Assembly: GCA_944384305.1 (NCBI GenBank)
Contig: CALWSW010000004.1
Location: 1-38,747, forward strand
DNA from: an uncultured Christensenellaceae bacterium
GTDB taxonomy: Bacteria; Bacillota; Clostridia; Christensenellales; CALWSW01
Direction of reading: 5' to 3'
Length of the DNA: 38,747 bases
Shown: one piece after another, positions 1 through 38,747 of the stretch
Layout: the number at the start of each line of letters is the position of its first letter
Position numbering within the stretch: position 1 is the first letter of the stretch
The notes under the pieces: model-generated
The model's database searches: none
Seen by the model: the letters and a program-made list of their open reading frames with translations, nothing else
Told to the model about the DNA's origin: nothing
Position numbers and translations under genes: made by a program

Positions 1-945
1 GATCAGGCGGGAAAGCGGCACCGGTGGCTCCAGCTCTTCCTTTGCGCCGATGAGCCGGCAAAAACTGGGGCTGACGTAAATGACCCGCGGCGGGTCGCTC
101 ATTTCGAGCAGAGCAACGCCGCTGTCGAGCTCCTTTAACAGATCGGTCAGGGGAATGGCGCTGACCGTGCGGTAGCCGGTGGAAGCCTCTTCTTCCGCAC
201 CTTCGGTGCGGTTGAGCGCAAAGCTGTGTTTGCCGGCTTTTTTTGCTTTGTACAGGGCGAGATCGGCGGCCTGATACATGCCGGCAAAGTGCTCGCGGCT
301 GCCGTCTAAGGCAAAGTAGATCCCCACGCTTGCCGTGACGTTTTTTGCCGGCGGGCCGGGCAGGGCGATCTGCAGCTCCTTGCAGACCGCATCGGCGCGT
401 TCGCGCACGGCATTTTCGGTCAGGGCCGGGCCGCTCAAAAAGACCGCAAACTCGTCGCCGCCCAGCCGGCCGACGATGTCGGAAGCGCGAAACAGCAAAG
501 AAAGGATGGCGCCGGTCTGGCGAATGACCTGGTCGCCGGACTGGTGGCCAAAGGTATCGTTGACCTGCTTGAAGTCGTCGAGGTCGACGATGAAGAGCGC
601 GCAGGCTTCGCCGGGGAGCAGCGCGGCCAGGCGCTCGCCGATGCACTGTTCCATGGCGGCGCGGTTCAACAGGCCGGAAAGCGCGTCCTTGGCGGCGCGG
701 CGGGCGAGCTCCTCAAACCGCCGGCGGAGCGTGCGGGGGGAGACGATGGCGGGGGCGGGCTTTGCAGAAGACAGCGCCTCGACGGCGCGGTTTGGGTCAA
801 ACGGCGCCTCGTTTTGCCCGCTGGGGCCCTTCGGCGCACACGAAACAGGAGCCGCCCCGGCAGGGGCCGCGCCGTTAGAAGGAGCGGGGGCAGGGTTTGC
901 TCCCGCTTGGTTTGGATCTTGGGTGGGATGGATGCTGTCGTCCAT
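1..945 (-). CDS. GGDEF diguanylate cyclase with trailing PAS domain (C-terminus cut by window edge)
   Basis: Predicted to make the second messenger cyclic di-GMP from two GTP in the cytoplasm. Reading leftward from the ATG at 943-945, 315 codons are open to the window edge. Residues 1-70 are Pro/Ala-rich and look disordered. A GGDEF domain follows at about 85-245 with an intact GGDEF motif at 162-166, the DLDDFKQVND metal/substrate segment at 121-130, and an RASD inhibitory I-site at 153-156, exactly five residues ahead of GGDEF. Residues from about 265 resemble a PAS sensor (VIYVSPSFCRLIGA). PAS normally precedes GGDEF, so this order is unusual, and an EAL or further domain may lie beyond the edge. 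No membrane segment is seen. Family assignment is firm; full architecture is unknown. Confidence 0.9.
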   Translation of the reverse strand, partial: MDDSIHPTQDPNQAGANPAPAPSNGAAPAGAAPVSCAPKGPSGQNEAPFDPNRAVEALSSAKPAPAIVSPRTLRRRFEELARRAAKDALSGLLNRAAMEQCIGERLAALLPGEACALFIVDLDDFKQVNDTFGHQSGDQVIRQTGAILSLLFRASDIVGRLGGDEFAVFLSGPALTENAVRERADAVCKELQIALPGPPAKNVTASVGIYFALDGSREHFAGMYQAADLALYKAKKAGKHSFALNRTEGAEEEASTGYRTVSAIPLTDLLKELDSGVALLEMSDPPRVIYVSPSFCRLIGAKEELEPPVPLSRLI

Positions 946-1035
946 AGCGGTCGTTCCTCGGGAAGATGGAAGAAAAGGGAAGGGGAAGAAAAAACGCTCC
1001 CCTGCCATGTGGATCATAAGACATAATGTTACTTT

Positions 1036-1063
1036 ATTATACCATATCTGGCATGGTTGTGAA
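1036..1063 (-). promoter_or_regulatory. Promoter for the GGDEF gene
   Basis: On the minus strand a -35 of TTCACA (1058-1063) and a perfect -10 TATAAT (1036-1041) are 16 bp apart. They lie about 90 bp ahead of the GGDEF start codon. Seen directly; activity is inferred. Confidence 0.7.
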
Positions 1064-1320
1064 GGGGGAGGCACAGGGGTTTTTGCGGGCAGCGGGCGTT
1101 TTGTGCGAAAAGAGGGCTCTGTTCGGGTCGAAGAGTTTTCACAACCCCGGGGCCCCTAATAGAACGAGGCGCTGGTCCGAAGGCATAGCGGTCCCTGTTG
1201 CCCGCCGAAGCGCCCGTGTACCGAAGGCCGGGGGAAGGCACGTATTTTGACGGCGGGGAGCCCTACTTTTACAGTTGCCTGTTTCTGCCCGTTGCATAAA
1301 GCCGCTTTTCGAGCGGGCCT

Positions 1321-1380
1321 GTTGCAAAACAGACGCACGGAGCCACAGTTTTTGGAACAGCTGCTGTTTCAAAATTAAGT
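1321..1380. repeat. Interspersed repeat B, copy 1
   Basis: This roughly 60-bp block matches 10264-10323 without gaps. The first 16 bases (GTTGCAAAACAGACGC) are identical and the rest is clearly similar, including a later GTTTT and GAACA. Both copies lie between genes. Function is unknown; two copies in 9 kb suggest a genome-wide family. Confidence 0.6.
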
Positions 1381-1385
1381 TGATC

Positions 1386-1412
1386 GAATCTGACAATTTA
1401 GTTGTCAGATTC
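1386..1412. other. Perfect 11-bp stem-loop
   Basis: GAATCTGACAA (1386-1396) and TTGTCAGATTC (1402-1412) pair perfectly around a 5-nt loop. No T-run follows on either strand, so it is not an ordinary terminator. It sits between repeat B and repeat A and could be part of either. Confidence 0.5.
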
Positions 1413-1440
1413 GCATGGGTTTTCTGAAAGAAAAGCAACC

Positions 1441-1702
1441 CTGCACCGTTCGCTGGCCGGGGGCCCACCCCAAACCCACCCCACATATTCTCGCTGCGCT
1501 CGAATAAGTGGGGACCCCGGGTGAGCTTCTGAGCTTCGTGGGGAAAACTCCATCGCGGGGACCCCGGGCGCGTTCTTGCGTTCCATTTGCAAAACACAAG
1601 GTGCGACCAAGCGAACGGTGTAACCCACCCCAACCATTCCCCTGCGGGGAATGGTTGGGGACCCCGAAAACTCTCGCGAAATAGGAGACAGCCTATTTTG
1701 CG
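1441..1702. repeat. Interspersed repeat A, copy 1 (modular hairpins with GGGGACCCC)
   Basis: A gene-free, GC-rich patch built of modules. Each module has a CCCACCCC lead-in, a hairpin, and then GGGGACCCC. Hairpin one pairs 1479-1490 with 1502-1513 around the loop TCGCTGCGCT. Hairpin two is a perfect 15-bp stem, 1628-1642 with 1646-1660. A terminal hairpin pairs 1675-1685 with 1692-1702, just after the block CCAAGCGAACGGTG (1607-1620). The same parts recur at 15914-16262 and 25267-25315. The remainder of the 865-bp gap (1070-1320 and 1703-1800) shows no convincing gene. Confidence 0.7.
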
Positions 1703-1810
1703 ACAGCTCCTTGCAAACCATGCCCCCAAAGGGTAGAATGCAAGCAAGGCATTTTGCCGGGGGATTTTGCCGCCCGGCCGCTTTGAAACTGTGATGCAGC
1801 GAGGAAAGAG

Positions 1811-2794
1811 ATGAAACTGTTTGTTTACAGCTACCGGGATTTTGACGAAGGTCCCTTTTTTGAAGAATACCGCAAGGAGTACGGCGTGGAGCTGGGCATC
1901 TGCCGCGAAGTGCCAACGCTTGAAAACGCCCATCTCGCCGGGGGCTGCCAGTACGTGAGCATTTTGACCAACCCGGTGGACCGGGCGCTTTTGCAGCGCT
2001 ACCGCGACATGGGCATCAAGATGATCTCCACCCGCACGGTGGGGTACGACCATATCGACCTTGCGAGCGCCAAAGAGTTTGGCGTGGGGGTGAGCAACGC
2101 CACGTATCCCAGCGAGAGCGTGGCGGAATACACCGTGATGTGCATCCTCATGGCGCTCAGGCGGATGAAGCGCATTTTAGAGCGGGCGGCCATCAACGAC
2201 TTTTCTTTAAAAGGCAACATGGGCGGCGTGCTGAGCGGCAAGACCGTGGGCATCGTGGGCGCAGGGCGCATCGGCTGCCAGGTGGCCCGGCTGTTACAGG
2301 GCTTTGGCTGCCGGGTGCTCGCTTATGACCTGCACCCCCGGGCGGACATGGAGGATCTGCTGACTTACGTGGGGTTTGAGGAGCTGCTTTGTGAATCGCA
2401 GGTGGTCACGCTGCACATGCCCATCGGCGAGCAGAACACCCACATGATCGACGCGGCGGCGCTGAGAAAAATGCCCAAGGGCGTGGTGGTCGTGAACACT
2501 GCGCGGGGCGGACTGATCGACACCAAGGCTTTGATCGCTGCCCTGGAGAGCGGGCAGGTGGGCGCGGTGGCCATGGACGTCATCGAAGGGGAGTTCGACA
2601 TGTACTACTTCGACCGCAAGTCCGACGTCATCGACAAGCACGACCTTTTCATCCTGCGCGGCTTCCCCAACGTGTTCGTCACCCCGCACATGGCGTTTTA
2701 CACCGACCTTTCCATCCGCTACATGGTCAAAAGTTCTATCGAAAGCTGTGTGCGCGACGCGCGGGGGGAAGAAAACCCCTGGAAGGTGCTCTGA
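1811..2794 (+). CDS. D-isomer-specific 2-hydroxyacid dehydrogenase (D-lactate dehydrogenase / VanH-like)
   Basis: Cytoplasmic NAD-dependent enzyme, 327 aa, expected to reduce a 2-keto acid such as pyruvate to the D-2-hydroxy acid. The Rossmann motif GIVGAGRIG lies at 147-155. The catalytic triad of the family is present: Arg232 in NTARGG, a Glu at 259/261 in DVIEGE, and His293 in TPH. The DVIEGE context and the FDRKSDVIDKHDLF stretch resemble LdhA/VanH rather than glycerate or phosphoglycerate dehydrogenases. The ATG follows GAGGAAAGAG. It stands alone between the repeat region and a bidirectional terminator. No vanA/vanX partners are near, so fermentative D-lactate formation is more likely than glycopeptide resistance. 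The exact keto acid is not readable from sequence. Confidence 0.88.
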   Translation: MKLFVYSYRDFDEGPFFEEYRKEYGVELGICREVPTLENAHLAGGCQYVSILTNPVDRALLQRYRDMGIKMISTRTVGYDHIDLASAKEFGVGVSNATYPSESVAEYTVMCILMALRRMKRILERAAINDFSLKGNMGGVLSGKTVGIVGAGRIGCQVARLLQGFGCRVLAYDLHPRADMEDLLTYVGFEELLCESQVVTLHMPIGEQNTHMIDAAALRKMPKGVVVVNTARGGLIDTKALIAALESGQVGAVAMDVIEGEFDMYYFDRKSDVIDKHDLFILRGFPNVFVTPHMAFYTDLSIRYMVKSSIESCVRDARGEENPWKVL

Positions 2795-2854
2795 GGCGGC
2801 CGGGGAAGAACGAAAAAGGGCGGTTCTGCCCCACCCATAGCAACAAAAGGCAAC

Positions 2855-2892
2855 GAAAAAAAGGAACCTGCGCCGGTGCAGGCTCCTTTTTT
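2855..2892. terminator. Bidirectional terminator between convergent genes
   Basis: The stem 2863-2871 / 2878-2886 (one mismatch, 6-nt loop) is flanked by seven A on the left and a T-run on the right. It can therefore end both the dehydrogenase (rightward) and the UvrA-like gene (leftward). Confidence 0.8.
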
Positions 2893-2957
2893 GTTTTGTG
2901 GGAAAGGCTGTTGCCGGCCGTTTCTGCGGTGGGGAAGGGGTTTGGACCGGGCCGGCA

Positions 2958-5432
2958 CTATATGTACCGGCCGGTCAGGCTCTCGGGGCAGGCTTTGACC
3001 TCTTCTGGCGTGCCGCAGGCCACGATCCGCCCGCCGGCTTCGCCCCCGCCCGGGCCCATGTCGATGAGGTAGTCCGCCGAGCGGATGACGTCCAGGTCGT
3101 GCTCTATGACCACCAGCGTCGCCCCGCGCGCGAGCAGCGCGTCGAACACCTGCAAAAGGGTCTGTACGTCCAAAGGGTGCAGGCCGATGGTCGGCTCATC
3201 GAACACGAAAAGCGCGTCCTCCTGCAAACGCCCCATTTCGCTGGCCAGCTTCAACCGCTGCGCCTCCCCGCCCGAAAGGCTGGGCGTGGCCTCGCCCAGG
3301 GTCAAGTACCCCAGGCCCAGGCTGCACAGCGTTTCCAGCCGGCTGCACACTACCGAAAGCCCGCTGCAGGCCTGCAAGGCGCTTTGAACATCCATGGCCA
3401 TCAGCTCGGGCAGGCTGTGGCTCTCTTCTGAGCGGCTCTGCCGCCGGATGCTTTCGGCCTCTTTGGCGTAACGGCTCCCGCGGCACTGCGGGCAGGGGAT
3501 CTCCACATCGGGCAAAAACTGCACGTCTAAATCGATGCTTCCCGTGCCGTCGCACACCGGGCAGCGCAGGCTGCCGGTGTTGTAGGAAAAATCCGCCGCC
3601 TTATAGCCCAGCCGCTTGGCGTCGGGGGTGCGGGCAAAGGCCTTGCGCAGCTCGTCCAGAACGCCCGAGTAGGTGGCCACCGTGGAGCGCACATTCACCC
3701 CGATGGGCGTGGCGTCGATGAGCTTGACCTGGCGGATGCCGCCGGGGCTTAAGTGTTTTACGTGCGCCGGCAGCTCTTTGGCCGCGGCCAAAGAGCGAAG
3801 GGCGGGCACCAGGCTTTCGAGCACCAGCGTGGTTTTGCCAGAGCCCGAGACCCCTGTTACCACCGTCAATCTGCCCTTGGGAATGGCGGCCGAAAGGGGT
3901 TTTACGGTGTGGATGGGGCCGGTTTTTAGGTGCAGCGCGCCCAAGGCGAACACCTCGGCTTTTGCCGCGCGCTTGCGGCCCATCAAGGGCGTGCCATTCA
4001 AAAAGGGCCCGATCTTGGAGCGGGGGTCTTTGGCGATCTCCTGCGGCGTGCCCGTGCACAGGATGTTTCCGCCCGCGGTGCCGGCGCCGGGCCCCAGCTC
4101 AACGAGCCAGTCGGCCTCAGACAAGAGCTGTGCGTCGTGGTCGACCAGCACCACCGAGTTGCCGTCCGCCACCAGGTCGCGCATGACCCCTTTCAGTCCT
4201 TCGAGGTTGGCGGGGTGCAGGCCGATGGAGGGTTCGTCCAGCACGTACAGCACGCCGGTGGTGCGGTTGCGGACGGCGCGCGCAAGCTGCAGGCGCTGGC
4301 GCTCGCCGGTCGAAAGGGTGGAGGCGGCGCGGTCCAGGGTCAAATACCCCAGCCCCAGTTCGAGGAGCCTCCGGGCCGAAAGCTGGAAGGACTCGCAAAT
4401 GCTCTGCGCCATGGGCCGCATTTCGGCCGGAAGGGAACCCGGCACGCCGGCCACCCATTCAGAAAGCGCGGCAAGGGGCAGGGCGCAGGCGGCGTCGAGA
4501 GAAATGCCGCGCACCAGGGGGGCGCGCGCCGCTGGCGCAAGACGGGTGCCGCCGCAGTCCGGGCAGGGGGACTGCTTTAAAAACTTTTCCACTCGTTTCA
4601 TGCCCTTTTCGTCCTTGACTTTGGAAAGGGCGTTTTCTACCGTGCGCACGGCGCTGTAGTAGGTAAAGTCCAGCTCGGCGGTGTTTTCGGTGTTTTTGGC
4701 GCGGTACAAAATGTGCTTCTTTTCGGGCGGGCCATCGTATACGATGGCCTTTTCTTCGCTGGTGAGCTGATAAAAAGGCACGTCGGTGCGCACGCCCATG
4801 GCGCGGCAGACGTCGGTCATCAGCGACCACATCAGCGAATTCCAGGGCGCGACCGCCCCATCGTCGATGGTGAGGGTCTCGTCCGGCACCAACGTGTCGC
4901 GGTCGACGGCGCGCACCACGCCCGTGCCCGAACAGGTGGGGCAGGCGCCCACGCTGTTGAAGGAAAGCTCTTCGGCAGAAGGCGCATAAAACTCTGCGCC
5001 GCAGGCAGGGCACACCAAGGGCTTGCCGGCCGCCATGGCGAGCGACGGCGGCAGATAGTGCCCGTTGGGGCAGCGGTGGGAAGCCAGGCGGGAATACAGC
5101 AGGCGCAGGCTGTTCAACAGTTCGCTGCCCGTGCCGAAGGTACTGCGAATGCCCGGCACGCCCGGCCTTTGCCGCAGCGCGAGCGCTGCGGGAACGTAAA
5201 GCGCCTGTTCTACCTGGGCCTTGGCAGCCTGGGTCATGCGGCGGCGGGTGTAGGTAGAGAGCGATTCCAAATACCGCCGGGAGCCTTCGGCGTACAGCAC
5301 CCCCAAAGCGAGGGAGGATTTGCCGGAACCCGAGACCCCGGCGATGCCGACGATCTTGTGCAAGGGAATGTCGGCGTCGATGCCCTTGAGGTTGTGGACC
5401 CGCGCGCCGCGGATCTCTATATGATCGATCAT
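2958..5432 (-). CDS. UvrA-family ABC ATPase lacking the UvrB-binding domain
   Basis: DNA-binding, twin-ABC ATPase of the excinuclease UvrA family, 824 aa against about 940 for canonical UvrA. Walker A motifs are GVSGSGKSS (32-40) and GVSGSGKTT in the second half. Two Walker B segments read [10 protein letters not shown] and [10 protein letters not shown]. Zinc-type cysteine pairs are visible at 141/144, 164/167 and in CPVCDGTG...CPQC. In ordinary UvrA about 100 residues of UvrB-binding domain separate the first-ABC segment LRLLYSRL from the CPxCG pair. Here only about 25 do, so that domain is absent. Such class II UvrA proteins are linked to tolerance of DNA-damaging drugs rather than UvrBC repair; the role here is unknown. 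A TACAAT -10 lies at 5519-5524 on the minus strand with only a weak -35. Confidence 0.9.
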
Positions 5433-5583
5433 GATGGCCTGTCCTTTCTCTTTGCCGCGGGGGCCAGGCGAAACGAAAGACGCCGCCCCCTGGCCGTGCG
5501 CAGAGCATGGTTTGCCTTATTGTACCACAGAAGGTGCGCCCGCCACAAAGGCGGGGCAATGGAGTACAGCAAGGGGTTTACAC

Positions 5584-5608
5584 AAAAAAGAACCCCAAAG
5601 GGCTCTTT
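5584..5608 (-). terminator. Terminator after the flavoenzyme unit
   Basis: On the minus strand the stem 5600-5608 / 5587-5595 (one G-T pair) with a TTTG loop is followed by a run of T (A at 5584-5589). It sits just past the stop of the NAD(P)H-dependent FMN reductase-like gene. Confidence 0.75.
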
Positions 5609-5635
5609 CAAAAGGGCGCGCGGCCGCTTGGGGCT

Positions 5636-6172
5636 TTATTTCAGGCTGCGGCCCAATTCATAGGCCTGCGCGGGGTAGGGTGAGCGCTGGGTGCTGCCGG
5701 GCGTGCCGCAGCCGCCGCCGAGCACACAGCCCACATCCTGAAAGTGCAGGTACTTTACCAGCGTGCGGTAGTGGGCGGTCAGGGCGTCGAAGGTCCAGCC
5801 GTCGTCGTTCCAGGCGGCGCAGAGCAGCGCCGACTTCATGTGCCGGCGGGTGATGCTGCTGTTGATGGCGCAGAAGCGGTCGACGAGGGTTTTGAGCTGG
5901 GCCGACATGCCGTAGTAGTAGAGCGGGGTGACGAACACCAGCATATCGGAGCTCAGAAGGACCCTGCGGAAGTGTTCCATGTCGTCCTTCTGCACACAGG
6001 GGCCCTCGTAGCCGCAGCGCACACAGCCCGTGCAGGGGTGCAGGTCGGCGTGGGCGGCGTCGATGACTTCTGCCGTGTGCCCGGCTTCCTTTGCGCCGCG
6101 CGCAAAGGAAGAGGCCAGCAGGTTGGAAGAGCCCTGCCGGTTGGGGCTGCCCAAGAGCATAGTGATCTTCAT
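5636..6172 (-). CDS. NAD(P)H-dependent FMN reductase / flavodoxin-fold oxidoreductase
   Basis: Soluble flavoprotein of 178 aa with the flavodoxin fold. It opens MKITMLLGSPNRQGSS, the FMN-phosphate loop of the NADPH-dependent FMN reductase family. It carries the cysteine pattern CTGCVRCGYEGPC common in clostridial members, and a TPLYYYGMSAQLK segment that shapes the flavin pocket. The ATG at 6170-6172 is chosen because AAGGAGG lies just upstream; a longer in-frame extension lacks a ribosome site. It is the last gene of a leftward group with a nitroreductase and an exported flavodoxin. Expected to pass electrons from NAD(P)H to flavin or to a small acceptor. The acceptor cannot be told from sequence. 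Confidence 0.85.
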   Translation of the reverse strand: MKITMLLGSPNRQGSSNLLASSFARGAKEAGHTAEVIDAAHADLHPCTGCVRCGYEGPCVQKDDMEHFRRVLLSSDMLVFVTPLYYYGMSAQLKTLVDRFCAINSSITRRHMKSALLCAAWNDDGWTFDALTAHYRTLVKYLHFQDVGCVLGGGCGTPGSTQRSPYPAQAYELGRSLK

Positions 6173-6238
6173 GAGGTTTCCTCCTTGGCGGTGCGGCGCG
6201 CCGGGCGGCGTTTTTGCCGGGCGCGGCCGCAAGGGGAT

Positions 6239-6751
6239 CTACAGGTAGCGCACGGTCTCAGAAAGAGGTTTGCGCTGGCTGTGCGCGGGCAGGGGGCCTG
6301 CGCCGGGGGCGGCATAGCCCAGATCGAGCAGCATCAGCACTTCTTCGTTTTCCGGAAGATCAAAGGCCTTGGCCGCGGCCTCGGGGTCAAAAAAGTTGAT
6401 CCAGCAGCTCTGCACGCCGGCCGCCTGTGCCGCAAGCAGCAGGTGGGTGGCCACGATGCTGGCGTCTTCCGTGCCGGAATCGCGCTTTTTGCCGGGGTAC
6501 ACAAAGACGTTGGTCTTGTCGAACGCCACCAGCAGCACGGTGGGCGCGCCGTAGCGGCAGGGGGTGAGGGAATCGATCTTTGCCAGCCCTTCGGCCGACT
6601 GTACCACGTAGATTTTTTGCTCCTGTAAATTTTTGGCCGTGGGGGCCAGGCGCCCGGCTTCCAAAATGGCGCCGAGCTGGGCCTGGGTTATTTGCCGGCC
6701 GTCGTATTTTTTGCAAGAATAGCGGCTCTTCACAACTTCTGTAAATTCCAT
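6239..6751 (-). CDS. Nitroreductase-family protein
   Basis: FMN-dependent, probably dimeric cytoplasmic oxidoreductase of 170 aa, a usual length for the short clostridial nitroreductases. The N-terminal SRYSCKKYDGRQI contains the flavin-phosphate arginine motif (SRxSxRxY-like). Then come LAPTAKNLQEQ, a second flavin contact, and a C-terminal LLDLGYAAPGAGPLP, the usual GYP-type segment. The start at 6749-6751 follows AGGAGG; an upstream in-frame start has none. It lies 66 bp ahead of the FMN reductase-like gene and about 100 bp behind the flavodoxin lipoprotein, so co-transcription is likely. Substrates in this family range from nitroaromatics to enones and flavins; none is assigned here. Confidence 0.85.
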   Translation of the reverse strand: MEFTEVVKSRYSCKKYDGRQITQAQLGAILEAGRLAPTAKNLQEQKIYVVQSAEGLAKIDSLTPCRYGAPTVLLVAFDKTNVFVYPGKKRDSGTEDASIVATHLLLAAQAAGVQSCWINFFDPEAAAKAFDLPENEEVLMLLDLGYAAPGAGPLPAHSQRKPLSETVRYL

Positions 6752-6857
6752 TGCGTTACCTCCTGCCTTTTGCGGGCGCAATATTCGCCCGCTTCTGCCG
6801 TTTTTTGTATAGGATACTTCTTTCTTGCGGCCTGTATTTTATGACTGCTCAGGGCCG

Positions 6858-7568
6858 TTATTCGGCCGTAAGGCCCAGGCCGTTGATCCATTCTACCATA
6901 CCGGAGCGGCTCAAGGAACTGCTCAGGCGCGCGCCCTCAGGCCAAACGGTGCTGGCGGGTGTCAAAGAGTGCAGGTTTTGCGCGCTGCTGCCGATGCCGC
7001 TGCTGCCTGAGGTGCAAAACGGCACGATGGTCTTCCCGGAAAAATCATACGATTCTAAAAAGGTAGAGAGGATGCGCGGCGCCTGCCCCCACCAAATGGG
7101 GTAGCCCAGGAAGATGATGTCGTACTGCGCCAGGTTTTCTGCGCTGCCGGCAATGGCTGGGCGGGCGGAATCGTCGTTTTGTTCCAGGTTGGCGCGGCAG
7201 GAATCGTTGCTGTAGTCCAGATCCTCTGCGGTGTAAGGCTGGACAGGGACGATCTCGTAAAGGCCGCAGTCCAGGGCGTCTGCTGCGTATTCAGCCAAAG
7301 CGCGGGTGTTGCCGGTGGCAGAAAAGTAAGCCACCAATACGCGGGGCGCGCCGTCTTGCCCGCCCGTTTCGGGCGCGGCAGAGGGGCTTGCCGGTTCTTC
7401 GGGCGTTTCGGCGGGCGTCGCCGTGGGTGGGTCGGGGGTTTCTGTGGGCGCGGCGGGCGTTTCCGCGGGGGCGGCGGGCGTGGGCGCTGCGGCGGTTTCG
7501 CCCGTGCTGCAGGCGCAAAGGCCAAAGAGCAGCGCGGCCGCGCACAATAGGCAAAGTGCTCGTTTCAT
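6858..7568 (-). CDS. Surface flavodoxin-like lipoprotein
   Basis: A 236-aa exported flavodoxin. MKRALCLLCAAALLFGLCAC is a lipoprotein signal with the lipid-bearing Cys at about residue 20. Residues 23-72 are a Pro/Ala/Thr/Glu linker of the kind that spans a Gram-positive wall. A flavodoxin domain follows with the FMN-phosphate loop SATGNTR and an aromatic flavin face (YPIWWG). The start at 7566-7568 follows GGAGG. Flavodoxins are normally cytosolic, so an anchored one points to electron transfer outside the membrane, in keeping with the flavinylated reductases further right. It heads a leftward unit with the nitroreductase and FMN reductase-like genes. Its redox partner is unknown. Confidence 0.88.
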   Translation of the reverse strand: MKRALCLLCAAALLFGLCACSTGETAAAPTPAAPAETPAAPTETPDPPTATPAETPEEPASPSAAPETGGQDGAPRVLVAYFSATGNTRALAEYAADALDCGLYEIVPVQPYTAEDLDYSNDSCRANLEQNDDSARPAIAGSAENLAQYDIIFLGYPIWWGQAPRILSTFLESYDFSGKTIVPFCTSGSSGIGSSAQNLHSLTPASTVWPEGARLSSSLSRSGMVEWINGLGLTAE

Positions 7569-7663
7569 GAAAAGACCTCCGTAACCAGGGAAGCTGCCCC
7601 CCGCCTGCGCGTGCCGGTTTGGGCCGGCCAAGCGGCGGGGGAATGGTTTTTTGCGTCAGATCG

Positions 7664-7693
7664 ATTGTAGAACGGGATGTGAGGAATGTCCAA
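7664..7693 (-). promoter_or_regulatory. Promoter for the flavodoxin lipoprotein unit
   Basis: Minus-strand TTGGAC (7688-7693) and TACAAT (7664-7669) are 18 bp apart, about 95 bp ahead of the start codon. Seen directly; activity inferred. Confidence 0.6.
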
Positions 7694-7787
7694 TACTTCA
7701 AAATTATTGCGCAGCATAGCTATTTTGTATGGAAGGTTCCAGAGGGCGGGAGCCGCCCGGCCTTTGCACGGCGTTATGGTTGACTAA

Positions 7788-7888
7788 CCGGGCCGCCGCG
7801 TGCTAGCGTGAGCACAGGACGCAGAGCGCCGCGCGGCAAAAGCGCGGTTCTGCGGCGGCCCCGCGCAAGCCGCGGGTGTTTTTTATTT
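7788..7888 (+). ncRNA. Structured leader of the CDF transporter, candidate NiCo (czcD) riboswitch
   Basis: The leader folds into a multi-branched structure. A perfect 10-bp closing stem (7790-7799 / 7852-7861) holds two hairpins, 7800-7804 / 7811-7815 and 7829-7834 / 7842-7847. Between them is the unpaired segment AGGACGCAGAGCG. The 3' arm of the closing stem overlaps by two bases a terminator hairpin (7860-7865 / 7871-7876) followed by TGTTTTTTATTT, so the two can exclude one another. This is the layout of a switch that turns transcription on when ligand stabilises the closing stem. The ACAGGACGCAGAG segment and the downstream cation exporter recall the NiCo class. The class assignment is from memory of the motif and is tentative; the alternating structures are seen. 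Confidence 0.55.
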
Positions 7889-7914
7889 GCCGCAGGCAGA
7901 AAGGGATTTTTTTC

Positions 7915-9096
7915 GTGAAGCAAAAACAGAAGTTTTCTTACCGGCAGCTGGTCACACAGAGCGCCGACCCCACCGTTCCCGCCGTGCGCGCCGCCTGCGG
8001 CAGGCTCTCCGGCTGGGTGGGCATTGCCTGCAACCTGCTGCTGTGCGCCTGCAAACTCGTGGCCGGCACGCTCAGCGGCTCGGTCGCCGTTTCGGCCGAC
8101 GCCTTCAACAACCTTTCCGACGCTTCGGCCAGTGTGGTCAGCCTCATTGGCTTCAAGCTTTCCAGCCGCCCGGCCGACCGCGGCCATCCTTACGGCCACG
8201 GCCGCTACGAATACCTGGCCGGGCTGACCGTCGCCGTGCTGGTGGCGGCCATTGGCGTGGAGCTGTTTTTGAGCAGCTTCCGCAAGATCCTCGCCCCCAC
8301 CGAGGTGGAGTTCAGCCTGCTTACCGGGCTTATTTTGGCCGGTTCCATCCTTGTTAAATTGGGCATGATGCTCTTTAACCGGCGCATGGGGCGCTTCATC
8401 CACTCCCCGGCGCTGCTTGCCACCGCAGCCGACAGCCGCAACGACGCCATCTCTACCGCCGCCGTGCTGCTCTCTTCGCTCATTGCACAGTTCGCCGGAT
8501 GGGACCTGGACGGCTACATCGGCTTGGCTGTGGCGGCGTTCATTCTTGTGAGCAGCGTGGGGCTCATCAAAAAGGCGCTGGACCCCATGCTGGGCAGCGC
8601 CCCCGACCCGGAATTTGTGGAAAGCGTGCACCAACGGATCCTTTCGCACCCCGGCGTGTTGGGCGCGCACGACCTGCTGGTGCACGACTACGGCCCGGGA
8701 AGGCAATTCGCCAGTGTGCACATCGAGCTGCCGGCAAACAGCAGATTGAGGGACAGCCACGAGATCGCGGACGCGCTGGAGCGGGAGTTTGCGGCCGAGG
8801 GGCTCCATTTGATCGTGCACATGGACCCTATTGAGGAAAGCCCTGCGGGAAACGATCTTTATACCTGGCTCACCGAAGAGGTGCGCAAGGTCGACCCGGC
8901 GCTCACCATCCATGACCTGCGCGTGGTCAAGGGGTGCGCCCACACCGATCTGATCTTCGACTGCGCCGCGCCCGCCGGCCTTTCGATGACCGACGGGGAG
9001 ATCAAGGAGGGCATTGCTGCGCGCGTGGCAGCGGCGCACCCGGATTTTCGCTGCGGTATCACCGTCGACCGCGGGTTTGCGCCCGTCAACCGCTGA
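7915..9096 (+). CDS. Cation diffusion facilitator (metal exporter)
   Basis: Membrane antiporter of 393 aa that moves divalent metal out of the cell in exchange for protons. Six transmembrane segments occupy roughly residues 30-220 and a cytoplasmic metal-binding domain the rest. Metal-site residues are N65-x3-D69 in TM2 and D173-x3-D177 in TM5. This N-D-D-D set has been reported for Mn exporters (MntE type) and differs from the H/D set of zinc exporters. HPYGHGRYE follows TM2. The GTG at 7915 is preferred because AAAGGG lies 8-9 bp upstream. An in-frame GTG at 7876 lies inside the leader terminator and lacks a ribosome site. The leader suggests metal-dependent control. The metal remains open, since leader (Ni/Co-like) and site (Mn-like) disagree. 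Confidence 0.88.
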   Translation: MKQKQKFSYRQLVTQSADPTVPAVRAACGRLSGWVGIACNLLLCACKLVAGTLSGSVAVSADAFNNLSDASASVVSLIGFKLSSRPADRGHPYGHGRYEYLAGLTVAVLVAAIGVELFLSSFRKILAPTEVEFSLLTGLILAGSILVKLGMMLFNRRMGRFIHSPALLATAADSRNDAISTAAVLLSSLIAQFAGWDLDGYIGLAVAAFILVSSVGLIKKALDPMLGSAPDPEFVESVHQRILSHPGVLGAHDLLVHDYGPGRQFASVHIELPANSRLRDSHEIADALEREFAAEGLHLIVHMDPIEESPAGNDLYTWLTEEVRKVDPALTIHDLRVVKGCAHTDLIFDCAAPAGLSMTDGEIKEGIAARVAAAHPDFRCGITVDRGFAPVNR

Positions 9097-9101
9097 GGGT
9101 T

Positions 9102-9137
9102 CCCGGCGCTTTTTCGCCGGGGCGGGCGTGTTTGTTT
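9102..9137 (+). terminator. Probable terminator after the CDF gene
   Basis: Perfect 7-bp stem 9102-9108 / 9115-9121. The T-rich stretch comes only after a GCGGGCG spacer, so the terminator is weak or the hairpin has another role. Confidence 0.45.
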
Positions 9138-9167
9138 TAACCTTTCTTGTTCTATAAAAAACTACTC

Positions 9168-9196
9168 TTGGCGGGCCTTTCCTTGTGTGCTACAAT
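9168..9196 (+). promoter_or_regulatory. Promoter for degV
   Basis: TTGGCG (9168-9173) and TACAAT (9191-9196) with 17 bp between them, about 80 bp ahead of the degV start codon. Confidence 0.65.
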
Positions 9197-9276
9197 AATC
9201 GGGAACGGCAGCAGGCCTCCTCAACGCCCGTCTGTCGGGTCATGGTCGATTTTACTTTTACGGAGGTTTTGTATAG

Positions 9277-10164
9277 ATGTCCGATTTCATCCTCAGCTGC
9301 TGCTCCACTGCCGACATGAGCGAGCAGTTCTTTAAAGACCGCGGCATCAACGTGCTGCTCTTCAGCTACACCATGGACGGCGTGACCTACCCCGACGACT
9401 TTGGCCACTCCATCCCCTTCGACGAGTTTTACCGCCGCATTGCCGAGGGCGCGACCCCCACGACCTCGCAGGTCAACGTGGAAGAGTACCTGGAAAGCTT
9501 TACTCCTTACCTTAAAGAAGGGAAGGATATTTTGCATGTTACCCTTTCTTCGGGCATTTCCGGCACCTACAATTCGGCCTGCGTGGCTGCGCAGATGCTG
9601 GAAGAACAGTTCCCCGGCCGGCGGGTGGCGGTGGTGGATTCGCTGGGCGCGTCCTCGGGCTACGGGCTGCTGATGACCCTCGCCGCCGGCCTGCGCGACA
9701 GCGGCGCCAGCCTGGAGGAGACCGCGCAGTGGGTGATGGCCCACCGTTTGAATGTACATCACTGGTTCTTCTCTACCGACCTTTCGAGCTATGTGCGCGG
9801 CGGCCGCATCTCCCGCACGGCGGGCTTTGCCGGCAAGCTTTTAAACATCTGCCCCCTCCTCAATATGGACGACGAGGGCCATTTGATCCCCCGCACCAAG
9901 CTGCGCGGCAAGAAGAAGGCCATTGTAGAGATCGTCGAGCGCATGAAGGAGCACGCCGAGGGCGGGCTGAACTATTCCGGCAAGTGCTACATCTCGCAAT
10001 CGGCCTGCTATGAGGATGCCCGCAAGGTCGCAGACGAGGTCGAGGCAGCCTTCCCGAACCTCGACGGCAAGGTGGTCATCAACAGCATCGGCACCACCAT
10101 CGGTTCGCACACCGGCCCCGGCACGGTCGCGCTCTTCTTTGTAGGGGATGTACGGACGCATTGA
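9277..10164 (+). CDS. DegV family fatty-acid-binding protein
   Basis: Cytoplasmic protein of 295 aa that binds a single fatty acid. In Firmicutes, DegV/FakB-type proteins present fatty acids to the kinase FakA for phosphorylation and lipid synthesis. Family marks are an early STADMS, TPTTSQVN, the fatty-acid carboxylate loop SSGISGTYNSA at about 90, VVDSLGASSGYG, and SSYVRGGRISR. The ATG follows ACGGAGG. It has its own promoter and a likely terminator, so it is monocistronic. No fakA is present in the window. Assignment to the family is firm, while the fatty acid bound is not predictable. Confidence 0.92.
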   Translation: MSDFILSCCSTADMSEQFFKDRGINVLLFSYTMDGVTYPDDFGHSIPFDEFYRRIAEGATPTTSQVNVEEYLESFTPYLKEGKDILHVTLSSGISGTYNSACVAAQMLEEQFPGRRVAVVDSLGASSGYGLLMTLAAGLRDSGASLEETAQWVMAHRLNVHHWFFSTDLSSYVRGGRISRTAGFAGKLLNICPLLNMDDEGHLIPRTKLRGKKKAIVEIVERMKEHAEGGLNYSGKCYISQSACYEDARKVADEVEAAFPNLDGKVVINSIGTTIGSHTGPGTVALFFVGDVRTH

Positions 10165-10190
10165 ATTGGCGCCTTTCCTGCGGAGTTTTG

Positions 10191-10213
10191 CCGCGTTGCC
10201 TGGCGCGGTTTTT
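10191..10213 (+). terminator. Terminator after degV
   Basis: Stem CCGCG (10191-10195) / CGCGG (10204-10208) followed by TTTTT (10209-10213), 27 bp past the degV stop. Confidence 0.6.
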
Positions 10214-10263
10214 AGAAGATGACCCATCGGCAGGCAGCGCGGGGCAAAAGCCCTTGGAGAACC

Positions 10264-10323
10264 GTTGCAAAACAGACGCGCGGGACCTCGGTTTTCAGAA
10301 CAACGGCGGCTTTAAAAATTATT
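10264..10323. repeat. Interspersed repeat B, copy 2
   Basis: Gap-free partner of 1321-1380, identical over its first 16 bases and clearly similar beyond. It lies between the degV terminator and the start of the membrane-protein gene. Confidence 0.6.
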
Positions 10324-10384
10324 TGACGGGTGCGGCGGCCCTGCGGCCCCGCGCCCTTTTGCGCCCTGTGGAAAGGAGCACGAT

Positions 10385-11008
10385 TTGCCCCACGTGACCC
10401 CGGCAAGAAAAATGGCGTTCTGCGGGATGCTGTGCGCGCTTGGCGTACTGCTTTTGCTGTTGGGCGGCGTTTTGGCTGTTTTGAGCTATGCGGCTCCTGT
10501 TTTTTGCGGGCTGCTGGTGCTTTGCGCGTTGGAGCGCTGCGGCAGGGTTTACGCCTGGAGCCTGTATGGCGCAACGGCGCTGCTCGGAATTTTGCTCTGT
10601 GTGCAAAGGGAGGGAGCGTTGTTCTTTGCGGTTTTTGCGGGGTATTACCCCATGTTTCGCCGCTTTTTGGAAGGGCGGGTGCGCGCAAAGCCGCTGCGGC
10701 TGCTGTTGGGGCTGCTGCTTTTTAACGGGGCGCTTTTGGCTATTTCGCTGCTGATGACGCTGGCCTTTTTTGGCGGGAGCAGCCTGTTGGCCGAAGCGCC
10801 GGTGTTTTTGGCGCTGTACGCGCTGCTTTTCAACCTGCTGTTTTTTGTGTACGATCTGCTGCTCGGCAGGCTGGCAACGGTGTTTGCCGGCCCTGTCCGC
10901 CTGCGTTTTATTAAAAAGGAAAAAGGGAACGGCACGCGCCCTGCCCCGCCTTCCCATTTCAAAGGGCAAAGCAGCCCTGCGCCGCAAACGAAAGACCGAA
11001 CGGAGTAA
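10385..11008 (+). CDS. Hypothetical membrane protein
   Basis: A 207-aa protein I do not recognise by name. About five hydrophobic segments are visible (roughly residues 10-35, 36-50, 58-75, 100-130 and 138-165). A basic, Pro-rich tail (RFIKKEKGNGTRPAPP) probably faces the cytoplasm. The overall look is of small ECF-type substrate-binding or DUF membrane proteins, but no motif decides it. The start is taken as TTG at 10385 because AAGGAG ends six bases upstream. A GTG at 10394 and an ATG at 10412 are alternatives. It ends 9 bp before the rRNA methyltransferase gene, so the two are probably co-transcribed. Confidence 0.7.
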   Translation: MPHVTPARKMAFCGMLCALGVLLLLLGGVLAVLSYAAPVFCGLLVLCALERCGRVYAWSLYGATALLGILLCVQREGALFFAVFAGYYPMFRRFLEGRVRAKPLRLLLGLLLFNGALLAISLLMTLAFFGGSSLLAEAPVFLALYALLFNLLFFVYDLLLGRLATVFAGPVRLRFIKKEKGNGTRPAPPSHFKGQSSPAPQTKDRTE

Positions 11009-11017
11009 ACAAACGCC

Positions 11018-12247
11018 ATGGAACGAAACCTTCCCCGCCTCCACGTAACCGAAAAGGCTGAACGCGCCCTAAAAAGCGGCCACCCCTGGGTGTTTGCCGA
11101 CGAAGTGACCGCCAAGGAAGGCGATCTGGCAAACGGCTGCCTGGCCGACGTGTTTTCGCGAAAAGACCGCTTTTTGGGCACGGGCTTTTACAACGAACAC
11201 TCCAAGATCCGCCTGCGGGTGATCTCTGCGAACGCCAACGACCGCTTCGACGAGGCCTTCTTTGAGCGCCGGCTGCGCTATGCTTTGGCCTACCGTTATA
11301 CCGTCATGGGTGAAACGGACTTTCGGTGCTGCCGGCTGATCTTCGGCGAGGCCGACCATTTTCCCGGCTTGACCGTCGACCGCTTTGAGGACGTGTTGGT
11401 GGCGCAGGTGCTGTGCCTGGGGGTGGAGCAGCGCAAAGAGATGCTCTTTTCGCTGCTCGTGAGGATTCTAAAGGAGGATTACGGTGTGGCCGTGCGCGCC
11501 ATTTACGAGCGCAACGACCTCGCCTTGCGTCAAAAAGAAGGGCTGACAGAAGGCAAGGGCTTTTTTGAGCTGCCCGGGCTTACCAGCGACCCGACCGGGC
11601 TTGCGCGCATCTGCGAGAACGGCGTGTGGTACGATGTGGACTACGTGAACGGCCAGAAGACAGGGTTCTTTTTGGATCAAAAATACAACAGGCTGGCGGC
11701 GGCAAAGCTCGCGCGCGGCAAAAAGGTGCTGGACTGCTTTACCCACACCGGGGCCTTTGCTTTAAACGCCGCCAAGGCCGGCGCCGCCGGGGTGACGGCG
11801 GTGGATATTTCGGCCGAAGCCATAGAAATGACCCGCCATAACGCCGCCCTCAACGGCCTGGAGGGGCGGATGCAGTTCGTGTGCCGCAACGTGTTCGACC
11901 TGCTCACCGAGCTGGCCGAGAGCAAGAGCCACCCCTATGACTTCATCATCCTCGACCCGCCGGCCTTTACCAAGAGCAGCGCCACCGTCAAAAACGCCGA
12001 GCGCGGCTACCGCGACATCAACTTGCGGGCCATGCGCGCCCTGCCGCGGGGCGGGTATTTGGCCACCTGCTCCTGCTCGCACTTTATGACCGACGAGCTC
12101 TTTTGCAAAATGCTCGTTCGCGCTGCGCGCGACGCCGCGGTGTCTTTGAGGCAGATCGAGGCCCGGCAGCAGGCCCCCGACCACCCCGTTTTGTGGAACG
12201 TGCCCGAGACCGATTATTTGAAGTTCTACCTGTTTCAGGTGGTGTAA
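11018..12247 (+). CDS. rlmI: Class I SAM-dependent rRNA (cytosine-C5) methyltransferase, RlmI-like
   Basis: Predicted to methylate a cytosine in 23S rRNA (E. coli RlmI makes m5C1962). The 409-aa protein begins with a PUA-type RNA-binding domain (LKSGHPWVFADEV, residues 18-30), followed by an RlmI-like middle domain and a Rossmann methyltransferase. SAM motif I is LDCFTHTGAFALNAA (238-252), motif II contact AVDIS (261-265), motif IV ILDPPAFTKSS (311-321), and the catalytic cysteines lie in ATCSCSH (349-355). The length is typical. It is tightly coupled to the upstream membrane-protein gene and followed by a terminator. Family certain; the exact base modified is inferred by homology. Confidence 0.88.
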   Translation: MERNLPRLHVTEKAERALKSGHPWVFADEVTAKEGDLANGCLADVFSRKDRFLGTGFYNEHSKIRLRVISANANDRFDEAFFERRLRYALAYRYTVMGETDFRCCRLIFGEADHFPGLTVDRFEDVLVAQVLCLGVEQRKEMLFSLLVRILKEDYGVAVRAIYERNDLALRQKEGLTEGKGFFELPGLTSDPTGLARICENGVWYDVDYVNGQKTGFFLDQKYNRLAAAKLARGKKVLDCFTHTGAFALNAAKAGAAGVTAVDISAEAIEMTRHNAALNGLEGRMQFVCRNVFDLLTELAESKSHPYDFIILDPPAFTKSSATVKNAERGYRDINLRAMRALPRGGYLATCSCSHFMTDELFCKMLVRAARDAAVSLRQIEARQQAPDHPVLWNVPETDYLKFYLFQVV

Positions 12248-12272
12248 GGGGGCTTGCCAAAGAACAGGCTTT

Positions 12273-12306
12273 CGCCGCGCCGTGAGCAAACAGCGCGGCG
12301 CTTTTG
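12273..12306 (+). terminator. Terminator after the RlmI-like gene
   Basis: Perfect 8-bp stem 12273-12280 / 12293-12300 followed by CTTTTG. Confidence 0.65.
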
Positions 12307-12378
12307 TCGTTTGGCAGAAAAGGCGCCGGCGCGGCGGGCGGGGCCAACACCCGGCTTTTGCCGGCCGCGCGCCTGTGC

Positions 12379-12384
12379 TATAAT
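12379..12384 (+). promoter_or_regulatory. -10 box for the prmA-rsmE-mtaB operon
   Basis: A perfect TATAAT 55 bp ahead of the prmA start codon. The -35 is poor (CTTTTG at 12355-12360, 18 bp upstream). A small CCGGC/GCCGG hairpin lies between the box and the ribosome site. Confidence 0.5.
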
Positions 12385-12438
12385 AAAAACACACAAGATC
12401 CCCGGCAAAAGCGCCGGGAACAGAAAGGATCAGAGCGC

Positions 12439-13389
12439 ATGGAATGGGCGGAAGTTTCGGTCGCCACGACCACCTGCGGCAGCGATGCCGTGAGCGAGCT
12501 TTTGCTGCAGCACGGCAGCACGGGCGTGGCCATTGAAGACAAGAACGATCTGTTGGAGCACGACCAGTCGGCCGACTGGGACTATATCGACGACGCCGTG
12601 TACGAGCGTTATGGCGAGGACGTGCTGGTCAAGGGATATTACCCCAAGGACGGGCGCCTGGCCGACACCCTGGCCGCCCTGCGCGCTGAGCTCGCCCAAT
12701 TAAAGGAGCAAAGCGCAGGCTGGGCGGGCTTTGACCCCGGCAAGCTCACCCTGGCGGTAGCGCAGCTGCGGGAAGAGGACTGGGCCAACGAATGGCGCAA
12801 GTACTACAAGCCTACCAGGGTGTCGGAGCGCATCGTGGTGGTGCCCACCTGGGAAAAGTATCAGCCAAAGGCAGGCGACGTGGTGCTGACCATGGACCCC
12901 GGCATGGCCTTTGGCACCGGCACGCACGAGACCACCCGAATGTGCCTGCAGCTTGCCGATGAAGAGGTAAAGGCGGGCGATCAGGTCATCGACGTGGGTT
13001 GCGGCACGGCCATTTTGGGCATTGCCGCCGCCAAGCTGGGGGCCAAAGACGTGTTGGCCATCGACCGCGATCCCGTGGCCGTGCGCTCGGCCGCGGCCAA
13101 TATCGCCCTGAACGGGGTAGGGGATTGCGTGCGCGCCGTGGAGGGCGATTTGCTCACAGGCCAAGCTCCCCGGCAGGCCGACGTGGTGTTCGTGAACATC
13201 ATTGCCGACGTCATCATCGGCCTGCTGCCCGGGCTCAAGGCCTTTGTGCGGCCGGGCGGCAAGGTGCTGCTTTCGGGCATCATTAAAGAGCGCTTGCAGG
13301 ACGTGCTGAGCGCTGCGGGATCGGCGGGCTACGCCGTGGAGCGCACCCTTGCCCAGGGCGAGTGGACGGCGGTCTGCTGCCGCCGCTGA
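12439..13389 (+). CDS. prmA: Ribosomal protein L11 methyltransferase
   Basis: Cytoplasmic enzyme, 316 aa, that methylates ribosomal protein L11 using SAM. The N-terminal substrate-binding domain (residues 1-110) starts MEWAEVSVATT. The family signature MDPGMAFGTGTHETT spans 152-166, and the SAM motif VIDVGCGTAILGIAAAKLG begins at about 183. The segment VNIIADVI (usually ANI) is the post-I motif near the active site. The ATG at 12439 follows AAAGGA; an upstream in-frame extension has no ribosome site. It is the first of three genes (prmA, rsmE, mtaB), an order common in Firmicutes, with rsmE starting 22 bp after its stop. Confidence 0.93.
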   Translation: MEWAEVSVATTTCGSDAVSELLLQHGSTGVAIEDKNDLLEHDQSADWDYIDDAVYERYGEDVLVKGYYPKDGRLADTLAALRAELAQLKEQSAGWAGFDPGKLTLAVAQLREEDWANEWRKYYKPTRVSERIVVVPTWEKYQPKAGDVVLTMDPGMAFGTGTHETTRMCLQLADEEVKAGDQVIDVGCGTAILGIAAAKLGAKDVLAIDRDPVAVRSAAANIALNGVGDCVRAVEGDLLTGQAPRQADVVFVNIIADVIIGLLPGLKAFVRPGGKVLLSGIIKERLQDVLSAAGSAGYAVERTLAQGEWTAVCCRR

Positions 13390-13411
13390 GGCAGAAAAAC
13401 GAGGAAACTAC

Positions 13412-14176
13412 ATGCATCGCTTTTACATCGACCCCGAAAGTATCGAGGGGAACTGCGTGAAGATCGGCGGGACGGACGCCGGGCACATCGCCCGGGTGCT
13501 GCGCCTCAAGCCGGGCGACGAGATCGCTTTGTGCGACGGCCAAAGCAACGAGTGGACCGCCCGTATTTTAGACGTGGGCAAAAAAAACGTGGCTGCCGAA
13601 CTGCTCAGCTGCCGCCGGCTTTTGACCGAGCCCGCGACCCGGCTGACCCTGTATCAGGGCATTCAAAAGGCCGGCAAGTTCGAGGTGGTGCTGCAAAAAG
13701 GGGTGGAATTGGGCGTCGCCCGCTTCGTGCCCTTTGACTGCCGCCGCGCTGTGGCCGCACCCTGGAAGGCGAAGGACGCCAAGGCTGAGCGCTACGCCCG
13801 CGTGGCGTACGAGGCCGCCAAGCAGTGCGGCCGGGGCGCGTTGCCCGCGGTGGACCCCCCTATTTCGTTTGAGACGCTCGTAAAGCGGGTGAAGGAACAC
13901 GAGTGCTCTGTGCTCTTTTGGGAAGAGGAGCGCGCGCAGTCTTTGCGCGCGCTCCTCGGCGGAAAGTCTGCGCCCAACGACCTTGCCCTGATCATTGGGC
14001 CGGAGGGGGGCATCGATCCCGAAGAGGCCGAGACCCTGCGCGTGGCCGGGGCACAGTGCGTCACCCTGGGCCCCCGCATTTTGCGCACCGAGACCGCCGG
14101 CCCCGTGGCGGCGGCCCTGGCGCTTTATGAGTTGGGGCAGATGGAGTACCCCAAAGAAGGGGGAACCGGGGCATGA
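13412..14176 (+). CDS. rsmE: 16S rRNA (uracil-1498-N3) methyltransferase
   Basis: SPOUT-family enzyme of 254 aa that makes m3U1498 in 16S rRNA. An N-terminal PUA-like domain (MHRFYIDPES... GHIARVLRLKPGDEI) is followed by the knotted SAM-binding domain. That domain carries the signatures IIGPEGGIDPEEAE and LGPRILRTETA near the C-terminus. The ATG at 13412 follows GAGGAAA. Its stop overlaps the mtaB start by four bases (ATGA), which implies translational coupling. Length and motifs are ordinary. Confidence 0.94.
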   Translation: MHRFYIDPESIEGNCVKIGGTDAGHIARVLRLKPGDEIALCDGQSNEWTARILDVGKKNVAAELLSCRRLLTEPATRLTLYQGIQKAGKFEVVLQKGVELGVARFVPFDCRRAVAAPWKAKDAKAERYARVAYEAAKQCGRGALPAVDPPISFETLVKRVKEHECSVLFWEEERAQSLRALLGGKSAPNDLALIIGPEGGIDPEEAETLRVAGAQCVTLGPRILRTETAGPVAAALALYELGQMEYPKEGGTGA

Positions 14177-15468
14177 AGGCGGCCTTTTACACGCTGGGCT
14201 GCAAGGTCAACCAGTACGATACCCAAACCATGCAGGCCCTGTTTTTAAAAGCGGGGCACGAGCTGGTGCCCTTTGGGCAGGAAGCCGACGTTACGGTGGT
14301 GAACACCTGCACCGTTACTGCCACGGGCGACAAAAAGTCCCGGCAGATGATCAGCCGCGCCCGCGCTGCCTCCCCCAACGGCGTGGTGGTGGTGGCGGGC
14401 TGCTACGCCCAGACCGCGCCGCAGGCCGTGTTGGACCTGCCGGGCGTGTACGTGGCTTTGGGCAACCAGAACCGCGGCGCGGTGGTCTCGCTCGCGGAAA
14501 GGGCTTTTTACGGGCGGGAAAAGATCGACGCTGTGAGCGATATTTTTGCGGCGCGCGAGTTTGAAGAGCTGCCCGCCCAGCCCGAGGAAAAGACCCGCGC
14601 CACCTTGAAGATCCAGGACGGCTGCAACCGTTTTTGCAGCTACTGCGCCATTCCCTACGCGCGCGGCCCGGTGCGCAGCCGCAGCCTGGAAAACGTTGTA
14701 AAAGAGGTAGAGCGCCTGTGCGGCCTGGGCTACCGCGAGTTCGTGCTCACCGGCATCCATCTCGCTTCCTACGGGGTAGACTGCGGCCATACGCTGCTCG
14801 ACGCCATCCGCGCCGTCAGCGCTTTGCCGGGTGTGCGCCGGGTGCGCCTGGGCTCGCTCGAGCCGCACATCCTCACGCGGGAATTCTGCGCGGAAGCCGC
14901 AAAAAATCCCAAGCTCTGCCGGCAGTTCCACGTTTCGCTCCAAAGCGGCTGCGGCACGGTGCTTTCCCGCATGAACCGCCGCTACACCCCGGAAGAATAC
15001 GAGGCCGGCGTGGCGCTTTGCCGCGAAGCCATGCCCGAGGCTGCCATTACCACGGATGTGATCGCCGGCTTCCCCCAGGAGACCGGGGACGAGCACGAGG
15101 AGACCAAGGCCTTTTTGCGCCGGGTAGGGTTTGCCCGGCTGCACGTTTTTCCCTATTCCCGGCGGGAGGGCACGCGGGCGGCTGCCCTGCCCGACCTGCC
15201 CAAGGCCGTAAAAGAGGCGCGCGCCAAAGAGCTGATCGCCCTGGGAAAGGAAATGACGGCCGAGTACCTGAACGCCGCGCTGGGCAGTGTGCAGGAAGTG
15301 CTCTTTGAAGAGCCCGACGGGCAGGGCCGCATGTGCGGCTACACCGGCACCTACATCCACACCGCCGTTGAGGCAGAAAGAGTGCGGCAAGGCGATATTC
15401 TGCCGGTAAAGCTCGTGCGCCGCGAGGGCGAGACCGTTGTGGGCATCCCCGTTGGCAGCGCGCTGTAA
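14173..15468 (+). CDS. mtaB: tRNA t6A37 methylthiotransferase
   Basis: Radical-SAM enzyme of 431 aa that converts t6A to ms2t6A at position 37 of tRNAs reading ANN codons. The N-terminal methylthiotransferase domain holds three cluster cysteines, C10 (LGCKVNQYD), C46 (NTCTVT) and C77 (AGCYAQ). The radical-SAM cluster is C151-x3-C155-x2-C158 (CNRFCSYC). A TRAM RNA-binding domain closes the protein (about 365-431). LGCKVNQYDTQ is typical of MtaB rather than MiaB or RimO. It overlaps rsmE by four bases and ends the operon. Confidence 0.94.
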   Translation: MKAAFYTLGCKVNQYDTQTMQALFLKAGHELVPFGQEADVTVVNTCTVTATGDKKSRQMISRARAASPNGVVVVAGCYAQTAPQAVLDLPGVYVALGNQNRGAVVSLAERAFYGREKIDAVSDIFAAREFEELPAQPEEKTRATLKIQDGCNRFCSYCAIPYARGPVRSRSLENVVKEVERLCGLGYREFVLTGIHLASYGVDCGHTLLDAIRAVSALPGVRRVRLGSLEPHILTREFCAEAAKNPKLCRQFHVSLQSGCGTVLSRMNRRYTPEEYEAGVALCREAMPEAAITTDVIAGFPQETGDEHEETKAFLRRVGFARLHVFPYSRREGTRAAALPDLPKAVKEARAKELIALGKEMTAEYLNAALGSVQEVLFEEPDGQGRMCGYTGTYIHTAVEAERVRQGDILPVKLVRREGETVVGIPVGSAL

Positions 15469-15561
15469 AGTGGGTATTTTCCGGCGGAAAGCAAAAAGCA
15501 AAAGAACAGGCGCTGTCTGCCGGTAAAATATTTAGGTTTTTTGGAAAGGAGGAAAGAACTT

Positions 15562-15894
15562 ATGGACTGCATTTTCTGCAAGATTGCAAACGGCGAGATC
15601 CCTTCGGCCAAAGTGTACGAAGACGAGCTTTGTCTGGCGTTTAAAGACATTGAGCCTGCGGCTCCCGTGCACATTCTGGTGGTGCCTAAGGCGCACTGCG
15701 CTTCGGTGCTGGAGGCCGATGAGGCGGTGCTCGGGCATCTGATGGCCGTGGCGGCCAAGGTCGCCAGGGAAAACGGCGTGGCCGAAGCAGGCTTCCGCTG
15801 CGTGGTCAACACCGGCGCCGACGGCGGCCAGAGCGTGCCTCACCTGCACGTTCACGTGCTGGGCGGCCGGTCGCTGGCTTGGCCTCCCGGCTGA
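15562..15894 (+). CDS. HIT family nucleotide hydrolase (HinT-like)
   Basis: Small cytoplasmic protein, 110 aa, of the histidine-triad superfamily. Members split AMP from phosphoramidates and acyl-adenylates. The start MDCIFCKIANGEIPS and the C-terminal triad PHLHVHVLGG with the nucleophilic His are both present. The length matches HinT. The ATG at 15562 follows GGAAAGGAGG; an in-frame TTG at 15541 lies inside that ribosome site and is rejected. It is about 90 bp after mtaB with a possible TAAAAT -10 between, so it may be read on its own. It is followed by the repeat island. Confidence 0.92.
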   Translation: MDCIFCKIANGEIPSAKVYEDELCLAFKDIEPAAPVHILVVPKAHCASVLEADEAVLGHLMAVAAKVARENGVAEAGFRCVVNTGADGGQSVPHLHVHVLGGRSLAWPPG

Positions 15895-15913
15895 TGCTCC
15901 TGGGCCGGAACAG

Positions 15914-16262
15914 AGAAAGGGCCCCTGCACCGTTTGCTGGCCGGAAGACTGCCTCAAAACCCAACCCGCAAGCCACCCCAAAACCCACCCCACATATTCT
16001 CGCTGCGCTCGAATAAGCGGGGACCCCGGGTGGAGTTCTCAGTTTTGTAGGTGCAAGCTCAAACCGGGGGCCCCGGGCGTGGTATTTAGCTTTGTTATGC
16101 CAACTCCATCGCTGGGCCCCCGGGTACTCACCCCAAACTTCCTCGCTGCGCTTGGAAGTTCGAGGACCCCGGGCGGGCTTCTTCGCTTGGTTTGTGCAAA
16201 GCAGGGCCGGCCAAGCGAACGGTGAAAAGCTCACAAAATAGGCGGCAGCCCCTTTGGGCTGC
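15914..16262. repeat. Interspersed repeat A, copy 2 (longer)
   Basis: This contains the same modules as the copy at 1441-1702. A hairpin pairs 15988-15999 with 16011-16022 (one mismatch), carries the loop TCGCTGCGCT, and is followed by ACCCCGGG. A second has the same loop but a different stem (AACTTCC 16136-16142 / GGAAGTT 16154-16160). A third is a 9-bp stem, TTCGCTTGG 16182-16190 / CCAAGCGAA 16211-16219. The block CCAAGCGAACGGTG (16211-16224) is shared with both other copies. A final GCAGCCC/GGGCTGC hairpin replaces the terminal one of copy 1. The rest of this 590-bp gap, 16263-16375, shows nothing I can name. Confidence 0.7.
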
Positions 16263-16375
16263 GTGTTGCCGGAAAGGGCGCCTGCGCGGGCGGGCAAGTG
16301 GAGGGTGCTGTTTTGTGCCGGGGGAAGGGGAAAAAGCCGGGGCACATTCCCTTTCTTTGGGGGCGCAGAAAACCG

Positions 16376-16404
16376 TTGACTTGCCCCCTGCCATGAAGTA
16401 TAAT
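16376..16404 (+). promoter_or_regulatory. rpsU: rpsU promoter
   Basis: TTGACT (16376-16381) and TATAAT (16399-16404), 17 bp apart, about 80 bp ahead of rpsU. Close to the housekeeping consensus, as expected for a ribosomal gene. Confidence 0.85.
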
Positions 16405-16484
16405 TACACATGGTCCAGCAGCAACCTTTGCTGCCGTGCTTTGCATGCGATGTCAGCATAAAACCGGAGGGGGTGAAATAGAGC

Positions 16485-16658
16485 ATGTCTGAAGTACGTG
16501 TCGGAGAAAACGAGTCTCTGGAGAGCGCCCTCAAGCGTTTTAAGCGCAAGTGCGCCCGCGCCGGCGTGTTGGCTGAAGTCCGCAAGCGCGAGCATTACGA
16601 AAAGCCCAGTGTCCGCCGCAAGAAGAAGGCCGAAGCGGCCAGGAAGCGCAAGTATTGA
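16485..16658 (+). CDS. rpsU: 30S ribosomal protein S21
   Basis: A 57-aa basic protein beginning [20 protein letters not shown] and ending in a Lys/Arg-rich stretch ([15 protein letters not shown]), which is the S21 pattern. S21 sits on the small subunit near the mRNA exit platform and helps initiation. The ATG at 16485 is preceded by GGAGGGGG. It is short enough to be missed by length filters but is clear. It has its own strong promoter and is not linked to the upstream HIT gene, since repeat A lies between them. Confidence 0.96.
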
Positions 16659-16749
16659 GCTTTTACTTTTTAAAGGTTAGGGAAGCGGCCGCTTAAAGCC
16701 GGTCGTTTCGCCCCAAATTGGCAGCATCGCATCCAAATTTGTACCATCT

Positions 16750-16774
16750 GCCCGCCATTCATTTGGCGGGCTTT
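16750..16774 (+). terminator. Possible terminator after rpsU
   Basis: Perfect 7-bp stem 16750-16756 / 16765-16771 followed by only three T. An AAGCGGCCGCTT palindrome lies just upstream. Weak evidence. Confidence 0.4.
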
Positions 16775-16837
16775 GTACTGCCCGGGCCAACGGCCCGAAA
16801 AAGCCATCATCCTTTTATCCTTTGGGGTTTTTGAACC

Positions 16838-18244
16838 ATGGGCAACACACGGAAAAAACGCATCGAAGTCGATATGTGCAGCGGCAGGATGCTGCCCCAA
16901 ATGCTGCGCTTTGCCGGCCCGCTCATCCTTTCGAGCGTGCTGCAGCTCCTGTTCAACGCCGCCGACGTCATCGTCGTCGGCCAGTTTGGCAGCGAACACT
17001 CTTTGGCGGCCGTCGGCTCTACCGGCACGCTGGTCGCCTTGGTCACCAACCTCATCGTCGGCCTGGCCATGGGCGCGACCGTCATGGCCTCGCAGCACGT
17101 CGGTGCAAAAAACGACGAGCGCGTCCACGCAACGGTACATTCCTCCATCGCCTTCTCGCTGCTCATCGGCGCGGTGCTTTCGGTGGTGTGCCTGGCGCTC
17201 AACGAACAAAGCCTGACGTGGATGCTGACGCCGGCCGAGGTCAAGCCGCTTTCGGCGCAGTATTTGTACATCTACTATTCAGGGCTCATCTTTGTGGCGC
17301 TCTACAACTTCGGCGCGGCGCTGCTGCGCGCCAAGGGCGACACCCGGCGCCCGCTCACCTACCTTATCATTGCCGGCGTTTTGAACGTGTTTTTGAACCT
17401 GTTCTTCGTCATCGTCTTTAAAATGGACGTGGCGGGCGTGGCGCTGGCTACCATCATTTCGCAGGCGCTTTCGGCCGTACTGGTCCTTCGCTGCCTGATG
17501 CGCGAAGAGGGGGCCTTCCGGCTGGAGTGGCGCAAGCTGCGCCTGCACAAGGGCGATACTGCCCGGCTTTTGCGCATCGGCGTGCCGGCGGGGCTGCAGC
17601 AGGTCATTTTCAACATTTCCAACCTGGTCATCCAGTCGGCCATCAACTCCTTCGGGCCGGTGGTCATGGCGGGTTCTGCGGGCTCGGTCAACATCGAGAA
17701 CCTCATTGGGGCCAGCACTTCGAGTCTGGCGCAGACCGGCATGACCTTCATCAGCGCCAACCTCGGCGCGGGCAAGTTCGATCGGGTGGACAAAGCCTAC
17801 CGCCTTTCGCTGTTTTCTTCGATTTTGGCGGGCGTGGTACTGGGCGGTCTGGCGGCGCTGCTGCGCTACCCGCTGATGCACATTTACAGCACTGTGCCGG
17901 CCGAGATCAACGCCGGCGCGGCCCGCATGATCATCACCTGCAGCACCATGGTCACCTGTGCGGTGATGGACACGGTATCGGCCAACATCCGCGGCCTGGG
18001 GTATTCTACTACGCCGGCCATCATCACGCTCATTGGGGCCTGCGGCTTCCGGCTGGTGTGGATCGCCACCCTGTTCCAGATGCCGGGGTTCCACACGCCC
18101 GACTGGCTGTTTATTTCCTACCCCATTTCCTGGACGATCACTTCGGCCGTGCAGCTCATTTGCTACGCCATGCTGCGCCGGCGCTTCCCCAAGGGCAGCG
18201 AAAAAGCATCCCTTGGAGCCCTGGCAGAGGCCCCGGAGGCTTGA
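16838..18244 (+). CDS. MATE family efflux transporter
   Basis: Integral membrane exporter of 468 aa, expected to expel organic cations or drugs using a Na+ or H+ gradient. Twelve hydrophobic segments are visible in two six-helix halves, starting LRFAGPLILSSVLQLLFNAAD. The family-typical VGQFGSEHSLAAVGS follows, and its counterpart at the start of the second half is GVPAGLQQVIFNISN. Length is normal. The ATG at 16838 has a poor ribosome site (TTTGGGG about 15 bp upstream), so expression may be low, or an internal ATG at codon 13 could be used. The gene ends at a strong bidirectional terminator facing the PstS-like gene. Substrate unknown. Confidence 0.9.
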   Translation: MGNTRKKRIEVDMCSGRMLPQMLRFAGPLILSSVLQLLFNAADVIVVGQFGSEHSLAAVGSTGTLVALVTNLIVGLAMGATVMASQHVGAKNDERVHATVHSSIAFSLLIGAVLSVVCLALNEQSLTWMLTPAEVKPLSAQYLYIYYSGLIFVALYNFGAALLRAKGDTRRPLTYLIIAGVLNVFLNLFFVIVFKMDVAGVALATIISQALSAVLVLRCLMREEGAFRLEWRKLRLHKGDTARLLRIGVPAGLQQVIFNISNLVIQSAINSFGPVVMAGSAGSVNIENLIGASTSSLAQTGMTFISANLGAGKFDRVDKAYRLSLFSSILAGVVLGGLAALLRYPLMHIYSTVPAEINAGAARMIITCSTMVTCAVMDTVSANIRGLGYSTTPAIITLIGACGFRLVWIATLFQMPGFHTPDWLFISYPISWTITSAVQLICYAMLRRRFPKGSEKASLGALAEAPEA

Positions 18245-18248
18245 TCGC

Positions 18249-18318
18249 GCCCTGCGCCCAACAAAAAAGACGCCTGCTAACTGATGCAGCAGGCGTCTTT
18301 TTTTGTTGGGCGCAGGGC
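18249..18318. terminator. Very long bidirectional terminator
   Basis: An inverted repeat with roughly 30-base arms (18249-18278 / 18288-18318, one extra T) and a 9-nt loop. The inner GC stem is flanked by A-run and T-run, and an outer GCCCTGCGCCCAAC arm extends the pairing. It serves the convergent MATE and PstS-like genes. Its complete complementarity over 30 bp is unusual. Confidence 0.9.
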
Positions 18319-18327
18319 TTGACCGCT

Positions 18328-19302
18328 TTAAGGTAGGGCGACGTAGCCGGCCTCGGCAATGAGGGCTTTGCCCTCATCGGTCTGCAGCCATTCGGCGATC
18401 TGCCTGGCGGGGGAACCGGCCGGTTCATCGGCGCGGATGACGGCGTAAAAGTCGTTCAAAAAGGGGTAGCTGCCGTCGGCAATGGTCTCGTCAGTAGGCG
18501 TTACGCCGTCTACGGCCAGGAACTTTAGGCCGGGTTTTTCGTACATATAGCTGGCGTAGTAAAACACCGAATACCCCAGGGCGTTGCCGGCGTTGTTGTA
18601 CTCGGCCAGGCGTTCGATCAGCTCGCCCATTTCGGCGGGCGCGAGCTCGGTGGGGGCTTCCATGGGGGTGAGGCCGGCCATGAGCAGCTTCAAGAACAGC
18701 GCCTGGCTGCCCGAGGCCGAGACCCGCTGAAAGGCGACGATCTCGGCGTCTTCGCCGCCTAATTCGCTCCAGTTGCTCACTTTGCCGGTGTAGATGTTTT
18801 GCAGCTCTTCGGTGGTCAGGCCGCTGATGGGGTTCTGTTCGTTTACAATGAACACCAGCGCGTCCCGCCCAATGGGGATCATTTCGAGCGCTACGCCGCT
18901 TTCCTCGATCTTCTGCTTGGTCTCTTCGGCCGGTTCGTAAACCAGGAGCAGGTCGGCAACGCCGTTGATGAGCGCCTCATAGGCGTAAGGCGTGGTGGTG
19001 CAGCTGGTCAGTGCCTCGGCGTCCTCCTGGGGCAGGCCGGTCAGGCGGGAGAGCACCGCTGCCATCAGGGGCAAATTGGCGGTAGAACCGTCTACGCGGG
19101 GGTATTCATCCACGGTCAGCACCAGGCTGGGCGCGGGGGTCAGCACGGGGTCTTCTTCGTCTTCAGGCGTGGATTGGGGCGAGGTCTGCGGGGTGGATCC
19201 GGGCAGATCGGGCGTGGGGCTGTTTTGGGGAAGTTGGCCCTGGCAGCCGGCAAAGACGAGCAGCATCAGCGCGCTCACAAAAACACACAAAAGTCGTTTC
19301 AT
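18328..19302 (-). CDS. PstS-like phosphate/anion-binding lipoprotein
   Basis: Exported substrate-binding protein of 324 aa with a lipoprotein signal (LLVFAGC, lipid Cys at about 20) and a Pro/Ser/Thr linker to about residue 65. The PBP domain follows, with VDGSTANLPLMAA (usual anion-binding loop), IPIGRDALVFIVNEQNP, LTTEELQNIYTGKVSNWSELGG and RVSASGSQALFLKLL. These are the standard signatures of PstS-type proteins. The start at 19300-19302 follows GGAGG. No pstCAB genes are nearby. It is the last gene of a leftward unit with a GNAT enzyme (28 bp ahead) and a WG-repeat lipoprotein. It may sense or store a ligand rather than feed a local transporter. Phosphate as ligand is only likely. Confidence 0.87.
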   Translation of the reverse strand: MKRLLCVFVSALMLLVFAGCQGQLPQNSPTPDLPGSTPQTSPQSTPEDEEDPVLTPAPSLVLTVDEYPRVDGSTANLPLMAAVLSRLTGLPQEDAEALTSCTTTPYAYEALINGVADLLLVYEPAEETKQKIEESGVALEMIPIGRDALVFIVNEQNPISGLTTEELQNIYTGKVSNWSELGGEDAEIVAFQRVSASGSQALFLKLLMAGLTPMEAPTELAPAEMGELIERLAEYNNAGNALGYSVFYYASYMYEKPGLKFLAVDGVTPTDETIADGSYPFLNDFYAVIRADEPAGSPARQIAEWLQTDEGKALIAEAGYVALP

Positions 19303-19330
19303 GGGGTCCTCCGTTGGTCGTTGGGATGGA

Positions 19331-19867
19331 TCAAAATGCTGAAGATTTTCGGTTGGAACTTTCCGGTTTTGCGGCGGCCTCTGGCTGTACATAGTGGTAA
19401 GCCAGGCGCTCGCTGCCGGTGGGCAGGGTCAGGGTGCCCACCGGCAAAAAGCCGCATTTTTGGAACAGCCCCTGCATGGGCGTGTTGGCGGGGTGGGTGT
19501 CGCCGCGAATGTTGGGGCATTGCGCCTGGCACCACCGCACCACGAAGGTCCCGGTCCCCTTGGGTGCGCCGGCCGCAGCCACGCGGTGCAGGGCAAAATA
19601 GGGGGAGTCGTTTCGCCACGCGCCGCTTTTCAAACGGGCGTAGTCGGGGTCAGGGCCGGGCAGCAGGGCGAAGGAGGCGGCAATCTTGCCTTCGTGCAGG
19701 CACACAAAGCTGCCCTGTTTGGCAATGTCTTCCTTTAAGAGCTCGGGCGGCGGGTAGTCGTTTCCCCATTGGCCGGGGTTGCCCTGTGCCGCCATAAAAC
19801 TGCGGGCGGCGGCGAACAGCGCCAGCAGGGCAGGCAAGTCGTCGTTGGTCGCTTTTCGGATCTCCAT
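19331..19867 (-). CDS. GNAT family N-acetyltransferase
   Basis: Cytoplasmic acyl-CoA-dependent transferase, 178 aa. It opens MEIRKATNDDLPALLALF, the usual first strand and helix of the fold. HRVAAAGAPKGTGTFVVRW in the middle occupies the acetyl-CoA loop position. TPMQGLFQKCGFLPVGTL is the conserved NxxMQxLFxKxGF-type motif of a clostridial subgroup. The start at 19865-19867 follows AGGAGC; a much longer upstream extension lies over the neighbour gene and is rejected. Gaps of 28-29 bp to both neighbours indicate one operon. The acceptor substrate cannot be named. Confidence 0.85.
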   Translation of the reverse strand: MEIRKATNDDLPALLALFAAARSFMAAQGNPGQWGNDYPPPELLKEDIAKQGSFVCLHEGKIAASFALLPGPDPDYARLKSGAWRNDSPYFALHRVAAAGAPKGTGTFVVRWCQAQCPNIRGDTHPANTPMQGLFQKCGFLPVGTLTLPTGSERLAYHYVQPEAAAKPESSNRKSSAF

Positions 19868-19896
19868 GTTTGCGCTCCTACTCGTCTGCTCGTTGT

Positions 19897-21558
19897 TCAG
19901 TCCGCGATGGGGAAGGAATTGAACACCGTTGTTTTGTACAGCCAGTTCCCCTCGTAATCCATCACCCCGCAGGAAAAGCCCTTTTTGACCGCCATGGCGT
20001 TGGGGGTGGCGTTGTAGATCTCGTTGAGGTTCGAGACCAAGACCTGTGAGCCGTCGGCCGAGAGCAGGTCGTACACCGTGTAGCCGTTCTTTAAGCTGCG
20101 GCTGGCCCGCAAATACCCGCTCTTTAAGGGTTCGAAATTGGTGTCGTAGAGGACAGAAAGGTAGCGGTAGCCTTCCTGCCACACGGCGGCTTCGCCGGTC
20201 GCAAAGTCCAGTACGCCCACGGCGCTTTCATAATGCTCGGTATCGGCAGTGTAGGTAAAGAAGCACCGGTCCGGCAGGGTGCAGATGACGTAGGGGTTGT
20301 AGAACTCGGCGGGCAGTTCATATAATTTGCCGTCTTGAGTCAAAATGGCCGGGCGCGCCTCTTCGTTGAACACGTAGTCTCCCAGCGAGACCTCCACCGC
20401 CGCGCCGGTGGTAAAGCCGTAGTAACCGAACACCTCTTCGTTTACCACGACGCGGCCGCTCTCGTCGATGAGCTGCACTGCGCCGTCCATGGCTGTCACA
20501 GAGGCAAAGCCGTCGCGGAAAGTTTCGGCCTGCAGATACGGCCCGGGCAGCACCGTATTGCCGCTTTTGTCCACGTAAGAGTACACGCCGTTTGCCAAAA
20601 CTACGCACAGCCCGTTTTCCGAAGGGGTCAACGCATCGTACTGCGGCGGGATCAGCCACTCGCCGTTCTGGTCGATCAGCCCGCACGCGCCGCCTGGCTC
20701 GGCCTGTGCCACGGCGCAGCCCGGCAGGTCGTAAAAGCTGGAGATGCTGGCAAAACTGTTTTCGCTCAGTGTGCCGTCGGAAAGCAGCACCTGTTGACGG
20801 GTCTCGCTGTTTTCGTCGGGCAGGGAAGAGACGGTCACTATGTTGGCCTCGGAGTTGTAGTCCATGCCCGTCACCCCTTCCAGGCGGGCCAAGGGTTCCT
20901 GGCTGCCCGCGATCAGGTCGCTCACCCGCCACACCGAAAGAGATTGGGTGCTGTAACTCATGCTGCACACCAGGCCGCGGTCGCGCTGGTAGCAAAAGTA
21001 GGAAAATTCGTCGCTCGGCAGGGTCAAGAGTTCTGCGCCTGTGTGGGCGTCGAGCAGCACGGTGTCCTCACTGCGGGGGGAGCCGTCTCCCGTGCCGGCG
21101 CGCAGCAGGCTCTCCAACACCGGCGCGCCCTCTGCTTCGCCGCCCGCTACCAGGTTCAGGCGGCCGCTGTAGAGAAAACCGGTCAGCAGTTCGCCTTCGG
21201 TGCTGCCGATGGCGTACAGGCTGGTGACCTCTTCCGGCAGGCCGTCGGCCTCGGTGGTCAGGCGGGAATAGAGCACATAGCCTTCCATCAGGTTGATGTA
21301 ATTGTAGTCAAAGCCCGAAAGCTGCTCGCCCTGGTCGGTGAACAGGGCGTAATGCGAACCGTCGTACACCGTAAGCAGCCCGGAGCTTTCCTGCTCTTCC
21401 GGCGCAGGGGTGGCAGATCCCTCGGGCGGAAGGGAATTTTCGGGAAGGACCGAGCCGTTGGGCGTGCCGGAAGGAAGTTCCGGCACACCCGGCGCACAGG
21501 AGCAGCAAAGCAGCGCCGTAAAGAGCAGAACAGCCAACAGTTTAACGCCAAGTTTCAT
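19897..21558 (-). CDS. WG-repeat lipoprotein
   Basis: Exported protein of 553 aa with a lipoprotein signal (LLFTALLCCSC, lipid Cys at about 21) and a Pro/Glu/Ser linker to about residue 60. The rest is beta-rich, with WG-type repeats such as CGLIDQNGEWLIPPQYD, YSYVDKSGNTVLPG, VQLIDESGRVVV and CGVMDYEGNWLYKT. These carry the G-hydrophobic-IDxxGxW/V pattern of KWG/WG repeats. Such proteins are common on clostridial surfaces and have no settled function; ligand binding is usual speculation. The start at 21556-21558 follows GGAGG. It heads the unit with the GNAT and PstS-like genes. A candidate promoter (TTGCCC 21698-21703, TAGAGT 21675-21680, 17 bp) lies upstream on the minus strand. Confidence 0.83.
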   Translation of the reverse strand: MKLGVKLLAVLLFTALLCCSCAPGVPELPSGTPNGSVLPENSLPPEGSATPAPEEQESSGLLTVYDGSHYALFTDQGEQLSGFDYNYINLMEGYVLYSRLTTEADGLPEEVTSLYAIGSTEGELLTGFLYSGRLNLVAGGEAEGAPVLESLLRAGTGDGSPRSEDTVLLDAHTGAELLTLPSDEFSYFCYQRDRGLVCSMSYSTQSLSVWRVSDLIAGSQEPLARLEGVTGMDYNSEANIVTVSSLPDENSETRQQVLLSDGTLSENSFASISSFYDLPGCAVAQAEPGGACGLIDQNGEWLIPPQYDALTPSENGLCVVLANGVYSYVDKSGNTVLPGPYLQAETFRDGFASVTAMDGAVQLIDESGRVVVNEEVFGYYGFTTGAAVEVSLGDYVFNEEARPAILTQDGKLYELPAEFYNPYVICTLPDRCFFTYTADTEHYESAVGVLDFATGEAAVWQEGYRYLSVLYDTNFEPLKSGYLRASRSLKNGYTVYDLLSADGSQVLVSNLNEIYNATPNAMAVKKGFSCGVMDYEGNWLYKTTVFNSFPIAD

Positions 21559-21783
21559 GGGGAAACCTCCGATCGATGCAAAGAAAAGCCGCAGGAAGGG
21601 CCGAAGCGCAAGCCGCGTTGCTGTGGCCAAAACGAAAAAAGCGAAAGGGGGCGGGGGAATGGGCCCTTGCCCACACTCTACCATTGGAAGAGCCCCCGGG
21701 CAAGCTATGTAAGAGAAAGTTAGGGATTTGTTTACGAGTTTGAAAGATGTGCAAAGAAAATGAAAAGGAAAGATAAGAAAAAG

Positions 21784-21808
21784 AAAAACGCCGCCTGCTG
21801 GGGCGGCG
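21784..21808 (-). terminator. Terminator after the first LysR gene
   Basis: On the minus strand the perfect 7-bp stem 21802-21808 / 21789-21795 is followed by TTTTTCTTTTTC. A second 9-bp stem (21842-21850 / 21863-21871) lies closer to the gene with a weaker T-run. The 316-bp gap 21559-21874 holds these and the WG-gene promoter; I see no gene in it. Confidence 0.75.
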
Positions 21809-21874
21809 AAAGCAGCGGATATTTTGCACAAAACCCAAAGAGCAGGGCGCGCCCGGCATGAGGCGCCCTGCGGT

Positions 21875-22801
21875 TTAAGCGTAGATCTCCCCTTCTGGGT
21901 CCTCGGCGATGAGGGTACGGGCGTAGCTTTGCGCCTGGGCGATCAATTCCTTTTCGGCGGGGGCCAGGCGGCGGTTTTTATCGTACAAGATCTGCACCCA
22001 CGGCCGAATGGGCTCTTCCTGCCAGTTCAGGCAATAGAGTGTTTCCGGGCAGCGCAGCCGCTGAAAGGAGGAGCGCGGGATGAGCGCAATGCGGCCCTCC
22101 TGCGCCACGGAGTTCATAACAGCCGAAACGCTGCCTAAAAAGAGTTCGGAAGCGGGCAGCACGTTTTGCTGGCGCAGCCGGTCGCGGAAGGCCATGGTAA
22201 AGCAGCAGTCTTCGTAGGTGTAGGCAAACTTTTGGTTTTCCAAATCGCGCCACAGAACCTGGCCCTTTCCGGCCAGAGGGTTTTTTTCGGTGGTGACGAA
22301 CAAAATGGGTTCATTGTACAGCGGGAGGCAGGCACAGCTCGGGTCGGCGCAGGGTTCCATTTCGTGCACACAACCAATGCCCACTTCCTGCCGGCGGATC
22401 CATTCCGGCACGCGCGCGCAGCAGATCATCTGCACATTGACGGCTACCTTGGGGTATTGCACCGAAAAATCCAAAAAAAGCTGCGAAAAGCTCAGGCCCA
22501 CGATGGGCTCGCCGCCCGCAATGCGCACGGTGCCGGCCAAATGCCCGGGGTCGGAAAATTCTTCTGCGGCGTCGTAGTAGATGTTCAACATCTTTTCGGC
22601 GTAGCCGTAAAAGCGCTCGCCCTGCGGCGTGAGGCGGATGCGGTTTTCGCGGTGCTCCACCAACGGCACGCCCAGCTCGCTTTCCAGGTTGTGGATGTGC
22701 TTGGCGAGCGTGGAGGGCGCGTAGTTGAGCCGTTCCGAGGCCTTGATGTAATTGCCCAGATCAGCAAGCGTCAGAAAGGTAAGCAGTTGTTTGGTGTCCA
22801 T
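21875..22801 (-). CDS. LysR family transcriptional regulator
   Basis: DNA-binding regulator of 308 aa. The winged helix-turn-helix is at residues 1-60 (MDTKQLLTFLTLADLGNYIKAS, then PSTLAKHIHNLESELGVPL), followed by the two-lobed effector domain at about 90-300. The start at 22799-22801 follows GGAG. The terminator of the adjacent upstream reductase gene separates the two, so they are separate transcripts on the same strand; control of the reductase is a plausible guess from proximity. Its promoter carries TTGA-N10-TCAA across the -10, a LysR-box-like element that may allow autoregulation. The inducer is unknown; in such loci it is often the substrate of the neighbouring enzyme. Confidence 0.88.
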   Translation of the reverse strand: MDTKQLLTFLTLADLGNYIKASERLNYAPSTLAKHIHNLESELGVPLVEHRENRIRLTPQGERFYGYAEKMLNIYYDAAEEFSDPGHLAGTVRIAGGEPIVGLSFSQLFLDFSVQYPKVAVNVQMICCARVPEWIRRQEVGIGCVHEMEPCADPSCACLPLYNEPILFVTTEKNPLAGKGQVLWRDLENQKFAYTYEDCCFTMAFRDRLRQQNVLPASELFLGSVSAVMNSVAQEGRIALIPRSSFQRLRCPETLYCLNWQEEPIRPWVQILYDKNRRLAPAEKELIAQAQSYARTLIAEDPEGEIYA

Positions 22802-22851
22802 CGCAGTGCTCCATTTACTTTCTGAGTTTGTTTGGGGATGGTATTGAGAAT

Positions 22852-22880
22852 AGTATATCAATGTCTTGCCCGGCAGGCAA
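22852..22880 (-). promoter_or_regulatory. Promoter of the first LysR gene
   Basis: Minus-strand TTGCCT (22875-22880) and TATACT (22852-22857), 17 bp apart. The -10 lies within TTGA-N10-TCAA. Confidence 0.6.
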
Positions 22881-22918
22881 GGCCAGGCTCATCGATTTTT
22901 GCCCTGGGGCAGAACTCG

Positions 22919-22955
22919 AAAAAGGCAGGGAACGCCGAGAAAGACGCTCCCTGCC
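22919..22955 (-). terminator. Terminator after the first flavin reductase gene
   Basis: Minus-strand stem of 8 perfect pairs (22948-22955 / 22924-22931), extendable inward, followed by five T. Confidence 0.8.
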
Positions 22956-22971
22956 GCAGTCGTTGCGCTGA

Positions 22972-25014
22972 TTACTTGGTGATGGTCTCGCCGGCCAGCT
23001 TGCCGAACACCACGGTGTCGACCACAGCGTTGCCGCCCAGGCGGTTGCCGCCGTGGATACCGCCGGTCACTTCGCCCGCAGCCACCAGGCCGGGGATGAT
23101 GTTGCCGTCGGTGTCGAGCACATGGCCTTCGGTGTCGATGGTCACGCCGCCCATGGTGTGGTGCACGCAGGCCGTGCGGGGGGTGGCCACCCAGGGGCCG
23201 TTCTCAAGCTTGCAGTTGAAGAGCGTGCGGCCGAATTCCTCGTCGGCACCGGCGTCCACAGCGGCGTTGAAGTCGTCGACCGTGGCCTGCAGCACCGCAG
23301 GATCGATGCCCAGCTTGCCCGCGAGCTCTTCGAGAGTCTCGCCCACGTAGATGTAGCCGTTCTCCTCGAGGTAGTCGAAGGTGAAGCCGTCGCCCGAGAC
23401 CGCCTCGTCCAGATCGACGAAGTTGCCGTCGCCCGACTCGAGGATGTAGTACATGTCGTCGGTCTGCTCGAACACGGCCAGGCAGATGTCGTCGCGGCGG
23501 CCGTCTTCACGTACGAAGCGCTCGCCCTCGGCATTGATGAAGATGACCTGGTCGGTACCGCTCAGGCAGCGCGGCGGGTACTTGGTCATGGTGCCGTCCT
23601 TCACGGTGCCCAGGTACAGCAGCTGCACCTGATCCATGTCGGTCAGCGAAGCGCCGATCTCCACCGCCATGGTGATGCCGTCGCCCTGCGAGCAGCTGAA
23701 GCGGTTGGTGGTCATGACCTGCGAGAGGTCGCCCCACTTGCCGGAGGTGTTGTATTCCTGCACCATTTCGCCGTTGGCCGAGAAGCCGCCGGTGGCCAGA
23801 ACAACGCCCATGTTGGCGGTGAGGGTGCACTCGTTGCCGAACTTGTCCTCGGCGATGACGCCGGTGATGGCGCCGCTGTCGTCCTGAATGAGGTGGGTGC
23901 CGCTCACCGAGGTCATGATCTCGATGTTGTCGGAATTTTCAATGGTGGCAACATAGGTCGAGATCATGCCCGTGCCCATGTTCATGATGGAAGAGTGGGT
24001 GCGCTGCCACAGCGAGCCGGCGCCCTGGCCGATGGTGTCGGCCGTTTCCCAGCCCAGGCTGCGGATCCAGTCGTAGCCGGCGGTGGCGTTGTAGGTCAGG
24101 GTCTTGACGAGGTCGAGGTTGGCGACCTTATCGCCGTTGATCCAGGTCTGCAGGGCGAACCACTGGTCGCTGTCGAACAGATCGGTGCGGCCGGAGGCCT
24201 TGTAGTCGTCCCACTGGGCCTGCACTTCGGCCTGCAGCGCGGCGTGCTCTTCGTTCACCGGCTCTTCAGCCAGCGCAGCTTCGATGGTGGACTTCACAGC
24301 ATCGGTCATTTCGACCTTGCTCTGCAGCTCGGGGTCGGGATTGTTGTAAATACCGCCGCACACCAGCGTGTCGCCGCCTACCAGGCCGTTCTTTTCCACC
24401 ACGATGACCGAAGCGCCGTTCTGCGAGGCGGAAACGGCCGCGGCAAGGCCGGCGCCGCCGCCGCCGACGACGATGACGTCCGCCGTGGCGTCATGCGCCA
24501 AAGCAACGGGCTCTACAGCGGTCTCCCACTCGTCCACGTTGGCGCCCGCCTGGGTCAGGCAGTCTTCCACAGCGGAGAGGATGGCGTAGCTGGTGATGGT
24601 GGCGCCGGCAACGGTGTCGACACTGAGACTCTGGTGCTCCACGATCTGCGCGGGCACGTAGGTCAGGGGCGCTTCGCCGGCGGCAGTCAGCACATTGCCG
24701 TCCTTGTCCAGAAGGGGCGCGCCAATGCCGGTGGTCTCCTGGTGCTCGGTTACCGTGACCGACTCAATGGCGTCTTCGGTCACCGTCACTTCCACGGTCA
24801 CAGCGCCGTTCATGCCGGTGCCGGAAGCCGTGTAGGTGCCGGCGGTCATCGCCGTTTTGCCGGCTTCGGGGGTCTCTTCCCCGCCGTCGTCCTCAGGGGT
24901 GGCAACGGGGGTGTTGTCGTCGGGTTCCTCCTGCTCGTTGGAGCTGGGGGTGCTGCACGCGGCCAGGCTCAGGCAGAGCAGCGCGGCAAGCAGGATTGCA
25001 AGCAGCTTTTTCAC
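22972..25014 (-). CDS. Exported flavinylated FAD-dependent reductase (FMN-binding plus fumarate-reductase-like domain)
   Basis: A 680-aa lipoprotein (LSLAAC, lipid Cys 20) with an acidic linker to about 55, an FMN-binding domain (about 57-155), and an FAD-binding fumarate-reductase-like domain (about 178-680). VAGATIT at 135-141 is the ApbE flavinylation motif, with Thr139 the likely FMN site. VVGGGGAGL marks the FAD fold. The family residues Arg in REDGRRDD, His in HHTMGG and Arg658 in NRLGG are kept. The IHPT-type His that holds the far carboxylate in fumarate reductase is replaced (VQLLYLG), so the acceptor may be another enoate. GTG start with AAAGGAG. Its FMN is probably attached by the ApbE encoded at 35519-36535. 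It probably reduces an unsaturated acid outside the membrane as a respiratory acceptor. Confidence 0.9.
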   Translation of the reverse strand: MKKLLAILLAALLCLSLAACSTPSSNEQEEPDDNTPVATPEDDGGEETPEAGKTAMTAGTYTASGTGMNGAVTVEVTVTEDAIESVTVTEHQETTGIGAPLLDKDGNVLTAAGEAPLTYVPAQIVEHQSLSVDTVAGATITSYAILSAVEDCLTQAGANVDEWETAVEPVALAHDATADVIVVGGGGAGLAAAVSASQNGASVIVVEKNGLVGGDTLVCGGIYNNPDPELQSKVEMTDAVKSTIEAALAEEPVNEEHAALQAEVQAQWDDYKASGRTDLFDSDQWFALQTWINGDKVANLDLVKTLTYNATAGYDWIRSLGWETADTIGQGAGSLWQRTHSSIMNMGTGMISTYVATIENSDNIEIMTSVSGTHLIQDDSGAITGVIAEDKFGNECTLTANMGVVLATGGFSANGEMVQEYNTSGKWGDLSQVMTTNRFSCSQGDGITMAVEIGASLTDMDQVQLLYLGTVKDGTMTKYPPRCLSGTDQVIFINAEGERFVREDGRRDDICLAVFEQTDDMYYILESGDGNFVDLDEAVSGDGFTFDYLEENGYIYVGETLEELAGKLGIDPAVLQATVDDFNAAVDAGADEEFGRTLFNCKLENGPWVATPRTACVHHTMGGVTIDTEGHVLDTDGNIIPGLVAAGEVTGGIHGGNRLGGNAVVDTVVFGKLAGETITK

Positions 25015-25171
25015 AGGGATCTCTCCTTTACAAGAAGATGTTAAGGGACCTTAAGCCCTCGTGAAAATCATATCACTAACTGCAACGTTTGTGACGTGTG
25101 AAATATCGTTTATGGGTCTCACTATTTTCGATTTTTGTACAAGTTTGTTGTATCTGTTTTGCGAAAAAGAG

Positions 25172-25200
25172 AAAAAATGTCCCGCTTGTGAAAGCGGGAC
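25172..25200 (-). terminator. Terminator after the LarA-like gene
   Basis: On the minus strand GTCCCGCTT / AAGCGGGAC (perfect 9 bp, 25192-25200 / 25179-25187) is followed by ATTTTTTCTCTTTTT. It separates the isomerase from the reductase transcript. Confidence 0.8.
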
Positions 25201-25266
25201 AAAAGGAAAAGAGAAAAAAGGGGAGAAAGGCCGGCGGAAGGGCTCATTGCAACACACAAGGTGCGG

Positions 25267-25315
25267 CCAGGCGAACGGTGAAAAGCTCGCAAAATAGGCG
25301 CCAGCCTATTTTGCG
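25267..25315. repeat. Repeat A, copy 3 (terminal part only)
   Basis: The block CCAGGCGAACGGTG (25267-25280) is followed by a perfect 11-bp hairpin, CGCAAAATAGG (25288-25298) / CCTATTTTGCG (25305-25315). It corresponds to 1607-1702 of copy 1. The G-T pair in copy 1 is an A-T pair here. The rest of the 325-bp gap 25015-25339 holds only a terminator and the reductase promoter region. Confidence 0.7.
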
Positions 25316-25339
25316 ACAGCCCCCAGCTTTGACAGAGAG

Positions 25340-26608
25340 TTAGAACAGCTTCTTGGTCAAGTACCCATCCTCGCCGAAGGGCAGGGTCTCTTCGCCCAGG
25401 ATCTCGATGTTCTCCTTGCCCTTGAGTTCGTCGAGCATGGCTTCGCTCACGATGAGTTCGTGCAGGTCGAGCGTGTTCTTGGCAATGACCAGCCGCGCGT
25501 TTTCCTTGGTGATGAGGCGGTTGCAGCAGGCCAGCGCGATTTCGATGGCGTGGTTGTCGTTCTCGCAGATGATGGGCATGAAGCCGCGTTCCAGGAAACC
25601 GGAAGTGATGGTGTTGGTGTAGGTGGGCTCCAGGTCGATCTGCTCGAACATGCGGCGGGTGATGATGTCGGCCATGCCCACGCCGATGGCGTTGTTGTGG
25701 CTTTCTTCGGTGAGGCTGAGGCAGACGATGCGGTAGATGTGCGGGGTGGGCGCGTCATCCAGGTCACGCAGCACAAAGCGGCCGACGATGTTGGGGTCGA
25801 TGCCCGTGCCGCTGATGTTCTTGCCCATTTCGGTCAGAACGAGGGTGTCGATCTCGTCAAAGGGCAAGTGAGGCATGAGGGAACGGGCTTCCTTCAACAG
25901 CTCTTTTTCGCGTTCCATCATGTTTTCAGGTGTGAGAACTTCAATGCGCGCGGTGCGGTCCTGCGCGTTTTCCAAAATGGCCACGCCCATCAAAATGGGC
26001 ATTTTTTCCAGAATGATCTTGGCTGAGCGGGGAATGAGGTTTTCAAGCCCCCAAGTGCCGCGGCGGTGTACGGTGGCGGCGCCCTTCTGTTTGCCCAGGC
26101 CGATGACCATCTGCTTGACCACGCCGCTTTCGATTTCGCCGTGGAAATCGGTGTGGGGTTTTACGCGGTTGCACATGATGATGCCGTCCATACCGTAGGC
26201 GTTTTTATCGAAGTTCACCGGCGCGCCGTCTTCGGTATGGCCGATGACGACGGTTTCCATGGAAGAGAGAATGGGCGCGCCCATGCTTTCTTCTGTGATG
26301 CCGTAGCTCTTTAAAACCTCAACCTGGCCTTCTGCGGTCGCGCCGCCGTGACTGCCCATGGCGGGGATGATGAAAGGCTGGGCACCGGCCTTCTTGATGA
26401 CGCCGACGATGGCCTTGATCATGCGGGAATAGTTGTAAATGCCGCGGCTGCCGGCGGCCACCGCCACGCGCATCCCGGGTTTGATGCGGTCGAGGTAGGG
26501 GGCCATGCCCTCTTCAATGGCGGATTCGGGGTTTTCCAGGAAGGGGAGCTCCTGCGTTTGGCGAATGCGGTACAGGCGGGGCATGAGGGACTGTTCAAAG
26601 GTCAACAT
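25340..26608 (-). CDS. LarA-superfamily nickel-pincer-dependent isomerase (lactate racemase domain, DUF2088)
   Basis: A 422-aa cytoplasmic protein of the lactate-racemase superfamily, whose members racemise or epimerise the carbinol next to a carboxylate using a nickel-pincer nucleotide. Residues matching the LarA site are His87 (GSHGG), His152 (KPH), Lys165 (GVVKQM) and His181 (TVHRRG). The Lys-His spacing of 16 equals that of LarA Lys184/His200, which carry and ligate the cofactor. The AAGSRGI and PAMGSHGG segments fit the cofactor lobe. The ATG at 26606-26608 is favoured; GTG at 26617 is an alternative and the ribosome site is weak. It is divergent from PdxA2 and the DUF1537 kinase, suggesting C2 epimerisation of a four-carbon aldonate. 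larBCE, needed for the cofactor, are not in the window. Confidence 0.8.
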   Translation of the reverse strand: MLTFEQSLMPRLYRIRQTQELPFLENPESAIEEGMAPYLDRIKPGMRVAVAAGSRGIYNYSRMIKAIVGVIKKAGAQPFIIPAMGSHGGATAEGQVEVLKSYGITEESMGAPILSSMETVVIGHTEDGAPVNFDKNAYGMDGIIMCNRVKPHTDFHGEIESGVVKQMVIGLGKQKGAATVHRRGTWGLENLIPRSAKIILEKMPILMGVAILENAQDRTARIEVLTPENMMEREKELLKEARSLMPHLPFDEIDTLVLTEMGKNISGTGIDPNIVGRFVLRDLDDAPTPHIYRIVCLSLTEESHNNAIGVGMADIITRRMFEQIDLEPTYTNTITSGFLERGFMPIICENDNHAIEIALACCNRLITKENARLVIAKNTLDLHELIVSEAMLDELKGKENIEILGEETLPFGEDGYLTKKLF

Positions 26609-26637
26609 AAGAGGCACCAGCTTTCTGTGTGTATAGA

Positions 26638-26667
26638 TTGCAGGGAAGGGACCAAAACCGCTATAAT
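26638..26667 (+). promoter_or_regulatory. Promoter for the pdxA2-kinase operon
   Basis: TTGCAG (26638-26643) and TATAAT (26662-26667), 18 bp apart, giving a leader of about 210 nt before pdxA2. The leader holds two CCTACT direct repeats (26713-26718 and 26745-26750) 32 bp apart, candidates for operator sites. Confidence 0.6.
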
Positions 26668-26881
26668 AGAACAGCGGGGAAAAACAGAGCGGTGTGCAAG
26701 CAGGGTAGTAAACCTACTGTAAGACTAAATTGTTCCGTAAAAATCCTACTTACTGTTATCATATACGAAAATCTTCCGGTGCGCAAGGCGTGTAAGGGGA
26801 GTTTTCGGTTTATTATTTCGTTGTCAAATAGGCGGACTTTCCCGCCGTTCTTGGCACAAAAAAGAAAGGTGGAAAAACACC

Positions 26882-27919
26882 ATGCTGCAACGACCAATGT
26901 TGGCCATTACTATGGGCGACCCGGCGGGCGTTGGGCCAGAGATTGCCTTTAAAGCCCTGCAAGACCCTAAGGTGTACGAAGACTGTATCCCCGTGGTGGT
27001 GGGGGAAAGCGCTGCCTTGGCCCGAGCGGCCGAAGCCTGCGGCCGGCAGGCAGATCTGCGGCTCGTCGCATCCCCAAAAGAAGCGGTGGGAAAACCAGGG
27101 GCGATCGAACTGATCGACCTGGGGCTGCTTGCCGGCAAACCCTGGGCGTGGGGGCAGGTAGACCCCCTGTGCGGCGACATCGCTTTCCGCTGTGTAGAGA
27201 GGGCCATCCAGCTGGCGCTTAAAAACGAGGTGCACGCCGTGGTAACTGGGCCTTTGAACAAGGAAGCCATGAACCTGGCCGGGCACCACTACGCGGGGCA
27301 CACCGAAATCTTTGCAGCCCTTACCGGCACCAAGCAGGTGGGCATGCTGCTCACTTCGCCCACACTGCGGGTCATCCACGTGACCACGCACGTGGCCATG
27401 CGCCAGGCCTGCGATTTGGTCACCACCGAACGGGTGCTCAAGACCATCCGGCTGGCCCGGCAGGCGATGGAAATGCTGGGCATCGAGCGGCCGCGCATCG
27501 CCGTGGCGGGGCTGAACGCCCACTGTTCAGAAAACGGCCTGTTCGGCGACGAGGAAGAAAAATGGATCGCCCCGGCCGTGCGCCTGGCGCAGGGGGAGGG
27601 CATTCTGGCCGAAGGCCCCCTGCCGCCCGACACGGTGTTCGTAAAAGCCATGGGCGGGCAGTACGACATTGTGGTGGCCATGTACCACGACCAGGGGCAC
27701 ATTCCCCTCAAGCTCAGCGGGTTCAAGATGGACCCGGCGACGGGGGCCTTTACTTCGGTGAGCGGGGTGAACACCACCATTGGCCTGCCCATCATCCGCA
27801 CATCGGTCGACCACGGCACGGCTTTTGACAAGGCCGGCAAGGGCGTGGCCAACGAAGAGAGCCTCAAAGACGCCATGCGCATGGCGGTGGTGATGGCCCG
27901 GCACAAGTTTTCTTTATAA
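26882..27919 (+). CDS. pdxA2: PdxA2-type 4-phospho-acid-sugar dehydrogenase
   Basis: NAD- and metal-dependent dehydrogenase of 345 aa in the PdxA family. In the D-threonate pathway PdxA2 oxidises C3 of 4-phospho-D-threonate; the keto acid loses CO2 and gives dihydroxyacetone phosphate. The family start TMGDPAGVGPE (10-20), the metal ligands His170 (VTTHVA), His214 (LNAH) and His269 (YHDQGH), and the substrate loop TGPLNKEAM (122-130) are all present. No other pyridoxal phosphate synthesis gene is near, and the kinase 21 bp downstream is the known partner of PdxA2. The catabolic role is therefore favoured over vitamin B6 synthesis. Ribosome site AAAGGTGG. Divergent from the LarA-like gene. Confidence 0.88.
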   Translation: MLQRPMLAITMGDPAGVGPEIAFKALQDPKVYEDCIPVVVGESAALARAAEACGRQADLRLVASPKEAVGKPGAIELIDLGLLAGKPWAWGQVDPLCGDIAFRCVERAIQLALKNEVHAVVTGPLNKEAMNLAGHHYAGHTEIFAALTGTKQVGMLLTSPTLRVIHVTTHVAMRQACDLVTTERVLKTIRLARQAMEMLGIERPRIAVAGLNAHCSENGLFGDEEEKWIAPAVRLAQGEGILAEGPLPPDTVFVKAMGGQYDIVVAMYHDQGHIPLKLSGFKMDPATGAFTSVSGVNTTIGLPIIRTSVDHGTAFDKAGKGVANEESLKDAMRMAVVMARHKFSL

Positions 27920-27940
27920 ATAAAGAAGGGGGAAGGCAGC

Positions 27941-29215
27941 ATGACCGAACTGTGGATGACGGCCGACGACTTTACCGGCGCTTTGGACAGCGGCGTGCAG
28001 CTGGCAAAGGCCGGGCTGGCAGTGCGGGTGGCGCTCGACGGCGGCCTGCGGGAAAACGCGAATGGCGCGGCCGTGCGGGTGGCCGATACCCAAAGCCGCC
28101 ACCTGCCGCCCGAGGAGGCCAAAGAACGGGTGCGCGCCCAAATGGCCGCGGCGGCCAAAGCCGGTGTTCCCGTTTTATACAAAAAGACCGATTCCACCCT
28201 GCGGGGCAACCTGGGGGCGGAATTTGAGGGGGCGCTTGCGGGCAGCGGCAGGCAAAAGCTGGTGTTTGTGCCGGCCTACCCTGCGCTGGGGCGCATCGTC
28301 ATTGGCGGCAGGGCTTATTTGAACGGCCAGCCGCTTGAAAAGACCGCGCTCGCCCAAGACCCCTTAAACCCTGTGACCACCGGTGTGGTAGCCGATGTTG
28401 TGCGCGCTCAGACCGGCCTGCCCGTGCGTGCCGTTGTACCGGCCGCGCTCGAAGAAGAGCTCGGACGGGAAGGCCCTGGCGTTTTTTGCGTGGATGCCGC
28501 TACAGAGGAAGACCTGGCGCACGCCGCGCAGGCCCTCGCGCCCTGGGCCGAACATGTGGTGCTGGCCGGCTGCGCGGGCTTTGCCGCCCACCTGCCCGGC
28601 TTTTTGCGTGCTCCCCGGCAGGCCTTTGCGCCCGTTGGCGCTCAAAAACGCCTGCTGGCGGTGTGCGGCAGCGTCAACCCCGTATCGCTTGGGCAGGTGG
28701 CCTTTGCCGAAGCGCAGGGCGCGGCGGTCTGCCGCTTGACGCCTGAGGAACTGCTTGCGCCCAGTTTTTTGAAGACCCAAGCCGGCAAGGCGTCGGTGCA
28801 GGCGCTTGCTTGTGCGCTGGAGCAGGCGGGCTGGGCTGTGCTGTGTTCCGCGCGCAGCGGCGGGCATGTGGAAGCGGTGCGCGCTTTGGCGGCGGCGCAG
28901 GGCCTGCCCGAAGGCGGGGCCCACTTGGCGGTTGCCGAGCGCTTGGCAGAGGTTGCTGCGGCGGCCTTTGCCGGGCAAAGGGATTGCGCCTTGGCGGTGT
29001 TTGGGGGCGATACGCTCTTTGCCCTGGCCCAGGCATTGGGGGTTGCTGCCATTGAGCCCTTAGGCGAGCTTTCGCCCGGCGTGGTACTTTCGCGCGCGCA
29101 GGGGGCTCTGGGCGGTTTTGCGCTCGTTTCCAAAGCCGGCGGTTTCGGCGGAGAAGATGTGTTGTGCAGCATCCGGCAGGCGCTGCTGGACGGGGGCGGC
29201 CCCCTGCCGTGTTAA
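27941..29215 (+). CDS. Four-carbon acid sugar kinase (DUF1537, DtnK-like)
   Basis: Cytoplasmic kinase of 424 aa that phosphorylates the terminal hydroxyl of an aldonate; D-threonate kinase DtnK is the type that pairs with PdxA2. The N-terminal sugar-binding domain starts with the signature TADDFTGALDSG (7-18) and has KKTDSTLRGN at about 82. The C-terminal nucleotide-binding domain has FGGDTLFALAQALG (354-367) and SKAGGFGGED (393-402). The AAGGGGGAAGG ribosome site lies in the 21-bp gap after pdxA2, so the two genes form an operon. OtnI and OtnC, which mark the alternative erythronate/L-threonate routes, are absent from the window. D-threonate or D-erythronate is the likely substrate by context. 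Confidence 0.87.
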   Translation: MTELWMTADDFTGALDSGVQLAKAGLAVRVALDGGLRENANGAAVRVADTQSRHLPPEEAKERVRAQMAAAAKAGVPVLYKKTDSTLRGNLGAEFEGALAGSGRQKLVFVPAYPALGRIVIGGRAYLNGQPLEKTALAQDPLNPVTTGVVADVVRAQTGLPVRAVVPAALEEELGREGPGVFCVDAATEEDLAHAAQALAPWAEHVVLAGCAGFAAHLPGFLRAPRQAFAPVGAQKRLLAVCGSVNPVSLGQVAFAEAQGAAVCRLTPEELLAPSFLKTQAGKASVQALACALEQAGWAVLCSARSGGHVEAVRALAAAQGLPEGGAHLAVAERLAEVAAAAFAGQRDCALAVFGGDTLFALAQALGVAAIEPLGELSPGVVLSRAQGALGGFALVSKAGGFGGEDVLCSIRQALLDGGGPLPC

Positions 29216-29246
29216 AACAAAAACGACCCTTCTGTAGCAAAATAAC

Positions 29247-29275
29247 TTTACAACGCGCAGAGCGCGTAGTATAAT
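29247..29275 (+). promoter_or_regulatory. Promoter with internal palindromic operator, cyclase gene
   Basis: TTTACA (29247-29252) and a perfect TATAAT (29270-29275), 17 bp apart. The spacer holds a perfect palindrome ACGCGC-AGA-GCGCGT (29253-29267). A protein bound there would block polymerase, so this is a likely repressor-controlled promoter. The leader to the start codon is about 200 nt. Confidence 0.75.
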
Positions 29276-29480
29276 TACCGCATCAAAGGAAGGCGCGCAG
29301 GGCCCGCGCCAGTTGAACGGGTTCTGCCAGCATTTTAATCCGCTCTGCTTTTTTCGGAGCCTTTCGCTTTTTCTTTTTCTGTTACCGGTCCGACACCGCG
29401 TTTACAAAAACACAGCTTGGCATTGCGGCGCTTTGCCGCTTGGGAGTCACCATTCCATTCAAGAGCAAAGGAGAATTCAA

Positions 29481-30458
29481 ATGGCAAATTATTATGACGA
29501 TTCCTGGTTGACTACAAACCGCTGGGGCAAATGGGGCAAAGACGACGAAGTCGGTGCCATGAACGAAATGACCGACGCCACCAAGCTGGCGGCGCTCTCG
29601 CTTATCAAAAAAGGCAAGGTTTACGACCTTGAGACCGAGCGCTTCAAGGGTATGCCCATTTGGGGCGGCCATTGCGGCTTCGATATGATGTCTTACGCTT
29701 CCCCCCGCGGCCGCCGCAACATGCTCGAGAGCCATCTCGACTCTGAGTTTAGCTGGTACGCTCCCGGCGGTATGTGCGACCCCGCCGGCGCCGATTTCTT
29801 CAAAATGGGCCTGAACACCGAGATCATGGTAGCGCCTTTGCACCTGGGCACCCACATCGACGCGTTCTGCCACTGGACCACCGGTGAGGATGACCACTGG
29901 TACAACGGCTTTACGGGCGACAAGTACTGCACCAACTTTGGCCCCGTGCGCTGCGACGCTTCCAAGATCCCCCCCATCGTCACGCGCGGCGTGCTGCTCG
30001 ACATCGCCGGCTACAAGGGCCTTGATGTGCTGCCCGACAACTACATCATTACCGCTGAGGATGCGGAAGGCTGCGCCAAGTGGGAAGGCGTGGAGCTGAA
30101 GCCCGGCGATTCCGTGCTGCTGCGCACCGGCCAGAAGTGGCCCGCCTGCAACACCGCCGTCAACGCCGGCTTGAGCGTCAACGTTTGCCGCTACCTGGTG
30201 GAAGGCTGCGGCGCCATTCTGGTGGCCGACGACCAGGCTTCGGTCGAAGGCTTCAACGCCGACGGCAGCTCTTCCTGGCCGAACCACCCCCAGCCCGTGC
30301 ACCACTACCTGCTTATCCAGAACGGCGTGCACATCCTGGAGTTCGCTCAGCTCGACGAGCTCGCGGCCGACAAGGCGTATGAGTTCTGCTTCATCTGCCT
30401 GCCCAGCAAGGTTTACCCCGCCACGGGCATGTTCTGCCGCCCCATCGCCATCGTGTAA
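29481..30458 (+). CDS. Cyclase family metal-dependent hydrolase (kynurenine formamidase-like fold)
   Basis: A 325-aa cytoplasmic enzyme of the cyclase superfamily, which includes kynurenine formamidase and isatin hydrolase and cleaves amides or ring amides with a divalent metal. The metal motif HLGTHIDAFCHW spans 121-132, with His121, His125, Asp127 and His131 as ligands. MANYYDDSWLTTNRWGKWG at the start is typical of a longer bacterial subgroup that takes larger substrates. The ATG at 29481 follows AAAGGAG. It has its own promoter with an operator-like palindrome and ends at a perfect terminator, so it is not in the kinase operon, though its position suggests a related role such as opening a lactone. 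That role is a guess. Confidence 0.85.
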   Translation: MANYYDDSWLTTNRWGKWGKDDEVGAMNEMTDATKLAALSLIKKGKVYDLETERFKGMPIWGGHCGFDMMSYASPRGRRNMLESHLDSEFSWYAPGGMCDPAGADFFKMGLNTEIMVAPLHLGTHIDAFCHWTTGEDDHWYNGFTGDKYCTNFGPVRCDASKIPPIVTRGVLLDIAGYKGLDVLPDNYIITAEDAEGCAKWEGVELKPGDSVLLRTGQKWPACNTAVNAGLSVNVCRYLVEGCGAILVADDQASVEGFNADGSSSWPNHPQPVHHYLLIQNGVHILEFAQLDELAADKAYEFCFICLPSKVYPATGMFCRPIAIV

Positions 30459-30480
30459 GGAAAACAGGCAAAGTCCAAAA

Positions 30481-30512
30481 CACAAAAAGGGATCGCACGA
30501 TCCCTTTTTGTG
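30481..30512. terminator. Terminator after the cyclase gene
   Basis: Perfect 15-bp inverted repeat 30481-30495 / 30498-30512 with a 2-nt centre. AAAAAGGG and CCCTTTTT arms allow termination in both directions. Confidence 0.85.
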
Positions 30513-30732
30513 TGTTTGAGCGTTAAAAAACCGCAGCACAACAATCGCGTTTTGTAGTGCAATGGAGCATCCCTGTTTCGGTTTTAAGGCTGTAGATCGA
30601 TGCATTGTGCTCTTTGCAAGACCGGCTGCATACCGTGTCCAAAGACGACAAATGAAACCCCAACGGCGGTTTCCTTTATATATAAAAACAGGCACATATA
30701 ATTTAAAAACCCTTTCTAAACCAGGGGAAAAC

Positions 30733-31647
30733 ATGTTGTTTCAATATCTTTCCTGCTTTTTGACGGTCTGTGAGCAAAAAAGCTTTTCTAAAGCGGCCAA
30801 GGTGCTTTACATCAGCCCACCGGCCGTCTCCAAACAAATGGGCTTGCTGGAGGCGGAATTAGACGTTGTGCTGTTTGTTCGTACCCCCAGAGGGGTACAG
30901 CTTACTTCGGCAGGAAAAGAGTTTTACAAAGCGGCAAAAAAGATGACGGATGAGTTTGCTGCTGCAGTAAACACGCTTCAAAAGCAGTATTCGCGCACGG
31001 GCTGTATTCGTCTGGGAGTTCGGGGGCCGGATGCTAACGCTATGATCCCCGCTTTTTTGGCCGTCATGCAGAGATGTTTTCCACGCTGTGAGGTTACGGC
31101 GATACCGATTCGTCCAGCTCAAACGGAAGAACTTCTGTGCAGCGGAGCGATCGACCTATCCTTTACTCATGGGTTTGACCCCCAAAGGCACTTTGATAGT
31201 CCGATCGGTTATTTGGAGATTATCAAAGATAAACCGGTTTGTTTTGTGCCGCCGGTTCTTTCTGAATTGAAAGCAGAAGAAGCGCTTTCTTTGGACGATC
31301 TTGTGCCCTATACCCTTTTGATTGTAGAAAAAGGCACCAGCGACTTCCACGACGATATCTATCAGGAGATCGAAGAGCGCCGGCTCCCTATAAAAGCAAT
31401 CTCCGTTGTGGAGGGGGATATTGCGGTTCCCATCCAGCAGGGGCTAGGGCCAACTATTTCGATTGGTCCGTCTCTGCACAACGGGGCGGCCTATGCCGGT
31501 TTTTTAATTCCGTTTTTATTCCATAACAGAGAGATCCCGCTTGGTCTGTTGTGCCGAAAAGAAGACGTTCCGTTTTACCAAGAAACGGTCTTGCTCCCGC
31601 TGCGGGAAGCTTTTGCTGATCTTTTGACCATGCGGATGAAAAAATAA
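30733..31647 (+). CDS. LysR family transcriptional regulator (AT-richer than neighbours)
   Basis: A 304-aa LysR regulator. The helix-turn-helix is at residues 1-60 (MLFQYLSCFLTVCEQKSFSKA, ISPPAVSKQMGLLEAEL) and the effector-binding domain follows. The ATG at 30733 follows AGGGGAAAAC; a longer in-frame extension upstream has no ribosome site. It converges on the second exported reductase. The T-N11-A palindrome in that gene's promoter is a possible target. Base and codon use are visibly more AT-rich than in flanking genes (many AAA, TTT, ATT codons), hinting at separate ancestry. The effector is unknown. Confidence 0.88.
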   Translation: MLFQYLSCFLTVCEQKSFSKAAKVLYISPPAVSKQMGLLEAELDVVLFVRTPRGVQLTSAGKEFYKAAKKMTDEFAAAVNTLQKQYSRTGCIRLGVRGPDANAMIPAFLAVMQRCFPRCEVTAIPIRPAQTEELLCSGAIDLSFTHGFDPQRHFDSPIGYLEIIKDKPVCFVPPVLSELKAEEALSLDDLVPYTLLIVEKGTSDFHDDIYQEIEERRLPIKAISVVEGDIAVPIQQGLGPTISIGPSLHNGAAYAGFLIPFLFHNREIPLGLLCRKEDVPFYQETVLLPLREAFADLLTMRMKK

Positions 31648-31678
31648 AGGGGAACAGTATAGGGCGATAACAACAAAT

Positions 31679-31713
31679 AGAGAGGCAGCAGGTGTTTTTC
31701 CTGCTGCCTCTCT
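31679..31713. terminator. Strong hairpin between convergent LysR and reductase genes
   Basis: Perfect 14-bp stem 31679-31692 / 31700-31713 with a T-rich loop. A clear T-run follows on neither strand, so it may terminate weakly or mainly protect transcript ends. Confidence 0.55.
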
Positions 31714-31736
31714 GTGGCTGTTGGTCGATGCGCTGT

Positions 31737-33899
31737 TTACTGTTCCAGCAAAACGATGTCTTTTACATCGGGAACGCCCATGTCAGTCAGGGCGGTGACG
31801 CCGGCCATCCGTCCCATATAAAGGGCGATGGCAAAGCCGTAGCCGCAGCCGGGGTATTCTACATCGATCCAATCGGTAAAAGCCACGGCGCCTGCGGCAT
31901 AAAGGCCGGAGATGGGGTCGCCGTCTGTATCCAGCACTCGGGCTACGGGGTCGGTTTGGATGCCGCCAAAAGAGTCGGTGATGCTTACGGTGCTCTTAAG
32001 AGCAAACAGCCTTTTGCTGCCATCCACAGCAATGGGTTTTAGGTACTGGGCATCTTTGCCGTAATCTTCGTCTACGCCCATAGCGCACAACTCGTTGTAA
32101 CGCGTCAGGGTGGCTTCCAGCGTTGAGGGATCCATTGCCAGCTTTTCGGCCAGTTCCTGAACAGAATCAGCGGCTACCACGTTTGCCCCGGCGGAGCCGT
32201 CTTCATGGGCCGCTATGGCGGCGGCGTAAGCGTCTCCTTCAAAGCTTTCGTCAATGATCTCATAAGCATAGCACCAACCGGCGCGGTTTAAGTCGGCAGA
32301 AACGGCATTGTGGTAATCGTATTCTTTGGTAAACCTTTCGCCCGCAGGTGTGACCATCAGGCTGAGGAACCAGTTTCCGGTATAAGCGCTGGTCAGTGTG
32401 GCAAGAAAAGGCATGTCGTCTTCATAGCGGATGGCTGCGCCGATGGCTTCGGCTGCCAGCATTCCCTCGCCAGTATTGGTATTCGAGCCGTAGTAAGAAT
32501 ACTGGTTTTCCTGCATTGTGCGGTTTGCTGCGATTTTTTCGGGATCGCCAGCAAATCCGCCCGTGGCCAAGATGGTAGAGTCGGCGCTGACCTGCACACT
32601 GGTACCATCTGCCCGCTCGCAGAGCAACCCAGTCACACGGCCGTTTTCTGTGGTCAATGAGGTCATGGGAGTGTTGAACAAGAACTTGACGCCCAGCTCC
32701 AAAGCTCTTTCATATAGAGGGACAATATAATAAGAGCCAATAGAAGTGGTATACTCCTTCAAATCGATCTCGCAGTCGGGGTTTTCTGCGGCAGCCATGT
32801 AAACGGCGGGAAGATCCACTGCGCCATCCCAAATGTTCTGCACACATTCGATGACAGTTCCCTGGTGCATGAAGAACTTCAGCAAGTCATTGGAGCCTTC
32901 CACAAGTCCGCGAATACGAACTTCGTCCACATTCTTGCGGCCGATATCTTCATAAATAAAATCGATCAGGGCTTCGGTGGAAAGATCCGCGTATTCTGTT
33001 CCTGCCGCCATAAGAAGGCCGCCGTTGCGGGTGGAGCTTCCCGTCAGGACACCTGCTTTTTCCACCACGATAACATCTGCTCCGTTATAGGCCGCCTCAA
33101 GAGCTGCCATCAACCCGGCGCCGCCTGCCCCAGCGACCACTATGTCGCACGACAGGGTCTCGTCGGAGCTTTCACGCACAGGTTTTGGACCGTTTTGCAG
33201 CAGAGAGATTTCAACGCCGGAAGCGGCCAGCGCGTTGGCGACTGCTGATTTCAGTCCGTTGCTGGTCACGGTGGCGCCCGTTACCGCATCTACGTTCAAC
33301 GTCTGGTATTTTACCATTTCTTGGGGAAGCAGCTCGATCGGAGCAGTGTCCAGCCCCCAGCCGATCAACTGCGTTTCATTAAACTCCGTTACGTTGATCT
33401 CCTGAATAGAGGTTTTGTCTACCGTCACGGAGACCTTGATCTCACCCATCATGCCAAAGGCAGAGCCTTCGTAGGTGCCGGGAATAAAGGAAAGAGTTTC
33501 GGTTTTTTCAACACCGTTTGCTTGGTCCAGACAATCCTGCACGGCCGCCTTTACGGCGTTGGAGGTAATGGTAGCGCCGGCAACGCCGTCGATGTCTGCG
33601 CCTCCGGCCGCCAATACCTGTTCTTCCAGTGTGGAAAGGGCATTTCCGCCAATGGCGGGAGTCTCGGCGTCGCCGGTCAACACACAGGCTGTCAGCTCAC
33701 CGCCGGCCATCGTGATAGTTGCTGTTACATCTCCGCCAAAACCTTGGCTTGTAGCGGTAAAGGTCTCCTCGGCGACGGCGTCGGAGCCCGGCTCCTCGGC
33801 TGCAGGCGTCGTGGTAGGCGCGGGATTACTTTGGGCGCAACTCATCAGTCCAAGGCATAAGCAGATGGCTAAAAAGCAGGCCAGTATACGTTTGATCAT
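31737..33899 (-). CDS. Exported flavin reductase with two FMN-binding domains
   Basis: A 720-aa lipoprotein (GLMSC, lipid Cys 21). Two FMN-binding domains follow, with flavinylation motifs VAGATIT and VTGATVT whose acceptor Thr residues are 110 and 210. An FAD domain (VAGAGGAGLMAA, about residue 258) of the fumarate-reductase-like type completes the chain. The family catalytic residues are not kept: the HHTMGG position reads TDSFGG, the NRLGG arginine position reads YPGCGYGFA, and the ITTRD-type arginine position reads YDYHNA. It therefore should not reduce fumarate and probably acts on a different, perhaps neutral, enone-like acceptor. ATG with GGAGGAGTAAGGA upstream. ApbE at 35519-36535 is the probable FMN source. 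The regulator is probably the LysR at 30733. Confidence 0.9.
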   Translation of the reverse strand: MIKRILACFLAICLCLGLMSCAQSNPAPTTTPAAEEPGSDAVAEETFTATSQGFGGDVTATITMAGGELTACVLTGDAETPAIGGNALSTLEEQVLAAGGADIDGVAGATITSNAVKAAVQDCLDQANGVEKTETLSFIPGTYEGSAFGMMGEIKVSVTVDKTSIQEINVTEFNETQLIGWGLDTAPIELLPQEMVKYQTLNVDAVTGATVTSNGLKSAVANALAASGVEISLLQNGPKPVRESSDETLSCDIVVAGAGGAGLMAALEAAYNGADVIVVEKAGVLTGSSTRNGGLLMAAGTEYADLSTEALIDFIYEDIGRKNVDEVRIRGLVEGSNDLLKFFMHQGTVIECVQNIWDGAVDLPAVYMAAAENPDCEIDLKEYTTSIGSYYIVPLYERALELGVKFLFNTPMTSLTTENGRVTGLLCERADGTSVQVSADSTILATGGFAGDPEKIAANRTMQENQYSYYGSNTNTGEGMLAAEAIGAAIRYEDDMPFLATLTSAYTGNWFLSLMVTPAGERFTKEYDYHNAVSADLNRAGWCYAYEIIDESFEGDAYAAAIAAHEDGSAGANVVAADSVQELAEKLAMDPSTLEATLTRYNELCAMGVDEDYGKDAQYLKPIAVDGSKRLFALKSTVSITDSFGGIQTDPVARVLDTDGDPISGLYAAGAVAFTDWIDVEYPGCGYGFAIALYMGRMAGVTALTDMGVPDVKDIVLLEQ

Positions 33900-33929
33900 T
33901 CCTTACTCCTCCTCAATATTGGCGTATGG

Positions 33930-33968
33930 TATGGTTACCATATTAACGGGGAGGAAGATGGTTGAGAA
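33930..33968 (-). promoter_or_regulatory. Promoter and LysR-type operator of the dual-FMN reductase
   Basis: Minus-strand TTCTCA (33963-33968) and TAATAT (33940-33945) are 17 bp apart. The perfect palindrome TATGGT-T-ACCATA (33930-33942) overlaps the -10 and the start-site region and has the T-N11-A form of LysR sites. A second half-site TATGGT overlaps it at 33925-33930. Confidence 0.55.
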
Positions 33969-34055
33969 TAGAGCAAATTTTTCACATGGCGTTAACCAGA
34001 GGTTAATACTTGCTTGGAATAACCGAATACGGAAAAAGGAGCTGGTGAACAGATG

Positions 34056-34083
34056 AAAAAACACCCCCGAAAACTCGGGGGTG
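34056..34083 (-). terminator. Terminator of the tRNA-Arg gene
   Basis: Minus-strand perfect 9-bp stem (34075-34083 / 34062-34070) followed by six T, directly after the encoded CCA. Confidence 0.9.
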
Positions 34084-34084
34084 C

Positions 34085-34161
34085 TGGCGCGCTGTAAGGG
34101 ATTCGAACCCCTGGCCTTTTGGTCCGTAGCCAAACGCTCTATCCAGCTGAGCTAACAGCGC
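34085..34161 (-). tRNA. tRNA-Arg (anticodon ACG)
   Basis: A complete cloverleaf on the minus strand. The acceptor stem is GCGCTGT / ACAGCGC, the D-arm GCTC...GAGC, and the anticodon stem TTTGG / CCAAA with loop CTACGGA, giving anticodon ACG (A34 expected to become inosine and read CGN codons). The T-arm GGGGTTCGAATCCC is intact, and discriminator G plus CCA are encoded. It has its own consensus promoter and terminator. Confidence 0.97.
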
Positions 34162-34203
34162 AGTTTGTGCTGGCGGCCCTGCCTGACCGCTCAACAATAC
34201 AAT

Positions 34204-34231
34204 ATTATAGCAGGAAATTCTGGCTTGTCAA
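34204..34231 (-). promoter_or_regulatory. Consensus promoter of tRNA-Arg
   Basis: Minus-strand TTGACA (34226-34231) and TATAAT (34204-34209), 16 bp apart, both perfect. Confidence 0.92.
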
Positions 34232-34271
34232 TCATCTGCCGCCAAATTTTACAGAATTCTTTGCGGGCAGA

Positions 34272-34301
34272 TTGCCAAAGGGCCGGCGCTTGTTGTATAC
34301 T
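34272..34301 (+). promoter_or_regulatory. Promoter of the NusG-II / Gx / apbE operon
   Basis: TTGCCA (34272-34277) and TATACT (34296-34301), 18 bp apart, about 115 bp before the first start codon. Confidence 0.65.
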
Positions 34302-34418
34302 GTCATATACGGGCTAACGGTGCCTGTTGAGTCTTGCGCGCTTTGCTGAAGGAAATTGCCGCTCTGAACGGCCGAAGCGACCAGGAAGATCGATCGTTTT
34401 GGAGGTTGTTGTTTACTG

Positions 34419-34850
34419 ATGAAAGAGTTCTTCAAAAGAAAAGATGCCCTGATCATCGGCATTATCGTCCTGATGGTCGCCGTCATCGCCGCTGTCATCC
34501 TGGTCATTGGCACCAGCGGCGGAACCAAGGCCCACCTGGCCATCTACGTGGGCGACGTGCTCTACCGCGAGGTCGAGCTGGGCGAAGAGCGCACCGTCAC
34601 GGTCAACCAGGGCCAGGGCGTCATCAACAAAGTGCACGTCACGCGCGACGGCTTTTATATGGAAAGCTCGTCCTGCGACAATCAGGACTGTGTGCACCAG
34701 GGCGAGGTCACGCTGGATAATTACGAGGACCGCGTGCTCATGAACTGGATTGTCTGCCTGCCCAACCAGGTCACCCTGGAGCTGGTAGTGGACGACGGCG
34801 CGGAAGAGCCGCCCATTGAAGAAGTGGAAGACGGGACCGCCGAGGAGTAA
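34419..34850 (+). CDS. NusG domain II-containing membrane-anchored protein
   Basis: A 143-aa protein with one N-terminal transmembrane helix (about 10-31) and an extracytoplasmic NusG-II-like beta domain. The family cysteines are seen as SSCDNQDCVHQG (Cys86, Cys91) and IVCLPNQV (Cys113), followed by an acidic tail. Function is not established; in Firmicutes it is repeatedly found beside Gx transporter, ApbE and FMN-binding genes linked to extracytosolic electron transfer. The GGAGG at 34401-34405 is 13 bp from the ATG, rather far. It is first of three tightly packed genes, with the Gx gene starting 6 bp after its stop. Confidence 0.87.
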   Translation: MKEFFKRKDALIIGIIVLMVAVIAAVILVIGTSGGTKAHLAIYVGDVLYREVELGEERTVTVNQGQGVINKVHVTRDGFYMESSSCDNQDCVHQGEVTLDNYEDRVLMNWIVCLPNQVTLELVVDDGAEEPPIEEVEDGTAEE

Positions 34851-34856
34851 GCATCC

Positions 34857-35522
34857 ATGAAACGCAGCGCGCCGCTTTCGGCAAGATCCATCGCAATGTT
34901 CGGCCTGCTCACGGCCATCGCGCTGGTGCTGGGCTACATTGAAAGTTTTATCCCCATTACGCAGGGCATCCCCGGCGTCAAGCTGGGGCTGTCCAACACC
35001 GTGCTGCTTTACGCCCTGTACGTTTCGGGCAGCGCGGCGGGCGCGTGGCTCTTAATGGTTTTAAAGGTCGTGCTTTCCGGCCTTTTATACGCCGGTGTGC
35101 AGGCCATGATCTACAGCTTTGCCGGCGGTATTTTGAGCCTTTTGGTCATGATGCTCATCAAGCGCGTGCCGGGCGTCTCCATTGTGGGGGTATCCATTTG
35201 CGGGGCTGTGGCGCACAATGTTGGGCAGATCGTTGCGGCAAGCCTGGTCGTAACATTGCCCGCGCTGGTGCTGCTGCGTTACTTTGGCATCTTGCTGGTG
35301 TGCGCGCTCGTCACCGGCCTTTTGACCGGTATTGTCGCCAAAAGTGTGTTCAAGGCTTTGGCGGCTGGCGGCGTGCTTAAATCCGACCCCACGGTTTCTC
35401 CCGCCAAAAAGAAAAAGGAAGCGCAAAAGAGCGCCTCTGGCCAGGCGGACGCTGCGGAAGAAAAAGCGCCCCAAAGCGCCCGGCCTGCCGATCTACCGAA
35501 AAAGGAAAGTGACCCTTCATGA
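34857..35522 (+). CDS. Gx transporter family membrane protein (Hpre_diP_synt_I)
   Basis: A 221-aa integral membrane protein with about five hydrophobic segments and a long, charged, probably cytoplasmic tail (about 170-221). The segments LTAIALVLGYIESFIPI and GIPGVKLGLSNTVLLYAL are the marks of the family once labelled heptaprenyl diphosphate synthase component I. The fold resembles ECF-type substrate-binding components. Its recurring partners (NusG-II, ApbE, flavinylated reductases) suggest transport of a flavin, quinone precursor or similar, but this is unproven. Its stop overlaps the apbE start by four bases. Confidence 0.85.
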   Translation: MKRSAPLSARSIAMFGLLTAIALVLGYIESFIPITQGIPGVKLGLSNTVLLYALYVSGSAAGAWLLMVLKVVLSGLLYAGVQAMIYSFAGGILSLLVMMLIKRVPGVSIVGVSICGAVAHNVGQIVAASLVVTLPALVLLRYFGILLVCALVTGLLTGIVAKSVFKALAAGGVLKSDPTVSPAKKKKEAQKSASGQADAAEEKAPQSARPADLPKKESDPS

Positions 35523-36535
35523 ATCACAGCAATTCCCGGCGCGCGTTTTTGCGCCGCGCCGCAGCGGTCGTGCTGGCAGCGGCACTGCTGCTTGCGGGCT
35601 GCGCCGCAGCAGAAGAACCCGCCCCCCAGCAAAACTCCGCCGTCGGCTTCTATTTCGATACCGTCATCACCCTTTCTGCTTACTGCGACCAAGAACTGCT
35701 CGACGAGGCGCTGGCGCGGTGCGAGTACTACGAAAACACCCTGAGCAAAACCGTGGAAGGCAGCGATGTGTGGAACATCAACCACGCCGGCGGCCAGCCT
35801 GTTACGGTTTCGGACGATACCATTGCCCTTTTGGAGACGGCACTGCGCGCCAGCGAGCTTTCTGACGGCGCCTTCGACGTCACCATCGCGCCGGTCACAG
35901 CGCTGTGGGACTTTACCTCGGGTGAAGCCGTTTTGCCGGACGATGCCGATATTCAGGCCGCTCTGCCCTTGGTGGACTACACGCAGATCAAGGTAGAGGG
36001 CAACACCGTCACCCTGCCCGCGGGCATGATGATCGACCTGGGCGGTATTGCCAAAGGCTATATTGCCGACGAACTGGCAGCCTTTTTGCGCGAGAAGGGC
36101 GTTACCAGCGCCGATTTGAACCTGGGCGGCAACGTCATTACCATTGGCCGCAAGCCCGACGGCACGGCCTGGCGCATTGGGGTGCAGAACCCCCACGGCT
36201 CGCGGGACGAGTCCATCCTCATCCTCAACCTCGTCGACGCCACGGTGGTCACCAGCGGCAACTACGAGCGCTACTTTGAGCTCGACGGCGTGCGCTACCA
36301 CCATATTTTAGACCCCGAGACCGGCTACCCCGTGAGCAACGGCCTGGCTTCGGTCAGCATCATCACCCAAAGCTCCATGTACGCCGACGCGCTCTCTACT
36401 GCCTGTTATGTTCTTGGCCTGGAAGAGGGCATGGCGCTCATTGAAGAGCTGGAAGACGTGGAGGCCATCTTCATCACCGAAGATCTGGAGGTCCACTATT
36501 CCTCCGGCGTGGTGGTCAACGATTCCATCAATTAA
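35519..36535 (+). CDS. apbE: FAD:protein FMN transferase (flavinyltransferase)
   Basis: A 338-aa exported, lipid-anchored enzyme that uses FAD to attach FMN by a phosphoester bond to Thr in GAT motifs of exported proteins, with Mg2+. The signal has a lipobox (LLLAGC, Cys28) and, before it, SRRAFLR, which resembles a twin-arginine motif. Family signatures are MIDLGGIAKGYIADEL (171-186), LNLGGNV (201-207), LDPETGYPV and DALSTACYVLG, the last holding metal-binding residues. It is the last gene of the operon, coupled to the Gx gene by ATGA. Obvious clients in the window are the two exported reductases (three GAT sites). Confidence 0.93.
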   Translation: MNHSNSRRAFLRRAAAVVLAAALLLAGCAAAEEPAPQQNSAVGFYFDTVITLSAYCDQELLDEALARCEYYENTLSKTVEGSDVWNINHAGGQPVTVSDDTIALLETALRASELSDGAFDVTIAPVTALWDFTSGEAVLPDDADIQAALPLVDYTQIKVEGNTVTLPAGMMIDLGGIAKGYIADELAAFLREKGVTSADLNLGGNVITIGRKPDGTAWRIGVQNPHGSRDESILILNLVDATVVTSGNYERYFELDGVRYHHILDPETGYPVSNGLASVSIITQSSMYADALSTACYVLGLEEGMALIEELEDVEAIFITEDLEVHYSSGVVVNDSIN

Positions 36536-36541
36536 AGCACA

Positions 36542-36573
36542 AAAAGCGCGGCGTGCTGATGCGCCGCGCTTTT
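36542..36573 (+). terminator. Terminator after apbE
   Basis: Perfect 12-bp stem 36542-36553 / 36562-36573 with AAAA and TTTT ends, just past the apbE stop. Confidence 0.75.
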
Positions 36574-36617
36574 CGATTACAGCCGGGCGTTTGTGCCGCG
36601 GCACGAAGGGAAAAGCC

Positions 36618-37751
36618 ATGAAGTTTCTGCATCTTGCCGATCTGCACCTGGGCAAGCGGGTGCGTGAGTTTTCCATGATCGACGATCAGCGCGCCATATT
36701 GGAACAGCTCCGCGCCCTGGCAGAGAAGGAGCGGGTGGATGCCGTGCTGCTCGCCGGCGATATTTACGACAAGCCTTCCCCTTCGGCCGAAGCTGTGGCG
36801 CTTTTTGACGATTTTTTGACCGGCCTGGCAGACTTGGGGGTGGAGGTGTTCGCCATCAGCGGCAACCATGACAGCGCCGAGCGCCTGGCCTTTGGCGCGC
36901 GCCTGATGAGCGGGCGCGGGGTGTTTCTTTCGCGCGCCTTTTCCGGCCGGGTGGAATGTTTTTCCCGGACCGATGCTTACGGCGAGGTGCAGATCGTGCT
37001 GCTCCCCTTTGTGCGGCCGCTCACTGTGCGCCGCTTTTTTGAGGGGCAGAAGATCGAATCCTATACCGATGCCGTAAGGGCCGCCCTTCAAACGGCAGAA
37101 CTGCACCCGGACGCGCGCACGGTGCTCGTTGCGCACCAGTTTGTGGCGGGCGGCGCGCGCTGCGATTCAGAAGAGATCTCGGCCGGGGGGCTGGACGCCG
37201 TGGAAAGCGCGGCCTTTGCAGGGTTCGATTATGTGGCATTGGGGCACCTGCACGGCCCGCAGAGCGCCGGGGCGCCCTTTGTGCGCTATTGCGGCAGCCC
37301 GCTCAAATACTCGCTTTCAGAAGCTGGGCAGCAAAAATCTGCCACGCTTGTTGAATTGCGCCAAAAGGGCGAGGCCGAGGTGCGCGTGCTGCCCCTTGCG
37401 CCGGTGCGCGACCTGCGCGTCATTCGCGGCAGCTACATGGAGCTCACCGCGCGAGAGAATTATGCGGGCACGGCGACGGATGACTACCTGCACGCCGTGC
37501 TCACCGACGAAAACGAGGTGCCCGAGGCGCTGGGGAGGCTGCGCGCCATATACCCCAACATCATGAGCTTGGCTTACGATAACGCCCGCACCCGCGCCGT
37601 GCAGGGCGCGGCGGCTGAACCGCTGCCGGCGCTATCGCCCGAAGCGCTCTTTTGCGAGCTGTACGAGCGGCAAAACGGCGGGCCCATGCAGCCCGAACAG
37701 CAAGAGGTCCTGCGGCAGATCGTGAACACCGTGTGGGAGGAAGAAGCATGA
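36618..37751 (+). CDS. sbcD: Exonuclease SbcCD subunit D
   Basis: The nuclease half of SbcCD, 377 aa, which with SbcC opens hairpins and trims blocked DNA ends. Mre11-type metallophosphoesterase motifs are intact: Asp8/His10 (LADLHLGK), Asp48 (AGDIYD), Asn83/His84 (SGNHDS), a histidine in VLVAHQF, and GHLHGPQ. A C-terminal capping domain follows. The ATG at 36618 follows GAAGGGAAAA; an in-frame extension back into apbE is rejected. The stop overlaps sbcC by four bases (ATGA). Confidence 0.94.
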   Translation: MKFLHLADLHLGKRVREFSMIDDQRAILEQLRALAEKERVDAVLLAGDIYDKPSPSAEAVALFDDFLTGLADLGVEVFAISGNHDSAERLAFGARLMSGRGVFLSRAFSGRVECFSRTDAYGEVQIVLLPFVRPLTVRRFFEGQKIESYTDAVRAALQTAELHPDARTVLVAHQFVAGGARCDSEEISAGGLDAVESAAFAGFDYVALGHLHGPQSAGAPFVRYCGSPLKYSLSEAGQQKSATLVELRQKGEAEVRVLPLAPVRDLRVIRGSYMELTARENYAGTATDDYLHAVLTDENEVPEALGRLRAIYPNIMSLAYDNARTRAVQGAAAEPLPALSPEALFCELYERQNGGPMQPEQQEVLRQIVNTVWEEEA

Positions 37752-38747
37752 AGCCGGTGAAACTGGTGCTTTCGGCCTTTGGCCCATATGCCGGAAGAGT
37801 TGAAGTGGACTTTGCGCAATTGGGCAGCCGGGGGCTGTACCTCATTACGGGAGATACCGGCGCAGGCAAGACCACGCTGTTTGACGCCATTGCCTTTGCG
37901 CTGTACGGCGAACCCAGCGGCAGCGCCCGCCAGCCCGACATGCTCAGGAGCAAGTACGCCGACCCCAAGACGCCTACCTTTGTGGAACTGACGTTTTTGT
38001 ACCGCGGCCAGCCCTACACTGTGCGCCGGAACCCCGAATACCTGCGCCCCCGCGAGCGCGGCACGGGCATCACGCTGCAAAAGGCCGAGGCCGAACTGAT
38101 CTACCCAGACGACAGGCCGCCCGTGGCGCGCTCGCGCGAAGTCACCCGCGCTGTTGCCGAACTCATCGGTTTGGACCGCGGTCAGTTTTTGCAGATCGCC
38201 ATGATCGCCCAGGGGGACTTTCTGCGCCTGCTGCACGCCCGCACCGAGGAGCGCAGCCGTATTTTCCGCGAGATCTTCGACACCGGGCGCTACCAAAAGA
38301 TCCAGGACGCCCTGCGCGCCCGCACCAACGAGCTGCGCAGTTTGTGTGAGCGCCACGCCGCTGCTGTAAAACAGGCCATTGCCGGCGCACGGTGGGGCGA
38401 AGAGCCGCCGCGCGAGGAGCCCCACGAGGCGCTTTTGCAGCTGGAGGAACGGATCAAAAGTGGAAAGAAGGCCCTGCAGGCGCTGCGCGCTGCGCTGAGC
38501 GAGACCGAGCGCGCCCTGCTGGAAGCGAGGGAGCGCTCGGCGCGGGGCGAGGCTGCGGCGGCTCTTAGGGAGTCGTTGGAAAAGACGCGGCGGAAGATCG
38601 AGCAAAAACAGCCCGAATTGGCCGGGCTTTTGGAAGCTGCGCGCCAGGCAGAAGGCGGGCAGGAAGAGATCGAGCGCCTCAGCCGCGACATACAAAAGGC
38701 CGAAGAGGCGCAGGCTGCCTGGGAAGAACTGGAAACGCTGGAGGGAG
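37748..38747 (+). CDS. sbcC: Exonuclease SbcCD subunit C (N-terminal part, cut by window edge)
   Basis: The Rad50-like ATPase half of SbcCD. 333 codons are visible and remain open at the window end; the full protein should be about 1000 aa. The Walker A motif GDTGAGKTT is at 35-43, the Q-loop region QIAMIAQGDFLRLL at about 150, and from about 200 on the sequence is Lys/Glu/Ala/Leu-rich with heptads, the first arm of the long coiled coil. Start ATG at 37748 overlaps the sbcD stop. Confidence 0.94.
   Translation, partial: MKPVKLVLSAFGPYAGRVEVDFAQLGSRGLYLITGDTGAGKTTLFDAIAFALYGEPSGSARQPDMLRSKYADPKTPTFVELTFLYRGQPYTVRRNPEYLRPRERGTGITLQKAEAELIYPDDRPPVARSREVTRAVAELIGLDRGQFLQIAMIAQGDFLRLLHARTEERSRIFREIFDTGRYQKIQDALRARTNELRSLCERHAAAVKQAIAGARWGEEPPREEPHEALLQLEERIKSGKKALQALRAALSETERALLEARERSARGEAAAALRESLEKTRRKIEQKQPELAGLLEAARQAEGGQEEIERLSRDIQKAEEAQAAWEELETLEG

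Follow-up and report, generated by a model that had tools for sequence, protein, structure and literature searches.

The window, that is, the complete 38,747-nt stretch of DNA from an uncultured Christensenellaceae bacterium that we analysed, contains a divergent unit in which a larA-like gene faces pdxA together with genes for a DUF1537 kinase and a cyclase-family hydrolase. We propose, with a probability of roughly 0.58, that this cluster serves the catabolism of D-series four-carbon acids and that its LarA protein, a member of nickel-pincer isomerase group 22, links D-erythronate to D-threonate by C2 epimerisation upstream of the kinase and PdxA2 steps. If true, this would explain the use of D-erythronate by bacteria without the erythronate dehydrogenase branch, and it would provide a testable substrate for group 22; this LarA group is large, and our literature search found no activity reported for it.

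Gene organization of the cluster

All four genes named in the original prediction were found in place (Table 1), and the arrangement goes beyond chance, since related loci repeat it (see below). A terminator-like hairpin sets larA apart from the flavin reductase gene at 22972–25014 (− strand). This reductase was considered as an operon partner of larA and rejected, as the hairpin intervenes and no reductase follows larA in the related locus L121. At the other end of the unit, the cyclase gene probably starts at ATG 29481, judging from the AAAGGAG site that precedes it; a start at 29313 was set aside in its favour. The spacer of the near-consensus promoter between the kinase and cyclase genes (+ strand) contains CGCGCAGAGCGCG, and the cyclase gene may be transcribed separately from this promoter-like site.

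No transporter gene adjoins the cluster in the window. The cluster is flanked by LysR genes and by two flavin reductase genes, the one mentioned above and another at 31737–33899 (−), both of whose products combine FMN_bind and FAD_binding_2 domains, are flavocytochrome-c like and have lipoprotein-like N-termini. Genes for an ApbE protein, a Hpre_diP_synt_I protein and a NusG_II protein occupy 34419–36535, which, together with the reductases, suggests a respiratory flavoprotein system.

Table 1. Features of the divergent larA/pdxA unit and their positions in the window
Feature	Coordinates	Strand	Basis
Terminator-like hairpin past larA	25178..25201	−	10-pair stem followed by a T run; consensus match only
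larA-like gene, NCBIfam group 22, proposed tetronate C2-epimerase	25340..26617	−	NF052515, Lar_N, fold match to LarA/Mar2
Divergent larA/pdxA intergenic region, 264 bp	26618..26881		Direct sequence reading
PdxA2-type 4-phospho-D-threonate dehydrogenase	26882..27919	+	PdxA family, 357.6 bits; PdxA2-type PDB matches
DUF1537 (SBD_N/NBD_C) acid-sugar kinase, nearest to the D-threonate kinase family	27941..29215	+	Domains, PDB match, motif
Promoter-like TTTACA-17-TATAAT before the cyclase gene	29247..29275	+	11/12 match; consensus match only
Cyclase-family (PF04199) hydrolase, HxGTHxDAxxH, possible lactonase	29481..30458	+	PF04199, 67 bits; relatives near larA

The larA product belongs to group 22 of the LarA superfamily

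The LarA-like protein scored 533.6 bits against NF052515 (NPN_iso_grp_22, nickel pincer isomerase group 22; cut-off 400) and carries a Lar_N domain. Its conserved part starts at ATG 26584; residue numbers given here are counted from the first GTG of the gene. PDB searches with the single sequence or a profile matched no LarA entry. When the AlphaFold model (mean pLDDT 92.9) was used for a fold search, all 18 PDB matches at E ≤ 0.001 were LarA-family entries, headed by 9eia (E 5.5e-12) and 7s91 (E 1.1e-11). The TM-scores to PDB LarA entries were 0.43–0.56, as might be expected if the predicted structure is that of a distant LarA member or adopts another domain orientation, and identity between group 22 and solved LarA members was 11–19% over structure-aligned columns.

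LarA enzymes invert C2 through a hydride transfer coupled to proton transfer, in which two histidines take part (PMC12611868). Six residues (R58, H90, H155, K168, H184 and K266) are identical in every one of the 117 homologues; R58, K168 and H184 correspond to the pincer-binding Arg, Lys and His, and H90 and H155 to the catalytic histidines. The six include the four that the original prediction had counted as His87, His152, Lys165 and His181 from an ATG three codons downstream. The predicted LarA-like Lys-His spacing also proved correct, at 16 residues, as in LarA (K184-H200) and GntE2 (K164-H180) (PMC7583248). The Asp72/Arg75 cofactor motif of LarA reads GSRG in the window protein, and the Asp72 position is not conserved. 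Within the phylum, group-22 larA genes were present in 86 of 398 genomes (E ≤ 1e-60).

PdxA, the kinase and the cyclase-family protein

Both partner assignments of the original prediction hold by homology. The window PdxA matched the PDB entries 2hi1, 4jqp and 6e85 with 303–308 bits and other PdxA entries with 154–179 bits, a margin of about 125 bits or more; of its best matches, 2hi1 is named dehydrogenase 2 and 6e85 D-threonate 4-phosphate dehydrogenase. On the curated model NF002891, it reached 348 of 583 bits. The signature gene of the vitamin B6 route is pdxJ (PMC9997740), and PdxJ was found neither in the incomplete window genome (G000) nor in 13 of a further 14 genomes that we searched. 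With PdxJ absent from 14 of 15 genomes, this PdxA lacks an obvious partner in vitamin B6 synthesis, and a vitamin B6 role of this pdxA was rejected on the basis of the PdxA2-type PDB matches and the missing PdxJ.

The kinase contains both DUF1537 domains (175 and 76.5 bits) and the motif KKTDSTLRG, with 4xfm/4xgj as its best PDB match. On the D-threonate kinase model NF047819, it scored 219 of 450 bits, below the cut-off, and homologues in L083 and L047, at 330–346 bits, are likewise under the cut-off of 450. By sequence, D-threonate kinase is its nearest family, and the protein is filed here only as a DUF1537 kinase. The metal site of the cyclase-family protein reads HLGTHIDAFCH. Its gene probably belongs to the unit, because counterparts 66–67% identical lie near larA in L041 and L121. 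The part that the original prediction had itself called weaker, a cyclase-family enzyme opening the lactone, is thus better supported insofar as the gene joins larA in two related loci, but a lactonase role is still a guess.

The larA–kinase–pdxA neighbourhood recurs across phyla

The recurring neighbourhood of LarA, DUF1537 kinase and PdxA anticipated by the original prediction is indeed widespread. We surveyed 117 group-22 loci, taken from three sources: named loci, whole-genome searches and the window. In 17 of the 117, larA had both a kinase and a PdxA gene at a distance of no more than about 8 kb. This fraction is not unbiased, as the named loci were those that matched the query best. We left out the PdxA calls in L044 and L100 as probable spurious overlaps. 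The kinase or PdxA gene was ≤300 bp from larA in 15 of these 17 loci, and the trio spans Bacillota, Bacteroidota and Actinomycetota. Several loci are operons, with the order larA-kinase-pdxA (L053, L062), with a TRAP transporter (L048, L052, L083), or with a GntP permease, larE, a sigma-54 activator, kinase, pdxA and larA (L047, L051, L065, from Bacillus-group strains). The most complete gene run (L083:340-14430) holds a sigma-54 activator, the DUF1537 kinase, the TRAP transporter, pdxA and group-22 larA; farther along come aldehyde and iron alcohol dehydrogenases and then larE, larB and larC, each above its NCBIfam cut-off. This run would make a good construct for an assay.

One relative of the window locus is L121 (genome G420), whose larA is 77% identical and whose genes stand in the same divergent order, larA / pdxA-kinase-cyclase. 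In this locus (L121:2857-5072), pdxA and the kinase gene are each split over two frames, while the reading frames of larA and of the cyclase gene are intact; the split genes may reflect a decayed copy or an assembly error. In the LarA tree, the window groups with L121 and L041 at a starred node, and deeper branches are weakly supported. Sixteen of the 17 kinase/PdxA loci fall within one weakly supported part of this tree. When loci with only a kinase or only PdxA are included, 20 of 37 loci in that part have such a neighbour, whereas elsewhere 1 of 80 does (Fisher p 1.6e-11, for a post hoc grouping). Across the tree, the presence of any kinase/PdxA neighbour required 12 label changes, against a shuffled mean of 19.6. 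Taken together, the gene neighbourhoods provide strong comparative support for a link between LarA, the kinase and PdxA.

Other group-22 larA genes neighbour IlvD/Edd or altronate dehydratases, FGGY kinases or SDRs, so a link to C4 acids does not extend to all of group 22. In a separate group-22 branch (L126, L114, L127, L133), larA accompanies an SDR dehydrogenase gene and larC was not found in the genomes; this pairing may point to another substrate.

Cofactor supply

The genes larB, larC and larE, expected in the genome under the original prediction, were not found: none reaches its cut-off in the window genome (80.6% complete, 186 contigs), and the same holds for G420. In G398, a genome of the same family, a single contig carries larE and larB as well as the start of larC, and loss of larBCE through incompleteness of the window assembly is plausible. 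Given the 80.6% completeness and the same-family genome with all three genes, their absence is weak counter-evidence.

The window genome is one of 14 of 51 group-22 genomes from which larC is missing, and among the genomes tested again, those without larC also proved to lack larB and larE. These larBCE-less genomes include two single-contig assemblies, G190 and G021, the latter with three group-22 copies; further cases are G062, G101, G135, G165, G007, G127, G065, G392 and others, several of them covered by L122–L133. L057, from a Domibacillus iocasae strain, likewise comes from an isolate that lacks larC. Many genomes with group-22 larA are thus without the known cofactor pathway. The published reverse case is larBCE without larA (PMC11796402). 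The cofactor-binding residues are invariant in the group-22 proteins from larBCE-less genomes, too, and larC is present in the genomes of 12 of the 17 kinase/PdxA loci. Tentatively, and with considerable doubt, we entertain the idea that group-22 LarAs act without larBCE in many bacteria, their nickel-pincer cofactor, or one that replaces it, coming from an undescribed source, and that the window protein would do so as a D-erythronate/D-threonate 2-epimerase feeding the DUF1537 kinase and PdxA2.

Proposed pathway and alternatives

D-Erythronate is (2R,3R) and D-threonate (2S,3R), so that C2 is their sole difference. PdxA2 oxidises C3, and after loss of CO2 the former C2 is the CH2OH group of dihydroxyacetone phosphate (DHAP), with both stereocentres gone. 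Since the two acids share the R configuration at C3, and since C2 ends as CH2OH, a single kinase/dehydrogenase pair can serve for both epimers. With a C2-epimerase, the D-threonate pathway would therefore be extended to D-erythronate. In the pathway that we envisage, the cyclase-family hydrolase might open the corresponding lactone. Judging from its family, residues and context, the group-22 LarA, with the nickel-pincer nucleotide at K168 and H184 and with H90 and H155 as acid/base pair, would then move a hydride off and onto C2, interconverting D-erythronate and D-threonate. From their families, the kinase would yield 4-phospho-D-threonate and PdxA2 would oxidise C3 of this product, which would decarboxylate to DHAP.

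Our literature search for tetronate C2-epimerases returned 4-deoxy reactions only. LarA enzymes C2-epimerise 4-deoxy-D-threonate/4-deoxy-D-erythronate (PMC11770544); in the passages covered, no report of 4-hydroxy acids as LarA substrates was found. The original prediction of a possible new pathway is fair with regard to the substrate, but LarA epimerisation of 4-deoxy C4 acids was already published (PMC11770544). The proposed chemistry is a modest extension of this reaction, and we consider it sound to infer that a group-22 LarA epimerises D-threonate and D-erythronate at C2. Supplementary Table S1 of PMC7583248 gives gene contexts for each LarA group, and a kinase/PdxA neighbourhood of group 22 may already be among its entries.

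Could LarA instead be a general C5/C6 aldonate C2-epimerase, with the kinase and PdxA genes nearby marking a broader sugar-acid island and not a linear route? GntE groups do epimerise D-gluconate/D-mannonate (PMC7583248), and among the 80 named loci plus the window, IlvD/Edd dehydratases occur in 12 and altronate dehydratase in 10. We nevertheless think this unlikely, since the window's part of the tree is enriched in kinase/PdxA neighbours and is distinguished from the remaining group 22 at F341, R344, G190 and D157, and neither in the window nor in L121 did a C5/C6 sugar-acid dehydratase turn up next to these genes. Quite unlikely, in our judgement, is that the group-22 protein here is no nickel-pincer enzyme at all (apo or with another cofactor) and that the kinase and PdxA2 carry out plain D-threonate degradation. 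The failure to find larB, larC and larE in the window genome speaks for it, as do the 14 of 51 genomes without larC, where larB and larE were also missing whenever checked, single-contig G021 and G190 included. The invariance of the pincer-binding and catalytic residues (117/117, larBCE-less genomes among them), the larC genes accompanying 12 of 17 kinase/PdxA loci and the clustered larE-larB-larC in the same-family genome argue against it.

Two further readings keep the kinase and PdxA2 together. DUF1537 members phosphorylate 4-hydroxythreonine (Thiaville 2016, as cited in PMC7954711), so the pair could recycle 4-hydroxy-L-threonine, with larA as an unrelated neighbour. This is very improbable, as no PdxJ that could use the product was found in the genome, the substrate has no C2 hydroxyl for LarA, and related operons carry GntP or TRAP permeases. 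Alternatively, phosphorylation could come first, LarA converting 4-phospho-D-erythronate to 4-phospho-D-threonate; the gene content would be identical, and sequence gives no order of the two steps, yet the LarA substrates reported in PMC7583248 and PMC11770544 are unphosphorylated 2-hydroxy acids, which makes this order highly unlikely. We tentatively favour epimerisation of the free acids ahead of the kinase.

Comparison with known systems

A route that breaks down D-threonate with a DUF1537 kinase plus PdxA2 was reportedly described by Zhang et al. (PNAS, 2016). Like the window, this route has both enzyme families in tandem, with DHAP as the expected product; we know of no LarA-type epimerase or cyclase-family hydrolase in it. 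The route is cited in PMC9997740 and PMC7954711. The D-erythronate/L-threonate route, made up of DenD or LtnD, OtnI, OtnK and OtnC (L-threonate branch in PMC12540250), resembles the window in taking C4 acid sugars to DHAP via a DUF1537 kinase. It oxidises C2 and then isomerises, whereas the window pathway would invert C2 and use the PdxA2 branch. GntE, a D-gluconate 2-epimerase of the same superfamily, parallels our proposal as a sugar-acid C2 epimerase, but it acts on a hexonate and belongs to LarA groups 19/20. To our knowledge, GntE has no kinase/PdxA2 partners. With the LarA superfamily, as described in PMC7583248 and PMC11770544, group 22 has in common the fold, the invariant His/His/Lys/His residues and, as proposed here, the C2 hydroxy-acid chemistry; tested members epimerise 4-deoxy tetronates, and group 22 differs from the superfamily by its 11–19% identity and its GSRG motif.
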